From positions 124,001 through 188,000 of the forward strand of contig NZ_OY782495.1 of the NCBI RefSeq assembly GCF_963677715.1: DNA of 64,000 nt, read 5' to 3'. This document shows positions 1-64,000 of the stretch, piece after piece. The number at the start of each line of letters is the position of its first letter. The stretch's first letter is position 1. The notes beneath the pieces are model-generated. The model searched no databases. It saw nothing but the letters and a program-made list of their open reading frames with translations, and was not told the origin of the DNA. Source of the DNA: an uncultured Bacteroides sp. (GTDB lineage Bacteria; Bacteroidota; Bacteroidia; Bacteroidales; Bacteroidaceae). The translations under genes were made by a program, and so were the position numbers.

Positions 1-2
1 TA

Positions 3-269
3 CCTACTTTTAATTTCGGCGGCGACCTCAAATCTACGTTTGCCGAAACAGCCTCACAATTCATGGAAGCTTTTTATCATTTCGATTATGATCGTTCACG
101 CTCGTGGTACATGGACATAGCGGGAAGCAACAAAGATTTTATTTATGCGATTAGCAAGAAGAATCTCAAAGTTTTCAAAATCTTCATAAACAGAGGCGAC
201 GAGATATATTTAAAAGGTAAAGCGAAGTACGACGAACTTACATTTAAGTACTGGATGCTGTTTGCTTAA
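3..269 (+). CDS. Hypothetical phage protein, 3' part only
   Basis: The reading frame is open from the window edge to the stop, so the gene starts upstream. The visible 88 residues contain several aromatic and acidic residues and a C-terminal FKYWMLFA. It precedes two other phage genes on the same strand with short gaps, which suggests an operon. I do not recognise the family. Confidence 0.6.
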   Translation, partial: PTFNFGGDLKSTFAETASQFMEAFYHFDYDRSRSWYMDIAGSNKDFIYAISKKNLKVFKIFINRGDEIYLKGKAKYDELTFKYWMLFA

Positions 270-286
270 TTTTTAAAACAAAAGAT

Positions 287-697
287 ATGATTATCACACC
301 GAAAGATAAGATTGAAGCCGAACTGATAGAAATAGACAATTTTCTAAATACCGCGATGAGTGAAGACGGTACAGAAGCAGTACAGAGAGGTAATGAACTT
401 GCTATCTATATTGCCAGGAGTGGAAAACTCGTGGCTGATGCCAAATATCACCTCAATGAAGCTCTAAAGGATGAAGTATTTGACATACTTAAAGAAACAG
501 CAAAAAATGCTAAGGCTACTTCAAAAGCTGTTAATGCCATCATTGATTCTATCTGCAAGGAAGAAAGATATCTAGTTGATTGGAGCGATAGAATTAACAG
601 GACGGCCACGCATCAACTCTCATGGTGTGTAACCGTGGTTAGTAAAGCAAAAGAAGAAATGAGAATGGCCGGCTACGGCAATAATATGAAATCTTAG
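287..697 (+). CDS. Hypothetical phage protein, 136 aa, helical
   Basis: The protein is mostly alpha-helical by composition, with a central stretch rich in Ala and Lys (KETAKNAKATSKAVNAII). No catalytic motif is visible. It starts 17 bases after the previous stop, behind an A-rich leader without a Shine-Dalgarno sequence, as is usual in Bacteroidetes. It belongs to the early + strand operon ahead of the helicase gene. Confidence 0.7.
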   Translation: MIITPKDKIEAELIEIDNFLNTAMSEDGTEAVQRGNELAIYIARSGKLVADAKYHLNEALKDEVFDILKETAKNAKATSKAVNAIIDSICKEERYLVDWSDRINRTATHQLSWCVTVVSKAKEEMRMAGYGNNMKS

Positions 698-720
698 TAT
701 AAATTTTAAAAAACAAACGT

Positions 721-1350
721 ATGGAGAAATCAAAAAATGTGATTGAAAAAGCTAATATCAGAGCTGATCGATTGGAAGCCTCTTATAAAGAGAAATACAC
801 TGAAGCCAACTACGCCAACGATGTTACAAAGAAATGCGATCAGATCATACACGCTGATTTGAAAGCAGCATTTAAGGCGCTAGTACCTTTCCTTATTACG
901 ATTACCGAACAGCCGGAAGCGAAGCTGTTCAATTTAGGAAATATCGATCAGGTACCGAATGAAGACTTAGAGCTGGAAATTAGCAAGTATGTAGTCACCG
1001 GGTACAGTAACGGGGGCTCCGATGAATCTGCAGGTGTTACGATCATCGGACAAAAATGTCTAAAGTCAGGGCAGGTACTCAACTTAATTGCGCCGTTTAC
1101 AAAGTTTTCAAACGGTGATAATGCTGACGGATATAAATTCTGCGGTGAATTGGAGCTAGCCGTTCAACGATGTGATTGGGAGGTGTCAGAATATCTCTTT
1201 AGTGAGAAATATGGCATCAAGCAAGAAACGCTTGACTTTGATGTCCCGGATGAGTCGACCGTAGACGGAGTAAAGGAGATGAAAAAGGGTAAAGGACGAA
1301 AACTAAAAGCTACGGAAGAAGCGCAAAAGGTTTTTGATGAGACCGCATAG
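721..1350 (+). CDS. Hypothetical phage protein, 209 aa
   Basis: The N-terminal half is a helical region (residues 1-60), followed by a mixed domain of about residues 65-165 with a GGSDESAGVTIIGQ loop. The C-terminus is a basic tail (KKGKGRKLK) that could bind nucleic acid. The gene lies directly before the SNF2-type helicase and is separated from it by a hairpin. The position suggests an early replication or recombination accessory role, which is inference only. Confidence 0.7.
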   Translation: MEKSKNVIEKANIRADRLEASYKEKYTEANYANDVTKKCDQIIHADLKAAFKALVPFLITITEQPEAKLFNLGNIDQVPNEDLELEISKYVVTGYSNGGSDESAGVTIIGQKCLKSGQVLNLIAPFTKFSNGDNADGYKFCGELELAVQRCDWEVSEYLFSEKYGIKQETLDFDVPDESTVDGVKEMKKGKGRKLKATEEAQKVFDETA

Positions 1351-1363
1351 TAAAAGTAGAAAC

Positions 1364-1392
1364 AAGGGGATGTCTAAGAACGGCATCCCCTT
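1364..1392 (+). terminator. Hairpin between 209-aa gene and helicase
   Basis: An 11-bp stem (1364-1374 with 1382-1392, one G-T pair) closes a 7-base loop and is followed by a weak T-rich run. It lies 14 bases after a stop and 18 before the helicase ATG. It could be an intrinsic terminator, an attenuator that lowers helicase expression, or a translational control hairpin. Confidence 0.6.
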
Positions 1393-1409
1393 CTTATTTG
1401 AAAAGGACG

Positions 1410-3104
1410 ATGAATATAGTACTTAAAGATGGCGTGTTCGAGCTGCAATTCAGATATCGACCGATTATTGTAGATAAGATCAAACAGATAGAGGGAAGAA
1501 AGTACAATTCTATGTCCAAGATATGGACAGTACCAGCCTCCAGAAGAATAGAACTTGAAAAGCTTGCATATCAGATAAGACAGTTTGAACCCGTGACTTG
1601 GGGCGGAGGAGATCACCATGAGACTATCAGGCAAGAAGAAGATGTGGCATACAACATTCCGGAGTTACGTCCTCTTGCATGTGACCACGAATTGAAGATA
1701 CAACCATACCCCTATCAACTGGAAGGAATACAACGAGGATTGGAATTAAAGCGATTTATGAACACCGATGAACCCGGCTTAGGGAAAACAATTCAATCTA
1801 TAGCTACGATCAACTTAGCTAATTCGTTCCCCTGCTTGGTTATTTGTCCTTCATCTTTAAAGATTAATTGGGAAAGAGAATGGCATAAATTTACCGATAA
1901 AAAAGCGATGGTACTATCTGATAGCGTTCGCGAAACTTGGCCATTTTTTTGGCAAACAGGCATGTACCAAGTATTCATTGTCAACTACGAATCTCTAAAG
2001 AAGTACTTCGTTCAGCGAATTAAGAAAGCAGAAGGATGGACACTTCGCGATGTAGAGTTCAGGCAAAGTATTGATTTATTCAAATCTGTTATCATAGATG
2101 AATCTCACCGCTGCAAATCATCCAGCACACAGCAAGCAAAGTTTTCTAAAGGTATCTGCAAAGGAAAAGAATACATTATAGAACTTACCGGAACGCCTGT
2201 GGTAAATAAGCCAAAGGATTTAGTCTCTCAGTTATCAATACTTGATCGCATGGAAGATTTTGGAGGCTACAGGCATTTTGTTGATCGATACTGTTCAGGA
2301 CCGAACGATGCGAGCAATCTAAAGGAGCTTAATTATATGCTCTGGACACATTGCATGTTTAGGCGTGAAAAATCGCTTGTGCTTAAAGATCTCCCCGATA
2401 AAGTACGTCAGGTACTTACTTGCGAGATAACAAATAGAAAAGAGTATAAGGATGCCGAGAAAGACCTTATCAGTTATCTGCAGAAGTATAAAGATGCCGA
2501 TGACGAGAAGATAGCCCGCGCGATGAAAGGTGAAGTCATGGTACGCATAAACATTCTCCGTCAAGTCGCTGCGAGAGGTAAAGTAAAAGAAGTTATTGAA
2601 TTTGTGAAAGACTTCCGGGAGAATGGACAGAAGATTATTCTATTCTGCTCCCTTCATGAAGTTGTGGATCAACTAAAGAAACATTTTCCAAATGCCGTTT
2701 CGGTGACCGGTCGAGATTCTTCGGACGAAAAACAAGCAGCTGTAGATGCATTTCAGAATAACCCCAAAGTGGACATTATTATCTGTAGTATCAAAGCTGC
2801 AGGAGTTGGTCTTACTCTTACAGCCTCTTCCAATGTGGCGTTTGTGGAGTTCCCGTGGACGTATGCAGACTGTTGCCAGTGTGAAGACCGGGCACACAGA
2901 ATAGGGCAAAAGAATGCTGTTACCATTTACTACTTTCTTGGTAAAAGTACCATAGACGGGAAGATATACCGCATCATACAGACGAAAAAGGGTATTGCCA
3001 ATGCCGTAACCGGTTCCACCGAAGCAATAGAAGAGAATATTGTGGATATGATTGCTAACATCTTTAATAGTGACGATGATGAAGAAGATAATTATGATTT
3101 ATAG
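1410..3104 (+). CDS. SNF2-family DNA helicase/translocase (HARP-like N-terminus)
   Basis: This is a superfamily 2 ATP-dependent DNA translocase. From the ATG at 1410 it has 564 residues. The first 60 residues resemble the HARP substrate-binding region of SMARCAL1-type proteins. Walker A is GLGKT at about 123-127, the Walker B box is DESH at about 230-233, motif III is LTGTP at about 260, and motif VI near residue 500 reads CEDRAHRIGQ. A TTG at 1398 is an alternative start, but the ATG leaves room for the upstream hairpin. Such helicases open early modules of many Bacteroides phages and may remodel forks or assist recombination. A second helicase of this class is at 43024-45525. Confidence 0.92.
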   Translation: MNIVLKDGVFELQFRYRPIIVDKIKQIEGRKYNSMSKIWTVPASRRIELEKLAYQIRQFEPVTWGGGDHHETIRQEEDVAYNIPELRPLACDHELKIQPYPYQLEGIQRGLELKRFMNTDEPGLGKTIQSIATINLANSFPCLVICPSSLKINWEREWHKFTDKKAMVLSDSVRETWPFFWQTGMYQVFIVNYESLKKYFVQRIKKAEGWTLRDVEFRQSIDLFKSVIIDESHRCKSSSTQQAKFSKGICKGKEYIIELTGTPVVNKPKDLVSQLSILDRMEDFGGYRHFVDRYCSGPNDASNLKELNYMLWTHCMFRREKSLVLKDLPDKVRQVLTCEITNRKEYKDAEKDLISYLQKYKDADDEKIARAMKGEVMVRINILRQVAARGKVKEVIEFVKDFRENGQKIILFCSLHEVVDQLKKHFPNAVSVTGRDSSDEKQAAVDAFQNNPKVDIIICSIKAAGVGLTLTASSNVAFVEFPWTYADCCQCEDRAHRIGQKNAVTIYYFLGKSTIDGKIYRIIQTKKGIANAVTGSTEAIEENIVDMIANIFNSDDDEEDNYDL

Positions 3105-3234
3105 CCGATCAGTGAGAATGTTAATCAATCATCTCTCTCTTGAAGTTATTGCCTATATGGCATGTGGGGCATTTATCGCAATGGCGTCATACTTGATTTA
3201 TTGCGCAGCAAATCTTTTATTGTCCTGCTCATGA
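3094..3234 (+). CDS. Small predicted membrane protein
   Basis: From the ATG at 3094 this reads 46 residues and overlaps the helicase stop by 11 bases. A later ATG at 3118 would avoid the overlap. Residues 18-40 form a likely transmembrane helix (AYMACGAFIAMASYLIYCAA). It ends in an ATGA overlap with the next tiny gene, which suggests translational coupling. Confidence 0.5.
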   Translation: MIYSRSVRMLINHLSLEVIAYMACGAFIAMASYLIYCAANLLLSCS

Positions 3235-3311
3235 AAAACGTGATAAAAGCATTCATAGGGACTATAATTTTCTTTATTACAATCCAATTTTTAAACTATT
3301 TACTATCATGA
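3231..3311 (+). CDS. 26-aa hydrophobic peptide
   Basis: The frame overlaps the previous gene by ATGA and the next gene by ATGA, so three small genes form a coupled chain. The peptide is a single hydrophobic helix (GTIIFFITIQFLNYLL) after a basic N-terminus. Support comes only from the two stop-start overlaps, so it may be non-coding. Confidence 0.4.
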   Translation: MKNVIKAFIGTIIFFITIQFLNYLLS

Positions 3312-3478
3312 AATACATTATTGTAAGAGTTGAATATTCAACCGAAGATGGCATACAGATGACCGAAAAAGACAAAGGCAGACCTTTGTATAAAACGGAA
3401 GATATCGAAGAGCTCAGGGCTCGGTTACATGCGAAAATTCCTTGTCGCAATATCAACTTTCATTATTACGAAAACTAA
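3308..3478 (+). CDS. Hypothetical 56-aa phage protein
   Basis: The ATG overlaps the stop of the preceding peptide (ATGA). The product starts MKYIIVRVEYSTEDG, has a charged middle and ends in NFHYYEN, consistent with a small folded soluble protein. It ends 5 bases before the next likely start. The family is not recognised. Confidence 0.55.
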   Translation: MKYIIVRVEYSTEDGIQMTEKDKGRPLYKTEDIEELRARLHAKIPCRNINFHYYEN

Positions 3479-3483
3479 TCAGT

Positions 3484-3783
3484 ATGGAAATAAAAGAAAT
3501 GCAAGTGCGCTCTAATATATTAAGGGCAAAATACGATTCACTGATAGAGGCTAAAAATGCGGCTGATAAAGTCGCTGAACTGTTGGAAGAGCAGCTATCC
3601 GAATATCTGGGTGAGATGCAAGACCTTGACAGAGAAATACAAGACATGCTCCCTAAAAGGTGTCTCACTTGTCTCAATAATCACTCCCCCGACGGGAAGG
3701 TATTTCTGTGCAGAGAAAGGGGCGACACGGAAATACAGCTTGATGACGCTGCCTGTAAGGAGTACGAGGAATTACCATTTTAA
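3484..3783 (+). CDS. Coiled-coil protein with Cys cluster, 99 aa
   Basis: The ATG at 3484 is preferred over an upstream TTG at 3442, which would overlap the previous gene. Residues 5-55 are a heptad-like helix. The C-terminal 40 residues hold CLTC followed by two further Cys (FLCRE and DAACKEYE), a possible single zinc site. Similar short Cys-containing tails occur in other genes here (3819-4187, 13159-13701). Function unknown. Confidence 0.65.
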   Translation: MEIKEMQVRSNILRAKYDSLIEAKNAADKVAELLEEQLSEYLGEMQDLDREIQDMLPKRCLTCLNNHSPDGKVFLCRERGDTEIQLDDAACKEYEELPF

Positions 3784-3818
3784 TTCCTCAATAACCGTTT
3801 AATAAAAAACCAAACTAT

Positions 3819-4187
3819 ATGAACAAAGAAAAATGCGCACTATCTGACAAAGATCTTATAGAAAAAAGTCTAGCTATAATAGATAATCTTTGTAAAACAG
3901 GCGGTAAGTCATGGGCGTTAAGCGTCCCTGTTGATTTATCCAAAGATCCTGATATATTGTTTAACGAACTATGCGTTAGACTTCAAAAGTCCAACGATGA
4001 ATATCCCATTATAACTTCAAATGCCATACAAAGAGCCTTGATCAAACAAAACGAAAAATATAAAAATACGGCACTCAAAAACTTTCGTCAAATTTGCGGG
4101 TGCTTTTATAAAGGCACTTGTACAATTAATAGTAAGAAATGTACATTTAGTAGATGCGAGAGTCTTACTGACCTCTTCAAGGAATAA
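3819..4187 (+). CDS. Hypothetical protein sharing a domain with the 41-kb gene
   Basis: Residues 13-52 (LCKTGGKSWALSVPVDLSKD and following) match the C-terminal domain of the deoxyribosyltransferase-like protein at 40947-41654, which reads LAKSGGKAWTLQVPVNMNED. The C-terminal half has six Cys (CGCF, GTC, KKC, SRC), a likely metal site. In this arm the domain is a free-standing gene, while in the other arm it is fused. Function unknown; a nucleotide-related or regulatory role is only inference. Confidence 0.7.
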   Translation: MNKEKCALSDKDLIEKSLAIIDNLCKTGGKSWALSVPVDLSKDPDILFNELCVRLQKSNDEYPIITSNAIQRALIKQNEKYKNTALKNFRQICGCFYKGTCTINSKKCTFSRCESLTDLFKE

Positions 4188-4191
4188 CGAG

Positions 4192-4665
4192 ATGAACAAA
4201 GAAAAATGTATCGTATGTGGCCGAGAAACCGTTTCCGTCATGAAAACAGATAACGGCTACATGTGCTATAATTGCTATGCAGATACAAAGATGCCACCAC
4301 GGAAGAAAAAGGTGGTCAAGCACGAAGAAGCAGATATGCAGGCAGAGTTCTTTCGACAAGTGAAGATCTTATTTCCCAAGCTTCCGGAAAAACTGCTCTT
4401 CGCTGTTCCCAATGGTGGTAGCCGGCATAAAATTGAAGCAGCCAATATGAAGCGGCAAGGAGTTAAATCCGGAATAGCAGACGTAATACTACTTATTCCC
4501 AAGAAAGGTTATGCTTCACTCTGCATAGAATTTAAAACTTCTACTGGTAGACAATCAGATGAACAGAAAGAATTTGAACGACAAGCGTCTAGCTGCGGAA
4601 GCAAATATGTTATTGTACGTTCCGCTACTGAAGCAATTAAAAAGATCCAAGAATATCTACAATAA
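4192..4665 (+). CDS. VRR-NUC domain nuclease with N-terminal zinc ribbon
   Basis: Residues 6-29 carry CIVC and CYNC pairs, a zinc ribbon. Residues 45-157 are a VRR-NUC domain: the conserved NGGSR segment is near residue 75, then VKSGIADV and a catalytic IEFKT with GRQSDEQKEF after it. These restriction-endonuclease-fold enzymes cut branched DNA, so the product is probably a Holliday-junction or flap nuclease in phage recombination. The zinc ribbon is an uncommon addition. It lies directly before the beta-clamp gene. Confidence 0.88.
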   Translation: MNKEKCIVCGRETVSVMKTDNGYMCYNCYADTKMPPRKKKVVKHEEADMQAEFFRQVKILFPKLPEKLLFAVPNGGSRHKIEAANMKRQGVKSGIADVILLIPKKGYASLCIEFKTSTGRQSDEQKEFERQASSCGSKYVIVRSATEAIKKIQEYLQ

Positions 4666-4679
4666 ATAAAAACAGCATT

Positions 4680-5804
4680 ATGAAAATTACAGTATCAAAA
4701 TCAGAGCTATATAATAAGCTCTCAACAATTGGTAAAATTATCAGTACCAGAAATTCTATTCCTTCTTTTGACAACTTTATGTTTGTCGTTGACGAAGGAT
4801 TACTGACGATCACCGCCGGAGAAGAAGGAGGCCAACTATCTACCAATATAGAAAGTATAACGGATATGGAATCCTTTGCTAATGTTTCTTTTCTTATCGA
4901 GGCAAAAATTATTTTAGACGGTCTCCGTGAGATACCTGAGCAGCCGATAGTAATCGAAATTGAAATAAATAAAGAATTTTTCGATATATGTGTTAGGTAT
5001 TCGAATGGCAAATTTGAGCTTATTGGGAGTAATTCGGATGGATATCCGACAATAGACTTTGATGCCTCAGAAGAGCCTATAAAAATCAGCTCTGAAAGCT
5101 TCCTATACGGAATAAGGCAATCACAGATTTGTTGTGGAAATGACGAACTAAGACCACAATTAAATGGAATGCTCATTGAAAAAGTGAAGAATGGGATTAC
5201 TTATGTGTCAAGCGACGGAGCAATGCTTGGAATGGTAGAACACTCTCACGAAGGAAAAGAAAAGTCATCCTTCATTGTTCCGGGGCGTATGGTTAGAATT
5301 CTATCCAAAATGTATCTTCCAGTAGAAGAAGATGTTATTATTACCTTGGGAAAAGGGAACATTGAAATATCATTTGGAAAATACAAAATGGTCTGTAGAA
5401 TGCTAGAGGGGCGCTTTCCTAATTACCGATCAGTTATTCCGCTGGATAACGAAAAGATTGCCACATTCAATAAAGCAGATATGGTTTCAGCCTTGAAAAG
5501 AGTAGAAGTTTTCTGTAATGCAAACTCTTCATTGGTAATTCTTAAGTTTGAAGAGAACAATTTACTCATATCTGGATACGACTTTGTTTTTTCAACCTCG
5601 GCCGAAGAGAATATAGAAGTATCCTATACAAGTGATCCCATAGAAATAGGATTTAAGAGTTCTGCTCTAATAGATCTACTTTTCAATATACCATCCACCG
5701 AAGTAGTTATGTCTATGAAAGAACCATCAAGCGCTGCCTTATTAAGACGTAGCGATAGCGAAGACCTTACGTATTTAATCATGCCAATGACAATTAATCA
5801 TTAA
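4680..5804 (+). CDS. dnaN: Phage-encoded DNA polymerase III beta sliding clamp
   Basis: The 374-residue length and three-domain layout match bacterial beta clamps. It begins MKITVSKSELYNKLSTIGKI, has the domain-2 segment DGAMLGMVEHS near residue 178, the RFPNYRSVIP loop near residue 244, and ends LTYLIMPMTI, the C-terminal strand lining the binding pocket. The ring tethers polymerase and repair enzymes to DNA. No phage DNA polymerase is visible, so this clamp probably acts with the host Pol III or competes with the host clamp. It sits between VRR-NUC and PcfK genes, possible clients. Confidence 0.9.
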   Translation: MKITVSKSELYNKLSTIGKIISTRNSIPSFDNFMFVVDEGLLTITAGEEGGQLSTNIESITDMESFANVSFLIEAKIILDGLREIPEQPIVIEIEINKEFFDICVRYSNGKFELIGSNSDGYPTIDFDASEEPIKISSESFLYGIRQSQICCGNDELRPQLNGMLIEKVKNGITYVSSDGAMLGMVEHSHEGKEKSSFIVPGRMVRILSKMYLPVEEDVIITLGKGNIEISFGKYKMVCRMLEGRFPNYRSVIPLDNEKIATFNKADMVSALKRVEVFCNANSSLVILKFEENNLLISGYDFVFSTSAEENIEVSYTSDPIEIGFKSSALIDLLFNIPSTEVVMSMKEPSSAALLRRSDSEDLTYLIMPMTINH

Positions 5805-5808
5805 TCTT

Positions 5809-6279
5809 ATGAAAACAAGTGGTGCGTTTAATAAGACAATAAAGTCTTATCTCGAACAACGGGCAAAGGAAGATGAATTGTTTGCTGTTTCCTATGCTAA
5901 GCAAAACAAGAGTGTTGACAAATGCTGCAACTTCATTCTGCAGCAGGTACAGAAAAGCGGCTGCAATGGGTTCAGCGATGATGAAATTTTCGGCATGGCC
6001 GTTCATTACTACGATGAGGATGATATTAAGAATATCGGTCCAATCAACTGCAAGGTAGTTGTCAATCATGTTGTTGAGCTAACTGATGAGGACAAAAAAC
6101 AAGTTGAACAGGAGGTCGTCGAAGAATTAAAAAAAGCTTATAAGAAAAAGCTTGAGGCGGAGCAGGAAGAGGCGGAGAAACTTTTCAAAAAACTCGAAGA
6201 GGCTAATAAGAAAAAGATTGAGAAAAAGATCGAGAAGAAAATTATCAAACAAGGAGATCAACCATCCTTGTTTGATTAA
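5809..6279 (+). CDS. PcfK-like protein
   Basis: Residues 30-70 contain the family signature (KSVDKCCNFILQQVQKSG, then DEIFGMAVHYYDEDDI). The C-terminal third is a long, highly charged Lys/Glu coiled coil and ends in QPSLFD, which resembles a clamp-binding peptide (QxxLF). That ending is notable directly after a clamp gene. PcfK and PcfJ are paired families known from conjugative plasmids and Bacteroides phages, with undefined biochemistry. PcfJ is encoded one gene downstream. Confidence 0.85.
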   Translation: MKTSGAFNKTIKSYLEQRAKEDELFAVSYAKQNKSVDKCCNFILQQVQKSGCNGFSDDEIFGMAVHYYDEDDIKNIGPINCKVVVNHVVELTDEDKKQVEQEVVEELKKAYKKKLEAEQEEAEKLFKKLEEANKKKIEKKIEKKIIKQGDQPSLFD

Positions 6280-6307
6280 TAAGTATTCCAATAAAAAGTA
6301 TATATAA

Positions 6308-7243
6308 ATGGATGTTAATACAATATATAATTTTGAAGCAAGCAAAGGATTAAAAGGTGTTCCATCAAATAGTCTCAATATTTGCGTAACATCCCCCCCC
6401 TACTATGGACTGAGAGATTATGGTTCTAGCAAACAAATAGGACTAGAAAAAACTCCTGAAGAATACATTGAGAAACTAGTAAATGTATTTCATGAGGTTA
6501 AGCGCACCCTAAAGGAAGATGGAACGCTATGGATAAATATCTCTGATTCATACTCCGGTTCAGGCAAAGGAGCGGCAGGATACATCGATAATGCAATGAA
6601 TTATAAACAAGGGACTAACCGAGGAACATTGGGTAAAGCCACATTAGTAACTCAATGCACAGGATGCAAGCCTAAAGATTTAATTGGAATACCTTGGATG
6701 CTTGCTTTCGGATTAAGGGCTGACGGATGGTATTGGAGAGATACCATTATATGGAATAAGCCATCATGTATGCCCGAAAGCGTAAAAGACAGGACAACCA
6801 AGTCTCACGAATATATTCTTCTTTTTAGCAAAAACAAAAAATATAATTACGACTATAAAGCTATTTCAGAAATAGCAACATCTACCGATTATTCCATAAG
6901 AGATAGAGAACATACAAAATTAAATAACACCCCCGGTAGAACTAGGATGGATGGCCTTGTGAAAAACAATTATGAAAGAAGGAATAAACGTTCCGTTTGG
7001 ACAGTTCCCACCATTCCACTAAGGGAAGCCCATTTTGCAACATATCCCGAAAAATTGATTATTGATTGTATAAAGGCTGGTTGCCCTGAAAATGGTATTG
7101 TTCTTGATCCTTTTATGGGAAGCGGCACTACTGCTATTGTGGCAAGAAAACTTAATCGTAATTATATAGGGTTCGAAATTAACCCATCTTACATTAAGTT
7201 ATCAGAAAAGAGAATTAAAAGCGAATTAGGATTTTTTAGTTGA
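6308..7243 (+). CDS. DNA (N4-cytosine or N6-adenine) methyltransferase
   Basis: The catalytic motif TSPPYYGLRDYG starts near residue 28 and the AdoMet-binding motif DPFMGSGTT is at about 267-275, so the order is catalytic motif first (beta class). SPPY favours N4-cytosine but does not exclude N6-adenine. No restriction enzyme lies beside it, so it is probably an orphan methylase protecting phage DNA or marking it during replication. A CTGC pair near residue 117 is an unusual Cys insertion. It lies between pcfK-like and pcfJ-like genes. Confidence 0.93.
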   Translation: MDVNTIYNFEASKGLKGVPSNSLNICVTSPPYYGLRDYGSSKQIGLEKTPEEYIEKLVNVFHEVKRTLKEDGTLWINISDSYSGSGKGAAGYIDNAMNYKQGTNRGTLGKATLVTQCTGCKPKDLIGIPWMLAFGLRADGWYWRDTIIWNKPSCMPESVKDRTTKSHEYILLFSKNKKYNYDYKAISEIATSTDYSIRDREHTKLNNTPGRTRMDGLVKNNYERRNKRSVWTVPTIPLREAHFATYPEKLIIDCIKAGCPENGIVLDPFMGSGTTAIVARKLNRNYIGFEINPSYIKLSEKRIKSELGFFS

Positions 7244-7249
7244 GTACTC

Positions 7250-8536
7250 ATGAAACCAAGAACGAAACTTCAACATCAAGTATTGGATTATAGCCAACAC
7301 TTATGGAAAATAGACAAAGAGATGCTCGAATGGGCAAAAGTCGATTGTTTGGAGCATAAAGGTTATGCTACTAAAACACGAGTTCTATGTATGGACTGCG
7401 GACAACGTTTTTCAACAGGACTGGTTAAGCGAAAGCATGCTGTTTGCCCTCATTGTGGAACAAGACTGGAAATAGAGCAATCCAGAAAAAGAACAGATAA
7501 ACAACACATGTATATTGCCAAGGCTGAAATATGCGGAGAATTTCAGGTAATAAGAAACTTTGAACTTTATGCATATTATGAAGATGAAGGCGTACCAAGG
7601 TATTTTATACATGAGGTTTTACAACATTGGATCAAGGATGCCAATACGCGAGAAGTTGTCGCACTAGGACATGTTATGGGAAATGTTGGATGGTCTGGAG
7701 GTCTGGAGATAAGAAAGAAAACAGTAGGAGGATATTATAATTATTCGAATGATATATGTCCTGAGAAATATCATCCAAAGTCGATATTTAAAGATGAATA
7801 TATGCGCTACGGCATAGACCATAAATTGCAAGGCTTATCTTTTCTTAGGGCTATTAATATTTTGCTCTCTAACAACAAAGCCGAAACCTTACTCAAGGCA
7901 AGAAAATATGATTTATTGTCTTATTGTAATGGAAGTAGCTATAAGATAGAAGCGTATTGGTCATCTATAAAAATATGTCTTCGTAATAATTATAACATCA
8001 AGGATTTATCAATATGGTTTGATTATCTCGAACTTCTTTCCCGCTATCACAAAGATCTTCGCAACGCACATTACGTATGTCCAAAGAATTTAAAAAAGGC
8101 ACATGATTTATATGTTGCGAAGAAGAAAAAAGATGATGAAAAGGCGTATCGTGAAAGGGAAAAAAAACGAATGCTTATGCTTAAAAATGCTGCAGAAAAT
8201 TACATTAAAGAGAAATCTAAATTCTTTGATCTGAATATATCTGACGGTAAAATTACAGTTGTACCACTTAAGAGCATTGAAGAATTTAAGGAGGAGGGAG
8301 AAGAAATGCATCACTGCGTTTATAGTAACGAATACTTTTTAAATGAAAACGCTCTTATTCTTTCCGCACGTATAGATGATAAACGTATCGAAACGGTTGA
8401 AGTAAATTTGAAGACTCTTCATATAGTCCAGTCGCGTGGCGTTTGTAATAAGAGTACGGAATATCATGATCGGATAGTCGGACTTGTAAAGAAGAATATT
8501 GGTGTTATCCGGCAGAGAATGACGGTTCAGTATTAA
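7250..8536 (+). CDS. PcfJ-like protein
   Basis: The N-terminal third has a zinc ribbon (CMDC and CPHC, residues 46-70). The C-terminal PcfJ domain shows the conserved EGEEMHHCVYS segment near residue 345 followed by LSARIDDKRIETVEV and IVQSRGVCNK. A Lys/Arg-rich helix links the two parts. Its function is undefined; the pairing with PcfK and the position in the early module suggest a nucleic-acid role. Confidence 0.88.
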   Translation: MKPRTKLQHQVLDYSQHLWKIDKEMLEWAKVDCLEHKGYATKTRVLCMDCGQRFSTGLVKRKHAVCPHCGTRLEIEQSRKRTDKQHMYIAKAEICGEFQVIRNFELYAYYEDEGVPRYFIHEVLQHWIKDANTREVVALGHVMGNVGWSGGLEIRKKTVGGYYNYSNDICPEKYHPKSIFKDEYMRYGIDHKLQGLSFLRAINILLSNNKAETLLKARKYDLLSYCNGSSYKIEAYWSSIKICLRNNYNIKDLSIWFDYLELLSRYHKDLRNAHYVCPKNLKKAHDLYVAKKKKDDEKAYREREKKRMLMLKNAAENYIKEKSKFFDLNISDGKITVVPLKSIEEFKEEGEEMHHCVYSNEYFLNENALILSARIDDKRIETVEVNLKTLHIVQSRGVCNKSTEYHDRIVGLVKKNIGVIRQRMTVQY

Positions 8537-8556
8537 TAATAAAAAGAATTTGAATT

Positions 8557-9267
8557 ATGGAAATAAAGAAACTAACCAAAGCAGAAATAGACGAAGGTCT
8601 AACTATTGAGTTCGTTAATAAAATAAATCTTAAAATGAAAAGCTCTCCTGTTATGTTTAAGCAAGGAGATGAATCTGTATTATTACTTCAATGTTCAAAA
8701 GGTTTTTGGGTAAAAACCGATGATGGATATCTTAAAGATGAAAAAGGAAGATTGATTGTATTCGATGAAAAAAAATGCCAAATAGCTAGAGCAAGGTATC
8801 TTCTCATTCACGGGGAAGAAGAAAAGGCGTTGGAAGCAGAAAAACTACTCGAAAAAAGGAAAAAACTTGTATGGGAAAAGTTAGAAATATTCAAAAAAAA
8901 TATTGAAGACATAAAACAGTATAAAGATCCTAATTCAACCTATTCTTTGCTAGTAAAAGCTTTTGAATCGGACATGAGTGAAGAAGAAAGAACTTTTATC
9001 CAGGCTAAGAACCAACGTGAAATAGAGGGATTGCCAAAAATGGAAAAACAGTATAATGCTCTACTGTCTGAGTTTGAAAAGGGAAATATTGAATATCTAT
9101 TAGCTATAACAGGCATAGAGAAAAGAGAAAACCCTATTACATTCAAATTCGATAACGAGGATGATATGAGAATTTTTAAAACCGTTTTTTCAAAAAGTGC
9201 AATGGAATCTATGAATTATGATACAAACAAAATGTTTGCTCGACTTGACGTTGAAAGGAAATATTAA
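8557..9267 (+). CDS. Hypothetical phage protein, 236 aa
   Basis: The N-terminal 80 residues look like a small beta-rich domain, followed by a long charged helical region (residues 75-150) and a C-terminal alpha/beta tail. There are no recognisable catalytic motifs. It lies 20 bases after the PcfJ gene in the same transcript. Confidence 0.7.
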   Translation: MEIKKLTKAEIDEGLTIEFVNKINLKMKSSPVMFKQGDESVLLLQCSKGFWVKTDDGYLKDEKGRLIVFDEKKCQIARARYLLIHGEEEKALEAEKLLEKRKKLVWEKLEIFKKNIEDIKQYKDPNSTYSLLVKAFESDMSEEERTFIQAKNQREIEGLPKMEKQYNALLSEFEKGNIEYLLAITGIEKRENPITFKFDNEDDMRIFKTVFSKSAMESMNYDTNKMFARLDVERKY

Positions 9268-9268
9268 A

Positions 9269-9460
9269 ATGAGTTTAGAGAAAGCATTAGAATACATAGA
9301 GAAAGTCATTCCTAAAAATGGATATGATAAGCAATACGCTAGAATGATAGCTACTAGAGTAGCCTATATTGCGAGTAATACACCACAAGAATTTTATGAT
9401 GAACAAAAAAAGTCCTCAACAGAAAATAAGAGACAAGGAAATAGCGAAGATAAAGTCTAA
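9269..9460 (+). CDS. Hypothetical 63-aa protein
   Basis: The ATG at 9269 follows the previous stop at once and gives MSLEKALEYIEKVIPKNG. The upstream start at 9218 would overlap the preceding gene by 50 bases. The product is helical with a charged C-terminus. Its 3' end overlaps the next gene in another frame. Confidence 0.55.
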   Translation: MSLEKALEYIEKVIPKNGYDKQYARMIATRVAYIASNTPQEFYDEQKKSSTENKRQGNSEDKV

Positions 9461-9695
9461 ACTACCCACCTTCTGCGCAATATGTGGAAGATATACAAAC
9501 GGAGATGGAGCACATCTACTTCCAAAATCAGTTTGGCCAGAACACTATATTCAACCTCTTAATATCGTACGATTATGTCGTGAATGTCATAATTCATACG
9601 ATAATGATATTCTTTTCCGGCAACAGCAAGAAAAATTATATCAACAGATATGTAAGTTTGACAAAAAAGGAGCAAATAGACATTTTAGGCTATAA
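9396..9695 (+). CDS. HNH endonuclease-like protein
   Basis: From the ATG at 9396 the product has 99 residues. It shows CAICG, then DGAHLLPKS and a CRECHNSYDND segment, the pattern of a zinc-stabilised HNH/NinG-type nuclease fold with a His in the first strand and a Cys-x-x-Cys knuckle. It overlaps the end of the preceding gene. It is likely a recombination-associated nuclease; two further HNH-type proteins are at 39608 and 49034. Confidence 0.7.
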   Translation: MMNKKSPQQKIRDKEIAKIKSKLPTFCAICGRYTNGDGAHLLPKSVWPEHYIQPLNIVRLCRECHNSYDNDILFRQQQEKLYQQICKFDKKGANRHFRL

Positions 9696-9734
9696 ATGAA
9701 CTTAGAAGATGATTTTAAAAAACGAAAAGATTAA

Positions 9735-10592
9735 ATGAATAACTATTTCTCCCACGATAATAATGCCCGAAACGACGATAAAATTATCGCTGTTCGGATG
9801 AAATATGGCGCAGAGGGATATGGTATCTATTTCATGATATTAGAACGGCTAATGGAAAGCACAGACTACATGAGTATCAAAGATTATAATATTATAGCCT
9901 TTGATCTTCGTGTAGATGCTTCCAAAATCAAATCGATAATTGAAGACTTTGGGTTATTTGTCTTTACCGAAGACGGTAAGTACTTCTACTCCGAAAGCTT
10001 TAATCGCCGTATGATACCATTGAATAATATGAGAGAACAACGTCGTCTTGCTGGTAAAAAGTCTGCTGAAAAAAGAGCTAAAAATGGGAGTAATTTAACG
10101 ACCGTTGAACGACCGTTGCATGAAAATCCAACAAAGAAAGAAAAGAAAGAAATAAAAGAGAATAAAAAAGAAATATATAAAGAAAAAAATCCCCTCTCAA
10201 TTTCTCCTGATATTTTAAACTTATCTGAAAAATCGCTAGAAGAATGTTTCAATGAGATAAAAGCGAATCAGAGCTGGAGAGAAACGCTATGCATGAATAC
10301 CCGGATACGGGATAGAACTTTCATGCCGGCAGATTTTGACCAGTACTTGAAACAATTCTTCCGAAAACTTGCCAATGAGGGTGAGACTAAAAAATCTCCT
10401 AAGGACGCTATGAGCCATTTTGCAAGATGGCTGAGTATTGAAATCAAAAACAAATCGAATGAAAAAGCAGCTATTAAAAATCAGCGAGATAGTGAGCAGC
10501 GAAAAAATGATTCAATCACTGCGATCTCTACAACCGTCATGGAAGCCGCCGAAAAACGTAGAGCCGAACTTGAGGCAGAAGGCATTATTTAA
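9735..10592 (+). CDS. DUF4373-type phage replication protein
   Basis: The first 90 residues match the Lin1244/Lin1753-type N-terminal domain: FSHDNNARNDDKI, then MKYGAEGYGIYFMILERL. This winged-helix-like domain occurs in phage replication initiators. A low-complexity Lys/Glu linker (about 130-160) leads to a C-terminal domain with MNTRIRDRTFMPADFDQYL. It probably binds an origin and recruits the helicase. A 12-codon frame (9696-9734) ends just before this ATG and could be a leader peptide. Confidence 0.8.
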   Translation: MNNYFSHDNNARNDDKIIAVRMKYGAEGYGIYFMILERLMESTDYMSIKDYNIIAFDLRVDASKIKSIIEDFGLFVFTEDGKYFYSESFNRRMIPLNNMREQRRLAGKKSAEKRAKNGSNLTTVERPLHENPTKKEKKEIKENKKEIYKEKNPLSISPDILNLSEKSLEECFNEIKANQSWRETLCMNTRIRDRTFMPADFDQYLKQFFRKLANEGETKKSPKDAMSHFARWLSIEIKNKSNEKAAIKNQRDSEQRKNDSITAISTTVMEAAEKRRAELEAEGII

Positions 10593-11175
10593 TGCTTACC
10601 CTACACCAATAGGCTTTATCAATGACTATAACCCAGACATGCAAATTGAATTAATCAAATGCGGGGCTTCTCACGCAGATTTAGCCCTCAATGATACAAT
10701 CCCATCGATTGGATTACTATCATCCACCTACGGGGAGGAAACGCCTATTGAATGGCTTAAGATACAACTGGGAAGTTTAAATGATTTTGCAGAGGTTAGT
10801 AAAAAAATAACTTCTGATCAACTCAACGAACTTGCTTCTTTGATTGTATCCGAGTATTGCTATCTAAATGCAGCGGAGATTTGCCTTTTCATTGGCCGTT
10901 TTAAAATCGGAAAATATGGGAGCTTCTACGGCGCTATCGATCCGCTCAAGATAACAAGCGCATTAGTTGTATATAATGCCGAAAGGCTTCTGGATATTAC
11001 TACAAAAGAAAGAGAGCGAATTCAGCTCAACAGGGATAGCGAAATCGAAGGAAGGTATCACAGACAAAATATTTCTCATTTGGAATATGTAAAACTAAGA
11101 GAGAGAGCGGACAATGGCGATAAGGAAGCCATTGATTTGCTTGGCCCGTATTATAAAAATAAACAACAAAAATAA
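10507..11175 (+). CDS. DUF6633-type phage protein, partner of the replication gene
   Basis: The ATG at 10507 is chosen because the conserved part begins near LRQKALFNAYP. It overlaps the end of the upstream gene by 86 bases. The middle has a helical segment with SEYCYLNAAEICLFIGRFK, then GKYGSFYGAIDPLKI, typical of a family usually next to DUF4373 genes. By position it may act as helicase loader or primosome adaptor, which is inference. The C-terminal 50 residues are strongly charged. Confidence 0.7.
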   Translation: MIQSLRSLQPSWKPPKNVEPNLRQKALFNAYPTPIGFINDYNPDMQIELIKCGASHADLALNDTIPSIGLLSSTYGEETPIEWLKIQLGSLNDFAEVSKKITSDQLNELASLIVSEYCYLNAAEICLFIGRFKIGKYGSFYGAIDPLKITSALVVYNAERLLDITTKERERIQLNRDSEIEGRYHRQNISHLEYVKLRERADNGDKEAIDLLGPYYKNKQQK

Positions 11176-11176
11176 T

Positions 11177-11386
11177 ATGCAAATAATTAAAACAAACTTA
11201 GTACTGTCATGTACCTGCAAAAAATGCGGATCTACATACATGGCCGTCGCAATATACGGTGGCATCGAGATAGACGCTGAATCCACCCATACTATTGCAG
11301 AAGCTCATTTGAAAGGAGATAAAGTAAAGCTAGACGAGGGTATTGTAACTCTTCGCATGTGTAACTGCGAAAATGATAAAAGATGA
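11177..11386 (+). CDS. Small zinc-ribbon protein, 69 aa
   Basis: The ATG at 11177 starts 1 base after the previous stop. The product has SCTCKKCGS near the N-terminus and RMCNCEN at the C-terminus, four Cys that could bind one zinc. It overlaps the next gene by ATGA. Function unknown. Confidence 0.65.
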   Translation: MQIIKTNLVLSCTCKKCGSTYMAVAIYGGIEIDAESTHTIAEAHLKGDKVKLDEGIVTLRMCNCENDKR

Positions 11387-11895
11387 AAGTAATCGAGTAT
11401 ACAGAGTCGCAAATATTGAATATTTTGGAGAAACGTTTTTTATCAAACCCAAAATATATTATTAGGAATCTATATGTGTTTGGATGGGAATCGGATTATT
11501 TAGCTCTTACAAGATCTGGCTATTGGTATGAAATAGAAGTGAAGATAAGTCGATCAGATTTTAATGCAGATATGAAGAAAGTGCAAAAACATAATATTCT
11601 ATCTAGTAAAATAAGCATTGACGGAAAAAGCTATTCATCATCAAATAATAAACATCTTTTTAACCGACCTAACTATTTCTATTACGCAGTGCCAGAAGGT
11701 CTTATTACAAAAGAAGAGGTACCGGACTATGCCGGACTGATATATATAGATGAATACAAATTCTACAGGATTGCAAAAATGGCACCCGCAATACATAAGG
11801 ATAAGATCAAAATTGACTTGCAGGATAAATTTTACTACAACTGGAAAAATGAACTTAGCAAAAATAATAAATTAATTAAATCAAAAAAAATATGA
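11383..11895 (+). CDS. Restriction-endonuclease-fold (MmcB/ERF4-like) phage nuclease
   Basis: The central segment GWESDYLALTRSGYWYEIEVKISRSDF holds the D...ExK catalytic signature of the PD-(D/E)xK fold, followed by a conserved KKVQKH helix. Proteins of this form are common small phage proteins of unclear role, probably DNA nucleases or inactive DNA binders. The E-V-K triad appears intact. It is coupled to both neighbours by 4-base overlaps. Confidence 0.68.
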   Translation: MKVIEYTESQILNILEKRFLSNPKYIIRNLYVFGWESDYLALTRSGYWYEIEVKISRSDFNADMKKVQKHNILSSKISIDGKSYSSSNNKHLFNRPNYFYYAVPEGLITKEEVPDYAGLIYIDEYKFYRIAKMAPAIHKDKIKIDLQDKFYYNWKNELSKNNKLIKSKKI

Positions 11896-12182
11896 AAACA
11901 GTAGCATTTACAACTGTATGTGTAGTCGCATTTCTTTTCATAGGGCACTTTAGCATTACCCTCTCCCCGTTTAAGATTTCCTTACCCTTTTGGAATCGAT
12001 CATTAGCCTATTTATTAATGGCTATCGCTATTACACTGTTAAGCGCAGGAGATTACGCACAAGGATACAAGAAAGGATTGGAAAAAGGCGACTATGTAAA
12101 AGGCTATAAAGATGGCCTGCAAAATGGATCGAAAATAGTTCTTGAAGAAATCGAAAAAACACAAAAAGAGAAAAGTGAGTAA
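11892..12182 (+). CDS. Small membrane protein with GYxxGL repeats
   Basis: Two hydrophobic helices (residues 5-22 and 38-52) are followed by a cytoplasmic tail with the repeated motif GYKKGLEKGDYVKGYKDGLQ. This Gly/Tyr/Lys repeat resembles short linker repeats in other phage membrane proteins. Its function is unknown; a role at the membrane or in lysis timing is possible but not shown. Confidence 0.6.
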   Translation: MKTVAFTTVCVVAFLFIGHFSITLSPFKISLPFWNRSLAYLLMAIAITLLSAGDYAQGYKKGLEKGDYVKGYKDGLQNGSKIVLEEIEKTQKEKSE

Positions 12183-12185
12183 GTT

Positions 12186-12563
12186 ATGAAATCATATTCA
12201 ATATTTAAAAAGTATACGTACGGTTTGCACTACGCTATCGGTTACAAACTATTATTTTGCCTTATTGCTATTGTACATATACGTAAAATCGCGTATAGAG
12301 GGAAAGTGAATAAAACAGAAAGACGTTACCAGATAGACTATAGGATTGGTAAAATGATAGCTCTACCTTTAAAGTTTAAAACCAAACCAATAATCAGAAA
12401 TTTACTTGTGCTAAACCTTATTTTATTGCCGCCCTATTTACTTTTTGTCTTTTATTATTATGGTAAGATAGCAATTTGCGAGATTATATTATACGCACTA
12501 AACAGCGTGATTTTCTGGTTTTCGGCATTTACTGTAATGTTAATAATGTATTTAATGAAATAA
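12186..12563 (+). CDS. Predicted membrane protein, 125 aa
   Basis: Hydrophobic segments lie at about residues 20-35, 70-92 and 95-122, the last two strong enough to be transmembrane helices. The loop between them is basic. It follows another membrane protein by 3 bases and is A/T-rich in codon use. Confidence 0.6.
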   Translation: MKSYSIFKKYTYGLHYAIGYKLLFCLIAIVHIRKIAYRGKVNKTERRYQIDYRIGKMIALPLKFKTKPIIRNLLVLNLILLPPYLLFVFYYYGKIAICEIILYALNSVIFWFSAFTVMLIMYLMK

Positions 12564-12566
12564 GAG

Positions 12567-12761
12567 ATGAAACGAGTAATAGAAAAGATAAAAGCCATCT
12601 GGCATATAATTACAGATGATGAATATGCTACTTATACCATTACTATAAAAAATGGTAAAAGAGTAGAAGGAAGATCCTCTTGTTTTATTTCAGATAATGC
12701 AAGCACTATGTTTTTAGATACTATTGTGGAATTTACCAGTAAATACATAAGAAATAAGTAA
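12567..12761 (+). CDS. Hypothetical 64-aa protein
   Basis: A small soluble protein with the strand-rich segment YATYTITIKNGKRVEG in its middle. It starts 3 bases after the previous stop. No motif is recognised. Confidence 0.55.
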   Translation: MKRVIEKIKAIWHIITDDEYATYTITIKNGKRVEGRSSCFISDNASTMFLDTIVEFTSKYIRNK

Positions 12762-12764
12762 ATC

Positions 12765-13139
12765 ATGAGTGAAAAAGAATATTTCATTTGCTCAAAAGCA
12801 GTGATTAATGTATTTCCTGAATGCGAGAAATCAAAACCTATTAAAACAGGATACGAAGAAGATGAAAATATCTTTGTTGCCGTTCTTGATTTTGATAAAG
12901 TTAAATTAATCTATAATTCATTAGACGAAATACATCAAGATGATTTCTGGTGTCAAGAGATAGTAGGCGGAACGATGAATGTTGCTAAGATCCATTTGAC
13001 TAATATTCGTAAAAACGGAATATTTAAAGAAATAGAGAATATTCTTTGTTTAACGAACGTTAATAATAGGGCTATGTGTATCCATCAACTATGCGAAAAA
13101 TATGGACGCAACCCGATAGAGTTAGCTAATAAATTTTAA
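12765..13139 (+). CDS. Hypothetical phage protein, 124 aa
   Basis: The product is acidic, with five Cys spread through the chain and a C-terminal helix IHQLCEKYGRNPIELANKF. It starts 3 bases after the preceding stop. It lies directly before the deoxyribosyltransferase-like gene, but that gene has its own strong ribosome binding site. Function unknown. Confidence 0.6.
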   Translation: MSEKEYFICSKAVINVFPECEKSKPIKTGYEEDENIFVAVLDFDKVKLIYNSLDEIHQDDFWCQEIVGGTMNVAKIHLTNIRKNGIFKEIENILCLTNVNNRAMCIHQLCEKYGRNPIELANKF

Positions 13140-13141
13140 AA

Positions 13142-13150
13142 TAAAGGAGG
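13142..13150 (+). promoter_or_regulatory. Canonical Shine-Dalgarno sequence
   Basis: AAAGGAGGT lies 8 bases before the ATG at 13159. Nearly all other genes here have A-rich leaders without such a site, as expected in Bacteroidetes. It may mark a gene recently acquired from a host that relies on this signal, or a gene tuned for high translation. Confidence 0.7.
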
Positions 13151-13158
13151 TAAAAGCA

Positions 13159-13701
13159 ATGGCAAAAATATATGTAGCAAGCAGTTGGAGAAACCAATTT
13201 CAGCAAGAAGTGGTAAAGAGATTAAGACATGCAGGGCATGAGGTTTATGATTTTATGAATCCTCCAGGTAAAACGGGGTTTCAATGGTCAAAAATAGATG
13301 AGAATTGGCAGGATTGGGACACTAAACAATATTGCGAAGCGTTAAATCACCCTATTGCTATTGAGGGGTTTAACTCCGACTTTAACGCTATGAAAGAGGC
13401 TGATATATGCGTTATGGTTCTTCCTTGCGGACGATCTGCTAATACAGAGGCAGGATGGATGAAAGGAGCCGCCAAAAAGGTCTATGTATTATCTCCTTAT
13501 AAAGAAGAGCCTGAACTAATGTACAAAATCTATGATGGGATATTTTGCAGCGTATCAGATCTATTAATAGAACTGAGCAACAAATGCGGAGATTGCGATT
13601 CCTTCTGCGAGTGCGGACTGGGAAGTAAAGGGGTGAAAATGGATGATATTGCTTGTTCGTTTTTTGATGATACGGTACTAAGTCGGCTAAAACGCAAATA
13701 A
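13159..13701 (+). CDS. Nucleoside 2-deoxyribosyltransferase-like protein
   Basis: The protein starts KIYVASSWRNQFQQEVVKRL, with the Rossmann-like fold of deoxyribosyltransferase relatives. ADICVMVLPCGRSANTEAG near residue 92 is the nucleotide-binding loop with the catalytic-type Glu. The C-terminal tail is Cys-rich (CGDCDSFCECG). Such phage proteins are thought to act on nucleosides or signalling nucleotides; the exact reaction is not known. About the first 150 residues are nearly the same as those of the gene at 40947-41654 on the other strand. That copy carries an extra C-terminal domain. Confidence 0.82.
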   Translation: MAKIYVASSWRNQFQQEVVKRLRHAGHEVYDFMNPPGKTGFQWSKIDENWQDWDTKQYCEALNHPIAIEGFNSDFNAMKEADICVMVLPCGRSANTEAGWMKGAAKKVYVLSPYKEEPELMYKIYDGIFCSVSDLLIELSNKCGDCDSFCECGLGSKGVKMDDIACSFFDDTVLSRLKRK

Positions 13702-13726
13702 TAGATTTTCATTAAAATAGTAGATT

Positions 13727-13864
13727 ATGATTTTTGAAGAAGAAAACATTGTGTGTCCCGTCTGCGGAGAAGAGTTCTCTCCAGAATATGGAGAGCTAAA
13801 CGAATATGGAGATATCGTTTGTCCCAGTTGTGCCAGTGATCCTCCGCTATATGAAGAAAAATGA
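13727..13864 (+). CDS. 45-aa zinc-ribbon protein
   Basis: The peptide has VCPVCGEEFS and VCPSCASD, two CPxC knuckles 27 residues apart, and an acidic middle. It overlaps the next gene by ATGA. This is a typical single-zinc ribbon; the role is unknown. Confidence 0.65.
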   Translation: MIFEEENIVCPVCGEEFSPEYGELNEYGDIVCPSCASDPPLYEEK

Positions 13865-14106
13865 AATGTCCAAAATGTAATGGTAGCGGAACTGTTCCGA
13901 ATGATAGATATTACAATTACTGTAATGCTGTAGCGTATGAGAGGGGTATAAATCCCAATAAACGTTGTGCTAAATGCAACGGTAAAGGATTTATACTCTC
14001 TAATTTCAATGAAATATTGGATATGATGAATGTGGCTATCAATAACAATCAAGGATTGTCATTGGACCAATTGAAGGAAATAAAGAATTTACTAATTAAA
14101 AAATAG
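13861..14106 (+). CDS. DnaJ-type zinc-finger protein, 81 aa
   Basis: Two CxxCxGxG repeats (CPKCNGSGT at residue 3 and CAKCNGKGF at residue 36) are those of a DnaJ central domain. A helical C-terminus follows. There is no J domain, so it is not a chaperone partner in the usual sense. It is coupled to the upstream zinc-ribbon gene. Confidence 0.7.
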   Translation: MKCPKCNGSGTVPNDRYYNYCNAVAYERGINPNKRCAKCNGKGFILSNFNEILDMMNVAINNNQGLSLDQLKEIKNLLIKK

Positions 14107-14108
14107 TG

Positions 14109-14567
14109 ATGGAAAAGAAATTAGTTACTAAAGAAGTTTATATTTCATCCGATGGGATTGAATTCACAAACGAAGATGAATGCAGGAAGCATGAATCTAT
14201 TTTTTCAAATATAAAGTATTTCAAAATCAGTCATACGCCTGATTTGAATGAAACAGGACTTTACACTCATAAAACTTACGTGGCGGTATATTCAGCTAAC
14301 GGATGTCATCGTGAAGTCGCCATTGATTGGGCCACGAGAACATTTTCATATTTATGTAGCGGAGTTCAGGGTATTGGGTTTATGCCTAGTTTCAATGTGT
14401 CGGATAGCAATAAAAAAGAGTGGGTAGAATGTGAACCTACGAAATGGGGAGGCATGAATCTTGCAAATAAAGCTATATTTTTAAGCCCTATAGAAGTTCA
14501 TTATATGGGCGAAAATATAGATTATATGGATTATATAGGTTTAAAAAATAGCATTTATGAAAAATAG
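14109..14567 (+). CDS. Hypothetical phage protein, 152 aa
   Basis: The ATG at 14109 is used; a GTG lies one codon upstream. The N-terminal KKLVTKEVYISSDGIEFTNE resembles short phage proteins that read a target and then have a strand-rich body. The middle shows THKTYVAVYSANGCHREVAI. No catalytic motif is seen. It overlaps the next gene by 11 bases. Confidence 0.6.
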   Translation: MEKKLVTKEVYISSDGIEFTNEDECRKHESIFSNIKYFKISHTPDLNETGLYTHKTYVAVYSANGCHREVAIDWATRTFSYLCSGVQGIGFMPSFNVSDSNKKEWVECEPTKWGGMNLANKAIFLSPIEVHYMGENIDYMDYIGLKNSIYEK

Positions 14568-14793
14568 CACTAACGATCCTCTTCCGGATAGAACCGAAAG
14601 AGGAACTATAAGAAAAACGGACTCAACCCAAAATGAGGATGAACCCAGACTCGAAAAAATGATTAAGGCGCAACGGAAAAGAGAAAGAAAACTTCATCCA
14701 TTGCGCCTTAATAGTAAAACTGTGATCTATGTTACGAAAGATAAAAATAACCCTCAATATGCGGAAAGTATGAGAATAAAACTAGGGTTGTAA
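14557..14793 (+). CDS. Small basic phage protein (TERGT/HPLRLNS family)
   Basis: This 78-residue protein contains TERGTIRK near the N-terminus, a charged helix, then HPLRLNSKTVIYV and a C-terminal KLGL. A clear paralogue is encoded at 40709-40963 on the other strand (TERGTPRK, HPLRLNSATIIYV, KLGI). The first half looks unstructured and basic, suggesting a nucleic-acid or protein-binding peptide. The family is not named to my knowledge. Confidence 0.65.
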   Translation: MKNSTNDPLPDRTERGTIRKTDSTQNEDEPRLEKMIKAQRKRERKLHPLRLNSKTVIYVTKDKNNPQYAESMRIKLGL

Positions 14794-14820
14794 GGATGTA
14801 ATTTAAAAAAAAACAATATA

Positions 14821-15225
14821 ATGATAAAGGAAGACGAATTTCCATTTACGGGATCAGGCAAAGGGTGGCAGGAAGAGTATAAGGGCTACGACATGGCGGT
14901 ATACATAGAAAAGTATAAAGGCATCAAGCTTTATGTATTCAACGACGGGAGGCTTTTAAGTACTGTGAGCAGAGATTATATAAGTGTCTCTGATATGTTT
15001 GTCATCGGAAGAAAAGAAGTTGATCGGCTCATAGAGTCGGCATCCAGAAAGAAGACGGAAATGGAGGTCAAAAAATCCGTTTACTATAAAAAGAAATGCC
15101 GGGCTGAAGCTATTAACGCGTTTAGGTCTACATGTTATTTTAAAGGAATAGAAGGAAAAACTTATGATGATGCATTGGCATTATTCGAATACGAGATTGA
15201 TAAGAACTTTGGTAAAATCATTTAA
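14821..15225 (+). CDS. Hypothetical phage protein, 134 aa
   Basis: The N-terminal 60 residues form a strand-rich domain (GSGKGWQEEYKGYDMAVYIE), followed by a Lys-rich helix and a short C-terminal helix. The GSGKG here is not a P-loop, since no following hydrophobic helix and Walker B are seen. It starts 27 bases after the previous stop. Confidence 0.6.
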   Translation: MIKEDEFPFTGSGKGWQEEYKGYDMAVYIEKYKGIKLYVFNDGRLLSTVSRDYISVSDMFVIGRKEVDRLIESASRKKTEMEVKKSVYYKKKCRAEAINAFRSTCYFKGIEGKTYDDALALFEYEIDKNFGKII

Positions 15226-15235
15226 AACTATAGAT

Positions 15236-15481
15236 ATGACATTATTGGAAAAACTACTCGGTAAAGAGTATTATCTCAACGTACTTAACGACAGGCAACA
15301 GGATTATGTAGCCTCAACTCCTTTTGAAACATATAGAGAAGCGATGGCTCATAAACGGTCCTTAGAAGAAAATAGAACCGTACATTACGTAAGAACAATC
15401 TCCTTCAGATCGAAAGAACCCTTCCATAAGCTTGATAATTTGAGTTCATTAAAGCCGTCACGATTTAGGATAGAGCCTTAA
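15236..15481 (+). CDS. Hypothetical 81-aa protein
   Basis: The ATG at 15236 is preferred to the start at 15164, which would overlap the upstream gene. The product begins MTLLEKLLGKEYYLNVLNDR and ends in a basic tail. It is the last gene before a 42-base gap and the small late operon. Confidence 0.5.
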   Translation: MTLLEKLLGKEYYLNVLNDRQQDYVASTPFETYREAMAHKRSLEENRTVHYVRTISFRSKEPFHKLDNLSSLKPSRFRIEP

Positions 15482-15511
15482 CGCATAAATAAGATTACTA
15501 ATTAAAACAAA

Positions 15512-15519
15512 TACATTTG
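15512..15519 (+). promoter_or_regulatory. Candidate -7 element before late + strand operon
   Basis: TACATTTG fits the Bacteroides TAnnTTTG consensus and is followed 4 bases later by the ATG of the 112-aa gene. Transcription would then begin near or inside the start codon, so the message could be leaderless. The -33 element is weak. This is a weak call. Confidence 0.35.
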
Positions 15520-15523
15520 CCGT

Positions 15524-15862
15524 ATGCATGTAATATTAGATTCAACAGATAACTCGGTAACACTGTCACCTAAGATGTGTCAAGAGTTACAAATAGAGAA
15601 AAATACATCATTTATCTTTATATTCAAGATAAAAGGTGAAAAGAGATTCGGACTAAAAAGAGTATCAACTGAATTTGCGAAAACAACGCAATGTGGGATA
15701 GTTTCTCTTAATCCGAAACTTAAAACATTTGGATTCATTACCAATTGTCCAACTGTTAGCCTTATTTTCTACGAGATGGGAATAACAGGCAAAACAGCTA
15801 GGCTAAAAGTGAAAAAAGAAATGCTGCCTGGCGGCGATTATATATATGGCTTATGGAAGTAA
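15524..15862 (+). CDS. Hypothetical protein, AbrB/MraZ-like shape, 112 aa
   Basis: The N-terminus VILDSTDNSVTLSPKMCQEL resembles swapped-hairpin AbrB-type strands (a short strand, SVTLSPKM, then a helix). It shares this layout with the next gene, so the two are probably distant paralogues. The pair precedes the 890-residue virion-like protein, a layout that suggests head or tail assembly accessory roles. It overlaps the next gene by 10 bases. Confidence 0.55.
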   Translation: MHVILDSTDNSVTLSPKMCQELQIEKNTSFIFIFKIKGEKRFGLKRVSTEFAKTTQCGIVSLNPKLKTFGFITNCPTVSLIFYEMGITGKTARLKVKKEMLPGGDYIYGLWK

Positions 15863-16209
15863 TCAGTAACATAAAATCAGACATATCATTTCATGAAAAC
15901 GGATTGATTGAAATATCTGCAAAAATCTCCACCCTTTTAGGCATAAGAAATGGAGATACAATAGGTTTTGCAATCGATAAAAATGAAGCGTACATGTTTG
16001 TCTCGGGCCGCGGTGAAACTTCTAAAAAAGGTCGATGCGTACAATCCAAAAAAGGTAGCAATTTCATGCGTGTTAATTGGAAAAGAGCATGTAATGAAAT
16101 ACTTGCAGGCAATATTATGGGCAGATACAGAGTAGGGGAGCCGGTTAAGATAGGGGGAGAAATATATCTACCAATTATAACAAGAAAAAATTATGCAGAA
16201 AGAGATTAA
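15853..16209 (+). CDS. Hypothetical protein, AbrB-like N-terminus, 118 aa
   Basis: Residues 8-45 (NGLIEISAKISTLLGIRNGD, then a strand) fit an AbrB/SpoVT-like hairpin. The C-terminal half has a YRVGEPVKIGGEIYLPI segment. It overlaps the 890-residue gene by 17 bases, implying coupled translation. It might be a regulator or a small structural protein. Confidence 0.55.
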   Translation: MEVISNIKSDISFHENGLIEISAKISTLLGIRNGDTIGFAIDKNEAYMFVSGRGETSKKGRCVQSKKGSNFMRVNWKRACNEILAGNIMGRYRVGEPVKIGGEIYLPIITRKNYAERD

Positions 16210-18865
16210 ATACACAGGAATAACTACACGTCCGGGCGATCATGATTGTCCGGACGGTGATTTGAGGATATTAATGAATTTGGTTAATGAAGATGGTAAC
16301 ATTAAACCAATAGAGAAACCGGCTGTATTGTTTTCTATACCTGATGGATATGATATTATCCATATTCACGATAATAAGACATATAGAAACTACATTCTTT
16401 ATCGTATAAATGAAGCAGGGCACCCTGAAATTAGCTATTCTCAATTAAGCTCAGGACTACTATCAACGCCTATCGTTATATCTGAGTTAGATAGTTTCAT
16501 TGAGGCTAAATCAATAGGAAACATACTCATAATACTTTCTTCCGGATGCATTAATTATGCCTTATATTCCGAAGGAGTTTACAACTATCTCGGGAATGAA
16601 ATACCCTGTCCAAATATTTATTTTTCGACTATGTACATAAGAGAAGGCACTCTTAACACTGGGCTAGTAGATGGACTTACAATACCTTTCATAGGATATT
16701 CCGGCGATCAAGACTTTATATTAGAAGATGGATCAATAAAATTAGCTGATGATTATCAGGATGATGTAAATACAGTAACAAATGCCGTTATAGGTTCTAT
16801 CAATAAAAAAGTAACTGAGCTTCATAAAGACGGATATTTCGTTCATCCCTTTTTTATTCGGTATGCCATTAGATTATACGATGGATCCCTAACTAAAATA
16901 TCAGCTCCTATCTTACTGTTTCCGACATTCTCTGGAATTTCAACGCAAATATACGCAGGTTCTTCCACTGATAATAGGACTGGAGCAGTTTCATCATATA
17001 CGTTGAATGAAATATATGTAGCTATTAAAAAAGGTACCCTTATATATCATATAAATCCGGATGATCAACTGACTAAATGGAAAGATATCATATCATCAAT
17101 TGATGTTTTCGCCAGTGCTCCAATTTACACCTATGACCAGTCAAAAAGTACGGTAGCGGTATGTAATATTGATTATTTATCATACTATTATGATAGCAAA
17201 ATAATTTCTTCGTTTACAAAAGTATCTGGTAGTGGAACTGATATAGGGCCTAACTTATTATTAATACCATTTATTAAACCTCAAAAAACAATTGATAATT
17301 TAGCTTCAACGTCAACCTTTTATAAGATTGCTTCTTTTAGCATTGATGATGCTGAACGTGGCCATCAAGCAGATGATGAAGTCGTAAGTGGTTCAATATT
17401 AGTATCATATTTATCTGATGAAGGGCCTAGAGAAACAACTTCCCCTGAAGGATACCCAATGTATAAATTAAAACCGGAATATCTTAATACTCTTGAAGAA
17501 CAAGAAGTAATGCCGGATGACTTTAGAACGAATGACGTTATATCAGCAGAAGGTTCATTCATCTACAATAACAGAATCAATATATACAATATATCAACAA
17601 TACTTAAGGGCTTTAATCCTAAAAGATATAACACAAAATATCTAATAAATCAAGCAGGAAGAACCGCAATATCTGTTTATGTAAAAAAAGACGATGGACA
17701 AACGGCTGTAGTAACGACTAGTGTGGAAAATACAATATGCCCTTTTCCTCTTTTCTTTTTCTATCCTGAAGCCAATGCTTATAAAGTCATCTTTGAAAAT
17801 GCGGGTAAAATAATAGAGAAAGAGCTAAAGACACATAATACTCTTAATGGGGCCTATTATTTAGGTAACACTCTAAAAAATGAAGAAATAACGATAATAG
17901 GGACTGCTCCAGTAGAGTCTAACACGATCATCTATGCACCAAATCAGATAAAATTATCAGAAGTGGACAATCCCTTCCTGTTTAAAGCCGTTAATTCCTA
18001 TTTAGTAGGATCAGGAGAAGTCCTTTCTATATCATCAGCAACAAAAGCGTTAAGCCAGGGGCAGTTTGGCCAATTTCCATTATATGCCTTCTCCTCTGAC
18101 GGTGTATGGGCATTAGAAGTATCGTCTACCGGTACCTATTCAGTTACTCAACCGGCTACAAGGGACGTAATAAACGGCAAAACCGTATTACAACTTGATG
18201 GAGCCTTGGCCTTCATTACAGATCAAGGTATAATGCTTCTGTCAGGTTCAGAAAGTCAATGCATTTCAATTATTATAGATCAAGAGATAAAAAACATTAC
18301 ACTTCCTCAATTAGGTAGCATCCTGAATATTCCGGAAATCGTGCCATTCAAGGAATTTTCAGCTGGTTGCAGTATGGCTTTTGATTATGTGCATTCAAGA
18401 CTACTAGTCTTTAATCCTACTTATAGCTATTCATACGTATACAGCATGAAAAGTAAAACATGGAGCATTATTAACGAAACATTCTCTGGTTCTATTAACA
18501 GCTATCCTGATAGTTATTTAAAGAAAGGTAATACAATCGTTAATTTGGCATCTGACAACGAAATAATTTCAGATGGGGTAATCGTGTCCCGCCCAATGAA
18601 ATTAGACTCTGAGGGGCTAAAAACAATTACTCAGGCAATACATAGAGGATCATTTAATAATGGAAATGTACAAACGATCCTCTATGGTTCCAGAGACCTT
18701 ATAAATTACTCGGTAGTAACATCCAGTGCAAATCACAAGATGAACGCCCATGGAAGCCCGTATAAGTATTATGTGATAGTTATCAAGTCAACATTAACCG
18801 TTGGCGAACATATCTCCGGAACATCAATTTTAGTAGAAGAGAAATTCAATAACAAGTTGCGATGA
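16193..18865 (+). CDS. Large virion-like protein, possible tail stabilisation/hub protein
   Basis: The first 40 residues read GITTRPGDHDCPDGDLRILM, a start I associate with proteins of crAss-like and other Bacteroides phages annotated as tail stabilisation proteins related to P22 gp10. The rest is strand-rich with repeats of short blades (FPLYAFSSDGVWALEV, LAFITDQGIMLLSG), consistent with a beta-propeller. It is 890 residues with no signal peptide. Its presence in the + arm is odd, because the complete tail module is on the - strand. It could belong to a second phage or be a fibre-associated moron. Confidence 0.55.
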   Translation: MQKEIKYTGITTRPGDHDCPDGDLRILMNLVNEDGNIKPIEKPAVLFSIPDGYDIIHIHDNKTYRNYILYRINEAGHPEISYSQLSSGLLSTPIVISELDSFIEAKSIGNILIILSSGCINYALYSEGVYNYLGNEIPCPNIYFSTMYIREGTLNTGLVDGLTIPFIGYSGDQDFILEDGSIKLADDYQDDVNTVTNAVIGSINKKVTELHKDGYFVHPFFIRYAIRLYDGSLTKISAPILLFPTFSGISTQIYAGSSTDNRTGAVSSYTLNEIYVAIKKGTLIYHINPDDQLTKWKDIISSIDVFASAPIYTYDQSKSTVAVCNIDYLSYYYDSKIISSFTKVSGSGTDIGPNLLLIPFIKPQKTIDNLASTSTFYKIASFSIDDAERGHQADDEVVSGSILVSYLSDEGPRETTSPEGYPMYKLKPEYLNTLEEQEVMPDDFRTNDVISAEGSFIYNNRINIYNISTILKGFNPKRYNTKYLINQAGRTAISVYVKKDDGQTAVVTTSVENTICPFPLFFFYPEANAYKVIFENAGKIIEKELKTHNTLNGAYYLGNTLKNEEITIIGTAPVESNTIIYAPNQIKLSEVDNPFLFKAVNSYLVGSGEVLSISSATKALSQGQFGQFPLYAFSSDGVWALEVSSTGTYSVTQPATRDVINGKTVLQLDGALAFITDQGIMLLSGSESQCISIIIDQEIKNITLPQLGSILNIPEIVPFKEFSAGCSMAFDYVHSRLLVFNPTYSYSYVYSMKSKTWSIINETFSGSINSYPDSYLKKGNTIVNLASDNEIISDGVIVSRPMKLDSEGLKTITQAIHRGSFNNGNVQTILYGSRDLINYSVVTSSANHKMNAHGSPYKYYVIVIKSTLTVGEHISGTSILVEEKFNNKLR

Positions 18866-19239
18866 AAAGAAAGAAAATGTATGTATCCGGAGCGATATCC
18901 GGATACAGTCCGATTTTGGTTAAAACGAAATTCAATGAAGCGGAGCGGGTGGTCTCCGCTCTTGGTTTCTCTCCGGTCAATCCATTGAATAACGGTATAG
19001 ACGAATGTCACTCATGGACGATACACATGATAGCCGACATTCTTATACTGATAAGATGCCGGCATGTTTATTTTCAGAAAGATTGGGAATACTCCAGAGG
19101 AGCCATGATAGAATTCAAGATTGCTAAGTGCCTCAAGATGAAACTGTATTTTGAGACGAAGAGTTATTTCGTAAATAAAACAAAATGGCATGTGGTGGAG
19201 AATGGAGATAAAACGTATCGTGTATCACATAAAAGATAG
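18862..19239 (+). CDS. DUF4406 protein (deoxyribosyltransferase-like fold)
   Basis: The start KKMYVSGAISGYSPILVKTK, the N-P-L loop VNPLNNG, then HSWTIHMIADILILIRCRHV and WEYSRGAMIEFKIAK are the DUF4406 pattern: a Rossmann-like nucleotide-binding fold related to nucleoside deoxyribosyltransferases. The conserved D (MIADI) and E (MIEF) are present. It overlaps the 890-residue gene by ATGA and is the last + strand gene before the convergent terminator. Confidence 0.82.
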   Translation: MKRKKMYVSGAISGYSPILVKTKFNEAERVVSALGFSPVNPLNNGIDECHSWTIHMIADILILIRCRHVYFQKDWEYSRGAMIEFKIAKCLKMKLYFETKSYFVNKTKWHVVENGDKTYRVSHKR

Positions 19240-19245
19240 CACAAA

Positions 19246-19273
19246 AAAGAGAGGGCTAAACAACTCTCTCTTT
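19246..19273. terminator. Bidirectional intrinsic terminator between converging arms
   Basis: The stem AAAGAGAG/CTCTCTTT flanks a 12-base loop, with an A-run before and a T-rich run after, so it can stop transcription from either side. It lies 7 bases after the + strand stop and 36 bases before the end of the - strand tail genes. Confidence 0.7.
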
Positions 19274-19308
19274 CCCTGAAAAACAACCTAACCTATGAAA
19301 ATGAAAAA

Positions 19309-19797
19309 CTAAAACGGCCTCAATGGCCTCCTGACTGCCTTTGTTCTTGAATTTAAATATCTTTTCATCTTTAACAACTCTTCATCTGCCTTCATTTTAT
19401 ACAATTCAAACTCATCTTTCTTGGTTATCGTAAACCATTCAAAAAGAACCATGTCGACCATGTATTCATGCGCTGCAGTCATTACCGCCTTAGCGTTTGT
19501 AGAACTGAAAGTTAATGAAGTACTCAACTCCAATACGTACTCTCCTGGAACAGAAAAGTTATCATCTAAAACAATATCCTCCGTGTAATCTTTTTTCGTG
19601 AAAGCCGTCAATCCATACACCAATTCGTTGAAAGACTTATTAAGAATGCGAGTTACCTTATCAATATTTCCTTCATTATTCACATCCTGCACTCCACTCT
19701 GATCTTTAACGTCAGAGTGCATCAAATCTCCTGTTATATAAGCGATATTGCCTATATCATACAGGATAGCCTCTCTATTTAGCGTAATTGTTATCAT
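19309..19797 (-). CDS. Tail-associated paralogue 3 of 3, 162 aa
   Basis: This is the last of three tandem related genes. It starts ITITLNREAILYDIGN and has the shared C-terminal block EYMVDMVLFEWFTITKKDE, then a helix and a basic tail (RRPLRPF). It follows gene 2 with a 4-base overlap. The family seems confined to the tail end of Bacteroidales phages as far as I know, and its function is not known. Confidence 0.72.
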   Translation of the reverse strand: MITITLNREAILYDIGNIAYITGDLMHSDVKDQSGVQDVNNEGNIDKVTRILNKSFNELVYGLTAFTKKDYTEDIVLDDNFSVPGEYVLELSTSLTFSSTNAKAVMTAAHEYMVDMVLFEWFTITKKDEFELYKMKADEELLKMKRYLNSRTKAVRRPLRPF

Positions 19798-20285
19798 GGA
19801 GCAGGAATAGTTCTTTCCGGACGAGTTCTTTTATTTAAGGCTTCTCTCAATTCCGCTAAATTATTAACCGATTTGTCGAAATAGACTTTAGCTTCATCCG
19901 GCTTAGTAATAGTAAACCATTCAAAAATGGATGTATTTAGAATATACTCATTAATAGCTGTTTTTACAGCATCCAAAACGGCTACATTAAAGTTATCCGG
20001 CATATCGAGGGCTACTTCTAGATTTCCTTCTTCTGTAATTTGAACATTATTGGCTGTAGTCCCAGTGCCTGATATAAAATTACTAAGTTTGGATTTCAAT
20101 GCGTCTATTGCATTCCCAATTGAACGCAATAGTTGATTTAGATGCTCATCTTCTTCATTAGCTTGCATATTGGCCACCTGTTCATGGTTGTCTCCTGATT
20201 CTCGACTTCTACCTGTAAGGAAAGTCTTGTTCTGAATCTCATAAATAAGTTCAGATTTGTAAAGGGTAATTGTTACTGCTTTCAT
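19794..20285 (-). CDS. Tail-associated paralogue 2 of 3, 163 aa
   Basis: It starts VTITLYKSELIYEIQN and shows the shared block INEYILNTSIFEWFTITKPD near residue 115, then KRTRPERTIPAP. A Gly/Thr-rich linker lies near residue 72. It is 11 bases from gene 1 and overlaps gene 3. The three copies could form a hetero-oligomer on the tail or baseplate. Confidence 0.72.
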   Translation of the reverse strand: MKAVTITLYKSELIYEIQNKTFLTGRSRESGDNHEQVANMQANEEDEHLNQLLRSIGNAIDALKSKLSNFISGTGTTANNVQITEEGNLEVALDMPDNFNVAVLDAVKTAINEYILNTSIFEWFTITKPDEAKVYFDKSVNNLAELREALNKRTRPERTIPAP

Positions 20286-20296
20286 TTTATGATTTA

Positions 20297-20773
20297 TTAA
20301 TTAGGAATTATTCTAATTGGTTTTTTGCGAAAATAGATTTTTCGTTTTACCTCGTTTCCGTTCGATAGGGCTTCGTTCCTATAAAATTCCATCTGCTGGC
20401 TATTTGATATGGCAAACCATTTACTTGTAATCATATTTACGAAATATGAATTCAGTGCTCCTTCTATAGACGAAGTCAATAATGCGTCAAATGAACTAGG
20501 CATATCCATCACTACCTCATATACCTCAGCGTCATCTATGGTTTGTACATTAGACGGAATAGAAACAGATGATATAAATTGTTTAAATTCATCTGTTGAA
20601 GAATTACAAGCTTCTCTCCAAAATCTTTCAAGCATCAACTTGTCGTCGTCTGTAGTAAATACGCGGTCATACGATTTACCAGTGTCTTCTACTGTTTTTG
20701 AACCCACATACCCGGTAAGTTTGGATACCTCATCATATACAGCTGCCTTTTTTATGCTTATCGTTATATTCAT
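20297..20773 (-). CDS. Tail-associated paralogue 1 of 3, 158 aa
   Basis: The ATG at 20773 aligns with the other two copies (NITISIKKAAVYDEVSKLTG), so the upstream start at 20806 is not used. The shared block is NSYFVNMITSKWFAISNSQQ. It is the most divergent of the three. It lies 76 bases after the 107-aa gene. Confidence 0.72.
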   Translation of the reverse strand: MNITISIKKAAVYDEVSKLTGYVGSKTVEDTGKSYDRVFTTDDDKLMLERFWREACNSSTDEFKQFISSVSIPSNVQTIDDAEVYEVVMDMPSSFDALLTSSIEGALNSYFVNMITSKWFAISNSQQMEFYRNEALSNGNEVKRKIYFRKKPIRIIPN

Positions 20774-20849
20774 AATTACAAAATTATCAATTTGATGCTC
20801 ATACAAATGCTATGTATTATACCACTGCTTCTACTCAGCCGCTATACTT

Positions 20850-21173
20850 TTACGCTTCACTATCACTCGCCAAACCAGCTTTAATCTCGCTCAATATCGT
20901 TTCAAACACAGTAACATGCGGGGTAATATCCGTGTTTTCAGGGAAAGAGAACTGCTTGTTCCCGGATTCCTGAAACATGAGCCCGGCATACTCTTCTCTC
21001 TCGACTGTCTGCGTCCCGGTAGAGGTTGTTACTTCTTCACTTATCTTCTTGTACACATTACAATGCATTTTGATAAGATTTCCGTTATCGGCATTATAAT
21101 CTACTTTGTATTTGAACTCTCCACTCTCGGCTGAACCAGCTACTGCGGTACTTCTTGATTCTTCTGTAAACAT
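20850..21173 (-). CDS. Hypothetical virion-associated protein, 107 aa
   Basis: The sequence is strand-rich (KYKVDYNADNGNLIKMHCNV) with an acidic tail (SDSEA). It lies between the 90-aa gene and the three paralogues in the tail-fibre region. A small tail-tip or fibre-associated role is inferred only from position. Confidence 0.65.
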   Translation of the reverse strand: MFTEESRSTAVAGSAESGEFKYKVDYNADNGNLIKMHCNVYKKISEEVTTSTGTQTVEREEYAGLMFQESGNKQFSFPENTDITPHVTVFETILSEIKAGLASDSEA

Positions 21174-21178
21174 GATCT

Positions 21179-21451
21179 TTATTTTTTAGGATTAATAATT
21201 TCATCTAATACCGGACATACGGATTCCTGCACAAAAGCAAGAAAGCCCTCACGGATGTATCTGTTAAGGATAGCCGCCTGTCCCGCATCGACTTCTATCT
21301 CACCATCTTTATAAATACTGCGGGCCAGCTCCAACTCGCCTAGATCGGCCGTCTTTTGGTAGATCGTATTGCCGAGTTCCTTACTCAAATCAAGGGTACT
21401 CTTCTTTCCCTCGATGTTCTTTACTTCAATCTTTCTAAAATCAATCTTCAT
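21179..21451 (-). CDS. Hypothetical tail-region protein, 90 aa
   Basis: Helical, with the central segment YQKTADLGELELARSIYKDG. It starts after the large fibre gene with 15 bases between. Proteins of this kind occur beside Bacteroides phage tail-fibre genes; function unknown. Confidence 0.6.
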   Translation of the reverse strand: MKIDFRKIEVKNIEGKKSTLDLSKELGNTIYQKTADLGELELARSIYKDGEIEVDAGQAAILNRYIREGFLAFVQESVCPVLDEIINPKK

Positions 21452-21466
21452 AATTATCTATTTTTA

Positions 21467-24400
21467 TTAAATTAGCCAATCATTTAAATTTATTATTTGA
21501 AACATAAAATCTCCATCATTTCTACTAGCATCATCGGAAGTATCAACAATAAATGATACATTGGTTGTTGATTCAATAGTCGCTTTTATTGGACAATTAG
21601 TTTTATTATATGACTGTCCATATCCTGTAAGCATAACGCCATATTGACCGCTGATTAATCCCCATGCACTAGAGAAACTAATTCTATATCTACCTTCATC
21701 TAATCTTCCAACTGATAACGTGGAACCATCGAAAGTAACACATGAAGCAAACGTAGCCGTAGCATTAGTTCCATGGACTATACCTTGAGCTAATAACTTT
21801 AGTTGTTTACCATAACTATGCTCAGTCATTAAATCAACTCGTCTAACAACTATCCAACCATAGAAAGTAGATGTATCCCCATAGCCCATCAGTTCTATTA
21901 ATTCTCTTGATATATTTAATTGAGTTTTAGCTTTACCATCCTCATAAAAATATTTAGCTGATGGAGCATTTAGTGCAGCTTGTCCTGTTGAAACAGAACT
22001 TCCCCATTTATAATTGCAAATACAAATACACCGGCCACTTTGATTAATATCCCAAGGAATATTATATCCATATTGCCATGAACTTCCACTACTTAACATT
22101 ACTACATTATCATTATAATCAACTGATATATCTGATACATAGGTAAAAGGGTTACGTAAACTTCCTTTTACTGTTGCATTAGTTATAGTCAGATTACTAA
22201 TAATAGCATTCTGGGCATCAATCGTTTTAGCTGATAAACCGTTGGTCACTATCGCATCTGCATCAATAAGCGAAGTCCTTATTTTATTACCATCAATAAT
22301 AGTATTATAAGTACTTACTTTAGATACCATATCCGCATAACTGGCGTAACCTAATTTTAATGCTATATTATTTTTAGCTGCTAATTCTGCTGTATCTGCA
22401 TAACCTTGTGCTGCAGTTTGAGTAGCTAATGAGTTAAATATAGTAGCACCACTTATATCAATATTATGACTAAGTATAGATATAGTGTTATTAGTTAATG
22501 ATATAGATGATGTTATTTCTGCTGTAGTTGGACGAAGAGCAATAGATGCGTCTACATCTTCTGGCGCTGGTGTATATGTCGTACATTTGGAACCTCTTTC
22601 TAATTTAAAATTGCAAACTGTTAATACGCATGATATAGTTGGATTTATATCAACAAATCCATAATATGGATCTCCAAGATATCCTGTAGTATATAAAGCT
22701 TCGTTTGAAAACCAATACCAAGTATTTGCTAATGCTAATGTTATTATTTTAGGATGATTGTCACAAACATCAATATTTAATACTGTGTTAACTATTGTAG
22801 ATTTTACCCAAAAAGATAATGAATAAAACCCAATATCAGATTGTGTCCAATTAAGTATTCTAATATTATTGTTTGCTACAATCGTTATTTCTTTTCCAGT
22901 GTTATCATTATATTTACCACTAACGACTGCACCGGGTATATTTGCAAATCGTATTAAATTTCTTCCGCCAATTTCTATATTATTAACAGCAGTTTGAATA
23001 CTACTAGATACAGTTAAATTAATTGCCTCAGGAGTTATACTAGCTTCTGCTGTATTTAATCTATTATTAATACCAGTAACAACACTTGATTCAGCTTTAG
23101 CAGAAATTGAATTATCTAGCTGAGTCATTTTAGTATTATAAGTTGCTGTCGGTACTGCATTGTTTGCTGTTGTTTGAGCAGCAGTTATTGCAGAATCAAC
23201 ATCTTCTGGGGCGGGTGTATAATCGGTAGCTTTGTTACCACGTTCTAATTTAATATTCCAAGTTTTAACATTGCCATGAGTACTTGATAATGGGGCAGCA
23301 TATAATCCTAAAGCAACTGGATTTGTTCCAGAAGGACATATTCCAGTTGTATACCAACGACCATCACTTCTCTTTTTAAAAGAACTCATAAAAGCAGGAT
23401 AAACCCCATTATAATTAACATTAAGGTACCAATCACTACAACCAGAACTTTCTAAATCTCCGTTAAAAGATAAAGTATAATATTCTCCAACTATTAATTT
23501 AGTAGCATCATGTAAGTATAAATTTCTATGTATATAACTGTTATTTTCTAATATAGCTTGAGAATATAATGATCTAAGTAAATTAGTGCCACCAACCTGA
23601 ACATTATCAACAGCAGTTTGAATACTGCTAGACACAGTAGATATTATAGCAGCATCAGTTATCTTTAACTCAGCCGCTTGCAATCGCTGCGTTACATCCT
23701 GCTGATCTTGTTCATACGTTGAACTACTAACTTTAAGAGATATACTATCTTGCAAGGCTTGTATATCACTTTGATAGGTGGTAGTCTTGAATGTATTAAG
23801 CTTGCCATCAGAATATGTATTAGCTGAAGTTTTAACAGCATCATATATAGTATTCAAAAGGTCTGTTCTCGCATCATAGTATGCTTTAAAATTCGCTCTG
23901 AATGTTGCAGCAACGATGGTACTTGTTGTTGTTAAACTAGCTATTAAAGGAGTAATATATGAATTTAACGCATTATAAGCAGTTGTATAAGCAGTTGTTG
24001 ATACAGAATATGAATTAGCCTTAGTGATATTTTTACTATACTCACCTGTGATATTATTCCATTCTGTAGCTACAGATTGTTTTTCAACTGCTGTTAATTT
24101 ACTATCTGATGCAATGTCTGCAAGCAATGAGTTAGCTGTATTAGCATCTGATTGTGCATTTGCAGCAGCATCTTTTGCTGTTTGCGCTAACGTGTCATCT
24201 GTGTATTTACTCGCCTTCCCCCAGTCGGACGCTGTATATGATCCGCTCGTTCTTGCCGTTATGCACCGCATAATTTCTCCTGATGATCCTTGCGCCCATA
24301 AGTCGCCAATATCATAAGGAATAGTCGGAGTACTAACGAATACTCTTCTTTTTCCATCCGCGGTATCTTGTGCAGCAGCAGCATCTGCCAAAGCTTTTGT

Positions 24401-25519
24401 TACGTCAGTATCAGTAATTTTTTGCCAGCTGTAGATACCAGAGCTTAATAAATAACGATAAGAATATCCGGAAGTAGTATCATAAAATAAATCTCCTAAA
24501 TGCTGATTTTTAAGGGCTATAGTTGTCCAATTTGAAGCCGGAATATTAGATGTTGTTGGAATATAATTATAAAACCATGTGGTTATGCTACCGTCTATCT
24601 GAGATTGCAACCCATTAATGTCGTCATTGTAGGATACTTTATCTACAAAATCCAATAATTTAGTATCAGCATAATCCTTAGAAGCTTGTTCAGAATCATT
24701 AATAGCGGTTTCAACAGTTTTACCAGAAAGCAATCTAAAAATTCCCTTAAGATAAACATTCATTCCATATAATCCGCTACCTGACAGTACTCCAAAATCA
24801 ACATCAGTAATTCCGGTTAAATTACCAGTACGGTTAATCAACTTGCCAACTAATGAATATGAATTAATACCTGCATAATCATCTCTATAAGGTGCATCAA
24901 TGCCCACAGAGCAATCAATTTGTGCGCTTTGTCGGCTAGTATTAGTACGATTACCTAATACGGCTACATTATCCCCAGCATCAGGTTCAGCACTGCCAGC
25001 TTCGCAATCTGATTTGGAGAGATTAAAATATCCTACGCCTGCCGAAGTGACCTTACGCCAATAACGCTTCATGACAGTACCTGTAAACAGTTGGCACAAT
25101 ATTTGGTCATCAGCAACAAAATCATCCGTAGAATCATGCTCACATTTCCAATACGTACCACCATCGGTTACTTTTACTAATTTACCTCCAGCAGCTGAAC
25201 GAATTATCATTCCACCTTGATGAACAACCTTTTGAACAACTAATTCAAATATGGCAAACGTTTTACGTATAGTTAGTTTATCAAACTCACCATTCCATAA
25301 TCCATTATCATCTTTCCAAATTTTAAAACCTTCACCAAGAAAACCAGATACAAATGTTTCTGATGAAATATATTCATGGATTATTTGATTCATTATATCG
25401 GCCGTATGCTGAACAGTCATATGATGAATAGTGGCAAGATTTTCTACTACCTCATTTAGCGTAGTAAGCGTTTCTGATACTTCTACATCTTTTGCTTTTG
25501 CTGTGTTTGTAACATTCAA
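21467..25519 (-). CDS. Large tail fibre / receptor-binding protein, 1350 aa
   Basis: The N-terminal 90 residues form a helical head (MNVTNTAKAKDVEVSETLTT), then strand-rich modules and long coiled-coil linkers (Ala/Asn/Asp-rich, residues 380-620). Two related modules near residues 640-775 and 850-990 start GGTNLLR or GGRNLIR and end in LERGxKxTxYTPAPEDVD, the form of carbohydrate-binding or jelly-roll adaptor domains. Stretches VSSSIQTAVDNV precede each module. It likely binds surface glycans. It overlaps the upstream gene by 4 bases. Confidence 0.8.
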   Translation of the reverse strand: MNVTNTAKAKDVEVSETLTTLNEVVENLATIHHMTVQHTADIMNQIIHEYISSETFVSGFLGEGFKIWKDDNGLWNGEFDKLTIRKTFAIFELVVQKVVHQGGMIIRSAAGGKLVKVTDGGTYWKCEHDSTDDFVADDQILCQLFTGTVMKRYWRKVTSAGVGYFNLSKSDCEAGSAEPDAGDNVAVLGNRTNTSRQSAQIDCSVGIDAPYRDDYAGINSYSLVGKLINRTGNLTGITDVDFGVLSGSGLYGMNVYLKGIFRLLSGKTVETAINDSEQASKDYADTKLLDFVDKVSYNDDINGLQSQIDGSITTWFYNYIPTTSNIPASNWTTIALKNQHLGDLFYDTTSGYSYRYLLSSGIYSWQKITDTDVTKALADAAAAQDTADGKRRVFVSTPTIPYDIGDLWAQGSSGEIMRCITARTSGSYTASDWGKASKYTDDTLAQTAKDAAANAQSDANTANSLLADIASDSKLTAVEKQSVATEWNNITGEYSKNITKANSYSVSTTAYTTAYNALNSYITPLIASLTTTSTIVAATFRANFKAYYDARTDLLNTIYDAVKTSANTYSDGKLNTFKTTTYQSDIQALQDSISLKVSSSTYEQDQQDVTQRLQAAELKITDAAIISTVSSSIQTAVDNVQVGGTNLLRSLYSQAILENNSYIHRNLYLHDATKLIVGEYYTLSFNGDLESSGCSDWYLNVNYNGVYPAFMSSFKKRSDGRWYTTGICPSGTNPVALGLYAAPLSSTHGNVKTWNIKLERGNKATDYTPAPEDVDSAITAAQTTANNAVPTATYNTKMTQLDNSISAKAESSVVTGINNRLNTAEASITPEAINLTVSSSIQTAVNNIEIGGRNLIRFANIPGAVVSGKYNDNTGKEITIVANNNIRILNWTQSDIGFYSLSFWVKSTIVNTVLNIDVCDNHPKIITLALANTWYWFSNEALYTTGYLGDPYYGFVDINPTISCVLTVCNFKLERGSKCTTYTPAPEDVDASIALRPTTAEITSSISLTNNTISILSHNIDISGATIFNSLATQTAAQGYADTAELAAKNNIALKLGYASYADMVSKVSTYNTIIDGNKIRTSLIDADAIVTNGLSAKTIDAQNAIISNLTITNATVKGSLRNPFTYVSDISVDYNDNVVMLSSGSSWQYGYNIPWDINQSGRCICICNYKWGSSVSTGQAALNAPSAKYFYEDGKAKTQLNISRELIELMGYGDTSTFYGWIVVRRVDLMTEHSYGKQLKLLAQGIVHGTNATATFASCVTFDGSTLSVGRLDEGRYRISFSSAWGLISGQYGVMLTGYGQSYNKTNCPIKATIESTTNVSFIVDTSDDASRNDGDFMFQIINLNDWLI

Positions 25520-26034
25520 AGAATCTGCTTTTGCGGCCCGGTAACTTCCAATTCAGCAACCGTTGCCTTGATACGTGCAATAAGATTTCTTACTTCCGCA
25601 TCGCCGTCTTCACTAATCGATGCAGTGTTGTCGCCAATGAGCAACCCTTTCAAGAAGGTTATGAGCTCGCTCGCCGTATCTTCCTTTGTTTTATTCAAGT
25701 ATGTATCATCTACCGTTTTTAAAGCCTCTATAATAGCGGCGTCTATCTCTGCAATTGTGCGAAGCGATGATAAAGTATTCTCGTCGGAAAGGTCTGTATC
25801 TACGTCAGTCTTGCTAATTATCCGCTTGCGTATCTCCAATAACGTACGCAAAGAGGATAACACATTTTTATCTGACAATGATGCACTTTCTACTTCCTTT
25901 ATTATTTGTATACTATTCCCAGAATCTACCACCGCAGTGGCGGCACCACCTCCTGCTGATGTCACTACTGCTCCTTGCGGGTAGTTCTTGCTCCTCGGTG
26001 TTGCCGGTATTCCTTTGTTTTTTATGACTATCAT
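25516..26034 (-). CDS. Tail protein with two LSSLRT repeats, 172 aa
   Basis: The N-terminal region IPATPRSKNYPQGAVVTSAG leads to two tandem repeats, LSDKNVLSSLRTLLEIRK and LSDENTLSSLRTIAEIDA, and a helical C-terminus. It lies between the distal tail and the large fibre and is translationally coupled to both (4-base overlaps). It probably links the fibre to the tail tip. Confidence 0.7.
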   Translation of the reverse strand: MIVIKNKGIPATPRSKNYPQGAVVTSAGGGAATAVVDSGNSIQIIKEVESASLSDKNVLSSLRTLLEIRKRIISKTDVDTDLSDENTLSSLRTIAEIDAAIIEALKTVDDTYLNKTKEDTASELITFLKGLLIGDNTASISEDGDAEVRNLIARIKATVAELEVTGPQKQIL

Positions 26035-28100
26035 AACTCAAGCATTTGAATTTCAAATTTATCGGCTTGGAAATCTATCTCACCCCCCGTAGGGATGAAT
26101 CTCTTATTAACCATGTAATTGTCTGACAGGATTGTAAACGGAGATAATACATGGCTATATAATAGCTGCTGAGTTAGCTTTAACCTGGGAGCGGCATATC
26201 TTCCTATTATACGCCTTATCAACTGTTCTTCTAATCTTATTAATCGATTTTCTATTATAGAATATAAATTATTGGTTAGATAATCTGCCCCTAGCAAAAC
26301 CTTTGAATATGATAGATTATCATAGTTATATGAACTTATTTTATTATCTATTTCATCCAATTCGTTGATGTAATTTTCAGCAATAACGTTTTCATATATT
26401 CTGTCAGCATCATCATCTGTTTTATAATCATCATCTAATTTATACTGCAGCGATAATCCTTTAAGAAAATACCCTTTTAAATATGAATATGGATAATCAC
26501 TAGCCCCATCTTTCCAATGTATCCCAGCCATCTCAAAAACTAATCTTCCATATATAGGTTCTGTTAGAGGAATCACAACACCCGATAATCCATCATAGCC
26601 ATCGTTCAAAGATCTATCATTATCTACCTGCACGAAACCGCCTTTAGCTAAATCATTCTCATTAAATCCAATATTAAAAGTAGCAGTTACATCTGCAACC
26701 CATTCACTCCCATTCCAAAACTTATCTCCTATAGATAGTCTGCATTTAATATATGGTTTTGGTGTTTTTGTAAAAGATTTACTTATTGTACTCATGTCAT
26801 TGTTTACGCAGCCCTGCATATAACAATCGAGCGCTATTGCGCCATTCCCGTATATGCACGATGGTAAATCGCTTGAAAATGAAATAAGCTTAGTGGATTG
26901 TCCTAATGCTCCTGCTCCGCTTTGTACACATCCTCTGACCTGAATCAATTCTTCAAAAGAATAATCTACTATATCAGGTGTTCCGTTTGTTATACTGTAT
27001 ATCTGTCTTTTAATTGGTAAAGCTCCAAGTAATCTATTAGCAGATGTTCCGTATGCATCATCAGTGTTATATGTCGATAAATCTGTAACCTCCGATAAAT
27101 TAACTTCGCTGAAATGTCTCATTGAATATATATTTGGGTAAAAAAACCTTTTAGCTAATCCTTTAGTGTTATCTGTCGGCCATATCGTATCAGTCATATA
27201 ATGTAACTTGGTCAATGAATCATAATCTTCAGTAGGGAACACATCACCCACATTGTAATTGGAAGTCTTAACCGAACATTTATTGTATCCTCCTAAAATG
27301 CCTAATGTGTGACCATTCCCACCGAAATTTATATCCTGTACATTCATCTCATTTTTTGTGATGACAGTGTGTGTACTAAAGTCCGTAGAATATTCCCAAT
27401 AGTCCCCTGCATGGTCTATGTCAACGAAATAAAGTTTCCCTTTCCAATCTTGGCACGTCCAGTTCAGAAACTTACAAATTTCTTCTAGGATTTCCTTTAA
27501 CGTCATTGCTTTATCATCTTCATCAAAAAAATTTTGTTCTGATATCTTCATTTGCTCTAATACATTCACTGCATTAGCATAATCTGATGCATTCTTAGCA
27601 TACACGTGAGGTAATATTATACTTTCATATTTGCCGTTTGCCGAATTAACGCATCCGGTAAGCAAATTCCACAGCGTAACGAATATCCTACCATCTGTTC
27701 CCTTTTGCTCATAGTTGATGTATTCCAACGTGCTCATTGCGCTAAGGCACTCTATCTCTAACTCGAAAGGGGTAGAACTATAATCCTGAGTGTAAAGTTC
27801 CGGCTTGATGAATCCGCACCATATAGCGACTTCACCAGCTTTAAACGTAATCCTCCATTCTTGATATGCGGTTGAATAAAGCTGTTGCAGATAATCCTCT
27901 CCTACTATCCTAATATTAGCTGTTGAAAACTTACTTGGAGTATAAAGGAACTCTTCATCATCTATTGTAACCGTGAATGGAGTTTGCCCGCCTGTCAACT
28001 CGGTAGATTCTCCTGTATATCCGTCCTTTTCTATCTCAATTGTATATGAGACGTTCTTTGAATTTTTAAATGGTATTGTGTAAATTAATCCATAGCTCAT
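26031..28100 (-). CDS. Distal tail / baseplate hub protein, 689 aa
   Basis: It follows the tape measure gene immediately, where siphoviruses encode the distal tail and tail-associated hub. The N-terminus YTIPFKNSKNVSYTIEIEKD is the first strand pair of a Dit-like fold. The C-terminal half is a large beta-rich domain. No peptidase or lysozyme motif is apparent. It overlaps the next gene by 4 bases. Confidence 0.75.
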   Translation of the reverse strand: MSYGLIYTIPFKNSKNVSYTIEIEKDGYTGESTELTGGQTPFTVTIDDEEFLYTPSKFSTANIRIVGEDYLQQLYSTAYQEWRITFKAGEVAIWCGFIKPELYTQDYSSTPFELEIECLSAMSTLEYINYEQKGTDGRIFVTLWNLLTGCVNSANGKYESIILPHVYAKNASDYANAVNVLEQMKISEQNFFDEDDKAMTLKEILEEICKFLNWTCQDWKGKLYFVDIDHAGDYWEYSTDFSTHTVITKNEMNVQDINFGGNGHTLGILGGYNKCSVKTSNYNVGDVFPTEDYDSLTKLHYMTDTIWPTDNTKGLAKRFFYPNIYSMRHFSEVNLSEVTDLSTYNTDDAYGTSANRLLGALPIKRQIYSITNGTPDIVDYSFEELIQVRGCVQSGAGALGQSTKLISFSSDLPSCIYGNGAIALDCYMQGCVNNDMSTISKSFTKTPKPYIKCRLSIGDKFWNGSEWVADVTATFNIGFNENDLAKGGFVQVDNDRSLNDGYDGLSGVVIPLTEPIYGRLVFEMAGIHWKDGASDYPYSYLKGYFLKGLSLQYKLDDDYKTDDDADRIYENVIAENYINELDEIDNKISSYNYDNLSYSKVLLGADYLTNNLYSIIENRLIRLEEQLIRRIIGRYAAPRLKLTQQLLYSHVLSPFTILSDNYMVNKRFIPTGGEIDFQADKFEIQMLEL

Positions 28101-28101
28101 A

Positions 28102-31100
28102 TTATCCTATTGTTTTTTTGCCCTGAGATTTCAGTTCGTTATTAATAGTCAATATCAATTCCTTACCTCTTACTTTTGTTGTTATAGAGGAAGCAATTTG
28201 TTTTCCTCCGGATCCATTTCCGGAATCTAACATTTGAAATAATCTAGATTGTTGCCCATCATTCAAAATCATCTCTCCCGGATTAACTCTAGTGAGCAAT
28301 TTGTCTCCTGTATTTTGGCGTATACCTCCTGTAGAAAATGCAGGTATTGCTGAAGCTGCTATAAGGCCTTGCATTGCTGTTATTTGTGCAGTAGCTAATT
28401 CAACGCCCAAAAATGGTATATAAGCATAAGCCGCTGTACTCTCTGCGGCCATTTCGGTTGTCGCAGCAGCAGTTACAGCAACCGAAGCAGCTACTTTAGC
28501 TGCCGCCTTTTCTCCTATCGCTATGACTTCTGCTTGAGCCTGAGTTTCTGCATTTACTGTTTTTTCTGCTGTTATTGCTTTATCTATTTCAGCCTCTTTT
28601 GTTTTTGCGTCTGCTAACTTTTCCGTTACCTCCGTAATATTATTTATCATATCTATGATAGATAGAAAGGAATCTAATGTAGTTGCCATAGCGTTCCATA
28701 TAGCCATAATCTTCTCCCAACCGGATGAATCCACATCGTTGAATACATCCTTTAAATTAGAAAAGGCACTGACTACTCTATCAGAGGAACTTGCTATGTC
28801 TTTAATGCCTGAGTAGGTACCTTCCCATAGCTCTTTATTCAGATCCTTAATATCTTTCTTAACGGTTGCTAAGGCTAAGGCCTTATCTAGCCCGTCCATT
28901 TTTTTTATAGCCTCAGCTAAACCCTTCAGTTCTACCTTAGCCTCAGCTATCTTTAAAGCTTTTGCAAAGTCCTTATTTTCTAAAGCCGTGTCTAACTCAT
29001 CCATCAGGTCGCCTATTTGGCCTTGCAACTGGTCTTTTAGCCTATTGGCATATTCCGTTGCAATATCTAACTTCTCTCCAGTGATATCAACTGTGCTTTT
29101 CTTATAGTCGTATGTCGTATCTCTTGTTCTGGCAGTTGGTGTTACCTGTTTTTCCGTTAGCATTGTAGAGGAAAACTTTAACCCGGCAATAAAAGATTGC
29201 CCGGCAACTCCAACATCTTTTATTGATCCGGCGGCGGATATGGTTTCATCCGCAAGTTTTTTCAAACCTGATTTATAATCTTTATCGTTTATGGCTCCAT
29301 TTTTATACTGAGACGTAAGTTCGGCTAACTGTTCTGCGTATTTTTTCTGTACTGCTTCTAATTCTCCTTGTGCTTGATTGTAAATAGGATGATTTACTGC
29401 ATCCTGTAAATTACTTAGATACTTACTAGTGAGCAGTTCTTTGTCTCCTGTCCCTTTAGCGTCTACTAGTGTCTTTATATTAAGTTCGTCAAGAGCTTTG
29501 TTGTATTCTGATTGAGATATTCCTAGTTTTCCTCCTGATTGCTTATTAAGCTCTAATTGAGCTTGTAATTCACGAAGAGATTCATTGTATTTATCCTCTG
29601 ATTTTTGAAGCTCTGTCTTTTTTTTCTTATCATCATCCGGTGCGTAAGACTGAGTTTTTTTTGTAGATGCTAATAGTGCATCTTTCATATTTGAAGAAGC
29701 ATCGTTTATGACTTCCTGATTCTGTATATATTCGTCAATTAATTCTTTTACATTACCTAGAGAAGTCCATGAGTCTGCTGGTAGCATCTTATCAAGTGCT
29801 TTTCTAAAATATTCTTGATTCTGATCGGTTGATGATGCAAGCGGTGACAATTTAACTAGTCTGTCGAAGTTTCCATTTGATATCCCTATCCCAGAGGCTT
29901 TATTTAAAATACTTTTATTCTTGTCTTCGTATTCTATTTTTTTAGTCGCATAGAAATCAGCTTTTGCAGCCGATTCTAGCAGCTTTATTCGCTCGGCTAC
30001 TAACTTATTTATATCTTCTTGAGACTTCTTCTCAACGCCTAGCATTGACTCAAGATTAGACTGAGCATTATTGATATCTATCTGAGTTCCCTTTCTATCA
30101 TTCATTATAGAAAGAAGTTCTCTTAGTTTTACTACCTCTGTGGTATTCCCAGACTTCTCTGCCTCTGCCCTGTAATCTGAAAAGATGTTTTTTATTCTTT
30201 TTGCCTCAGTTGCTGCTTGTCTGAAATAAGATACTAGTTCCAATATTCCTACAAAAATAGCCGTTGGTAACATAGATATGAAAGCACCTTTTATTGCGGC
30301 TCCTACCTTAATAAAAGCGCTTCGTATTGTTACTCCGGCACTCTGGGCTTTCCATGCAACTGCATCAAAAGATTCTCCCGCAGCCTTAGCAGCTCTGGCA
30401 GCTGTAATCATTGCAGTCTTTTGAGCCTTTGCCAACTCTACCGCAATCCATTTGAACATGCGACCTAATGCAACTCCTTCGATGAAAGCTGCCAATGAAC
30501 TGACTATGCTCTTTATGTTTTCTCCGGCCGTCTGAACTAGCTTTGTTATATTATCTATTAATTTTTTATAACTACTCGCTAGGCCGGTCCCTTGTGCGAA
30601 AGATTGAAATGCATTCTTTAACTTATTAAATGATGTTTCTAGGTTATCAGTATTTACATTAGGAATCATCTCATTAAGAGCGTCTGCAAACTTAGGCAAA
30701 ACTTCTCCTGAAAGCAATTTGCCCTGCCTTAGTAGCTTATCTAATTTCTGTATAGGAACTCCGGCAGCTTTTGCCATAGCGGCCATAGCGGTCGGCAATC
30801 GCTCTCCTAGCTGTCTTCTCAACTCTTCAGAGCTTATTTTTCCCTTACTCATCATCTGGGTAACGGCCAAAAACGTTAGATTCGTATCTTCGGCGGACAT
30901 TCCATAGGCTACAGAAGCCCTAGATAGAGATTCAAATATCTTTTGCTGATCCTTTAATGATACTCCGGCATTATCCGCTGAAGCTTTAAACTTTGCGTAG
31001 TTAAAGGTTAAGTCGTTGATGTAAACACCGTACTTGTTGGCTATCTTGGTTGTAAATCTTAGATTTTCAGCAAAATCAGCCGTAGAGGAAGAGACGTTTC

Positions 31101-31311
31101 TAAGGGTTGTATTCACTCTCGTTGTTTCTCTTATAACTTGTACCAACTGAGATATAAAACTGCCAAGCCCTAACGTTGTAGCTCCCAAGGCAGCCGCATA
31201 AGACAATGCCTGTGCCTGCATAGAAGCAAAACTACTCTTTACTGTAGAAACTCCTTTTTTGAAGTTATCTGTTAGTAAATTAATTGCTATCGAAAAGTTT
31301 AATCTTCCCAT
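28102..31311 (-). CDS. Tail tape measure protein, 1069 aa
   Basis: The N-terminal 240 residues are the tape-measure domain (about residues 70-240), with ISSEELRRQLGERLPTAM and KLLSGEVLPKFADALNEM. A long helical body and hydrophobic segments near 345-360 and 950-1000 follow. It fixes tail length and enters the host envelope during DNA injection. At 1069 residues a tail near 150 nm can be expected from the usual relation, which is an estimate. Confidence 0.93.
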   Translation of the reverse strand: MGRLNFSIAINLLTDNFKKGVSTVKSSFASMQAQALSYAAALGATTLGLGSFISQLVQVIRETTRVNTTLRNVSSSTADFAENLRFTTKIANKYGVYINDLTFNYAKFKASADNAGVSLKDQQKIFESLSRASVAYGMSAEDTNLTFLAVTQMMSKGKISSEELRRQLGERLPTAMAAMAKAAGVPIQKLDKLLRQGKLLSGEVLPKFADALNEMIPNVNTDNLETSFNKLKNAFQSFAQGTGLASSYKKLIDNITKLVQTAGENIKSIVSSLAAFIEGVALGRMFKWIAVELAKAQKTAMITAARAAKAAGESFDAVAWKAQSAGVTIRSAFIKVGAAIKGAFISMLPTAIFVGILELVSYFRQAATEAKRIKNIFSDYRAEAEKSGNTTEVVKLRELLSIMNDRKGTQIDINNAQSNLESMLGVEKKSQEDINKLVAERIKLLESAAKADFYATKKIEYEDKNKSILNKASGIGISNGNFDRLVKLSPLASSTDQNQEYFRKALDKMLPADSWTSLGNVKELIDEYIQNQEVINDASSNMKDALLASTKKTQSYAPDDDKKKKTELQKSEDKYNESLRELQAQLELNKQSGGKLGISQSEYNKALDELNIKTLVDAKGTGDKELLTSKYLSNLQDAVNHPIYNQAQGELEAVQKKYAEQLAELTSQYKNGAINDKDYKSGLKKLADETISAAGSIKDVGVAGQSFIAGLKFSSTMLTEKQVTPTARTRDTTYDYKKSTVDITGEKLDIATEYANRLKDQLQGQIGDLMDELDTALENKDFAKALKIAEAKVELKGLAEAIKKMDGLDKALALATVKKDIKDLNKELWEGTYSGIKDIASSSDRVVSAFSNLKDVFNDVDSSGWEKIMAIWNAMATTLDSFLSIIDMINNITEVTEKLADAKTKEAEIDKAITAEKTVNAETQAQAEVIAIGEKAAAKVAASVAVTAAATTEMAAESTAAYAYIPFLGVELATAQITAMQGLIAASAIPAFSTGGIRQNTGDKLLTRVNPGEMILNDGQQSRLFQMLDSGNGSGGKQIASSITTKVRGKELILTINNELKSQGKKTIG

Positions 31312-31312
31312 T

Positions 31313-31900
31313 TTATACTTGTATTTCTCCGTTTAAAAACTTAGTTCCTATCTTTTCTGATTTCTTAAATTCAGCTTCCATCTCAGTCTTTATTTCCTCG
31401 CTTTCCCACGGAAAAGTATACATTGTCCGGGGGCTATTTACTCCTTTTTTGGTATCTATATGAGGGGCTATCTGAAAGTAAGTCCATAAGCGATGCTCTT
31501 CCAATTCTTCTTTCTTTTTTTTCTCAATCGCTTTAACGATAAAAGATATATCCTGTAGTTCTAATTCGTTCATTACGTAGTTCGCATCAATACCACTCAC
31601 TATTAGCATTCCGGCCAACTCGGATAAATATCCTGATTTACCCTCTTTCTTTGGGCTTTCTTCTGTGAATTGCTGCATTACCTTTGAATACCTTTCAAGC
31701 TCTTTTACCTGTTCTCTGAGATATTTATTCCTTATGGCTTCTTTGTATACTTCTAGTGTACATTGCTCACCTGATATGCAATACAACATGCACAATAAAT
31801 CATGCTCGTTATTGTAATTAATATCGTTGAATGGCTTCTTTAGCAGTTGCTCTGCCCGTATTATTCCCTTTATCGTTAATCTCATGCTTTCTTTATTCAA
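31313..31900 (-). CDS. Tail assembly chaperone-like protein, 195 aa
   Basis: The gene lies between tail tube and tape measure, the position of tail chaperones. It is acidic and helical, with the segment GKSGYLSELAGMLIVSGIDA. There is no frameshift heptamer or second frame beyond the stop, so a fused G-T form is not seen here. The C-terminal 60 residues include an aromatic TMYTFPWESEEIKTE. Confidence 0.7.
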   Translation of the reverse strand: MNKESMRLTIKGIIRAEQLLKKPFNDINYNNEHDLLCMLYCISGEQCTLEVYKEAIRNKYLREQVKELERYSKVMQQFTEESPKKEGKSGYLSELAGMLIVSGIDANYVMNELELQDISFIVKAIEKKKKEELEEHRLWTYFQIAPHIDTKKGVNSPRTMYTFPWESEEIKTEMEAEFKKSEKIGTKFLNGEIQV

Positions 31901-31926
31901 AAAGAGGGCAGCTACCTGCCACCCTC
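31899..31926 (-). terminator. Terminator between tail tube and chaperone genes
   Basis: Read on the - strand, a GGCAG/CTGCC stem extended by three G/C pairs closes a GTAG loop and is followed by five T. It lies 33 bases after the tail tube stop. A leaky terminator here would make the abundant tube protein in excess over tape measure. Confidence 0.7.
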
Positions 31927-31958
31927 CATACTAACCAACTCAAAATAAACTATGAAAA

Positions 31959-32708
31959 CTATGATGCGGATATACCAATTACCTGTATATAAGCGTCTTC
32001 TGCTCCTGCGCTTGTCAATTTGATAGAAGCAATATGAGAACCGGTAACGGTTGGATCGTAAGTAATAGTAATATCACCTGAGGCAATGCCACCGCTTTGA
32101 TTTACAGTAGCCGCACTCAATGAGAATAAGGGCGCATCCGTTCCTACTATTGTAGCGGTCACATTAGCAGTTAGTCCGGATCCGCTTACATGCAGTATAG
32201 AAGTACCCGATACTGCTATTGTTGCGGCAATCTGTACAGGATTAGGATTAGCAAATACAATTGCCGTTCCTGGGTTAACAGCTCCTTTTCCTTGTAGAGT
32301 TGCTGAACTTGTCGAAATTGCCGCATTCTGTGCAGTCAAATTTAGAGAAGTAAATATAGCTTTGCCGGATAAAACTACATCTCCCGGAATATAATCACCG
32401 TTGCTCTCTACTCTTTTGCAGAGTTTAAAGTTAACAGGCAGACCTGATATCTGCATTGCGTGCATCTTAGCGAAAGACATGTGTCCGGCAGTAAAACTGA
32501 TAAGCGATTCTGTCTGAACCGTATATGAGCTTTGTCCCGTCATAAAGTCCTTAAATTGACCTGACATTTTAGATGATGTATCTACAGTGTCTGTGGTAAG
32601 ATCATAAGTAGCATTCGTAGAATAAGCTACTGGCCTATCTGTGCCGTCAGTGATAAACAACATCAGTTTCTCACCTTTCAATAAATCTGTGTCCTGATCG
32701 TAAACCAT
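31959..32708 (-). CDS. Major tail tube protein with C-terminal Ig-like domain
   Basis: The ATG at 32708 (MVYDQDTDLLKGEKLMLFIT) is preferred, since the upstream TTG at 32732 overlaps the previous gene. Residues 1-155 form the tube domain; residues about 165-249 are a Thr/Ser/Ile-rich domain (SGSGLTANVTATIVGTD) with an Ig-like strand pattern, probably displayed on the tail surface and able to bind glycans. It is followed by a terminator. Confidence 0.85.
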   Translation of the reverse strand: MVYDQDTDLLKGEKLMLFITDGTDRPVAYSTNATYDLTTDTVDTSSKMSGQFKDFMTGQSSYTVQTESLISFTAGHMSFAKMHAMQISGLPVNFKLCKRVESNGDYIPGDVVLSGKAIFTSLNLTAQNAAISTSSATLQGKGAVNPGTAIVFANPNPVQIAATIAVSGTSILHVSGSGLTANVTATIVGTDAPLFSLSAATVNQSGGIASGDITITYDPTVTGSHIASIKLTSAGAEDAYIQVIGISAS

Positions 32709-32718
32709 AATAATTGTA

Positions 32719-33117
32719 TTAATTAATTTCAAATAATAAAACTTGTATATACTTTATGGAAGTGTCATTTACTTCTACATCTTCCGTCGAATCTCCTAGA
32801 GTTATTGTATACTTTCCGTTTTCACCTTTTTCTCCGTATAAAGCAAATAGTACCTTCTCTGCTATATCCTGTGAATTATCGTAATCATCACTTACGACAT
32901 TTATAAGAACTTCACAGGTATCTCCGGCTACGCCTTGCTTTACTTCTTGCAGTTTATAGGCATTCCGCTGATAGACGATAAATGTTCCTGTAGTTCCTTT
33001 ATCGGCTATTAATGGAGATATATGTCCATTCGTAGCGGTCATTATATCAGCTTCTGCAATCAATAGACTACGAATGAGCGTAGTGATCTTTAATTTAGAT
33101 TTTGGTTTATTAATCAT
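32719..33117 (-). CDS. Tail terminator (gp17-like) protein, 132 aa
   Basis: In the head-to-tail gene order it lies after the HK97 gp10-like protein and before the tail tube, where DUF3168-type tail terminator proteins sit. The sequence GDTCEVLINVVSDDYDNSQD and the strand order fit. It caps the tail tube at the head end. It overlaps the upstream gene by 4 bases. Confidence 0.8.
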   Translation of the reverse strand: MINKPKSKLKITTLIRSLLIAEADIMTATNGHISPLIADKGTTGTFIVYQRNAYKLQEVKQGVAGDTCEVLINVVSDDYDNSQDIAEKVLFALYGEKGENGKYTITLGDSTEDVEVNDTSIKYIQVLLFEIN

Positions 33118-33587
33118 CTTCTATTATTTATTCGGTCTACTGCTCTTTGTACTCCTTGACTTAACTTGTTGTAGGCTTTTGGAGAATCTTGTTCGGATGT
33201 ATCTGTCCAAAACTTATTTGCTGGCATAATTCCCGAAGTGCCCGTTAAGGGATGCCTTCTAGGCTTTGTTCCTAGATCAACTAAGTGAGCATGGTTTCCT
33301 CCATTTTCTCCCCGCCTAAATCCTACAGCCGCTCCTGGCCTAATGCGATAAACGAAAGATGTCATTGAGTTAAGTAAGTTACCCGTATTCTTGCCTGATT
33401 TTGTATGTGGACGATCGAGTATCCTTTTCCTTAATCGTGCTCGACCTCCTGTCTTAAATACAGTAGCAGCAGAAGCTAGTCCGGATCTTATCGCTTTATC
33501 CTTCTCAAAATCTTGCAGATTACGAACGAAATAAAGCACATCATTTCTAGTGTCTACTTCTATCTGTTTACCTAGTATGGCCATCAC
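33114..33587 (-). CDS. HK97 gp10-like minor structural protein, 157 aa
   Basis: The segment AHLVDLGTKPRRHPLTGTSG is the conserved strand-turn of the HK97 gp10 family, followed by a C-terminal helix. The first helix (RNLQDFEKDKAIRSGL) fits too. It is a head-tail connection or completion protein. It overlaps both neighbours by 4 bases. Confidence 0.88.
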   Translation of the reverse strand: MMAILGKQIEVDTRNDVLYFVRNLQDFEKDKAIRSGLASAATVFKTGGRARLRKRILDRPHTKSGKNTGNLLNSMTSFVYRIRPGAAVGFRRGENGGNHAHLVDLGTKPRRHPLTGTSGIMPANKFWTDTSEQDSPKAYNKLSQGVQRAVDRINNRR

Positions 33588-33907
33588 TTATTAATTTTAC
33601 TGCATGTAATGATATAAGTATTATCTTCACGCTGATAGTCCAGTAGGGTTATTCCATAAGTTCTTCCTTGCCATCTTATCCGCATATCTTCGTTTATTTC
33701 AGGGTATTTACGACATTGAAAAATCACCGTATTACCTATGAAAGCCTCTTTAGCTTCTTCTCCGTCGCCTATGGCCGTAGTAATCTTTTTCCTTTTCGCT
33801 TTTATAGATAATACGTCCTGATACTCCCTTCTCTGGGCTCCTGTCTCAGAAATAGTCGTTATTAACTCCTGAAAGACGATATGCTCATTTAGTTGTCCCG
33901 CTCTCAT
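33584..33907 (-). CDS. Head closure / head-tail joining protein, 107 aa
   Basis: A phage head-tail joining protein of the SPP1 gp16 class: it starts RAGQLNEHIVFQEL and has the strands IRWQGRTYGITLLDYQREDN. It forms a ring under the connector and closes the filled head. It overlaps the gp10-like gene by 4 bases. Confidence 0.88.
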   Translation of the reverse strand: MRAGQLNEHIVFQELITTISETGAQRREYQDVLSIKAKRKKITTAIGDGEEAKEAFIGNTVIFQCRKYPEINEDMRIRWQGRTYGITLLDYQREDNTYIITCSKINK

Positions 33908-34206
33908 CCGCCGTAATTTCTATATAAAGAGATTAAATGCTTATAGCTTAAGGGAACTTCGGCACTATTGGCAAAAGCTACCGGTTCACGGTTAGCATAA
34001 TAATTCCCAACTAATAAGAGCATGGCATGATGTAGGGGAGAAGGTAATTCTCCTCCTCCCGTCAAGTCTTCTAGATTCTCGCATATATCTTTAGCCACTA
34101 CTGCTTCGGCTACTTCAATTAAAGAATTGATATAGCTATCATCATCGGTATACTCTGCTTCTATATTGCAGTGTTCCTTCGCCTGAGCTAAAGTTATATA
34201 TACCAT
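33904..34206 (-). CDS. Head-tail connector (gp6-like), 100 aa
   Basis: The ATG at 34206 overlaps the capsid stop by one base (TAATG); a TTG three codons upstream is the alternative. The start VYITLAQAKEHCNIEAEYTD is the helical start of the gp6/gp15-type adaptor family. It attaches to the portal ring. Confidence 0.87.
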   Translation of the reverse strand: MVYITLAQAKEHCNIEAEYTDDDSYINSLIEVAEAVVAKDICENLEDLTGGGELPSPLHHAMLLLVGNYYANREPVAFANSAEVPLSYKHLISLYRNYGG

Positions 34207-35423
34207 TATTTCCAAGTCGTTTTTGCGAATGATTCAGCTCTACGCATACCTGCATCGAAATAAGCATTAACTACAATCTTAACCTGCCCATTAGCGGCTT
34301 CGGTATAAGGATCAATAGTTAGATCAAGCGCACCCCATTGGCCTACGAAATAGTCTGCCCAATTTCCAAATATTGCCCCGTATTCATTCAATCCTGTTTG
34401 CATGCCACTAGCAATATTGGTAGTGACAAGGCTCTTATAGCCGTTTAACAACCCATTATCTCCAATCAAGAATCCGCCGGCACCGCTAGCATCTTTTACG
34501 GTTGTTTTCAATTTACCTAGGATAGCAGGGTGAATAACATACGCCAAATTCTGGGTAAGCGCATTAGAAGTACTAAGAGAAGTTTCAAGTGCTACGATCT
34601 TAGCCCAATCAACAACACCTCCGGCTGCCGGCACAGTCGTGAAAAAGCCATCAGGTTTCGTCGTTACTGTAGCATCTTTACCAAATATTGTCGCTTCCAA
34701 CTTCTGGGAGATAGCGAGTATTATTTGATTTCTTAACATCATCTCAACTCCTAGAGAATCTTGTGCTAACATCTGCTTAGAGATATATGTAACGGCTGCA
34801 AGTCTTTTAGGAGCGAAGCTATCTTTTGAAAAGGCGCCAGTACCATCAGCGGCAGCGGCTGTTTCTCCTGCCCATGCTGCCGTCGTTCCTGAGTACTTTG
34901 GAATAGAGACGTTATTAGTCAATCCGGTAACAATATTTGCACCTACCTGTGCCAAAATCAAATTAGCCTGTAAAGGTGTCATAATATCGAATAGATCTGT
35001 ATCTATTGCATACCCCCCATTAGCATCTGTACCGGCTACCACTACTGCTCTTTGCTCACCAACCGGGATAATAAGGCTTCCTGTTGTCTCCAATCCTACC
35101 ATCTGTTCCTTACCTCTCTGAATAACGGCCAGACTCTCTTCTGAGTAGTTTCCTGACATTGATTCACGAATAGCACGAGTTAAGGAGAATCTTTTTTGAG
35201 ATTCCTTTCCGTGTGGAGTACCCAGCTTCCTGTTCATGGCTTCTCTTTCTTCCATCTCAGTCTTGATCTCTTCCAACCTGATCTGGGCTTCACCGAGAGA
35301 ATTGTTTTCTTCAGTGCTCAGTTGGCGAGCTTCTTTTTTCACCTTTGCGATGATTCCTTTTCTTGCTTCAATGAGTTGATTGCGTTCTTCAATCAGCTCT
35401 AACATTGTCTTTTCTTTAGGCAT
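34206..35423 (-). CDS. HK97-type major capsid protein, 405 aa
   Basis: The N-terminal 85 residues form an acidic coiled coil (delta scaffold domain) cleaved by the prohead protease. The fold then follows: loop VGLETTGSLIIPVGE, E-loop and spine, P-domain near GETAAAADGTGAFSKDSFAP. The protein is in line with the HK97 family length of about 385-410. It lies directly after the protease gene. Confidence 0.93.
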   Translation of the reverse strand: MPKEKTMLELIEERNQLIEARKGIIAKVKKEARQLSTEENNSLGEAQIRLEEIKTEMEEREAMNRKLGTPHGKESQKRFSLTRAIRESMSGNYSEESLAVIQRGKEQMVGLETTGSLIIPVGEQRAVVVAGTDANGGYAIDTDLFDIMTPLQANLILAQVGANIVTGLTNNVSIPKYSGTTAAWAGETAAAADGTGAFSKDSFAPKRLAAVTYISKQMLAQDSLGVEMMLRNQIILAISQKLEATIFGKDATVTTKPDGFFTTVPAAGGVVDWAKIVALETSLSTSNALTQNLAYVIHPAILGKLKTTVKDASGAGGFLIGDNGLLNGYKSLVTTNIASGMQTGLNEYGAIFGNWADYFVGQWGALDLTIDPYTEAANGQVKIVVNAYFDAGMRRAESFAKTTWK

Positions 35424-35427
35424 AATT

Positions 35428-36048
35428 TTAAATATTAAATTGTTTCTCTATCGTTTCCCAATAACTATTAAGGGCTTCATTTATACGTTTTTCTTCGTCT
35501 GCTATACGTTTTCTTTGCTCTTCAATGATAGCATCCGTTTGTTCCTTTCCTCTCATGTATACAGATGTTGAAGAATAAGCAGCCGAGTATACTGGCGATA
35601 CATCGAATAATTCTCCGATCTTGTGAATTGTGCGTTTCCACATGTCTTCGCCAACTTTTTCCCATGTATCATCTTCTACTGTAAAGGCGAATGAACTTTC
35701 ATATATTTCTCCACGACGGATGTTTTCCAATAACTCATCGCCAAGAGCTGTTTGTGGAGCCTCGAAAGAATACTTCAAACCTATTTCATCAATAGTTAGG
35801 CGAAGCGATATCTCTTTCATCTTCCAACGTGCCAGAATACCTCTTCTTAGGTCATGATTTAGAAGAGCGAACACATCACTCTTTTCAAGTACTCCATCAA
35901 AAGCATTTTTCTCAATTATTTCTGTTCCAAACCAAAGTCCGTCACTTGCTACATTAAAAAGAGCGGCATATCCTTCGATTGTTCGACTCTCTTTATCAGC
36001 CTTAACACGATAGGATACATTCCTTATTTCCTTTTTTTTCTCTTCCAT
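35428..36048 (-). CDS. HK97-type prohead protease, 206 aa
   Basis: The ATG at 36048 is chosen, because the longer frame overlaps the portal gene. The catalytic His lies in ALLNHDLRRG near residue 61, followed by the Ser in YESSFAFTVEDD. The C-terminal 40 residues are a charged helix. It processes the capsid delta domain. It lies between portal and capsid, in the canonical order. Confidence 0.92.
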   Translation of the reverse strand: MEEKKKEIRNVSYRVKADKESRTIEGYAALFNVASDGLWFGTEIIEKNAFDGVLEKSDVFALLNHDLRRGILARWKMKEISLRLTIDEIGLKYSFEAPQTALGDELLENIRRGEIYESSFAFTVEDDTWEKVGEDMWKRTIHKIGELFDVSPVYSAAYSSTSVYMRGKEQTDAIIEEQRKRIADEEKRINEALNSYWETIEKQFNI

Positions 36049-36055
36049 TATCGTA

Positions 36056-37300
36056 CTATTTACTATTAACCTTTGTTTTGTCTGACACTCCTTGTTTTGC
36101 CGTCGGATTTTTAGCATTAGCAAGCGTTTGAACGTTAACCTGTACAAAGGCTTCGTCCCCTCCATCTATGCGAGGAAGATTGTTTTCCCGGCGAACTTCG
36201 TTGGGCGTAGCTGCACCAACATTAAATAGCTCCTTCCAATACGTAGATTGTGAAGCCTTATCAGCTCTTAGAAATGCAGAGGTGTTAAACTCTATTTTTA
36301 GATTCTTCTTTTCGGATGGTTTAAATAGCTTTCTTTGCAACTCTAGCTCTATCTTAGCAATCATAGGAGCCACCGTATCGGTAAGGAATGCTAATTGTGT
36401 AGCCTCAACGGTTGAATAACTAGATTTAGATAAGTCAAAAGCCTTAACAGGAGAAACCGAGAAAAAACGGCAAATATCCACTACGTTAAATTGCCTTGAT
36501 TCTAGCAATTGAGAATCCTTAGGGCTGATGGTGATAGGAGCATATTTCATATTCCCTTCAAGAATTACAATTCCGTTAGGCGCTCCCGTTGATGGATCTG
36601 TTCGTGCGGCCCATTCACTATAATTCTGATCCTTTTGCTTTTTATCCATCCTTACACCTTCAACCGTAAGCACTCCGGCCATGTTGCCGCCGTTACGAAA
36701 GAACCCGGAAGCATGAGCTTCTGAATCTGTCGATATGCCAAGTGTTTGTCTGGCATGTGTTAGGGTTGATACTCCTATAATTCCATCATAACTAAAATTC
36801 AGGATATGAATCATGTCTCTAGGCTCTACCAATTCTTTAAATCCGGTAATCTGGTACCTCATTCTTGGAATTCCGTTATTATCATTAATCCAAACGATCG
36901 TAACTGACGTAGATGGAATGTAAATTAGCTGAATTACAGTTCCCCTTGAATCTCTCTCTATGTAGGCATATCCGTTACCTCTAAGTATCACAGATGCCAC
37001 AATTGTTTTAAAGAACGTAAATCTAGTCATGTACTCACTTGGTTCTTCATTCATCAGGTTATAGAGTGGGTGATCTTTAGCCGGCTTCTTAAATCCTTCC
37101 TGATCTAATATGTATGTCTCAAGTGGCAACTGAGCCACTGAATCACTGATAACATCTACACAACGATAGACAGTAGATAGCAGCATTGGTTGGGAAGTAC
37201 TCGCTAAAAGCATTCCCGTACCAGTACCCATCATGGGGATAGAGTTAATTTCTTTTCTAGAAGCTTTTCTAAAAGAAATGTCAAGGCCAAATATATTCAT
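36056..37300 (-). CDS. Phage portal protein (HK97 family), 414 aa
   Basis: The start NIFGLDISFRKASRKEINSI, then LSTVYRCVDVISDSVAQLPL, and the DMIHILNFSYDGIIGVS segment are of the HK97 portal family. The clip and wing regions lie in residues 200-330. It forms the dodecamer at the packaging vertex. The gene is 37 bases from the large terminase. Confidence 0.94.
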   Translation of the reverse strand: MNIFGLDISFRKASRKEINSIPMMGTGTGMLLASTSQPMLLSTVYRCVDVISDSVAQLPLETYILDQEGFKKPAKDHPLYNLMNEEPSEYMTRFTFFKTIVASVILRGNGYAYIERDSRGTVIQLIYIPSTSVTIVWINDNNGIPRMRYQITGFKELVEPRDMIHILNFSYDGIIGVSTLTHARQTLGISTDSEAHASGFFRNGGNMAGVLTVEGVRMDKKQKDQNYSEWAARTDPSTGAPNGIVILEGNMKYAPITISPKDSQLLESRQFNVVDICRFFSVSPVKAFDLSKSSYSTVEATQLAFLTDTVAPMIAKIELELQRKLFKPSEKKNLKIEFNTSAFLRADKASQSTYWKELFNVGAATPNEVRRENNLPRIDGGDEAFVQVNVQTLANAKNPTAKQGVSDKTKVNSK

Positions 37301-37337
37301 GCTAAATGTTTCTTATAAACAGTCAACTTGTCTGACA

Positions 37338-38948
37338 TTATATAAGAGCTGAATATCTAGGAGATTCTAAGTAAGCTGACAAGGCCATCAATTCGCTGAT
37401 AACACCATCTATTTTCTTCTCTTCATATTGCTTTGAAGGCTTTGTATTTCCATTTCTATCGCGGGCCATTACCACATTCCGATAACAGTGTCTATTGATT
37501 ACATTATTGTCTATTATAGCTTTCCCGGATAATAGCAATCTTTCCATTTCCTTAGTAGGCTTATTAAAATTGCCTATCGTTTGTGATATCGGCTCCATTG
37601 GAAGGCCCTTATCTGTAGCATTGATTACAAACTGAGTTGCATTCCAAGAGTCATACCCCACATTGCATAGATACAGCATGTTATTCTTTTCAATAAGGTC
37701 GTTTAGAATGTAGTCGTAATCCGTCACGTTTCCGGGCGTGATCGTTATACATCCCTGTCTACGCCATTCTCCATATAATTCTTTGAATCTTTTTTCCTTG
37801 AGTGCTATTTCAGGAAGGTAATAGTACGTTTTAAAGATCATTTTTTCAGCTGTAGGTATTAGATAAGATACAGAAGTTAAGTCGCTAGTAGAGCTTAAAT
37901 CTATACCGGCGAAGGCTTCCATATCCTTGTAATCTTCTAGATTTACGTCCAAACTTGCAGCTAAAATGTAGTGTTCTGGTACCCAAACCGTACCCGAATC
38001 GCACCATAAGTTAATGGTTTTAGTCTTAATTCCGACCTCTTCTGATGGCGAATTTACCGCTTTCTGCACTTGCTCCCTAATATAGTTAGACCTAACCGTA
38101 ACTCCCAAATTAGGGTTAGATTTAATCCATACAGCCTCATCTTTCCAATCATCTCCTTCGTCTAAACAATAGAGTGCAATGAACAAAGAATCATCTTTTT
38201 TCAATTTATTTAGTACCTCAGTGCACATCGTTCTGTACTGATAACATGGTCCTAGTTTATCAAATCCGGCTGTTGTGATAATGATACTCATTGGATTTTC
38301 ACGCATTCCCTGCGAAGATTGAAGTACATCTTTTAGTCGGCCATTTTTTGCCGCATGGTATTCATCCAGAAGATACATTGAAGCATTAAATCCGTCTAGC
38401 TTACTATCATCAGCGGCCATCACTTTCAGTATAGACATTGTACTCTCATAGGTTATTTTGTCCCGGAACGGAATTAGTTTTTTGTATTTAGGATCTATTC
38501 CTTTTGAAAAATTCGAGCACATACGGAATGATATTTTCGCTTGCTCTTTGGAGTTGGCCGCCAGATCTACTTCAGCGTCCATCTCATCATCATAAACCAA
38601 GTGATATAGACAAATTGCAGCAGCTAGAGCGGACTTCCCTTGCTTTCTCGCCATTTCAATATAAGCTGCTTTGACTAGACGCGTTCCGTCCTCTACCAAG
38701 AAAAACCCATATATAGAAGCGATTATAAATTCCTGCCACGGTTCGAGTATAAAATGTTTCCCGGCGTGGCGACCGGTATAATGCCTTAAAATTGAAATGA
38801 AATCAATCACTTTTTGCACACGTTCCGGCCTGAACTCATAGAGATCATTTTCCATGAGATAAAAAAATCGCTCGCAAGCTAATTGAATATACTTACCAGC
38901 GACTATCTTTCCATCTATGACTTGCCTAGCGTACTCTATGTATCTCAT
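37338..38948 (-). CDS. Terminase large subunit, 536 aa
   Basis: Walker A-like RKQGKS is at about residues 101-106, Walker B LLDEYH at about 193-198, and the nuclease begins near residue 342 with GIDLSSTSDLTS. This is the Terminase_1 (HK97-type) order. It packages DNA by ATP hydrolysis and cuts it. It follows the small subunit by 2 bases. Confidence 0.95.
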   Translation of the reverse strand: MRYIEYARQVIDGKIVAGKYIQLACERFFYLMENDLYEFRPERVQKVIDFISILRHYTGRHAGKHFILEPWQEFIIASIYGFFLVEDGTRLVKAAYIEMARKQGKSALAAAICLYHLVYDDEMDAEVDLAANSKEQAKISFRMCSNFSKGIDPKYKKLIPFRDKITYESTMSILKVMAADDSKLDGFNASMYLLDEYHAAKNGRLKDVLQSSQGMRENPMSIIITTAGFDKLGPCYQYRTMCTEVLNKLKKDDSLFIALYCLDEGDDWKDEAVWIKSNPNLGVTVRSNYIREQVQKAVNSPSEEVGIKTKTINLWCDSGTVWVPEHYILAASLDVNLEDYKDMEAFAGIDLSSTSDLTSVSYLIPTAEKMIFKTYYYLPEIALKEKRFKELYGEWRRQGCITITPGNVTDYDYILNDLIEKNNMLYLCNVGYDSWNATQFVINATDKGLPMEPISQTIGNFNKPTKEMERLLLSGKAIIDNNVINRHCYRNVVMARDRNGNTKPSKQYEEKKIDGVISELMALSAYLESPRYSALI

Positions 38949-38950
38949 TT

Positions 38951-39328
38951 CTATTTTTTAGATAGCAACTTATCGAGTGGGCTTTCCTCTTCTCCTCCTC
39001 CGGCTGATCTCATACTCGACTTTGATTTCATTGTGAAACCATATTCTTTCGCTAAGAAAATAAACTGATTCCAACATTCTCTTTGAATGTTAACATAAGG
39101 GTGTTTAACAATTTCTCCTTTATTGTTTTCCATGATCGGTTTATTGGTTGAAAGCCAATCTTCACATGATAGATAATCATCGTAACTTTTTGCCAATCTT
39201 CTTAGCTGTGGGAAATCCGTCGGATTGAGTTCATCATCATCCGTTAATTTTTTTACTACCGCACGAATATACTTGATAGCCTCATCGTGCAAAATCGTAT
39301 CTGGAATTTTAAACTTCACTTTTGGCAT
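38951..39328 (-). CDS. Terminase small subunit (P27 family-like), 125 aa
   Basis: The middle ENNKGEIVKHPYVNIQRECW and KEYGFTMKSKSSMR match the P27 small terminase pattern (HP...FGLTPxSR). The N-terminal helices would bind DNA at the packaging site. It stands just before the large subunit. Confidence 0.88.
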   Translation of the reverse strand: MPKVKFKIPDTILHDEAIKYIRAVVKKLTDDDELNPTDFPQLRRLAKSYDDYLSCEDWLSTNKPIMENNKGEIVKHPYVNIQRECWNQFIFLAKEYGFTMKSKSSMRSAGGGEEESPLDKLLSKK

Positions 39329-39562
39329 AGCATTTTATTATATAACTTTCAAATTGTCTCACCAAAATATTTTTTTTGGCTTTTTTCAAAAAGTTCCGTG
39401 CGTGTGAAGAAGGGTTGGGTGAGGTAGGAAAGGTTGAATGTACATAAATTTTACCCCATACCCCTCCCCCTCCACAATCTCTGTAGAGGTGGTGGTTTTT
39501 TAGATATAGATTTTTTCTATTGCATCTTTTTATATGTAAATATTTATTCTTCATTATGGCAT
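39329..39562. other. Non-coding region before terminase, possible packaging site
   Basis: This stretch holds no convincing gene. It contains a C/A-rich run (CCCCATACCCCTCCCCCTCC, 39454-39473), a short inverted repeat CCTCCACAATCTCTGTAGAGG, and a T-rich run near 39498. In HNH-flanked HK97-like phages the cos site lies beside small terminase, so this is a candidate. Confidence 0.4.
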
Positions 39563-39592
39563 AAAAAAAGAGCAACGGGCTAGGCTGCTCTT
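39563..39592 (-). terminator. Intrinsic terminator after HNH gene
   Basis: Read on the - strand, the stem AAGAGCA/TGCTCTT encloses an 11-base loop and is followed by a run of seven T. It lies 15 bases after the HNH stop and would separate the early operon from the packaging genes. Confidence 0.85.
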
Positions 39593-39607
39593 AAGATTAT
39601 GTACAGA

Positions 39608-39904
39608 TCACTTTGTTTTGTTGTGGATGTTCTGATGGCATGGCTTGCATAGCGACATTAGATTATTGTAATCATACGCAAGCCAATAACGCTTCATGGA
39701 ATCATCTACATTAAAGCTAACGATGTGGTGTATGTCCTCTGCGGGGGTTACTAATCCTTTCTTTTCGCATAGCTCGCATAGCGGGTTGTTTGCAAACTTT
39801 AAAGTTCTTAGCCTACGCCAACGCACTGAATCATAGATCTTCTTTCTATTGGCTTCAACATTACTCAGCTGAGGCTTCCTTTGCATCTTTTTTATAGTCG
39901 GCAT
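39608..39904 (-). CDS. HNH endonuclease, 98 aa
   Basis: The zinc knuckles CELC and CKPC flank IHHIVSFN and a final HQNIHNKT, the HNH metal-binding and catalytic layout. The gene lies next to the terminase genes, which is typical of HNH proteins that take part in cos cleavage and packaging. It overlaps the upstream DNA-binding gene by 44 bases. Confidence 0.9.
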   Translation of the reverse strand: MPTIKKMQRKPQLSNVEANRKKIYDSVRWRRLRTLKFANNPLCELCEKKGLVTPAEDIHHIVSFNVDDSMKRYWLAYDYNNLMSLCKPCHQNIHNKTK

Positions 39905-40508
39905 ATTCTACCTCCTTTCTGTCTCTCTTATTCATTTCGGCTCTATACATTAACATATTGTATCTCTTGCGGAAGTGAGCTATTAAAGATCCTTTGCTCT
40001 TTAACTTTTTGCTCTCTTCATCTTTAACGAATAGTAGAGTAGTGTCGTGAAATACATCCTCTTGCATCCGGCCGTCTTGGATGATGGTACGTCTCAATAT
40101 ATTGTAGTTACTCTCAATAAAATTTAAGAGACGTTTATCCGCATGTACCTCCTTACTCTCTCTCTCTTTATATTCATCTTCATACTTTCCGTCTTTCTCA
40201 ATAGAGTATGTGTAATTAGTTAATACTTCTCTTACCAATCTTGCTACGGATTTATTTAAGGAATGGGCTGTTTGCTTTAATGATTTTATCGTATCTTCAT
40301 CAATTCGCAACAATATTTCTTTGTTCTTTTTTAACTTATTAACATCATAATGTATATCATTTACATTGTTTGACTGCTTAGTTAAGAATTCTAAAAGCAT
40401 TGTGCGAACTACAACCGACTTGCATGCTCCTGTCTTTGTAACAATCTTTTCAATATGTGCGGCTGTCCACGTGTCTAGCCTGATATTAATCCTCTCGCCT
40501 TTATCCAT
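39861..40508 (-). CDS. DNA-binding protein with two ribbon-helix-helix-like segments
   Basis: Residues 1-35 (GERINIRLDTWTAAHIEKIV) and 64-100 (KEILLRIDEDTIKSLKQTAH) both look like RHH units. The C-terminal half has MQEDVFHDTTLLFVKDEESK and a helical RYNMLMYRAEM, similar in feel to sigma-like regions. It stands before the HNH and terminase genes and may be the late-gene activator, which is inference. Confidence 0.6.
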   Translation of the reverse strand: MDKGERINIRLDTWTAAHIEKIVTKTGACKSVVVRTMLLEFLTKQSNNVNDIHYDVNKLKKNKEILLRIDEDTIKSLKQTAHSLNKSVARLVREVLTNYTYSIEKDGKYEDEYKERESKEVHADKRLLNFIESNYNILRRTIIQDGRMQEDVFHDTTLLFVKDEESKKLKSKGSLIAHFRKRYNMLMYRAEMNKRDRKEVEYADYKKDAKEASAE

Positions 40509-40722
40509 TATCTTTCATTATTTTACATTTAATCTTCTCTATTGCTTTCGATAAGAAATCATCTGTTTCGCTTCCATCTACTATTAACTTTATTCCGGTT
40601 AGGCCTATTGTTTTAGGTTTCAATAGAATGAGCTTACAGGGCTGATTATAGTACACCCAATAGAATATAAATTCATTTAGATAGAAGTTATCTATTTGCA
40701 CGATGTATTTACCTCTTTCCAT
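40501..40722 (-). CDS. Hypothetical 73-aa protein
   Basis: Strand-rich N-terminal half with an aromatic segment (FIFYWVYYN), then IGLTGIKLIVDGSETDDFL and a Lys-rich C-terminus. It overlaps the RHH gene by 8 bases and the upstream gene by 14. Function unknown. Confidence 0.55.
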   Translation of the reverse strand: MERGKYIVQIDNFYLNEFIFYWVYYNQPCKLILLKPKTIGLTGIKLIVDGSETDDFLSKAIEKIKCKIMKDNG

Positions 40723-40963
40723 CCCTACATTCTATACCTAGTTTTAACCTACTTTTATCAGCGTATTCGGCATTGCAGTTCTTCTCATCTACATATATTA
40801 TCGTTGCACTATTTAACCTGAGAGGATGCTTTTCTACGTCTCTCACTCGCTGTTCTCGTATTGACTTCTCAATTCTGTCTTGATCTGCATTATGAGTTAT
40901 ATCTTCCTTGCGTGGTGTGCCTCTCTCAGTTATATCAGCCGAATTATTATTTATTCTTTTCAT
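40709..40963 (-). CDS. Small basic phage protein (TERGT/HPLRLNS family), paralogue
   Basis: The ATG at 40963 aligns with the + strand paralogue at 14557-14793: TERGTPRK, a helix with EQRVRD, then HPLRLNSATIIYV and KLGIE. The frame upstream to 40996 would overlap the preceding gene more. It overlaps the deoxyribosyltransferase-like gene by 17 bases. Two copies on opposite arms suggest exchange between modules. Confidence 0.65.
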   Translation of the reverse strand: MKRINNNSADITERGTPRKEDITHNADQDRIEKSIREQRVRDVEKHPLRLNSATIIYVDEKNCNAEYADKSRLKLGIECRDGKR

Positions 40964-41654
40964 TGGTTCTTGCTTTAAATCGTTTACATAATTCACATAT
41001 CAATATATCCGGATCCTCATTCATGTTAACCGGTACTTGCAGCGTCCAAGCTTTTCCTCCTGATTTAGCTAGTTTACTCACCCAATCTTCGCATCTCTTA
41101 ATGAGATTTTCATTATCTAAATTGCATGCATTGCTAAATACTTCATTGCTAAAATGTACACATGCTATATGATCTTTACATGCCGGCACTGGCCCAAGAC
41201 TACACTCGCAGAAGGAATCGCAATCTCCGCATTTATTGCTCAGTTCTATTGATAGATCTGATACGCTGCAAAATATCCCATCATAGATTTTGTACATTAG
41301 TTCAGGCTCTTCTTTATCAGGAGATAAGACATATACCTTTTTGCCTGCACCCTTCATCCATCCCGCCTCCGTATTGGCCGATCGCCCACATGGTAGTACC
41401 ATAACACATATATCTGCCCATTGCATGGCGCTAAAATCAGAGTTAAAGCCGGCAATAGCGACGGGATGGTTTAATGCTTTCCTGTATTGTTCTGTAGTCC
41501 AGTTCGGCCAATTTACATCTATTTCTGACCATTGAAAACCAGTTTGCCCTGGCGGATTCATGAAATCATATACTTCATGACCTGCATACCTTAACCGCTT
41601 TACTACTTCTTGTTGGAATATATTCCTCCAACTGCTTGCTACATATATTTTCAT
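40947..41654 (-). CDS. Deoxyribosyltransferase-like protein fused to a second domain
   Basis: From the ATG at 41654 (KIYVASSWRNIFQQEVVKRL) the first 150 residues match the + strand protein at 13159-13701 almost throughout, including ADICVMVLPCGRSANTEAG. A Cys-rich spacer (CGDCDSFCEC, then ACKDHIAC) leads to a C-terminal domain with SGGKAWTLQVPVNMNEDPD that corresponds to the free-standing protein at 3819-4187. So this copy joins two proteins that are separate in the left arm. Catalytic activity is unproven. Confidence 0.8.
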   Translation of the reverse strand: MKIYVASSWRNIFQQEVVKRLRYAGHEVYDFMNPPGQTGFQWSEIDVNWPNWTTEQYRKALNHPVAIAGFNSDFSAMQWADICVMVLPCGRSANTEAGWMKGAGKKVYVLSPDKEEPELMYKIYDGIFCSVSDLSIELSNKCGDCDSFCECSLGPVPACKDHIACVHFSNEVFSNACNLDNENLIKRCEDWVSKLAKSGGKAWTLQVPVNMNEDPDILICELCKRFKARTNEKNK

Positions 41655-41665
41655 GATAGAATAAT

Positions 41666-42286
41666 TTATAGTCCAACACCAATCAATACGCATGGAATAC
41701 TTTTCTTTTCAGCTTCAACAAACATATTCCAAAAATCAAGACTAGTATATCCATCTAATACATCACCATCTTCGTCTGTATCATATATTTTTATATCCTT
41801 AATTTTATTGCGATCAATCACATCTGCATCGTAACCTTCTTTATCATAAGATTCACCGCATTCATTTATGCATACTTGTATTGCTTCTTCTTCTGTATTA
41901 GCAATAATAAATAGGCACTCATCTACTAGATACAGATTCATTTCCTTGGCGACATCTTCTTCTACTTCTATCTCTCTTATTAGTTTACTTGTAGTTACAT
42001 TAAAAAGCATCTTTCTGCCATGCCAATACAGAGTACCTCTATCCGCACAAATATTGCCATTCTCTGGTTTTTCATACCCGCTGCAACACTTCTTTCTACA
42101 TTCACTTTTTTCTTTAGTTTCTCCGAAAGCTTCGCACCAGATATATTCTTTTTCTGTATCCGGATCTGCTTCGAAAAGAGTTATTTCGCTGAGGCCTTCT
42201 TCCTTAGCCTCATTTATAAAATCTTCTAAAGATTGCACACTGCATGAATCTTCATCTTTAAAATAAAGTTGTTCTACTTTTTTCAT
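41666..42286 (-). CDS. Hypothetical acidic protein with Cys cluster, 206 aa
   Basis: Residues 50-90 hold a Cys-rich segment (WCEAFG, CRKKCCSGY, NICADRGTLYWHGR) that looks like a metal site. The rest is acidic, with a helical middle and a C-terminal domain (VCINECGESYDKEGYDADVI). It precedes the deoxyribosyltransferase-like gene and follows the methyltransferase by 6 bases. Function unknown. Confidence 0.6.
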   Translation of the reverse strand: MKKVEQLYFKDEDSCSVQSLEDFINEAKEEGLSEITLFEADPDTEKEYIWCEAFGETKEKSECRKKCCSGYEKPENGNICADRGTLYWHGRKMLFNVTTSKLIREIEVEEDVAKEMNLYLVDECLFIIANTEEEAIQVCINECGESYDKEGYDADVIDRNKIKDIKIYDTDEDGDVLDGYTSLDFWNMFVEAEKKSIPCVLIGVGL

Positions 42287-42292
42287 ATTTGA

Positions 42293-43027
42293 TTATATTT
42301 GATAGTTAATACTATTATCTGTATTTTTAATACATTCGAATAAATACTTCGCTACTAACGGTTGCACAGCATTTCCTAATGATCTAATTCTGTCCAGTGA
42401 ATTGGGTATGTCATTAGCTTTTCTAATAGTTCTGGGTGAGGGTATATCCCGTCTTGTTCGCCATCCCGGATAAACTCGTGCAGATTCCCCCGATAAGTAG
42501 GGCTTCCGAAATATCGATTCTTTGATGCCCCTTTTGCAGATGATTTCACGATTGTAGGCAATACAATATAATCTTTCCCTACCCTGTTGAATGCCAAAGT
42601 CGGTACCCGATAAACATTGCCATTCTGCATTATACCCGATTTTGGAAAGATTGCATAAGATTTGCTCGAATCCTCGAATAAGGAGCATTGGGCTATTTTC
42701 AATAAGGACATATTTAGGTCTAATTTCCCGTATAATTCTAAACATTTCAATGTATAGCCCGCTTCTATCGCCTTTAATTCCAATACCTTTGCCTGCAATA
42801 CTGACATCTTGACAAGGAAATCCTCCACTGATGATGTCGACATATTCTGGACTTTGTAATTTTCTAATATCTTCATAATGCATTGCTTTTAAAAAGTGTT
42901 TTTTTAAAATTTTCCCTTGAAACCTTTCTATCTCACAATTCCATAATGTTTCTATTCCACACCATTGAGCCCCTAACTCAAATCCTCCTATGCCGCTGAA
43001 TAGAGAACCATGTGTTAAACTCTTCAT
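42293..43027 (-). CDS. DNA cytosine-5 methyltransferase, 244 aa
   Basis: Motif I (GSLFSGIGGFELG) is at residues 7-19, motif IV (GGFPCQDVS, catalytic Cys) at about 68-76, motif VI (ENSP) near residue 110, motif VIII (QGRERLYCIA) near residue 148, and motif X (RSLGNAVQP) near residue 216. The variable target recognition region is very short. It is likely an orphan phage methylase, since no nuclease partner is seen. The frame fully contains a second gene in another frame (42376-42876). Confidence 0.9.
   Translation of the reverse strand: MKSLTHGSLFSGIGGFELGAQWCGIETLWNCEIERFQGKILKKHFLKAMHYEDIRKLQSPEYVDIISGGFPCQDVSIAGKGIGIKGDRSGLYIEMFRIIREIRPKYVLIENSPMLLIRGFEQILCNLSKIGYNAEWQCLSGTDFGIQQGRERLYCIAYNREIICKRGIKESIFRKPYLSGESARVYPGWRTRRDIPSPRTIRKANDIPNSLDRIRSLGNAVQPLVAKYLFECIKNTDNSINYQI
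42376..42876 (-). CDS. Overprinted methylase-associated protein inside the MTase gene
   Basis: This 166-residue frame lies entirely inside the methyltransferase gene in another frame of the same strand. It reads SYAIFPKSGIMQNGNVYRVP near residue 73, then YFGSPTYRGNLHEFIRDG and ends YPHPELLEKLMTYPIHWTEL. These are the segments I recognise from proteins encoded next to phage cytosine methyltransferases (PRSGMMxNG..LMGFPxGWT). That the pattern survives suggests both frames are expressed. If so, selection acts on both. No ribosome site is visible and its function is unknown. Confidence 0.55.
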   Translation of the reverse strand: MKILENYKVQNMSTSSVEDFLVKMSVLQAKVLELKAIEAGYTLKCLELYGKLDLNMSLLKIAQCSLFEDSSKSYAIFPKSGIMQNGNVYRVPTLAFNRVGKDYIVLPTIVKSSAKGASKNRYFGSPTYRGNLHEFIRDGEQDGIYPHPELLEKLMTYPIHWTELDH

Positions 43028-45525
43028 ATTGCTGCATCCATTAAGTCAAATAAAGTAGGGGCCGTAACGTTCATTTCAGCTTCTACCAAATAAGATATTC
43101 CGTCTTTCCAATAGCTATTATTAAGTTCGGTTGATAATCCCTTGCGTCCTAAATTTATAGCGCAATAAGGCACTGTTCCTATACCTCCGAAAGGATCGAA
43201 TACAATATCTCCTTTGTTACTATATCTTTCAATCAATCTTTCTACTATGTCTAATTGTAAAGGGCAAATATGATTTTGCCTATTCTTTTGAGACTGTCTT
43301 GTGTTAAGCGTACGCATACGAGTTACATCATCCCATATATAGTCTTTTTTGCTTACCGGATCTATGGCCATAAAAGTCTTAGGTAGCTTGTTGTAAGCTT
43401 CTAATTCTTCTGCAAAAGCAACGTGATTCTCAAAATTATATAAGTGTTCTTTGGAATATTCACGAAATATCCGTCTAATCTTATCTATATTTAAACCTTT
43501 CAAATCCTCATAGGATATGAGAGTGTCACCTGACGATTTCCAACTTGCATGAGCGTCTATTTGCCAACGAGCAAGAGAGTATTCTTTTTTCTGTTTAGTC
43601 ACCGGCTGATCTGCATAAGCTTTTGAAGTATCTGAAGGTAATTTTCTGAATAGAAGAACGTATTCCTGACAACCTACACCCATCTTCGAGCCGTCCTTGC
43701 ACATCTCTGTATATCCTAAACGATAAGTTTGGTTATTCTCCCTTACTACATCTGTATCTACTGTTATCATTCCGAATAGGATAAATCCATGCTTCATATA
43801 GTGAGATATACACATCGCATGAAAAGGGTCTAATGATGGCATACCTAAACCCGTAGCGTTTCCAAATAATATCCTGTCTTTTACGTGTATAGCTAATACT
43901 CTCCCTGGCTTTAGTATTCTCAATAGCTCTGGTGATAAGTAATCCATTTGCTCAAAGAACTTATCATTATCATAGTTATGCCCGAAATCATTGTAAGTAG
44001 GTGTGTACTCATAGTGATTAGAAAATGGAACTGATGTAACTATCAGCCCCACCGAATCTGTTTCCATCTCTTGACACTCTAATACGTTATCATTATTGAT
44101 TGATTTCCACAGATTACCATTTTTCTCTTCTCGCTTAGAAAACATATATCGCATCATCTTTTCGCCAGCGTCAATACCGAATAGCCCGTTCTCTTTGAAT
44201 ATTGATACTAGATTCTGTACCATTTCATTATGCTGCCGCCATTTCTCCATGAAAGACTTGAATATTTCTCCTTCTGATTCTGCATATACTAGATACAATG
44301 TAACATCATTCTTTTGCATGAAACGGTGAATCCTATGAATCGCTTGAAACTTATCATTAAACTTATAATCAATAAACATGATCGCCTTGTGACAGTTATA
44401 CTGAAAATTAATACCCTCACCTAACATTTCAGGTTTAGCAGCTAAGTATTTTAATTGGCCTTCCTTAAACTCATGTATTACTTTATCTGCTTCTGTATCA
44501 TCCTGACTTCCATATACGGCCTTACATCCTTGTATAGATTTACATAGAGCGTGCCTTTCAGCTTCAAGATCATGCCATAACAGGAAATTGTCGTTTATAT
44601 TTTCTGGTCTATTAATAATTTCTACTACTTTAGCTATCTTTTCTTCCAGATTATCACGTCTTTCTTTTGCAGCATCCGCTAACCCTAAGGCGGCTTCTCT
44701 AAATATCTTAACCTGACCGTCACGGTCCTGCCCGGCGGTTGAATTATCAACCTTTACTATTTCTTCGCGTACAATCAAATCAGGCAAGTTATATCCATCG
44801 TCCGGATATCCTAAGTCAGAGGGTTTAGTTATTACTAAGGCCCAAGTCGAGACCCATAACCAAAACTCCTGTTCTTTGTGAGGATATAGAGTTAAATTAT
44901 TGGCTTTTGTGCTATCTCTCTGAAAGAAACGAGTTAATGCTTGTCCCGTATCCATTACCCCTAAATAGCCCGCATAATGAATCATCTCTTTAAATCTGTT
45001 AGGAGCAGGCGTGGCAGTTGCTACAAACTTATAAGGAACCGCATTAAATTTAGGAAGAAATGTTTGATACGTTTTAGTTCCATAGCCTCTTAATACGCTT
45101 GCTTCATCTAAAGTCGTAGCTATAAAATAAGATGGATCTATATCTCCGTCCCTAACTCTCTCATAGTTGGTAATCATTATTTCGGTTCCTGATTCTTTTA
45201 TTTCTGTCATATTACGCACATACGTAATCTTCATACCCAAATGCTTCTCTCCCTGTTCCAGAAACTCGCTTACCACTCTTTTTGGACATACTACTAAACC
45301 CTTACCTCCTTTGTTTTTTATGATTATTCTTAGTATCTCTAATTGAGTAACTGTTTTCTGCATTCCAAAGCTGCTAAAGATGGCCCTACATCCTCCCTGA
45401 ATTGCCCATACTATGCTATCTTTAACATGTGGATACAAAGTATCCGTCAAGTCCGCTCTATTAAATTCAAATCCGCTATTATGACTTATTGCCATCTTGT
45501 TTTTTAAGAACTCAATGTATTTCAT
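43024..45525 (-). CDS. SNF2-like helicase fused to a DNA methylase, 833 aa
   Basis: The N-terminal part (1-470) is a helicase: a degenerate Walker A (FSSFGMQKTV near residue 45), DEAS near residue 134, ATATPAPNRF as motif III, and a motif VI region AIHRIHRFMQ. The C-terminal part has TSVPFSNHYEY, a variant of the TSPPY catalytic motif, and DPFGGIGTVPYCAIN, the AdoMet site. The order (catalytic motif first) is that of the other methylase. It is probably an epigenetic remodeller of phage DNA; it starts 4 bases inside the OB-fold gene. Confidence 0.9.
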   Translation of the reverse strand: MKYIEFLKNKMAISHNSGFEFNRADLTDTLYPHVKDSIVWAIQGGCRAIFSSFGMQKTVTQLEILRIIIKNKGGKGLVVCPKRVVSEFLEQGEKHLGMKITYVRNMTEIKESGTEIMITNYERVRDGDIDPSYFIATTLDEASVLRGYGTKTYQTFLPKFNAVPYKFVATATPAPNRFKEMIHYAGYLGVMDTGQALTRFFQRDSTKANNLTLYPHKEQEFWLWVSTWALVITKPSDLGYPDDGYNLPDLIVREEIVKVDNSTAGQDRDGQVKIFREAALGLADAAKERRDNLEEKIAKVVEIINRPENINDNFLLWHDLEAERHALCKSIQGCKAVYGSQDDTEADKVIHEFKEGQLKYLAAKPEMLGEGINFQYNCHKAIMFIDYKFNDKFQAIHRIHRFMQKNDVTLYLVYAESEGEIFKSFMEKWRQHNEMVQNLVSIFKENGLFGIDAGEKMMRYMFSKREEKNGNLWKSINNDNVLECQEMETDSVGLIVTSVPFSNHYEYTPTYNDFGHNYDNDKFFEQMDYLSPELLRILKPGRVLAIHVKDRILFGNATGLGMPSLDPFHAMCISHYMKHGFILFGMITVDTDVVRENNQTYRLGYTEMCKDGSKMGVGCQEYVLLFRKLPSDTSKAYADQPVTKQKKEYSLARWQIDAHASWKSSGDTLISYEDLKGLNIDKIRRIFREYSKEHLYNFENHVAFAEELEAYNKLPKTFMAIDPVSKKDYIWDDVTRMRTLNTRQSQKNRQNHICPLQLDIVERLIERYSNKGDIVFDPFGGIGTVPYCAINLGRKGLSTELNNSYWKDGISYLVEAEMNVTAPTLFDLMDAAI

Positions 45526-45797
45526 ACTTTTTCTACTCTTGTTACTTTAACTTCGTTGTACCATTTCCCGTTGTATTGATGAGCTTCTACTATAAAGTTA
45601 ATCTTTACGCTCTCTCCGACTTCAATAGGATCTTGAATAGGACCATCAAAAGAAAACATGCTAAACATCATTTTTTGCTTGTACTTCTGCGATATCTCTA
45701 TTACGTATACTCTCTTCTCCCAATCGTTTCCGTTTTGAAGAGTTCCGAACCTTCCTTCTAACTCTTCTACTATCTTTCCTTTAGCTTCGCAATCCAT
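45522..45797 (-). CDS. DUF3127 single-strand-binding-like OB-fold protein
   Basis: This 91-residue protein fits DUF3127: KGKIVEELEGRFGTLQNGND, then VYVIEISQKYKQ, SFDGPIQDPIEVG and the last strand VEAHQYNGKWYNEVKVTRV. The fold resembles single-strand binding proteins but lacks a C-terminal tail for partners. It is translationally coupled to the helicase-methylase gene, so it may serve DNA single strands there. Confidence 0.85.
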   Translation of the reverse strand: MDCEAKGKIVEELEGRFGTLQNGNDWEKRVYVIEISQKYKQKMMFSMFSFDGPIQDPIEVGESVKINFIVEAHQYNGKWYNEVKVTRVEKV

Positions 45798-45813
45798 AGT
45801 TTATTCTCCTTTT

Positions 45814-45836
45814 CTTTAGTTATAACCTTTAGTTAT
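45814..45836. repeat. Two direct repeats CTTTAGTTAT
   Basis: Identical 10-bp repeats start at 45814 and 45827, a 13-bp spacing. They lie in the gap between the replication initiator and the OB-fold gene, along with two palindromes. They could be iteron-like sites or promoter operators. Low-confidence assignment. Confidence 0.4.
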
Positions 45837-45902
45837 CAGCCCTCTTATTAGTTTGTACCAAACATCCCTCCGGGCTGTATAGGACAAGTTACCTTATAAG
45901 TG

Positions 45903-45922
45903 TGGCGTATATATATGCGCCA
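45903..45922. other. 20-bp palindrome with ATATATAT core
   Basis: TGGCGTATATATATGCGCCA is a palindrome with one G-T pair. The easily melted A/T core between G/C arms resembles a single-strand origin hairpin. It lies 90 bases from the end of the initiator gene. Confidence 0.5.
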
Positions 45923-45941
45923 AAAACCTGTGTTTACAGGT
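45922..45941 (-). terminator. Hairpin followed by T-run after replication gene
   Basis: On the - strand ACCTGT/ACAGGT closes an AAAC loop and is followed by TTTTT. It lies 70 bases beyond the initiator stop at 46012 and fits an intrinsic terminator. Together with the palindrome beside it, it may instead be part of an origin. Confidence 0.55.
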
Positions 45942-46011
45942 GAAAATAGGCTGTTTTTGTGCATAATTAGTTGATTATTAGCGTGTTATCAATAGCACCT
46001 TATGGTGCGTT

Positions 46012-46944
46012 TTATGATATAGCCGTCTGGAAGGCGGTTATTAGGCTGTTTTTGTATTCTTTCTCTGTCTCTCCGGCCACAAAATGGAACTTACACTTTA
46101 TTCTGTCCCATTGTTTTGAAAAGACCCGTATCGTTTCCCATTGCTTTTTGGATATCTCTCCGGATCTATATGAGGACTTACCTCTGTTTAGGTATTCTTC
46201 CCGTCCAAGCCCTAGGATATCTTTTGCCTTCCCCATCTGAGAGACTTTTATTCCTTTGTCGCAAATCATTGATCTGGGAAACTCTACGCAATTCCAATCC
46301 CTAAAGAACCGAGCTGTTAAGCGTTCCAAGTTTTCTTCATTAATCAATGAGGATAGCATCACGCTCTGCCGGCGGTAAATTGTTTCTAAGCGTAATATGT
46401 TGCCTTCTACCCGCCTACCCTTAGAACGAGCCTCAAAACCTTTATCGTAGACCTTTAGAACCTTTCTTATGTTGCGGCTCTTCTCAGTTGTCTTCTGCCG
46501 ATTCTTTTGGTAGTTGGCATCATTAAACATTTCCTTTTCATTCTGCTGTCCGACCGATTGCATTAGTTCTATATAGGTGATAGGATCATTAGTTAGATTG
46601 AGGTTAATTCCCAACTCGTAATAAGTTACCTTTACTTTACTTATCTCTATTCCTATATTTTGGAAGAAGGAATCAAGCATTAATCTAGCTTCTGATAGCG
46701 TGAACATTTGGGAATTATCTAATGAACCGTGCTCTGACTTATAATAAAGCTTATGTAGGCTGCATTTTATTTGCAAGGTACTGCCTCTTATTTTCATAAA
46801 CACACCGTCGAAATTGCCATACGTCGAGCTCTGATAGAAAACCTCATTCCCTTGAGTGCAGCGTTGCAAATGATTGCTATGTGCAATCCCTTCAGCTTCT
46901 TTATTGAAATTTATTCTAGTGTTAAATACCATCTTATCAAACAT
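46012..46944 (-). CDS. Gene II/X-like phage replication initiator, 310 aa
   Basis: Residues 58-118 (QIKCSLHKLYYKSEHGSLDN, then EARLMLDSFFQNIGIEISKV and VTYYELGINLNL) match the gene II/X replication proteins of filamentous phages and related elements, which nick one strand to start rolling-circle replication. A second conserved part (RLETIYRRQSVMLS) follows near residue 190. The nicking Tyr was not assigned. Finding it in a tailed prophage is unusual; it may replicate the phage by a nick-start or belong to a nested element. Confidence 0.75.
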   Translation of the reverse strand: MFDKMVFNTRINFNKEAEGIAHSNHLQRCTQGNEVFYQSSTYGNFDGVFMKIRGSTLQIKCSLHKLYYKSEHGSLDNSQMFTLSEARLMLDSFFQNIGIEISKVKVTYYELGINLNLTNDPITYIELMQSVGQQNEKEMFNDANYQKNRQKTTEKSRNIRKVLKVYDKGFEARSKGRRVEGNILRLETIYRRQSVMLSSLINEENLERLTARFFRDWNCVEFPRSMICDKGIKVSQMGKAKDILGLGREEYLNRGKSSYRSGEISKKQWETIRVFSKQWDRIKCKFHFVAGETEKEYKNSLITAFQTAIS

Positions 46945-47098
46945 TTTTCTTCTTTTCGTAATACATGCACATCCTTATTCCTGTAGACCTTTTCAGCAGC
47001 ATTTTTGAGCAATAGACCATGTAGTCTTTTACCAGGCCTGCATATTTGCAATCTCTACAGTTGCATTTTATCTTTTCTGGTCCCTTATCGGCTTTCAT
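46937..47098 (-). CDS. 53-aa Cys-rich protein
   Basis: The ATG overlaps the previous stop (ATGA) and the end overlaps the initiator start by 8 bases, so three genes are translationally linked. The product has KIKCNCRDCKYAG near residue 10 and three more Cys, a small zinc-finger form, and a basic C-terminus. Function unknown. Confidence 0.6.
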   Translation of the reverse strand: MKADKGPEKIKCNCRDCKYAGLVKDYMVYCSKMLLKRSTGIRMCMYYEKKKNV

Positions 47099-47883
47099 AG
47101 ATAAGCTTCTGAAAATTCATATGGTATAACGCTATGTATTGTTATAGCCCTCGCCTCTTCAAGCATAGTATTATATACTTTGTTTTCTGATTCTTTGCCC
47201 GCTGCAATTGCTTCTCTATAGCGTTTATTTTCCTTTTCGTTAATATAATTCTCAATGGTTTCAATAACTCTATCTATATTTATTGAATAAACCACGAAAG
47301 GATAAATAATACCTGTGTCTTCATCAGAATAGATCTTAGCCTCAATCTGATAGTATTTTCTATCATCTCTCTTCTCATCCGGCTCTTCCTCACTTTTTAA
47401 ACTATCAATTTTTAACTCATCAGATAGTATAATGCAATTCATGAATTCTTTGAGCATTATTATTTTATAACTGCCCACAAAGTTTAATTCTAGATAGTCT
47501 CTCAAAATAGAAAGAGCAAAATCTAAACTTGTAGCATACAATAATATTTTTTTGCTTTTATCTTCTATTCTAACCTGAGCTACATACGGGTATAGGCACT
47601 CATTCTCGCATTCAAAAGCCTGCCTTTTTTGGTTGCTTACTTCTACTTCCTTAATTTCACCGGCTTCAATACTGAATCTAATCTTAGCTAGAATATCCTG
47701 ATCTATGAAAGTAGCTCGTTCAAAAAGGATCTCATTCCTTTCTACTGATGTAACTTCTCCTGTGGCTTCATCTATGAAATTCTCTGTATAAGTATTCAAT
47801 ACTCGTTTAGATAGGTACTTATTCAGCAGCTCTTTAGGATCTGATGTTATTATCCTTTCCTCTGTTTTTCTTGTTTCAATCAT
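47095..47883 (-). CDS. Hypothetical phage protein, 262 aa
   Basis: The N-terminal 100 residues include KELLNKYLSKRVLNTYTENF and a strand-rich middle (VAQVRIEDKSKKILLYATSL). The C-terminal 90 residues are charged and helical. The position before the initiator suggests a replication or recombination accessory role, but no known domain was recognised. It starts about 30 bases after the first tRNA-like gene. Confidence 0.6.
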   Translation of the reverse strand: MIETRKTEERIITSDPKELLNKYLSKRVLNTYTENFIDEATGEVTSVERNEILFERATFIDQDILAKIRFSIEAGEIKEVEVSNQKRQAFECENECLYPYVAQVRIEDKSKKILLYATSLDFALSILRDYLELNFVGSYKIIMLKEFMNCIILSDELKIDSLKSEEEPDEKRDDRKYYQIEAKIYSDEDTGIIYPFVVYSINIDRVIETIENYINEKENKRYREAIAAGKESENKVYNTMLEEARAITIHSVIPYEFSEAYL

Positions 47884-47912
47884 ATTTTTATTTTTAAATT
47901 GTTAGTAAATTG

Positions 47913-47992
47913 TGGGCGGTGCCGGAATCGAACCGGCCTGACTACTTTTATGTACACTTAGTAGCGTTTCATCCGATGAATACTAACCGCCC
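47913..47992 (-). tRNA. tRNA-like gene with abnormal anticodon arm
   Basis: The acceptor stem GGGCGGT/ACCGCCC is perfect and the T arm GCCGG-TTCGATT-CCGGC is canonical. The D arm has a weak stem with a GG loop. The middle has only a CTACT/AGTAG stem around a 13-base loop (AAGTGTACATAAA), not the usual 7. A Tyr anticodon (GTA) could be read within it but not in a standard stem. CCA is not encoded. It may be a degenerate phage tRNA or a tRNA-like element with another use. Confidence 0.55.
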
Positions 47993-47997
47993 GTATT

Positions 47998-48015
47998 CCC
48001 CGCACGCTTGCGGGG
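47998..48015. other. GC-rich hairpin beside the tRNA-like gene
   Basis: CCCCGC/GCGGGG with a 6-base loop lies 5 bases upstream of the tRNA-like gene (- strand view). It could mark tRNA processing or be a terminator of a read-through message; the T-run on the + side is weak. Confidence 0.5.
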
Positions 48016-48092
48016 TTGGTTTTGATAATTCATAAAACTTAAATCCGAACTCTCTCCGGAACGCTGTCCTTTACAGCGGTATTATTTATTAA

Positions 48093-48110
48093 TCTGCAAT
48101 ATTGCATTGT
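48093..48110. repeat. 18-bp direct repeat, copy 1
   Basis: TCTGCAATATTGCATTGT is identical to copy 2 at 48372-48389 and includes the palindrome TGCAATATTGCA. Both copies flank the 70-aa gene. Confidence 0.75.
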
Positions 48111-48145
48111 TCCCGGATAGGTGGCTAGACTGCATCGGGATGATG

Positions 48146-48358
48146 TTATCCTATCGGTGCATCTTCTGATATCTCAACTCTTCCAATCTCTATCCATTCT
48201 TCTTTAATAGACTCTCCACTGCAAGCCAAACGTTCAATTCGTACCCATAATCCTCCATCTAGATACACTGTGTATCCTGTCATGGTACCTGTGAATCCCG
48301 TAACTTTGTCCATCGCTCTTTTACCTAGCGAACCTTGTAATAATTCTAACATATTCAT
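48146..48358 (-). CDS. Hypothetical 70-aa phage protein
   Basis: KVTGFTGTMTGYTVYLDGGLW is a form seen in several small phage proteins (a glycine-rich beta hairpin) near residue 18, with EISEDAPIG at the end. It lies between two copies of an 18-bp repeat and between two tRNA-like genes, which hints at an inserted cassette. No function known. Confidence 0.6.
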   Translation of the reverse strand: MNMLELLQGSLGKRAMDKVTGFTGTMTGYTVYLDGGLWVRIERLACSGESIKEEWIEIGRVEISEDAPIG

Positions 48359-48371
48359 ATTTTTTTTGAAT

Positions 48372-48389
48372 TCTGCAATATTGCATTGT
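48372..48389. repeat. 18-bp direct repeat, copy 2, abutting tRNA-like gene
   Basis: This copy ends at the last base of the tRNA-like gene (48389, - strand 3' end). Repeats touching a tRNA 3' end are typical of attachment-like sites, but they could instead guide 3' processing. Confidence 0.7.
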
Positions 48390-48509
48390 GGAGAAGACAG
48401 GACTCGAACCTGTATATATTAACTGCTTTCTTTAGCCTACTATAATTTCGGGTTCCTTGCTTACTTTTGATGCTAACGTTAATTGCGTCTACCATTTCGC
48501 CACTTCTCC
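48389..48509 (-). tRNA. tRNA-Leu-like gene with expanded middle
   Basis: The acceptor GGAGAAG/CTTCTCC, a Leu-type D arm (GCGAAATGGTAGACGC) and a canonical T arm (CAGG-TTCGAGT-CCTG) are all clear. The length is 121 bases, against about 85 for tRNA-Leu. The extra part lies between the D and T arms. An imperfect stem could present an ATCAAAA loop with CAA (Leu), and ATTAAC/GTTAAT could close a larger domain. CCA is not encoded. Its functioning as tRNA is uncertain. Confidence 0.6.
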
Positions 48510-48515
48510 GGCTTA

Positions 48516-48776
48516 TTATTGTTTTGTTATTTTAAGAGCGAAGAATAATCCAAGAGTAGGATTATTACAAGTTAACAGGATCACTCTAAAACCTGAAATC
48601 TGTAGGCTCTCTGGAGCACTGTTAAGAGTGATAGTCCCCGGCTCATGAATTATGTTTTCATGCAAGCAAAAACGGAAATTATGAGTGTTAACAATAGCCT
48701 CATATATGTGCTGCTTATTTATCTCTATCTCTATTCCTTTTAATGCTTCTTGTATCTTTTCTTTTTTTAGTATCAT
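48516..48776 (-). CDS. Hypothetical 86-aa protein
   Basis: Helical N-terminus (LKKEKIQEALKGIEIEINKQ) then a strand-rich C-terminal half (FRFCLHENIIHEPGTITLNS). The stop lies 7 bases from the tRNA-like gene. Function unknown. Confidence 0.55.
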   Translation of the reverse strand: MILKKEKIQEALKGIEIEINKQHIYEAIVNTHNFRFCLHENIIHEPGTITLNSAPESLQISGFRVILLTCNNPTLGLFFALKITKQ

Positions 48777-48784
48777 AGTCTTAA

Positions 48785-49021
48785 TTATTCGTAGTCCTTT
48801 AGCTTATTCCTTAATCGGATAATCTCTTCATCCTTTTGTCTTATCATTTCCCAAAATCCTCTATTTCTGGATCGTTCAGATTCATACATGAGTTGATAAC
48901 TCTTAGCTTTTCGTTTTGCTGTATCTGCTTCCGCAATCATCTTTTTAGCAAAACGCCCTTTGGAATCTCTATCTATGCTCCTCTCATGCTTTATCAAAGC
49001 ATTTTCTCCGAATAAGTCCAT
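48785..49021 (-). CDS. Basic coiled-coil protein, 78 aa
   Basis: The N-terminus contains the peptide DSKGRFAKK, a basic motif common to phage DNA-binding proteins, followed by a charged coiled coil (EIIRLRNKLKDYE). It follows the NinG gene by 12 bases. It may be a DNA-bound accessory protein. Confidence 0.55.
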   Translation of the reverse strand: MDLFGENALIKHERSIDRDSKGRFAKKMIAEADTAKRKAKSYQLMYESERSRNRGFWEMIRQKDEEIIRLRNKLKDYE

Positions 49022-49033
49022 ACGCTTATCATT

Positions 49034-49435
49034 TTATAATTCACTCTCTAATCTCTTTACCTCTTTTCGATAGTACTTAATCATTGCTCGTAATTCGAAA
49101 ACAGTAATCTTGTTTACCTCATTTTTTGCCGCCTCTATCATTAATACAAGAGGCTCTCCGTACTTTTCAACTAACCCTCTCCTATATCCTTGTATGTTGC
49201 CTTCATCGAATCTGTTACAGCTCCTACATTGAGCATTACAATTTTTCTCAGAGAATCTCAGAGACATATGTTTACGGTTTATATAATGCCCACAGTCGGC
49301 CTGTTCATAAGGCAGCGTCCGTCCGCAAGAGATACATTTGAAGGTTTGCTTTTTATCGCTGTCACGTAGACGGATATACTGGCTGAATACTTCATCAAGA
49401 GATTCAATGAGGCGCTTTCTACTCGGTTGTTTCAT
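49034..49435 (-). CDS. NinG/Rap-type recombination protein, 133 aa
   Basis: CISCGRTLPYEQADCGHYIN and CNAQCRSCNRFDEGN show the two zinc knuckles with the DCGHY core of the NinG family, and the C-terminal helix fits. NinG (Rap) cuts recombination intermediates in lambda-like phages. It overlaps the 110-aa gene by 17 bases. Confidence 0.9.
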   Translation of the reverse strand: MKQPSRKRLIESLDEVFSQYIRLRDSDKKQTFKCISCGRTLPYEQADCGHYINRKHMSLRFSEKNCNAQCRSCNRFDEGNIQGYRRGLVEKYGEPLVLMIEAAKNEVNKITVFELRAMIKYYRKEVKRLESEL

Positions 49436-49751
49436 ATCCTCTTATTGCATTATATTGTTCTTCGTCACGGAATCTAATCGCATTGTCAAACCATTCCCCG
49501 CCTCCTTTGTATCTGACATTTATATCTACCGATTCCCAATCTTGCAGAGTGGCTATTATTGCATTTTTAGGATCTGCTTTATCCCATAGTATAGCCATGT
49601 TTCCGACTACCGGCGATGATTCAATGTGATTCGTTAATTTGTTGTGGTATTCCAAACATTTGGCTTTACCAACCGTAATGATGGCCATACCCTTATCTAT
49701 CTCAATGGTTATTTTATTGACTCCCTTTGGCAATATAAATTCTTGTTTCAT
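49419..49751 (-). CDS. Hypothetical 110-aa protein
   Basis: Strand-rich with the segment IEIDKGMAIITVGKAKCLEY, then a long C-terminal part with aromatic GGGEWFDNAIRFRD. It overlaps both neighbours. Function unknown. Confidence 0.55.
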   Translation of the reverse strand: MKQEFILPKGVNKITIEIDKGMAIITVGKAKCLEYHNKLTNHIESSPVVGNMAILWDKADPKNAIIATLQDWESVDINVRYKGGGEWFDNAIRFRDEEQYNAIRGYETTE

Positions 49752-49957
49752 TTGTCGTATTTTCTTTGGTTCTTTACGTAATAGGTGGCAATCTCTGTCT
49801 CTGTAGCTGTTCCGCCTAAATCGGCTAAAACAGCTTTATATGTACTATCACTCATTGAGCTAATTACATCATCAGTAAACTCAATCTTTCCGGCATATCT
49901 GCAGGCGAAGAATAGGACTATCGAAAAGATTACTAGTAAAAATCTTCTTGCTCTCAT
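49748..49957 (-). CDS. Small predicted lipoprotein, 69 aa
   Basis: The N-terminus RARRFLLVIFSIVLFFACRY has basic residues, a hydrophobic core and a lipobox (LFFAC) with Cys at residue 19. The rest is a short polar domain. It is the only signal-bearing product in this early operon and may act in superinfection exclusion. Confidence 0.6.
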   Translation of the reverse strand: MRARRFLLVIFSIVLFFACRYAGKIEFTDDVISSMSDSTYKAVLADLGGTATETEIATYYVKNQRKYDK

Positions 49958-50157
49958 ACTACTTTGTTTTTAAGAATGAATCTATCAATGCTTTGTAGGT
50001 CATACCATATCATTTTTCCGACTTGTGAAAAACTTATACTGAATTCAAGCCTCAGCTTTGTGAGGTATTTATCAGAGCATCCAAGATAGGCCATAGCCTC
50101 ATCTTTCGAAAGCCAGCGCTTTGGAACAGGCTCTACTTTTCCCTGATGGCGTTTCAT
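49954..50157 (-). CDS. Excisionase-like winged helix protein, 67 aa
   Basis: KRWLSKDEAMAYLGCSDKYL is the HTH_17/excisionase pattern (a wHTH of MerR type) and IWYDLQSIDRFI the following wing and helix. The placement in the early region near the repressor suggests a directionality factor for the integrase or a Cro-type regulator. It overlaps the next gene by 4 bases. Confidence 0.75.
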   Translation of the reverse strand: MKRHQGKVEPVPKRWLSKDEAMAYLGCSDKYLTKLRLEFSISFSQVGKMIWYDLQSIDRFILKNKVV

Positions 50158-50366
50158 GATTCACGGTATTTTTTGTTGTATTCCTCTATAGTAAGAGGAA
50201 TCTCTTTCACTGCATATCCGTTACGTACTGCAGCGGTACGGATCTTTTCCGCATCACCCTCTACCGTCGCTCCCCGGATAGCATTTCTTACCGTTTGTTC
50301 CGTGCATTCGCATAGTCTAGCTAATTTGGCTACCGTGCCTCTTTTTAATGTTAATGATCTTCCCAT
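50154..50366 (-). CDS. Helix-turn-helix regulator, 70 aa, first early - strand gene
   Basis: From the ATG at 50366 it starts GRSLTLKRGTVAKLARLCEC, followed by TEQTVRNAIRG, a helix-turn-helix. Longer versions to 50411 or 50429 exist in frame. It is divergent from the + strand immunity genes, with two operator palindromes between, so it is a candidate Cro-like or early regulator. Confidence 0.7.
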   Translation of the reverse strand: MGRSLTLKRGTVAKLARLCECTEQTVRNAIRGATVEGDAEKIRTAAVRNGYAVKEIPLTIEEYNKKYRES

Positions 50367-50464
50367 AAATTCTATTTTTAAATAATTATTGTTATTTTTG
50401 CCAATTCTCATTTTTGCTTTGTTTCGCAAAATGGAATGCTTTACAATTTTGTTTCTGCAAACAT

Positions 50465-50480
50465 ATCATAGATTTATGAA
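50465..50480. promoter_or_regulatory. Operator-like palindrome O1
   Basis: ATCATAGATTTATGAA differs from a perfect palindrome at two bases and matches the other sites in this region. It lies about 100 bases upstream of the early HTH gene, in the divergent region. Confidence 0.7.
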
Positions 50481-50495
50481 TAAACAAACCATTTA

Positions 50496-50511
50496 ATCAT
50501 AAATTTATGAT
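50496..50511. promoter_or_regulatory. Operator-like palindrome O2, perfect
   Basis: ATCATAAATTTATGAT is a perfect 16-bp palindrome. It lies 27 bases before the + strand gene at 50538 and 31 bases from O1 (start to start), about three helical turns, which favours cooperative binding. Confidence 0.8.
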
Positions 50512-50537
50512 CAAATAACATTGTTTAACTATTGCGT

Positions 50538-50858
50538 ATGAATTTAAAAGATTTTATCAAAGAGGCGATAGCGGATATTTCTAATGCTATCAGTGAATTA
50601 AACTCCGAAAATGAGAGCAGCGGGCTTATAGTTAACCCTTGTGATTTTACGGATTACAATAATAAGGGTAGGTACTTAAACGATGGTAGGAATGTTCATG
50701 AGATAGAGTTCAATCTATCGGTTTCTGCTGGAGAATTGGTAGAAAAAGGCGGCGGAATAAAGATAAACGTGCTTAAAGCCGGCATTAACAATGAAGTTAA
50801 TAACTCGGAAATAAGCACGGTAAAGTTTTCAATACTAGTCGTTTATCCTAGTCTTTAG
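50538..50858 (+). CDS. Hypothetical 106-aa protein in immunity region
   Basis: The ATG at 50538 is preferred to a TTG at 50532. The N-terminal helix (KDFIKEAIADISNAISEL) and strand-rich C-terminus (HEIEFNLSVSAGELVEKGGG) resemble trypco2-like domains of unknown role, but the match is not certain. It is controlled by the O1/O2 palindromes and may accompany immunity. Confidence 0.6.
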   Translation: MNLKDFIKEAIADISNAISELNSENESSGLIVNPCDFTDYNNKGRYLNDGRNVHEIEFNLSVSAGELVEKGGGIKINVLKAGINNEVNNSEISTVKFSILVVYPSL

Positions 50859-51009
50859 GTTTTCCGTATTTAATATAATTATAAAATACAGATGCCAATG
50901 CAATCCAATCAACATGTGCTTTGCTGCGCATATCTGGCTCTATTTCTTTTGATCTCAGAGCCATTTCAAGGCATTTAAACCTTAATCTTTCTTTTGAAAA
51001 CATGAACAT
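50848..51009 (-). CDS. Hypothetical 53-aa protein
   Basis: Starting from the ATG at 51009 the product is FMFSKERLRFKCLEMALRSK and continues to a helical C-terminus (ASVFYNYIKYG). It converges on the 106-aa gene with an 11-base overlap. Function unknown. Confidence 0.45.
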   Translation of the reverse strand: MFMFSKERLRFKCLEMALRSKEIEPDMRSKAHVDWIALASVFYNYIKYGKPKD

Positions 51010-51054
51010 AACAATGAGTTTTAAATGGTTAGTAATTAAATGAAGCACAAATAT

Positions 51055-51070
51055 ATCATAAATTTATGAA
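51055..51070. promoter_or_regulatory. Operator-like palindrome O3
   Basis: ATCATAAATTTATGAA lies 13 bases before the repressor ATG. Like O1 it is followed by TAAACAAA, so O1 and O3 share a longer sequence. It is suited to autoregulation of the repressor. Confidence 0.75.
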
Positions 51071-51082
51071 TAAACAAATAGC

Positions 51083-51475
51083 ATGAAAAGTATTAATGAA
51101 CGCATAGAAGAAATTAAAACATACTACTTTGGGAAAGATAGAGGAAATCATAAAAAATTTTCTGATAAGATAGGTGTCGCCAGTAATACCGCTAGTAATT
51201 GGATGAAAGACGGGTATTCTATTGGCGTCAATGTTATAATCCAATTATTGGAAGCTTTCCCAGACGTTAACGCTAACTGGCTTATCACCGGTAGCGGAGA
51301 AATAACTATAACTAAATCATCAAATTCAGATTCCGCTTCTCTTCAAAGAGAAATAGAAAAATTGAAAAATGAACTTAAGGAATTGAGCAAGGAGAATTAT
51401 ATGTTACAGGGAGAGAATAAGGTACTCAGGGAGCAAATAGGTCTCGGAGAAAGAAAAAAAGATAGAAGTGCGTAA
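51083..51475 (+). CDS. CI-like phage repressor lacking a peptidase domain, 130 aa
   Basis: Residues 22-62 form an XRE helix-turn-helix (KFSDKIGVASNTASNWMKDG), followed by a linker and a C-terminal coiled coil (residues 90-120). There is no S24 LexA-type Ser-Lys domain, so induction cannot be by RecA-assisted self-cleavage. It is the likely lysogeny repressor and binds the nearby palindromes. Induction may rely on an antirepressor or titration. Confidence 0.85.
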   Translation: MKSINERIEEIKTYYFGKDRGNHKKFSDKIGVASNTASNWMKDGYSIGVNVIIQLLEAFPDVNANWLITGSGEITITKSSNSDSASLQREIEKLKNELKELSKENYMLQGENKVLREQIGLGERKKDRSA

Positions 51476-51490
51476 TCATAGATTTATTTA
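51475..51490. promoter_or_regulatory. Operator-like half-site O4
   Basis: ATCATAGATTTATTTA shares the left part of O1 but not the right. It starts at the last base of the repressor stop and lies before the 126-aa moron. It may be a weak site or chance. Confidence 0.4.
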
Positions 51491-51523
51491 CTAAAAAACA
51501 AATATTATAAATTTCTTAAACTC

Positions 51524-51904
51524 ATGGAAACAAATAGCATTGAGCCTTTCCTTATACTTATATGCGTGGCAGGGGCGGTATTTTCTATTGCATTATTTAT
51601 CAAGGTCTGGATAGCTACTAATAATATCAGTAGCATAGAACAAAAACTTAAAAACGGCGATGAGAGTTTTGCGCTATATATGATTCAGGATGATAAAGAT
51701 GGGGCTTATAAATATCTAGTAGCGCATTTAGCTAGGTATTTGATAAAAATAAAGAGCAATGGCTCTACTGATGAAGTTTTTATATCTTCATCCAAAACCG
51801 AAATTGATAATATTTCTAGGCTGATCACTAAAACCGGGCATTCTATTCCTGACCATCTATCAACTCCTGAAAAGTTTTTATCTTACTATAAAGGACTAAA
51901 ATAA
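51524..51904 (+). CDS. Membrane-anchored moron protein, 126 aa
   Basis: A single helix (FLILICVAGAVFSIALFIKV) anchors the N-terminus; the remaining 95 residues are polar with an acidic centre. It follows the repressor and is expressed with it in lysogeny if transcription continues. It may block superinfection. Confidence 0.6.
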   Translation: METNSIEPFLILICVAGAVFSIALFIKVWIATNNISSIEQKLKNGDESFALYMIQDDKDGAYKYLVAHLARYLIKIKSNGSTDEVFISSSKTEIDNISRLITKTGHSIPDHLSTPEKFLSYYKGLK

Positions 51905-51910
51905 TACACC

Positions 51911-52957
51911 GTGAAAAAACTACTTTTTATTTTGCTTTTCATTCCGTCTATTGCTTATTCGCAAGTTAATGATGAAGAAATGAATAGGCTTTTAAAGGAA
52001 TGGTCAGAGCCTACTATTATAAGTAAACAATATTATGATAGCTTATATAATTATACTGGAATGGATGTTGGTATGTATATTGGGCAAATTCTTACTTTAA
52101 AAGGAAATGATTGGGGTGAGCAAAATGGCGTAAGTGGATTATATACAAAACCTTCATATGGAATATCCGAAATGATTCACCATAATTCTGATGATATCTA
52201 TAGCCTATTAGATGGCACAAATCTTACTGATTTTAAAAAAGTGAAGGATAAGAAATTTTATGTATCTAGGGTGTTAGTCTTTGATAAAAATCCTGTAGTT
52301 ATCCATAAAACATATCTTGAATTAATATGTGATAATGGGAATGTTATTTATTATGATTACCCTATAGATAGTCGAGATACGTTTGATGATCTTTTTATAG
52401 TTAGTGGATTTTATGAGAAAATGAGAAAAGAGCTGGTAGGTAGTCAATTTATATACACTGGCAATGATTATTATAGCACCTCTGACGAATATCATGGCAT
52501 TCATAATGTTGATAACAGACAGGAGATTAATAATATCTCTAAAAATAGTATATGGACTTGCGTAAATGTGGGTACATCAAAAACTTTAACTAGAAGATTA
52601 ATCGCTTTAATTAAAAATGAAAAGTATGGCATTGGCTATGTGCTCACTAGCGATTTCCGATCTATAACTCTATCTACTGCTAAATTTGTAGATAAGAAAG
52701 AGTATGACTCTGAAATAAAAGCAGAAAGCAATAAGAAACTTCTCATTTTACGTAAATACGGTAAAAATACCTCTGATTTAATAAATAGAGGCGTTGTTAG
52801 AATTGGATGGACAAAGCAAATGTGCATTTATTCATGGGGTAAACCTAATGATATTAATAAAACGACTAATAGATATGGAACGAGCGAGCAATGGGTATAT
52901 GATGATAATACATATCTCTATTTTGAAAATGGCAAATTAACATCTATACAAAATTAA
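51911..52957 (+). CDS. Exported lysogeny moron with BamE-like C-terminus, 348 aa
   Basis: A GTG start gives a clear signal peptide (KKLLFILLFIPSIAYSQ). The C-terminal 50 residues read RIGWTKQMCIYSWGKPNDIN and end with EQWVYDDNTYLYFENGKLTS, like the SmpA/BamE repeat of envelope lipoproteins. The central 250 residues are unknown. It is likely periplasmic and expressed from the lysogen, perhaps altering the envelope to exclude other phages. It overlaps the integrase by 4 bases at the convergent end. Confidence 0.7.
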   Translation: MKKLLFILLFIPSIAYSQVNDEEMNRLLKEWSEPTIISKQYYDSLYNYTGMDVGMYIGQILTLKGNDWGEQNGVSGLYTKPSYGISEMIHHNSDDIYSLLDGTNLTDFKKVKDKKFYVSRVLVFDKNPVVIHKTYLELICDNGNVIYYDYPIDSRDTFDDLFIVSGFYEKMRKELVGSQFIYTGNDYYSTSDEYHGIHNVDNRQEINNISKNSIWTCVNVGTSKTLTRRLIALIKNEKYGIGYVLTSDFRSITLSTAKFVDKKEYDSEIKAESNKKLLILRKYGKNTSDLINRGVVRIGWTKQMCIYSWGKPNDINKTTNRYGTSEQWVYDDNTYLYFENGKLTSIQN

Positions 52958-54153
52958 ATAGTATTCAAACACTCAATCACTCTCTTATTGGCCTCATCTA
53001 CCTTTTTTCTATCAAAATCAATATAAATAGATGTGACCTTAGAACCTATTTCATGGCCAAGAGCGGCCGATATGGTTTCTTTTGGAATATCCAACGAGGC
53101 GGCAATGCTGGCCCACGTGTGCCGGGCGTGATAGATCGTGATATCAGGAAATAAGGCCGTTCTTATTTTCTTTCCTCCTAACCCTACTCTTTCCACTTCT
53201 CCGATCTGTTTTAAATTGATGTTCATTCGGTGGGCGAAGTCCTTATAGTTATTCCATGTATCCAAAATATTTAAAAGATATCCTTCGCCCTGGTACTTAT
53301 TAATTATTTGCCGTGCTTCAGGTAGTATCTCGATTGAATAAAGTTTTCCTGTTTTGGCTCTATGATATTCTATTCTGTTATTCCGGATCTCTTTTAACTG
53401 GAACAAATCAACGGGGTTTATTCCTATCAAGTAAAACATGAGCATGAACATGTCTCTGTACTTTATTTGATGATCTTCACAAGAATAGTCTCTTAGCGTT
53501 ATTAAGTCTTTTACCGATAGCGCACGCTTTGGAGTTTCTTCTTTCCTTATTCTGAACTTCCTAAATGGGTAGAGAGTTATTTTCTCTTCGTCTATGGCAT
53601 AATTAAAGATCGCACGTATGTTTCTTAGGTGTATACCTCTTGCGTTCGTACGTACCCCGGATTCCATCATCCAAGCTTCAAACTTCTTTAACCATGTTAT
53701 GTCAATAGTTTCAAAGGTAGATTTTGGATCATAGGCCTCTATCTTCACTCTGGTTTGTTCATATACTCCACGGGTACCCGGATTACTTTTTAAAGAGGCG
53801 AAATCATTTAGGTAGTCGATGAAATATTTCTCTGATTTTAGCGGTTTGCCTTTCATACGTTCTTCTATGACTTCTTTTATTTTTAAGGCTGATATATGAT
53901 TTATATTCCCTTTTTGGATAAGATCAAGTAAAGTAGCCTCAGCGGTCGAAATCATTGTTCTTAACTTCATATTCTGGATACTGCAGTTGGGGGCTTTCTT
54001 GGATATCTCTTTCCCGTTAAATTGTTCGCGAACTACAGATATACCGGTACTGATCTTTGCCGACTTATGGAGATGAGATATTAAGAGCTTTATCGGAAAT
54101 GTTCCGTCTTCTTTTGCACGCCTTGTGTCTAATGTGAGTTTTACAGTTGCCAT
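52954..54153 (-). CDS. int: Tyrosine-type integrase, Bacteroides phage/IntDOT-like
   Basis: The N-terminal arm-binding domain (residues 1-80) is of the Bacteroides type (VKLTLDTRRAKEDGTFPIKL), then a core-binding domain (110-215) and catalytic domain. HARHTW, the H-x-x-R box, lies near residue 342, and the catalytic Tyr in SIYIDFD near 378. The segment LIGINPVDLFQL has Asn-Pro where Arg I is expected, a variation seen in IntDOT. It recombines at tRNA-Gly next door. Confidence 0.93.
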   Translation of the reverse strand: MATVKLTLDTRRAKEDGTFPIKLLISHLHKSAKISTGISVVREQFNGKEISKKAPNCSIQNMKLRTMISTAEATLLDLIQKGNINHISALKIKEVIEERMKGKPLKSEKYFIDYLNDFASLKSNPGTRGVYEQTRVKIEAYDPKSTFETIDITWLKKFEAWMMESGVRTNARGIHLRNIRAIFNYAIDEEKITLYPFRKFRIRKEETPKRALSVKDLITLRDYSCEDHQIKYRDMFMLMFYLIGINPVDLFQLKEIRNNRIEYHRAKTGKLYSIEILPEARQIINKYQGEGYLLNILDTWNNYKDFAHRMNINLKQIGEVERVGLGGKKIRTALFPDITIYHARHTWASIAASLDIPKETISAALGHEIGSKVTSIYIDFDRKKVDEANKRVIECLNTI

Positions 54154-54175
54154 ATTGATACTTATTAGTACTTAG

Positions 54176-54194
54176 TTGCACGCCATTTGCACGC
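54176..54194. repeat. Two TTGCACGC direct repeats upstream of int
   Basis: Repeats start at 54176 and 54187, 11 bp apart (one helical turn). They lie between integrase and tRNA and are suited to arm-type integrase or excisionase binding sites. Confidence 0.55.
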
Positions 54195-54201
54195 AAATAT
54201 A
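54194..54201 (-). promoter_or_regulatory. Candidate integrase -7 element
   Basis: On the - strand this reads TATATTTG, matching TAnnTTTG, 41 bases before the integrase ATG. It abuts the second TTGCACGC repeat, so protein bound there could repress int. Confidence 0.5.
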
Positions 54202-54256
54202 GTTTAATAAGGCAAATAAAGGGCTAATATGCTTTAGAATTTATTGGAGTAGACAT

Positions 54257-54288
54257 AAAAAAGGCACCTACAATACTCGTAAGTGCCT
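54257..54288 (-). terminator. Terminator of tRNA-Gly transcript
   Basis: Read on the - strand, AGGCAC/GTGCCT (with an inner TAC/GTA helix and one mismatch) is followed by six T. It is 9 bases after the tRNA 3' end. It may lie within the attachment region or just inside the prophage. Confidence 0.75.
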
Positions 54289-54297
54289 GATTATCAA

Positions 54298-54373
54298 TGG
54301 AGCGGCAAATGAGGTTCGAACTCACGACCCTCAGCTTGGGAAGCTGATGCTCTACCAACTGAGCTACTGCCGC
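54298..54373 (-). tRNA. tRNA-Gly(CCC), likely attachment gene
   Basis: The 76-base gene folds normally: acceptor GCGGCAG/TTGCCGC with a G-T pair, anticodon stem TCAGC/GCTGA, loop TTCCCAA giving anticodon CCC, and CCA encoded at the 3' end. Its 3' end faces the integrase. The tRNA is whole at this end, as expected if the phage restores the gene upon integration. Confidence 0.95.
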
Positions 54374-54394
54374 ATATGCTTTATTAAAGCGGCA

Positions 54395-54402
54395 CAAAGG
54401 TA
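54395..54402 (-). promoter_or_regulatory. tRNA-Gly promoter -7 element
   Basis: On the - strand this reads TACCTTTG, a fit to the Bacteroidetes -7 consensus, 22 bases before the tRNA 5' end. Confidence 0.6.
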
Positions 54403-54457
54403 ATTAGATATTTGAAATAATACTAGTTTTAGGGCAAAAAAAGAAGGTAAAAAGTGC

Positions 54458-54465
54458 TATCTTTG
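54458..54465 (+). promoter_or_regulatory. cob operon promoter -7 element
   Basis: TATCTTTG, a consensus -7 element, lies 24 bases before the cobU ATG. No cobalamin riboswitch is seen in the short leader. Confidence 0.6.
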
Positions 54466-54488
54466 TTCGCTAGAAAGAGAAAATACAC

Positions 54489-55001
54489 ATGAAGCAATTG
54501 ATACTGATCACCGGGGGAGCACGCTCCGGGAAGAGTAAATATGCTGAGAGATTGGCACTTACATTATCCCCCACCCCCATTTATCTGGCCACTTCCCGTA
54601 TCTGGGATGAGGAATTTCATCAACGGGTACTTCGGCATCAGGCAGATCGCGGGCCGGAGTGGACAAACATTGAAGAAGATAAAGAACTAAGTCGCCATCA
54701 GGTTGAAGACAGGGTGGTGCTTATAGATTGCGTAACGCTGTGGTGCACTAACTTTTTTTTCGACCTGGAGGCTGATACGGATAAAACTCTGGAGGCTGTA
54801 AAGCAAGAATTTGATCGCTTTGTGACACAGAATGCCACTTTTATCTTTGTTACTAACGAAATAGGTATGGGAGCAACTTCTGAAAATGCAATTCAAAGGA
54901 AATTCACCGACCTGCAAGGCTGGGTAAACCAGTATATTGCTGCCAAAGCAGACAAAGTAGTACTTATGGTGGCAGGCATCCCACTTGTCGTAAAGGGATA
55001 A
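54489..55001 (+). CDS. cobU: Adenosylcobinamide kinase / guanylyltransferase
   Basis: The P-loop GGARSGKS is at residues 9-16, followed by LATSRIWDEEFHQRVLRHQA with the His that accepts GMP, the DCVTLWCTNFFF segment and the conserved TNEIGMG near residue 120. The length of 170 is typical. It makes adenosyl-GDP-cobinamide in late cobalamin assembly. It opens the host operon cobUTSC right of the prophage. Confidence 0.95.
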   Translation: MKQLILITGGARSGKSKYAERLALTLSPTPIYLATSRIWDEEFHQRVLRHQADRGPEWTNIEEDKELSRHQVEDRVVLIDCVTLWCTNFFFDLEADTDKTLEAVKQEFDRFVTQNATFIFVTNEIGMGATSENAIQRKFTDLQGWVNQYIAAKADKVVLMVAGIPLVVKG

Positions 55002-55034
55002 TTCCGATTATTAAAAACACTATAATAATAACAC

Positions 55035-56072
55035 ATGAAGACATTTCATATTACAAAACCGGATGAACAGATTCGTTCGTTACTTATCGACAAAATTAAT
55101 AATCTTACCAAACCTAAAGGATCGTTGGGCAAACTCGAAGAATTGGCATTGCAAATAGGGCTTATTCAGCAAACACTTAGTCCTGAATTAAAGCAACCGC
55201 AAAACATTCTCTTTGCAGCCGATCATGGTATTGTAGATGAAGGCGTGAGTTTTTCGCCCAAAGAGATTACCTGGCAGCAAATCAGTAACTTTCTGCATGG
55301 AGGAGCTGGCATAAACTTCCTTTGTCGGCAGCATGGTTTCACTTTAAAGATTGTAGATGCGGGGGTCGATTATGACTTTCCTGAAAACAAAGGCATCATA
55401 GACATGAAGGTACGAAAAGGTACCCGCAATTATCTGCATGAGGCGGCAATGACTGTCGAAGAGATGGATCTGTGCATCGAACGAGGTGCCGAGGTAGTAA
55501 GGCAGAGTCATGCCGAAGGTTGCAACGTTATCAGTTTTGGCGAGATGGGCATAGCTAATACTTCCTCATCATCAATGTGGATGACTTGTTTCACTGATAT
55601 CTCGCTAGAGAAATGCGTGGGTGCAGGTAGCGGACTGGATAGTGCGGGTGTGCGTCATAAGTATACTGTTTTGAAACAAGCTCTGGATAATTATAAGGGA
55701 GATCATTCTCCGGAAGACATCATTCGTTATTTTGGTGGGTTGGAGATGGTGATGGCTGTTGGTGGCATGCTGCAAGCGGCAGAACTAAAGATGATAATTC
55801 TGGTAGATGGTTTTATCATGACCAACTGCATGCTGGCTGCCTCTAAGTTATGTCCGGATGTGTTGCATTATGCTATCTTTGGTCATCAGGGAGACGAAAC
55901 GGGGCATAAATTAGTACTCAATGCCATGGGAGCTAAACCGCTATTAGATTTAGGATTACGTTTAGGCGAAGGGACCGGGGCTATATGTGCCTATCCCATT
56001 GTTGATTCGGCTGTACGTATGATGAATGAAATGGATAATTTTGCTCATGCGGCAATAATCAAATATTTTTAA
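55035..56072 (+). CDS. cobT: Nicotinate-nucleotide-dimethylbenzimidazole phosphoribosyltransferase
   Basis: The 345-residue protein shows the [17 protein letters not shown] start, [24 protein letters not shown], the [12 protein letters not shown] loop, GAGSGLD, and the catalytic Glu region EGTGA near residue 318. It activates the lower ligand as alpha-ribazole phosphate. It lies between cobU and cobS, 33 and 1 bases apart respectively. Confidence 0.96.
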
Positions 56073-56073
56073 G

Positions 56074-56835
56074 ATGACGAACCGTTTACTCGCTGCATTT
56101 GTTTTCTTCACACGGTTGCCTTTTGGGCGTATTCGTGAGATACCTGCCGAGTGCTTTAAGCATGTGGTTAATTACTGGCCATTGGCGGGGTGGCTCACAG
56201 GCGGAATAATGGCGGGAACTTTGTGGCTTGCGGCGCAAATACTTCCTCTCTCCGTTGCCGTATTGCTGGCATTGATGGTCCGATTGCTGGTTACAGGCTG
56301 TTTGCACGAAGACGGACTAGCTGATTTTTTGGATGGATTTGGCGGAGGAACCACGCGGGAACGGACGCTTGCCATTATGAAAGATTCTCATATAGGCAGT
56401 TACGGAGTTATCGGACTTGTTCTGTATTTTGCCCTGATGTGGTCTTTACTCTCTGCACTGCCGCTTACTCTGGCTTGTATGGCCATAGTGTCCGGCGATG
56501 CCTGGTCTAAATTCTGCGCAGCCCAGCAAATAAATTTCTTGCCTTATGCCCGCAAGGAGGAAGAGAGCAAGGCAAAAGTAGTGTACAACCGAATGTCTCT
56601 GGGGGCTTTCGTTTTCGCTTTTGTTTCGGGTATTGTTCCGGCAATTGTGTTTTTGTCTCCTTTTATGTTTTGGTTGGCAGGCTTACTGCCCTTGCTTACT
56701 GCCGTTTTCCTTATTTTACTGATGAAGAAACGGTTGCAGGGTTATACGGGAGATTGTTGCGGCGCGGCTTTTTTACTTTGTGAACTTGCTTTTTATCTGG
56801 GAATAAATATAGTGTATCAAGTATCTATTAATTAA
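56074..56835 (+). CDS. cobS: Adenosylcobinamide-GDP ribazoletransferase
   Basis: A polytopic membrane protein with LLAAFVFFTRLPFGRI at the start and the conserved EDGLADFLDGFGGGTTRER active-site loop near residue 76, then six or so transmembrane helices. It joins adenosyl-GDP-cobinamide with alpha-ribazole to form cobalamin. The length of 253 is typical. Confidence 0.95.
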   Translation: MTNRLLAAFVFFTRLPFGRIREIPAECFKHVVNYWPLAGWLTGGIMAGTLWLAAQILPLSVAVLLALMVRLLVTGCLHEDGLADFLDGFGGGTTRERTLAIMKDSHIGSYGVIGLVLYFALMWSLLSALPLTLACMAIVSGDAWSKFCAAQQINFLPYARKEEESKAKVVYNRMSLGAFVFAFVSGIVPAIVFLSPFMFWLAGLLPLLTAVFLILLMKKRLQGYTGDCCGAAFLLCELAFYLGINIVYQVSIN

Positions 56836-56843
56836 AAAGAGCC

Positions 56844-57371
56844 ATGGAAATATACCTTATACGACATACCTCGGTTGATGTAGCTCCTCATACGTGCTAC
56901 GGACAGACAGATGTGCCACTTAAAGACAGCTTTCAGGAAGAAGCCAGACTGGTGCTTCAGAATCTGGAGGGAATTACTTTTGATAAAGTATTTACCAGTC
57001 CACTGAGCCGTTGTGTACATTTGGCTAATTACTGCGGATATGCTGATGCGGAAAGAGATCCTCGCATCATGGAGATGGATTTCGGAGAATGGGAAATGAA
57101 ACATTATGATGAAATACGCGATCCCCGTTTGCAAGAGTGGTACAAAGATTTTATGAATGTTTCCGTTCCGGGCGGAGAATCGTTTGCCGACCAGTATAAA
57201 CGTGTATCGGAGTTTCTGGATGACTTACGCAGCGAGCAGGCAAATCGCATAGCTGTGTTTGCTCACGGAGGAGTATTAATTTGCGCACAAGTTTACGCAA
57301 AGACAGTGAAACCGGAAGAAGCTTTCAGCGTACTGACACCCTATGGTGGAATAATAAAAATCGAACTTTAA
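56844..57371 (+). CDS. cobC: Alpha-ribazole phosphatase (histidine phosphatase family)
   Basis: LIRHTSVD carries the RH catalytic pair of the phosphoglycerate-mutase fold at residues 5-6. FTSPLSRC and FAHGGVLI complete the active site. Its place at the end of cobUTS supports the alpha-ribazole-5'-phosphate phosphatase role. It converges with the next gene after 19 bases. Confidence 0.93.
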   Translation: MEIYLIRHTSVDVAPHTCYGQTDVPLKDSFQEEARLVLQNLEGITFDKVFTSPLSRCVHLANYCGYADAERDPRIMEMDFGEWEMKHYDEIRDPRLQEWYKDFMNVSVPGGESFADQYKRVSEFLDDLRSEQANRIAVFAHGGVLICAQVYAKTVKPEEAFSVLTPYGGIIKIEL

Positions 57372-57390
57372 CAGATAGTATTATCGGAAA

Positions 57391-57795
57391 CTATTTCTCG
57401 CATTTATCATCGGACTCGCAACTATCGCATGATCCGGAACAAATGCTGCTATTCTCCAATGCTTCTATGGCTGTATATGGCATAAGTTCTTGCTTGATAT
57501 AAAGAGAGAGATTGTACGTTAGGTCGTCTCCACTGCTCTTGTATACATTAATGCCGTTTTCTACAAAAAGATTCAATGCCAGAAGTTGAATCTGAGAGGT
57601 TAAAACCGCCTCTATTCCCATCTCCTTCATTTTTTTGGTAATCTTACTTCCCGGAGGGATAATGGTGCGCCAAGGCACAAAGGTGCAAACTCCCTCTTGG
57701 CCCGAAGCCATGGGATCAAAGATACAAACATCGGGAGTTCTGTTAAATCCTTCCGCTATGCGATTATCATCGTAAACAGGTACAATCAGTTTCAT
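57391..57795 (-). CDS. Dinitrogenase cofactor-binding (NifX/NifB-C/NafY-like) protein
   Basis: The fold is that of the MTH1175/NifX family: IVPVYDDNRIAEGFNRTPDV at the start and GIEAVLTSQIQLLALNLFVE in the middle. The last 20 residues hold a Cys-rich tail (ICSGSCDSCESDDKC), which is not part of the usual fold and may bind iron-sulfur or metal. It follows modC by a 29-base overlap and may carry FeMo-cofactor precursors or molybdenum. Confidence 0.82.
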   Translation of the reverse strand: MKLIVPVYDDNRIAEGFNRTPDVCIFDPMASGQEGVCTFVPWRTIIPPGSKITKKMKEMGIEAVLTSQIQLLALNLFVENGINVYKSSGDDLTYNLSLYIKQELMPYTAIEALENSSICSGSCDSCESDDKCEK

Positions 57796-58447
57796 CTTGT
57801 TCTACTATTAATCCGTTTTTAATTTTCACTATTTCCGTAGCCATGTGATTTGCTTCGTGCATATCATGAGTTACCATTATGCTGGTAGCGGCAAGATACT
57901 CATGTGCTTTCAATATTTCGCATTGAAGCAGGTTGCGCATCTCTTGGTCAATGGCCGACAGCGGTTCGTCGAGCAGTAAAATAGAGGGCGATGAAGCCAG
58001 CGCCCGTGCCAATGCCACCCGTTGTTTTTGTCCGCCGGACAGCTTAGAGGGTTTTTGTTTTGCCAATCCATTCATGCCAAAGATGTTAAGCAGTTCGTTC
58101 ACCTTCGTTTTGTCTCTTTTCTTTTGGGCAAAACAGATATTTTCTTCCACACTCATGTTAGGAAATAGAGCAAAATCCTGAAACATATAGGCTATGCTTC
58201 GTTGCTGGGGCTTGAAATTTACTTTTCGACGCGAGTCAAACCATATCTCGCTTCCTACTCTGATCATTCCTTCGTCCGGAGTAACTAGCCCCGAAAGCAT
58301 GCGCAATAAGGTGGTTTTTCCCGAACCGGAATGTCCCACCAGGCATATGAATTCCCCACCCGAAATCTCTTTTTCAATGTGCAATGTCCTATCTCCTTCA
58401 GAAGTGGTCATCTTTCTTTTTACGTCAATATAAATAGAAGTTATCAT
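57767..58447 (-). CDS. modC: Molybdate ABC transporter ATPase
   Basis: Walker A GHSGSGKT is near residue 38, the signature LSGGQKQR near residue 137, and Walker B LLLDEPLS follows. The protein has 226 residues and lacks the C-terminal TOBE domain that senses molybdate in ModC of E. coli. It pairs with modB (5 bases upstream) and serves nitrogenase molybdenum supply. The specificity is inferred from the nif context. Confidence 0.85.
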   Translation of the reverse strand: MITSIYIDVKRKMTTSEGDRTLHIEKEISGGEFICLVGHSGSGKTTLLRMLSGLVTPDEGMIRVGSEIWFDSRRKVNFKPQQRSIAYMFQDFALFPNMSVEENICFAQKKRDKTKVNELLNIFGMNGLAKQKPSKLSGGQKQRVALARALASSPSILLLDEPLSAIDQEMRNLLQCEILKAHEYLAATSIMVTHDMHEANHMATEIVKIKNGLIVEQDETDCTCLR

Positions 58448-58452
58448 ACCTC

Positions 58453-59112
58453 TTATTTTTTGTTAATACTATAAATAATAGTAAGTACTACAAACGAAGC
58501 CAGAAACAGTATCAAAGCGTACTGATTGGCCGCTTTATAGTTAAGAGCCTGTACTTCGTCATACAAAGCGATAGAAGCCACTCTGGTGGCGCCGGGCATG
58601 TTGCCTCCCACCATGAGTACAATGCCAAACTCGCCTACACAATGGGCAAAAGTCATGGCTATGGCAATAATAACGCTCCCCCTGATATTGGGTAGTAACA
58701 CCCTGAAAAAGGTGACTAGCGACGATTTTCCCAAAGTATAAGATGCTTCTTTGAGGCTTACCGGCAGAGAAGCCAATCCATTTTGCAGCGGTTGTATCAT
58801 AAAAGGCATAGAGCAAATAATACTGGCTATCAATACGCCGTTAAAACTAAAAGCCAAACGGATATCGAACCACTGCTCCAACATTTTCCCAAACCAATTT
58901 TGAGGACTGTAAGCCACAAGTATATAGAAACCCAGCACCGTAGGCGGAAGCACCATAGGCATAGAGATAAGCGCTTCAATCACTGCTTTCAGTTTAAACC
59001 TGGAATACGCCAGAAAATAAGCTACCGGCAGACCTATTACAAACAAGATTAATGTTGTGCAAAAGGCTAATTTACCGGTTGTTACGAGTGTTTGTATAAA
59101 GTCGCTATTCAT
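58453..59112 (-). CDS. modB: Molybdate ABC transporter permease
   Basis: Five or six transmembrane segments with the EAA loop (SLKEASYTLGKSSLVTFFRV) near residue 120 that docks on the ATPase. The start TLVTTGKLAFCTTLILFVIG and PMVLPPTVLGFY are of the ModB family. No modA lies beside it, so the binding protein is encoded elsewhere. Confidence 0.88.
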   Translation of the reverse strand: MNSDFIQTLVTTGKLAFCTTLILFVIGLPVAYFLAYSRFKLKAVIEALISMPMVLPPTVLGFYILVAYSPQNWFGKMLEQWFDIRLAFSFNGVLIASIICSMPFMIQPLQNGLASLPVSLKEASYTLGKSSLVTFFRVLLPNIRGSVIIAIAMTFAHCVGEFGIVLMVGGNMPGATRVASIALYDEVQALNYKAANQYALILFLASFVVLTIIYSINKK

Positions 59113-59157
59113 ATTTTATCTGGCGTTATAAGTATGAAAGATATCGGTAAATAAAAG

Positions 59158-60279
59158 TCAGCGTTTTTTATAAAGATTGAGCAATTCCGATTCGGATAAA
59201 GAACGTTTTAACTTTATGGCTTCTTGTTTTACCTCGCAAAGCATCGTCAGGCTTTCTTTATCTGTTAACTGGTATCCTCTTGATGAGAAAAAACGGTTGA
59301 TCGCTGTTCTCCCGCTATGTTTTCCGAATACAAAAGGCTCTTCTTTCCGCCCTACACTGGCAGCATCAATAATTTGATAAGTTGTGCGGTCGGTCAGCAT
59401 GCATTGTGTGTGTATGCCCGATTCGTGACTGATAGCGAACTTTCCTGTTATGGGTTTCATGTCCGAAAGTACTCTTCCTGAAGCTTGTTGTACCAAAGCC
59501 GACAGCTCACTCAGGTATTCGGTGTGAATGTCCGGTTGAATGTTTCCGCTTAAAGAAAGCGCCATTACCAATTCCTCAAGAACAGCGTTTCCCGAACGCT
59601 CTCCCAGCCCGTTTACCGTAACACTGGCAGCTTCCGCGCCCGAGCATAGTGCCGTGAAAGTGTTTGCTGTGGCCATGCCCAAATCATTGTGCCCATGAAA
59701 CTCAAAAGGCACATGCGGACACTCTTTCTTTAATTTGGTGAATAACTTCGATACGCTAAAGGGATTCATGATGCCCACGGTATCGGCTATGCGTATGCGC
59801 GAAGCCCCGCAAAGCACAGCCTGCCCTATAAAATCGCTCAGAAACGGAAAACCTGCACGCGAAGCATCTTGTGCGCCTACTGTGACATAGCTAAAACGGC
59901 CGGATGCATACGTTAACACCTCGCTTAGTTTTTTCATTACCCACAGTTCGTTTTTGCCTAAAGCATTCAAATGAATGGAAGAAACAGGAAAGGATATATG
60001 TACACCTTGTGCCCCCGTAGCAGCAGCTTCGTCTACATCACTACATACGGCTCTGCACCAGGCTAAACAATTGAATGAGAAGCCTGCATGCACCAGTGTT
60101 TTGATGTTTTCCTTTTCTTCCTGCGAGATGGCAGGCATTCCGATCTCAAGTTCCGGAACACCTGCCTTGTCGAGTAAAGCCGCAATCTGCATCTTCTCTT
60201 CTAAAGAGAAGACCACTCCTGCCGCTTGTTCGCCGTCGCGAAGAGTTGTATCGATAATATGTACTTTCTTTCCTGTCAT
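59158..60279 (-). CDS. nifV: Homocitrate synthase
   Basis: The ATG at 60279 overlaps the ferredoxin stop as ATGA. DTTLRDGEQ near residue 10 and the metal-binding EFHGHNDLGMATANTF near residue 190 are those of the isopropylmalate/homocitrate synthase family. NifV rather than LeuA is inferred from the nif cluster. It provides the homocitrate ligand of FeMo-co. Confidence 0.92.
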   Translation of the reverse strand: MTGKKVHIIDTTLRDGEQAAGVVFSLEEKMQIAALLDKAGVPELEIGMPAISQEEKENIKTLVHAGFSFNCLAWCRAVCSDVDEAAATGAQGVHISFPVSSIHLNALGKNELWVMKKLSEVLTYASGRFSYVTVGAQDASRAGFPFLSDFIGQAVLCGASRIRIADTVGIMNPFSVSKLFTKLKKECPHVPFEFHGHNDLGMATANTFTALCSGAEAASVTVNGLGERSGNAVLEELVMALSLSGNIQPDIHTEYLSELSALVQQASGRVLSDMKPITGKFAISHESGIHTQCMLTDRTTYQIIDAASVGRKEEPFVFGKHSGRTAINRFFSSRGYQLTDKESLTMLCEVKQEAIKLKRSLSESELLNLYKKR

Positions 60280-60584
60280 TCGGATATTAGATATTTTTCG
60301 CAAGACTCACCTTCTTCGAGTGCGTCGAGTATTTCGTCTATAGCCTCTTCGGTTTCCACGCAGCCATACCAATAGTTATTGGGATGTACCACAATGATAG
60401 GCCCTTGCGAACATAAATTGAGACAACCGGTGGTTGATACAGCCACGTCAAGGCCACGATCACTACACTCTTCCGTAATGTATTGCAGGAGCGATGATGC
60501 TCCCTTTTTGTTGCAGGCTCCTTGTGCATCGCCATTCAGGCGGAAGGAGTTACAAACTAAGATGTGATAGTTTGGTTTTTTCAT
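60276..60584 (-). CDS. Thioredoxin-like [2Fe-2S] ferredoxin, nif-associated
   Basis: The fold is shown by HILVCNSFRLNGDAQGACNK, and later Cys in TTGCLNLCSQGP, making the four-Cys pattern of thioredoxin-like [2Fe-2S] ferredoxins. It occurs in many nif clusters as an electron donor. It is coupled to nifV and 31 bases from nifB. Confidence 0.9.
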   Translation of the reverse strand: MKKPNYHILVCNSFRLNGDAQGACNKKGASSLLQYITEECSDRGLDVAVSTTGCLNLCSQGPIIVVHPNNYWYGCVETEEAIDEILDALEEGESCEKYLISE

Positions 60585-60615
60585 TTCGTCAAAATTTTAT
60601 TTTTTAATACTATAT

Positions 60616-61899
60616 TTAAGCGCAACCTTGTGCATTACCCTTACATTCGCTTCCACAGCGAAATGCATCCGCTTTTTTTATGCTGCGAATGGGCAGGTTG
60701 TTATATATACCATCTAGTCCTTCGTCTATCATTCCCGTCATTTGTACTACTTTAATGCCGCACTCTTTCAGTATGGAAGCCGGGTTGTCTCCTACTCCTC
60801 CAACTAACAGTGCCCGGCAGTCAATAAGTAAGCGTGCCACGTCAATCCATCTCTGATCGCCTCCTCCTTTATCGGGCATAGTGCGTTCTTCAACAAATTG
60901 AAAACCATTAAGTGTCTGACGAAAAATATAGACTGTTTTGGCTTCGCCCAAATGTAGGTTAACCAGATGTCCTTCGTAGGTAGCCACAGCCACGTAGGGA
61001 CGTTTGCTTTCATCTTCGGCCACGTTCGATGATATTTCCTGTAAAATGGTATAGGCCTCTTTCAGGTCTTGTCCCAATAATCCTGCGGCATCGGCACGAC
61101 AGCGAGCACAGTGTGTCATCAGAGGTAAGTGATGTTTAGCCTCGGCACGTACGCGGAATATCATCTTTTGATCAGGCTTTGGCATGGTTTCAAAGTTAGA
61201 ACCTCCTGTAGGTATGAGTGGCATGCAGTTTATCAGATCGGCACCCAACTCTTTTACCACCCGTGCCGTTTCGTCTACATGGTGGTCATTAATGCCCGGA
61301 ATGATAATATAATTAATCTTCACGGTTATTCCTTTTGCTTTAAGCAAAGGGATGCAGGCCAGTTGGCGTTCTAACAGTAAACGGGCCCCTTCCTCTCCCC
61401 GATAGACTTTTTTATTAAAACGTATCCATCGGTAGATTTGAGAAGTAATTTCGGGATTTACACCATTAATGGTAATGGTGACGTGCGTTACGTCTAGTGC
61501 GGCAATTTCGTCAATGTAAGGCTCCAGATTGAGCCCATTGGTTGAAAGGCAGAATATCCGGTTTGGAAATTCCGCTTTCACCTCACGGAGGGTTTTCAGC
61601 ACCTCATCGGGATTAGCAAAAGGGTCTCCCGGACCGGCAATGCCGATTACAGATATATTATCGATGTGTTTGTCTAATTCTTTTAGGTAGCGCACTGCTT
61701 GAAACGGCTCTAGCACAGAGGAGGTTACTCCCGGCCGACTCTCATTTACACAGTCATACTTGCGATTACAGTAATTGCACTGTATGTTACATCTGGGCGC
61801 TACCGGCAAGTGCACACGAGCATGTGTGTGTCTTGCCTCTTCGTCAAAACAAGGGTGTTTTGGTCGTATATTTTCTTCTGTTATTACTTTAGCCATCAT
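60616..61899 (-). CDS. nifB: Nitrogenase cofactor biosynthesis radical SAM protein
   Basis: The radical SAM cluster site is CNIQCNYCNRKYDC at residues 37-50. GIAGPGDPFANPDEVL is the SAM-binding loop. Additional Cys (THCARCRADA) bind the substrate clusters. Residues 300-410 form the NifX-like C-terminal domain, and the end is Cys-rich (RCGSECKGNAQGC). It forms the NifB-co core of FeMo-co. Confidence 0.95.
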   Translation of the reverse strand: MMAKVITEENIRPKHPCFDEEARHTHARVHLPVAPRCNIQCNYCNRKYDCVNESRPGVTSSVLEPFQAVRYLKELDKHIDNISVIGIAGPGDPFANPDEVLKTLREVKAEFPNRIFCLSTNGLNLEPYIDEIAALDVTHVTITINGVNPEITSQIYRWIRFNKKVYRGEEGARLLLERQLACIPLLKAKGITVKINYIIIPGINDHHVDETARVVKELGADLINCMPLIPTGGSNFETMPKPDQKMIFRVRAEAKHHLPLMTHCARCRADAAGLLGQDLKEAYTILQEISSNVAEDESKRPYVAVATYEGHLVNLHLGEAKTVYIFRQTLNGFQFVEERTMPDKGGGDQRWIDVARLLIDCRALLVGGVGDNPASILKECGIKVVQMTGMIDEGLDGIYNNLPIRSIKKADAFRCGSECKGNAQGCA

Positions 61900-61922
61900 C
61901 TTCGTTTTTTAATGATTATCAC

Positions 61923-63335
61923 TTACATGTATTTGTAGCCAATAGGCGAATGTTCTTGTTTGTATTCGAGAAGTGCATTTACTATTCGGTCGAACAGTTG
62001 TTGTGCGCCTGTATAAAAGAGGTGCTCCATTCGGGGGCCCCCTACTCTGTCGTGTATGGGAAAGCCGGTACGAATCAGCGGTATGCCTAGTTCGCGGGCT
62101 ATGTAGTAGCCTTTACTATTACCTATCAGGATGTCCGGTTTTAATGTCTCTGCCAGTTCGCGCACCGACTCAAAGTCTGTGCCGTTCATTACCATTGTAT
62201 CTGCTCCTGTGTCTCCAATGTATTTTTTAAGTTCCTCTTTCATAAAACCACTTTCTCCGCCGGAAGCTACAAGTACCGGAACAATACCGATTTCCCGCAG
62301 AAAAGAGACGATGCCCAACACCATATCTTCGTCGCCAAACACAATGGCCCGTTTCCCGAAAACATACTTATGTCCGTCTATGTAAGAATCTACCAAGCGT
62401 CCGCGTTGAAGGCTGTATTTCTCCGTAATTTTCTTGCCCGAAATTTCTTCAATAGTTGCCACAAAGCGATCTGTAGCATCAATGCCAATGGGCATAAGCA
62501 AACGATTGTTGGGTACATCGCAATGACTTTGCAACCATTCTCCGGCAGTTGTTATTGCTTTTGTGTTGCGTATGCGTCCGGCAAGTGCCCCTTTGTTTTG
62601 TACTGTTCCAAATTCTATACTGCCACGTGCACTTCCGGTAAGGCGAATGCGATCGACAGGTGTTCCTCCTTCGGGAATTAAGTGATAATCTTTCCAGAAA
62701 GGATTATCCAAAGAAGCGGAGAAATCGGGTACTAAAACGTACTCTATGCCGCAATCGGTGAGCATTTCCTTCAAGTTGCGCAAATCGGCCGGAGAAACAA
62801 AACCCGGGAAGAGGTTGATATGCGTACCGGTTTGCCCTTTTTTGTCGGCAAGAGCCACGATAGCAGAGCAGACTGCTTCGTGAAATCCGTCCATGTGGCT
62901 GCCCTGATAACTGGGAGTAGAGGCATGAATAAAAATCGGAAGATCCGGATTATCCGTATTTGCCTGCTGATATTCGGCAATTAATCCCGGCACATCCTCG
63001 CCTATTGTTTCTGCCAGGCAGGTGGTAGCAATCCCTATTACTTTGGGATTATATTGTTTAATCACATTATTGATGCCGTCTACAAAGTTTCGGTTGCCAC
63101 CGTAAATGGTGGTAGTTTCGCTAAAGTTAGACGAAGCAATATCTACCGGTTCTTTGTAATGACTAATCATGTAGCGGCGAATGTACGTGGCACATCCCTG
63201 AGAACCATGAATAATAGGAACGCAGCCTTCAATTCCCTTGAATACTACCGAAGCCCCCAATGGAGCGCAAAGCTTACAAGCATTGCGCGAAGAGGTATAT
63301 GAGGGCGATTTCTTGTTTTCTGTTGTTGATTGCAT
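61923..63335 (-). CDS. nifN: Nitrogenase FeMo-co scaffold protein NifN
   Basis: The ATG at 63335 (QSTTENKKSPSYTSSRNACK) is preferred to a TTG at 63365 that overlaps nifE. RNACKLCAPLGAS, IHGSQGCATYIRRYM and the nitrogenase-type domains are clear, with GYYIARELGIPLIRTGFP near the C-terminus. It forms the NifEN complex with NifE and follows it by 11 bases. Confidence 0.93.
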   Translation of the reverse strand: MQSTTENKKSPSYTSSRNACKLCAPLGASVVFKGIEGCVPIIHGSQGCATYIRRYMISHYKEPVDIASSNFSETTTIYGGNRNFVDGINNVIKQYNPKVIGIATTCLAETIGEDVPGLIAEYQQANTDNPDLPIFIHASTPSYQGSHMDGFHEAVCSAIVALADKKGQTGTHINLFPGFVSPADLRNLKEMLTDCGIEYVLVPDFSASLDNPFWKDYHLIPEGGTPVDRIRLTGSARGSIEFGTVQNKGALAGRIRNTKAITTAGEWLQSHCDVPNNRLLMPIGIDATDRFVATIEEISGKKITEKYSLQRGRLVDSYIDGHKYVFGKRAIVFGDEDMVLGIVSFLREIGIVPVLVASGGESGFMKEELKKYIGDTGADTMVMNGTDFESVRELAETLKPDILIGNSKGYYIARELGIPLIRTGFPIHDRVGGPRMEHLFYTGAQQLFDRIVNALLEYKQEHSPIGYKYM

Positions 63336-63346
63336 AATTTCCTTTT

Positions 63347-64000
63347 TTATCGGACATATTTCCAAACGGGACTCATAATAGTTCCATATACCTCTTTTGC
63401 AAAATTGAGCATGCCTTCGTATCCGGCCAATGCTTCCTTCCGCTCATGATTATGGTCACAAAATCCAAGGCCTATTTTGTAGGCAATCGGGCGCTCTTTT
63501 ACTCCTCCGATAAAGAGATCTGCCTTTTTCTCTTTTACAAAGGCCGACAGCTCTACCGGATTTGAGTCGTCTACAATGATCGTATCATCGTCACAAAGTT
63601 GCTGAATGAGTTGATAATCATCTTTATCTCCTGTTTGTGACCCCACGATAACTGTCTTAATTCCAATCAGTCGTAAGGCTTTTATCAGTGAGATGGCTTT
63701 GAAGGCCCCGCCTACATAAATGGCTGCTTTTTTGCCCGAAAGCGCTTCTTTGTAGGGTGCTAATTCCGGAAGCAGGCGTCCCAGCTCCTCTTTAACTATC
63801 TCGCGCGCATTGTTCAGCAATTCCTCGCTCTTGAAAAAATTGGCCACTTCGTACAAAGCATCGCTCATATCTTCAATGCCGAAATAAGAAACGCGCATAA
63901 AAGGTACGTCGTATTTCTCTTTCATCATTTTAGCCAGATGCATCATAGAGCCCGAACATTGCACCACGTTGAGTGATGCGTTATGAGCATTACAGATATC
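63347..64000 (-). CDS. nifE: Nitrogenase FeMo-co scaffold protein NifE, C-terminal part
   Basis: The frame is open to the window edge and reads DICNAHNASLNVVQCSGS, the conserved segment around the cluster-binding region of NifE, followed by MRVSYFGIEDMSDALYEVAN and a C-terminal Rossmann-like domain. The N-terminal half lies beyond the edge. It is the upstream gene of the nifENB unit. Confidence 0.93.
   Translation of the reverse strand, partial: DICNAHNASLNVVQCSGSMMHLAKMMKEKYDVPFMRVSYFGIEDMSDALYEVANFFKSEELLNNAREIVKEELGRLLPELAPYKEALSGKKAAIYVGGAFKAISLIKALRLIGIKTVIVGSQTGDKDDYQLIQQLCDDDTIIVDDSNPVELSAFVKEKKADLFIGGVKERPIAYKIGLGFCDHNHERKEALAGYEGMLNFAKEVYGTIMSPVWKYVR

Follow-up and report, generated by a model that had tools for sequence, protein, structure and literature searches.

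The window, that is, the whole stretch of 64,000 nucleotides analysed here, belongs to a 3.9 Mb genome, and the region of the locus is prophage-like, with terminase, portal, tape measure and Bacteroidetes-type integrase genes present in the window. At positions 42293..43027 of the minus strand lies a gene for a 244-aa C5-cytosine methyltransferase, hereafter the main frame, which we take to encode a putative catalytic subunit. A second frame of 166 aa (42376..42876, minus strand), the inner frame, is offset by +1 and fully contained in the main frame on the same strand, as the initial annotation had placed it. Residues 7-177 of the main frame match PF00145, and the frame displays the conserved motifs I, IV, VI, VIII and X, all on the minus strand. 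Across 42 aligned rows motif IV with the catalytic Cys (GGFPCQ, 42809..42826) is invariant or nearly so, while the Glu and Asn of motif VI (ENSP, 42689..42700) and both Arg residues of motif VIII (QGRERLY, 42566..42586) are invariant. The motif X core (LGNAV, 42365..42379) is overlapped by the stop codon of the inner frame.

The initial annotation credited the main frame with all core motifs. This holds for motifs I, IV, VI, VIII and X; however, a motif IX profile finds no motif IX in the main frame of the window, and a folded recognition domain is missing as well. Motif IX was detected in the main frame of 2 out of 156 dual-frame genes, versus 29 out of 30 PF00145 controls. Of these 30 controls, 22 contributed to the profile, and 7 of the 8 held out score at least 8 bits. 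The linker between motifs VIII and X (42380..42553, minus strand) comprises only about 58 main-frame residues and is largely predicted to be unfolded, with AlphaFold2 pLDDT values below 50 at residues 177-216 and above 90 for most of the core; the main frame was also put through VIA-align. Motif IX and a folded recognition domain between motifs VIII and X, which together in one frame would make a complete single-chain C5-methyltransferase, are therefore not found here, and in lacking motif IX the main frame resembles the large polypeptide of a two-polypeptide enzyme. The missing motif IX is a main reason why a split enzyme is to be expected.

Three loci depart from this pattern. The main frames of L146 (Streptococcus phage IPP14), L083 (Vibrio phage S4-7) and L070 (a Ruminiclostridium MAG) include a motif IX, and each of these loci also has a long open +1 frame that stops short of it; an LxDILExxxPEKxFLS-like stretch lies in that of L146 and L070. 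Open +1 frames are thus not all accounted for by the split-enzyme reading. Those of the three loci may be relics or code for another type of nested partner. A further observation comes from a methyltransferase of genome G394 (L125/L129/L143) drawn as a control: it is without motif IX, and an inner-family motif IX (LNPRFVAEMMGFPKDWTEL) is found in another frame, after a stop codon.

The inner frame is open far beyond chance. We shuffled synonymous codons within the gene, which leaves the protein and the codon usage unchanged. The longest open +1 run in the window measures 170 codons against a mean of 57 in the shuffles, none of 300 reaching 170 (p=0.003, the floor of a 300-shuffle test), whereas the +2 run is ordinary (40 codons versus 34, p=0.19). 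From 98 genes we retained 95 of at least 600 nt and then 64 non-redundant ones, L051, L070 and L083 included; the +1 run exceeds the shuffle expectation (p<=0.05) in 62 of these 64 and the +2 run in 2. Many of these loci had been found via the inner frame, and so a second set was selected by the main frame alone, by scanning viral contigs with the motif IV pattern and taking the best 80 of at least 598 relatives. All 80 match the inner-family profile at +1, a result valid for the closer members of the family, as the best 80 of the 598 are partly near-identical or already in the earlier set; in the same best 80, 73 pass the shuffle test at +1 and 5 at +2. All 30 control genes, PF00145 members taken from the phylum, fail the open-frame test, the lowest p being 0.085. 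Near main-frame relatives (E<=1e-30) occur in 4 of 393 genomes of the order (the source genome and three others), and the same 4 carry an inner match; a main-frame scan of genome contigs gave one distant relative. The initial annotation had also held that relatives of the inner protein usually lie beside phage methyltransferases. They are rather nested within them, with the inner match at +1 of the main frame in 183/183 loci matching both profiles (a redundant set).

The substitution pattern also points to two coding frames. In 19 independent pairs, counting only changes that are nonsynonymous in the main frame, the inner frame has a dN/dS of 0.16 (95% CI 0.12-0.22); that of the main frame is 0.10 (0.07-0.15). 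To exclude an effect of codon position, we compared transversions at main-frame codon position 1 only, all of which are main-nonsynonymous. Within the overlap these amount to 13/2760 if inner-nonsynonymous versus 63/2548 if inner-synonymous (Fisher 3e-10), and outside the overlap to 9/1294 versus 7/1055. Position-matched transitions, at few sites, point in the same direction (1/200 versus 81/2570 inside the overlap, 1/98 versus 17/1072 outside). Fourfold-degenerate sites differ less in the overlap than outside when pooled (188/1184 versus 142/565, p 6e-6), although the divergence is lower in only 11 of 18 pairs. In a wider and more diverged set of 45 pairs the overlap has a ratio of 0.35 (p 3e-11), as against 0.59 (p 0.05) for the region outside; by part of the inner protein the ratio is 0.73 in the N-terminal part (p=0.4), 0.16 between motifs VI and VIII and 0.34 between VIII and X. 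The position-matched test finds no significant constraint of their own on the first ~55 inner residues.

The codon positions themselves show where the dominant frame changes. Per-site differences at main positions 1/2/3 are 0.110/0.051/0.240 before the inner frame (position-3/position-1 ratio 2.2), 0.231/0.150/0.137 in the VIII-X linker (0.59) and 0.161/0.093/0.422 from motif X on (2.6). The linker pattern is the one expected if +1 is the coding frame there, and the inner frame is the more constrained of the two in this segment; the flanks show the usual pattern of main-frame coding. The wider set gives a milder flip, with 0.373/0.264/0.299 in the linker (0.80), 0.136/0.079/0.302 before and 0.198/0.139/0.393 after it. 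L051 and L052, L001 and L087 (copies of the window gene) and identical genes were left out of the substitution and codon-position tests, and the wider set also leaves out L128 and inner scores under 40 bits. In both L051 and L052, at about nt 2928-2976, a frame jump moves the main and inner frames together, reflecting either an assembly error or a real frame change. Overall, the second frame is open beyond chance and both frames are under purifying selection, in the inner one beyond its first ~55 residues. The nested frame is thus real and very probably a gene. The initial proposals that both frames are under selection and that dual coding is likely are borne out by the conserved open frame, the position-matched substitutions and the codon-position flip inside the gene, and the suggested check of dN/dS and synonymous-site variation in each frame likewise gave purifying selection in both, with fourfold sites less diverged in the overlap (pooled).

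The inner protein matches phrog_1008 (E 3.6e-11), as do all 42 aligned relatives, and this family was not found in 14 control genomes. In Pfam, the inner protein has no match up to E 10, and none of the 42 relatives has one at E<=0.01; NCBIfam returns a single match at E 0.014, far below its cut-off, PADLOC none, and the inner-family profile has no match among PDB sequences up to E 10. The AlphaFold2 model of the inner protein, computed from 23 rows, is poor (mean pLDDT 50). Three elements can be mapped on its minus-strand frame: a conserved FPKSGIMQNGNVY element (42610..42648), an LPT box followed by a variable, exchangeable module (42442..42561), which we propose as the target-recognition domain, and a motif IX-like end, PHPELLEKLMTYPIHWTEL (42385..42441). 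The last aligns without gaps to the canonical motif IX profile with E 0.041, but hhalign gives a probability of 1.3 and the canonical Arg is lacking. A score of at least 5 bits for motif IX is attained by 3 of 63 inner proteins and by 0 of 315 shuffled ones.

The stretch from the LPT box to the motif IX-like end varies from 16 to 188 residues as parsed, and its similarity does not follow that of its surroundings. The module of the window is 61% identical to that of L153, against 24% for the N-terminal part of the inner protein and 28% for the main frame over the same DNA; between L197 and L034 the corresponding values are 82%, 24% and 26%. Recognition segments show greater similarity in the inner frame than in the overlapping stretch of the main frame in 81 of 83 pairs picked by inner identity and in 23 of 25 picked by main-frame identity, whereas in the upstream region this is so in 0/83 and 0/25 pairs. 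For these comparisons 32 of 188 loci could not be parsed and were dropped, leaving 118 after removal of redundancy, and pairs whose segments differ in length by more than 6 were dropped too. Swapping of target-recognition domains would produce this pattern, which locates such domains in the inner frame.

Additional clues come from plasmids, where the inner-type domain occurs in 31 records from Vibrio, Alteromonas and Aliivibrio. In three sequences from Vibrio and Alteromonas plasmids (L151, L232 and L233) the domain follows, in frame, motif X of a C5-methyltransferase. Profile-profile comparison of the fused domain with the inner family yields a probability of 96.8 (E 2e-10, 107 columns), covering both the FPKSGIMQNGNVY element and the motif IX-like end, while the catalytic half of the same fusion proteins gives 0.07. 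Scores of single fused domains are modest (25.5, 13.7 and 8.7 bits), the best of 300 shuffled domains reaching 1.1. The canonical motif IX is absent from the core in all three (0/3), and the inner motif IX-like end also closes the fused domain of these motif IX-less cores. In these fusion genes the +1 frame holds 18-30 stops. The inner domain therefore exists without overlap, joined to the same kind of core. A search with L151 found no relatives of the fused domain in phage records at E 0.001. The order in the single chain of L151, L232 and L233 is I-VIII, X and then the recognition-like domain with its motif IX-like end, a topology that is not among the natural permutations described in the portion of PMC5944983 consulted.

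The ATG at 42876 is a candidate start of the inner frame, and no clear Shine-Dalgarno sequence precedes it by eye; one is visible by eye in relatives such as L078, L082, L094 and L095. An in-frame ATG near the start of the inner profile is observed in 58 of 63 cases versus 51.9 expected from shuffles, and so is not commoner than expected. The presence of an in-frame ATG near the inner start (52/63), at one point considered as evidence of initiation, was dropped after this shuffle control. Initiation would presumably take place at the inner ATG.

Taking these lines together, we consider it probable that one C5-cytosine DNA methyltransferase is encoded in two halves, one per frame, with the recognition subunit overprinted on the catalytic subunit; our confidence is reduced by the weak motif IX score and by the start-codon control. 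The main frame would supply a catalytic subunit with the AdoMet site, the catalytic Cys, the base-flipping pocket and the motif X helix, without the small DNA-recognition domain. The inner frame, from a separate start on the same mRNA, would yield a subunit of ~19 kDa carrying the target-recognition domain and motif IX, and the two subunits would assemble into an active, sequence-specific enzyme that the phage might use for marking its own DNA. We infer that the inner frame has a start of its own and that the subunits physically assemble, and likewise the specificity for DNA and the biological role. The initial annotation had envisaged a second product supplying specificity, a suggestion supported by the main frame without motif IX, the exchanged inner modules and the in-frame fusions.

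Alternatively, the inner frame may be translated and selected while its product is no subunit of the enzyme, being instead a regulator of the methyltransferase or an independent protein, acting for example against host restriction. Such a role would be in keeping with the weak likeness of the inner end to motif IX, with an inner model whose confidence is too low to show a fold and with the prophage-like setting. It does not account for a main frame without motif IX, for the same domain being fused to such cores on plasmids or for a main-frame linker predicted to be unfolded where a recognition domain is expected, and we judge it improbable.

Less probable still is programmed frameshifting, which would join the N-terminal part of the main frame to the C-terminal part of the inner one and produce one chain with motifs I-VIII, target-recognition domain and motif IX. 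The dominant frame does change after motif VIII, the inner start codon is only a candidate, and five loci (L021, L033, L038, L045 and L053) carry motif X in the inner frame and not in the main one, so that one shift would there give a full chain. However, the main frame carries motif X again in the window, so that two shifts would be required, and the constraint on the inner frame already present between motifs VI and VIII (the ratio of 0.16 above) is left unexplained by a shift after VIII; we thus hold this scenario to be very unlikely.

The open frame could, in principle, also be a functionless by-product of main-frame composition and homology. Ordinary methyltransferases too give inner-family profile matches at +1, because the DNA is homologous; such matches are therefore weak proof alone, and substitution tests are needed. 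The inner N-terminal part, moreover, is without significant selection. Nevertheless, most matches in ordinary methyltransferases are weak and run through stops, and the shuffles, the position-matched substitutions and the codon-position flip reject this explanation, to which we give hardly any credence. Equally slight is the chance that the family is a split enzyme of which this prophage copy, which lies among phage genes and an integrase gene on a contig of a bacterial genome, is decaying or silent, since both frames are intact and changes between the window and its eight nearest relatives avoid inner-nonsynonymous sites (transversions 4/1186 versus 28/992 at inner-synonymous ones, in comparisons that are not independent).

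The split-enzyme reading finds partial parallels in known systems. In M.EcoHK31I the small-subunit frame is nested in the large-subunit gene. This methyltransferase (YGGCCR) consists of two polypeptides, with motif IX on the small and motifs I-VIII and X on the large one, and its predicted target-recognition domain is assigned to the large subunit, according to the portion of PMC3404938 consulted. Judged by the motif layout described there, the locus is alike in having motif IX off the large subunit; it differs in that the recognition-like module would reside in the small inner subunit. The window-type pair, in turn, seems to be widespread in phages. M.AquI (CYCGRG) is likewise a C5-methyltransferase of two polypeptides, split in the variable region. 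The five loci with motif X in the inner frame resemble its division, whereas in the window the large subunit keeps motif X and the main frame encloses the inner one completely. Circularly permuted C5-methyltransferases (M.BssHII and others), in which IX and X precede I-VIII in the account given by the consulted part of PMC5944983, are comparable to the plasmid fusions as natural departures from the usual motif order, the fusions running I-VIII, X, recognition-like, IX-like. The out-of-frame HNH genes inserted in phage methylases, as presented in the consulted part of PMC11855218, are a different thing from an overprinted methyltransferase pair.

The frame pair is found in phages recorded from Bacteroides, Porphyromonas, Mycobacterium, Sulfitobacter, Paenibacillus, Vibrio, Lactobacillus, Microcystis and Stenotrophomonas, and also on plasmids of Bacteroides, Acinetobacter and Nostoc. 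Judging from the five loci mentioned above, motif X has changed frame between lineages; in L079 the motif X pattern occurs in neither frame. Among 19 annotated records with both frames, a count made without L083, L146 and L147 (only partial inner matches), the main frame is annotated in 16, one of which has both, and the inner frame alone in three: L075 (Virus Rctr197k), L079 (Vibrio phage 1.236.O) and L086 (Microcystis phage Mwe-JY08), in the last of which the main frame runs off the end of the record. The sole record with both is that of Bacteriophage Lily (LILY_62/LILY_63, 'g62 internal gene'), where the inner gene is annotated as a hypothetical protein only. The family matched by the inner protein, phrog_1008, bears the label 'DNA methyltransferase' and has 329 positions, the profile coming with this label only. 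In the open-access papers searched we found no description of this dual-frame methyltransferase family.

We lean towards a broader proposition, namely that these genes constitute a large and old family of phage and plasmid C5-methyltransferases in which a specificity subunit is encoded on top of the catalytic subunit. Constraint would be handed between the frames along the gene, and inner modules would be exchanged between lineages, the catalytic protein tolerating this as an unfolded linker; motif X would have moved frames in some lineages, and annotation would usually record one protein. If so, what is recorded in many phages as a short orphan cytosine methyltransferase is half an enzyme, and experiments on that protein by itself would be unsuccessful or misleading. 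Nature would then also offer a widespread protein complex, encoded in overlapping frames, whose specificity modules are interchangeable and which is well suited to studying the co-evolution of two proteins on the same bases; phrog_1008, a labelled PHROG family for which no function description was found here, would be explained as well.

Two neighbouring genes deserve a mention. At 43024-45525 on the minus strand, a gene for an 833-aa protein joins a helicase (phrog_16) to an N6/N4 DNA methylase (PF01555) and overlaps the start of the C5-methyltransferase by 4 bases. At 40947-41693, also on the minus strand, the first part of the encoded protein is a nucleoside deoxyribosyltransferase (phrog_12607, E 2.3e-66), followed by an unmatched C-terminal part.
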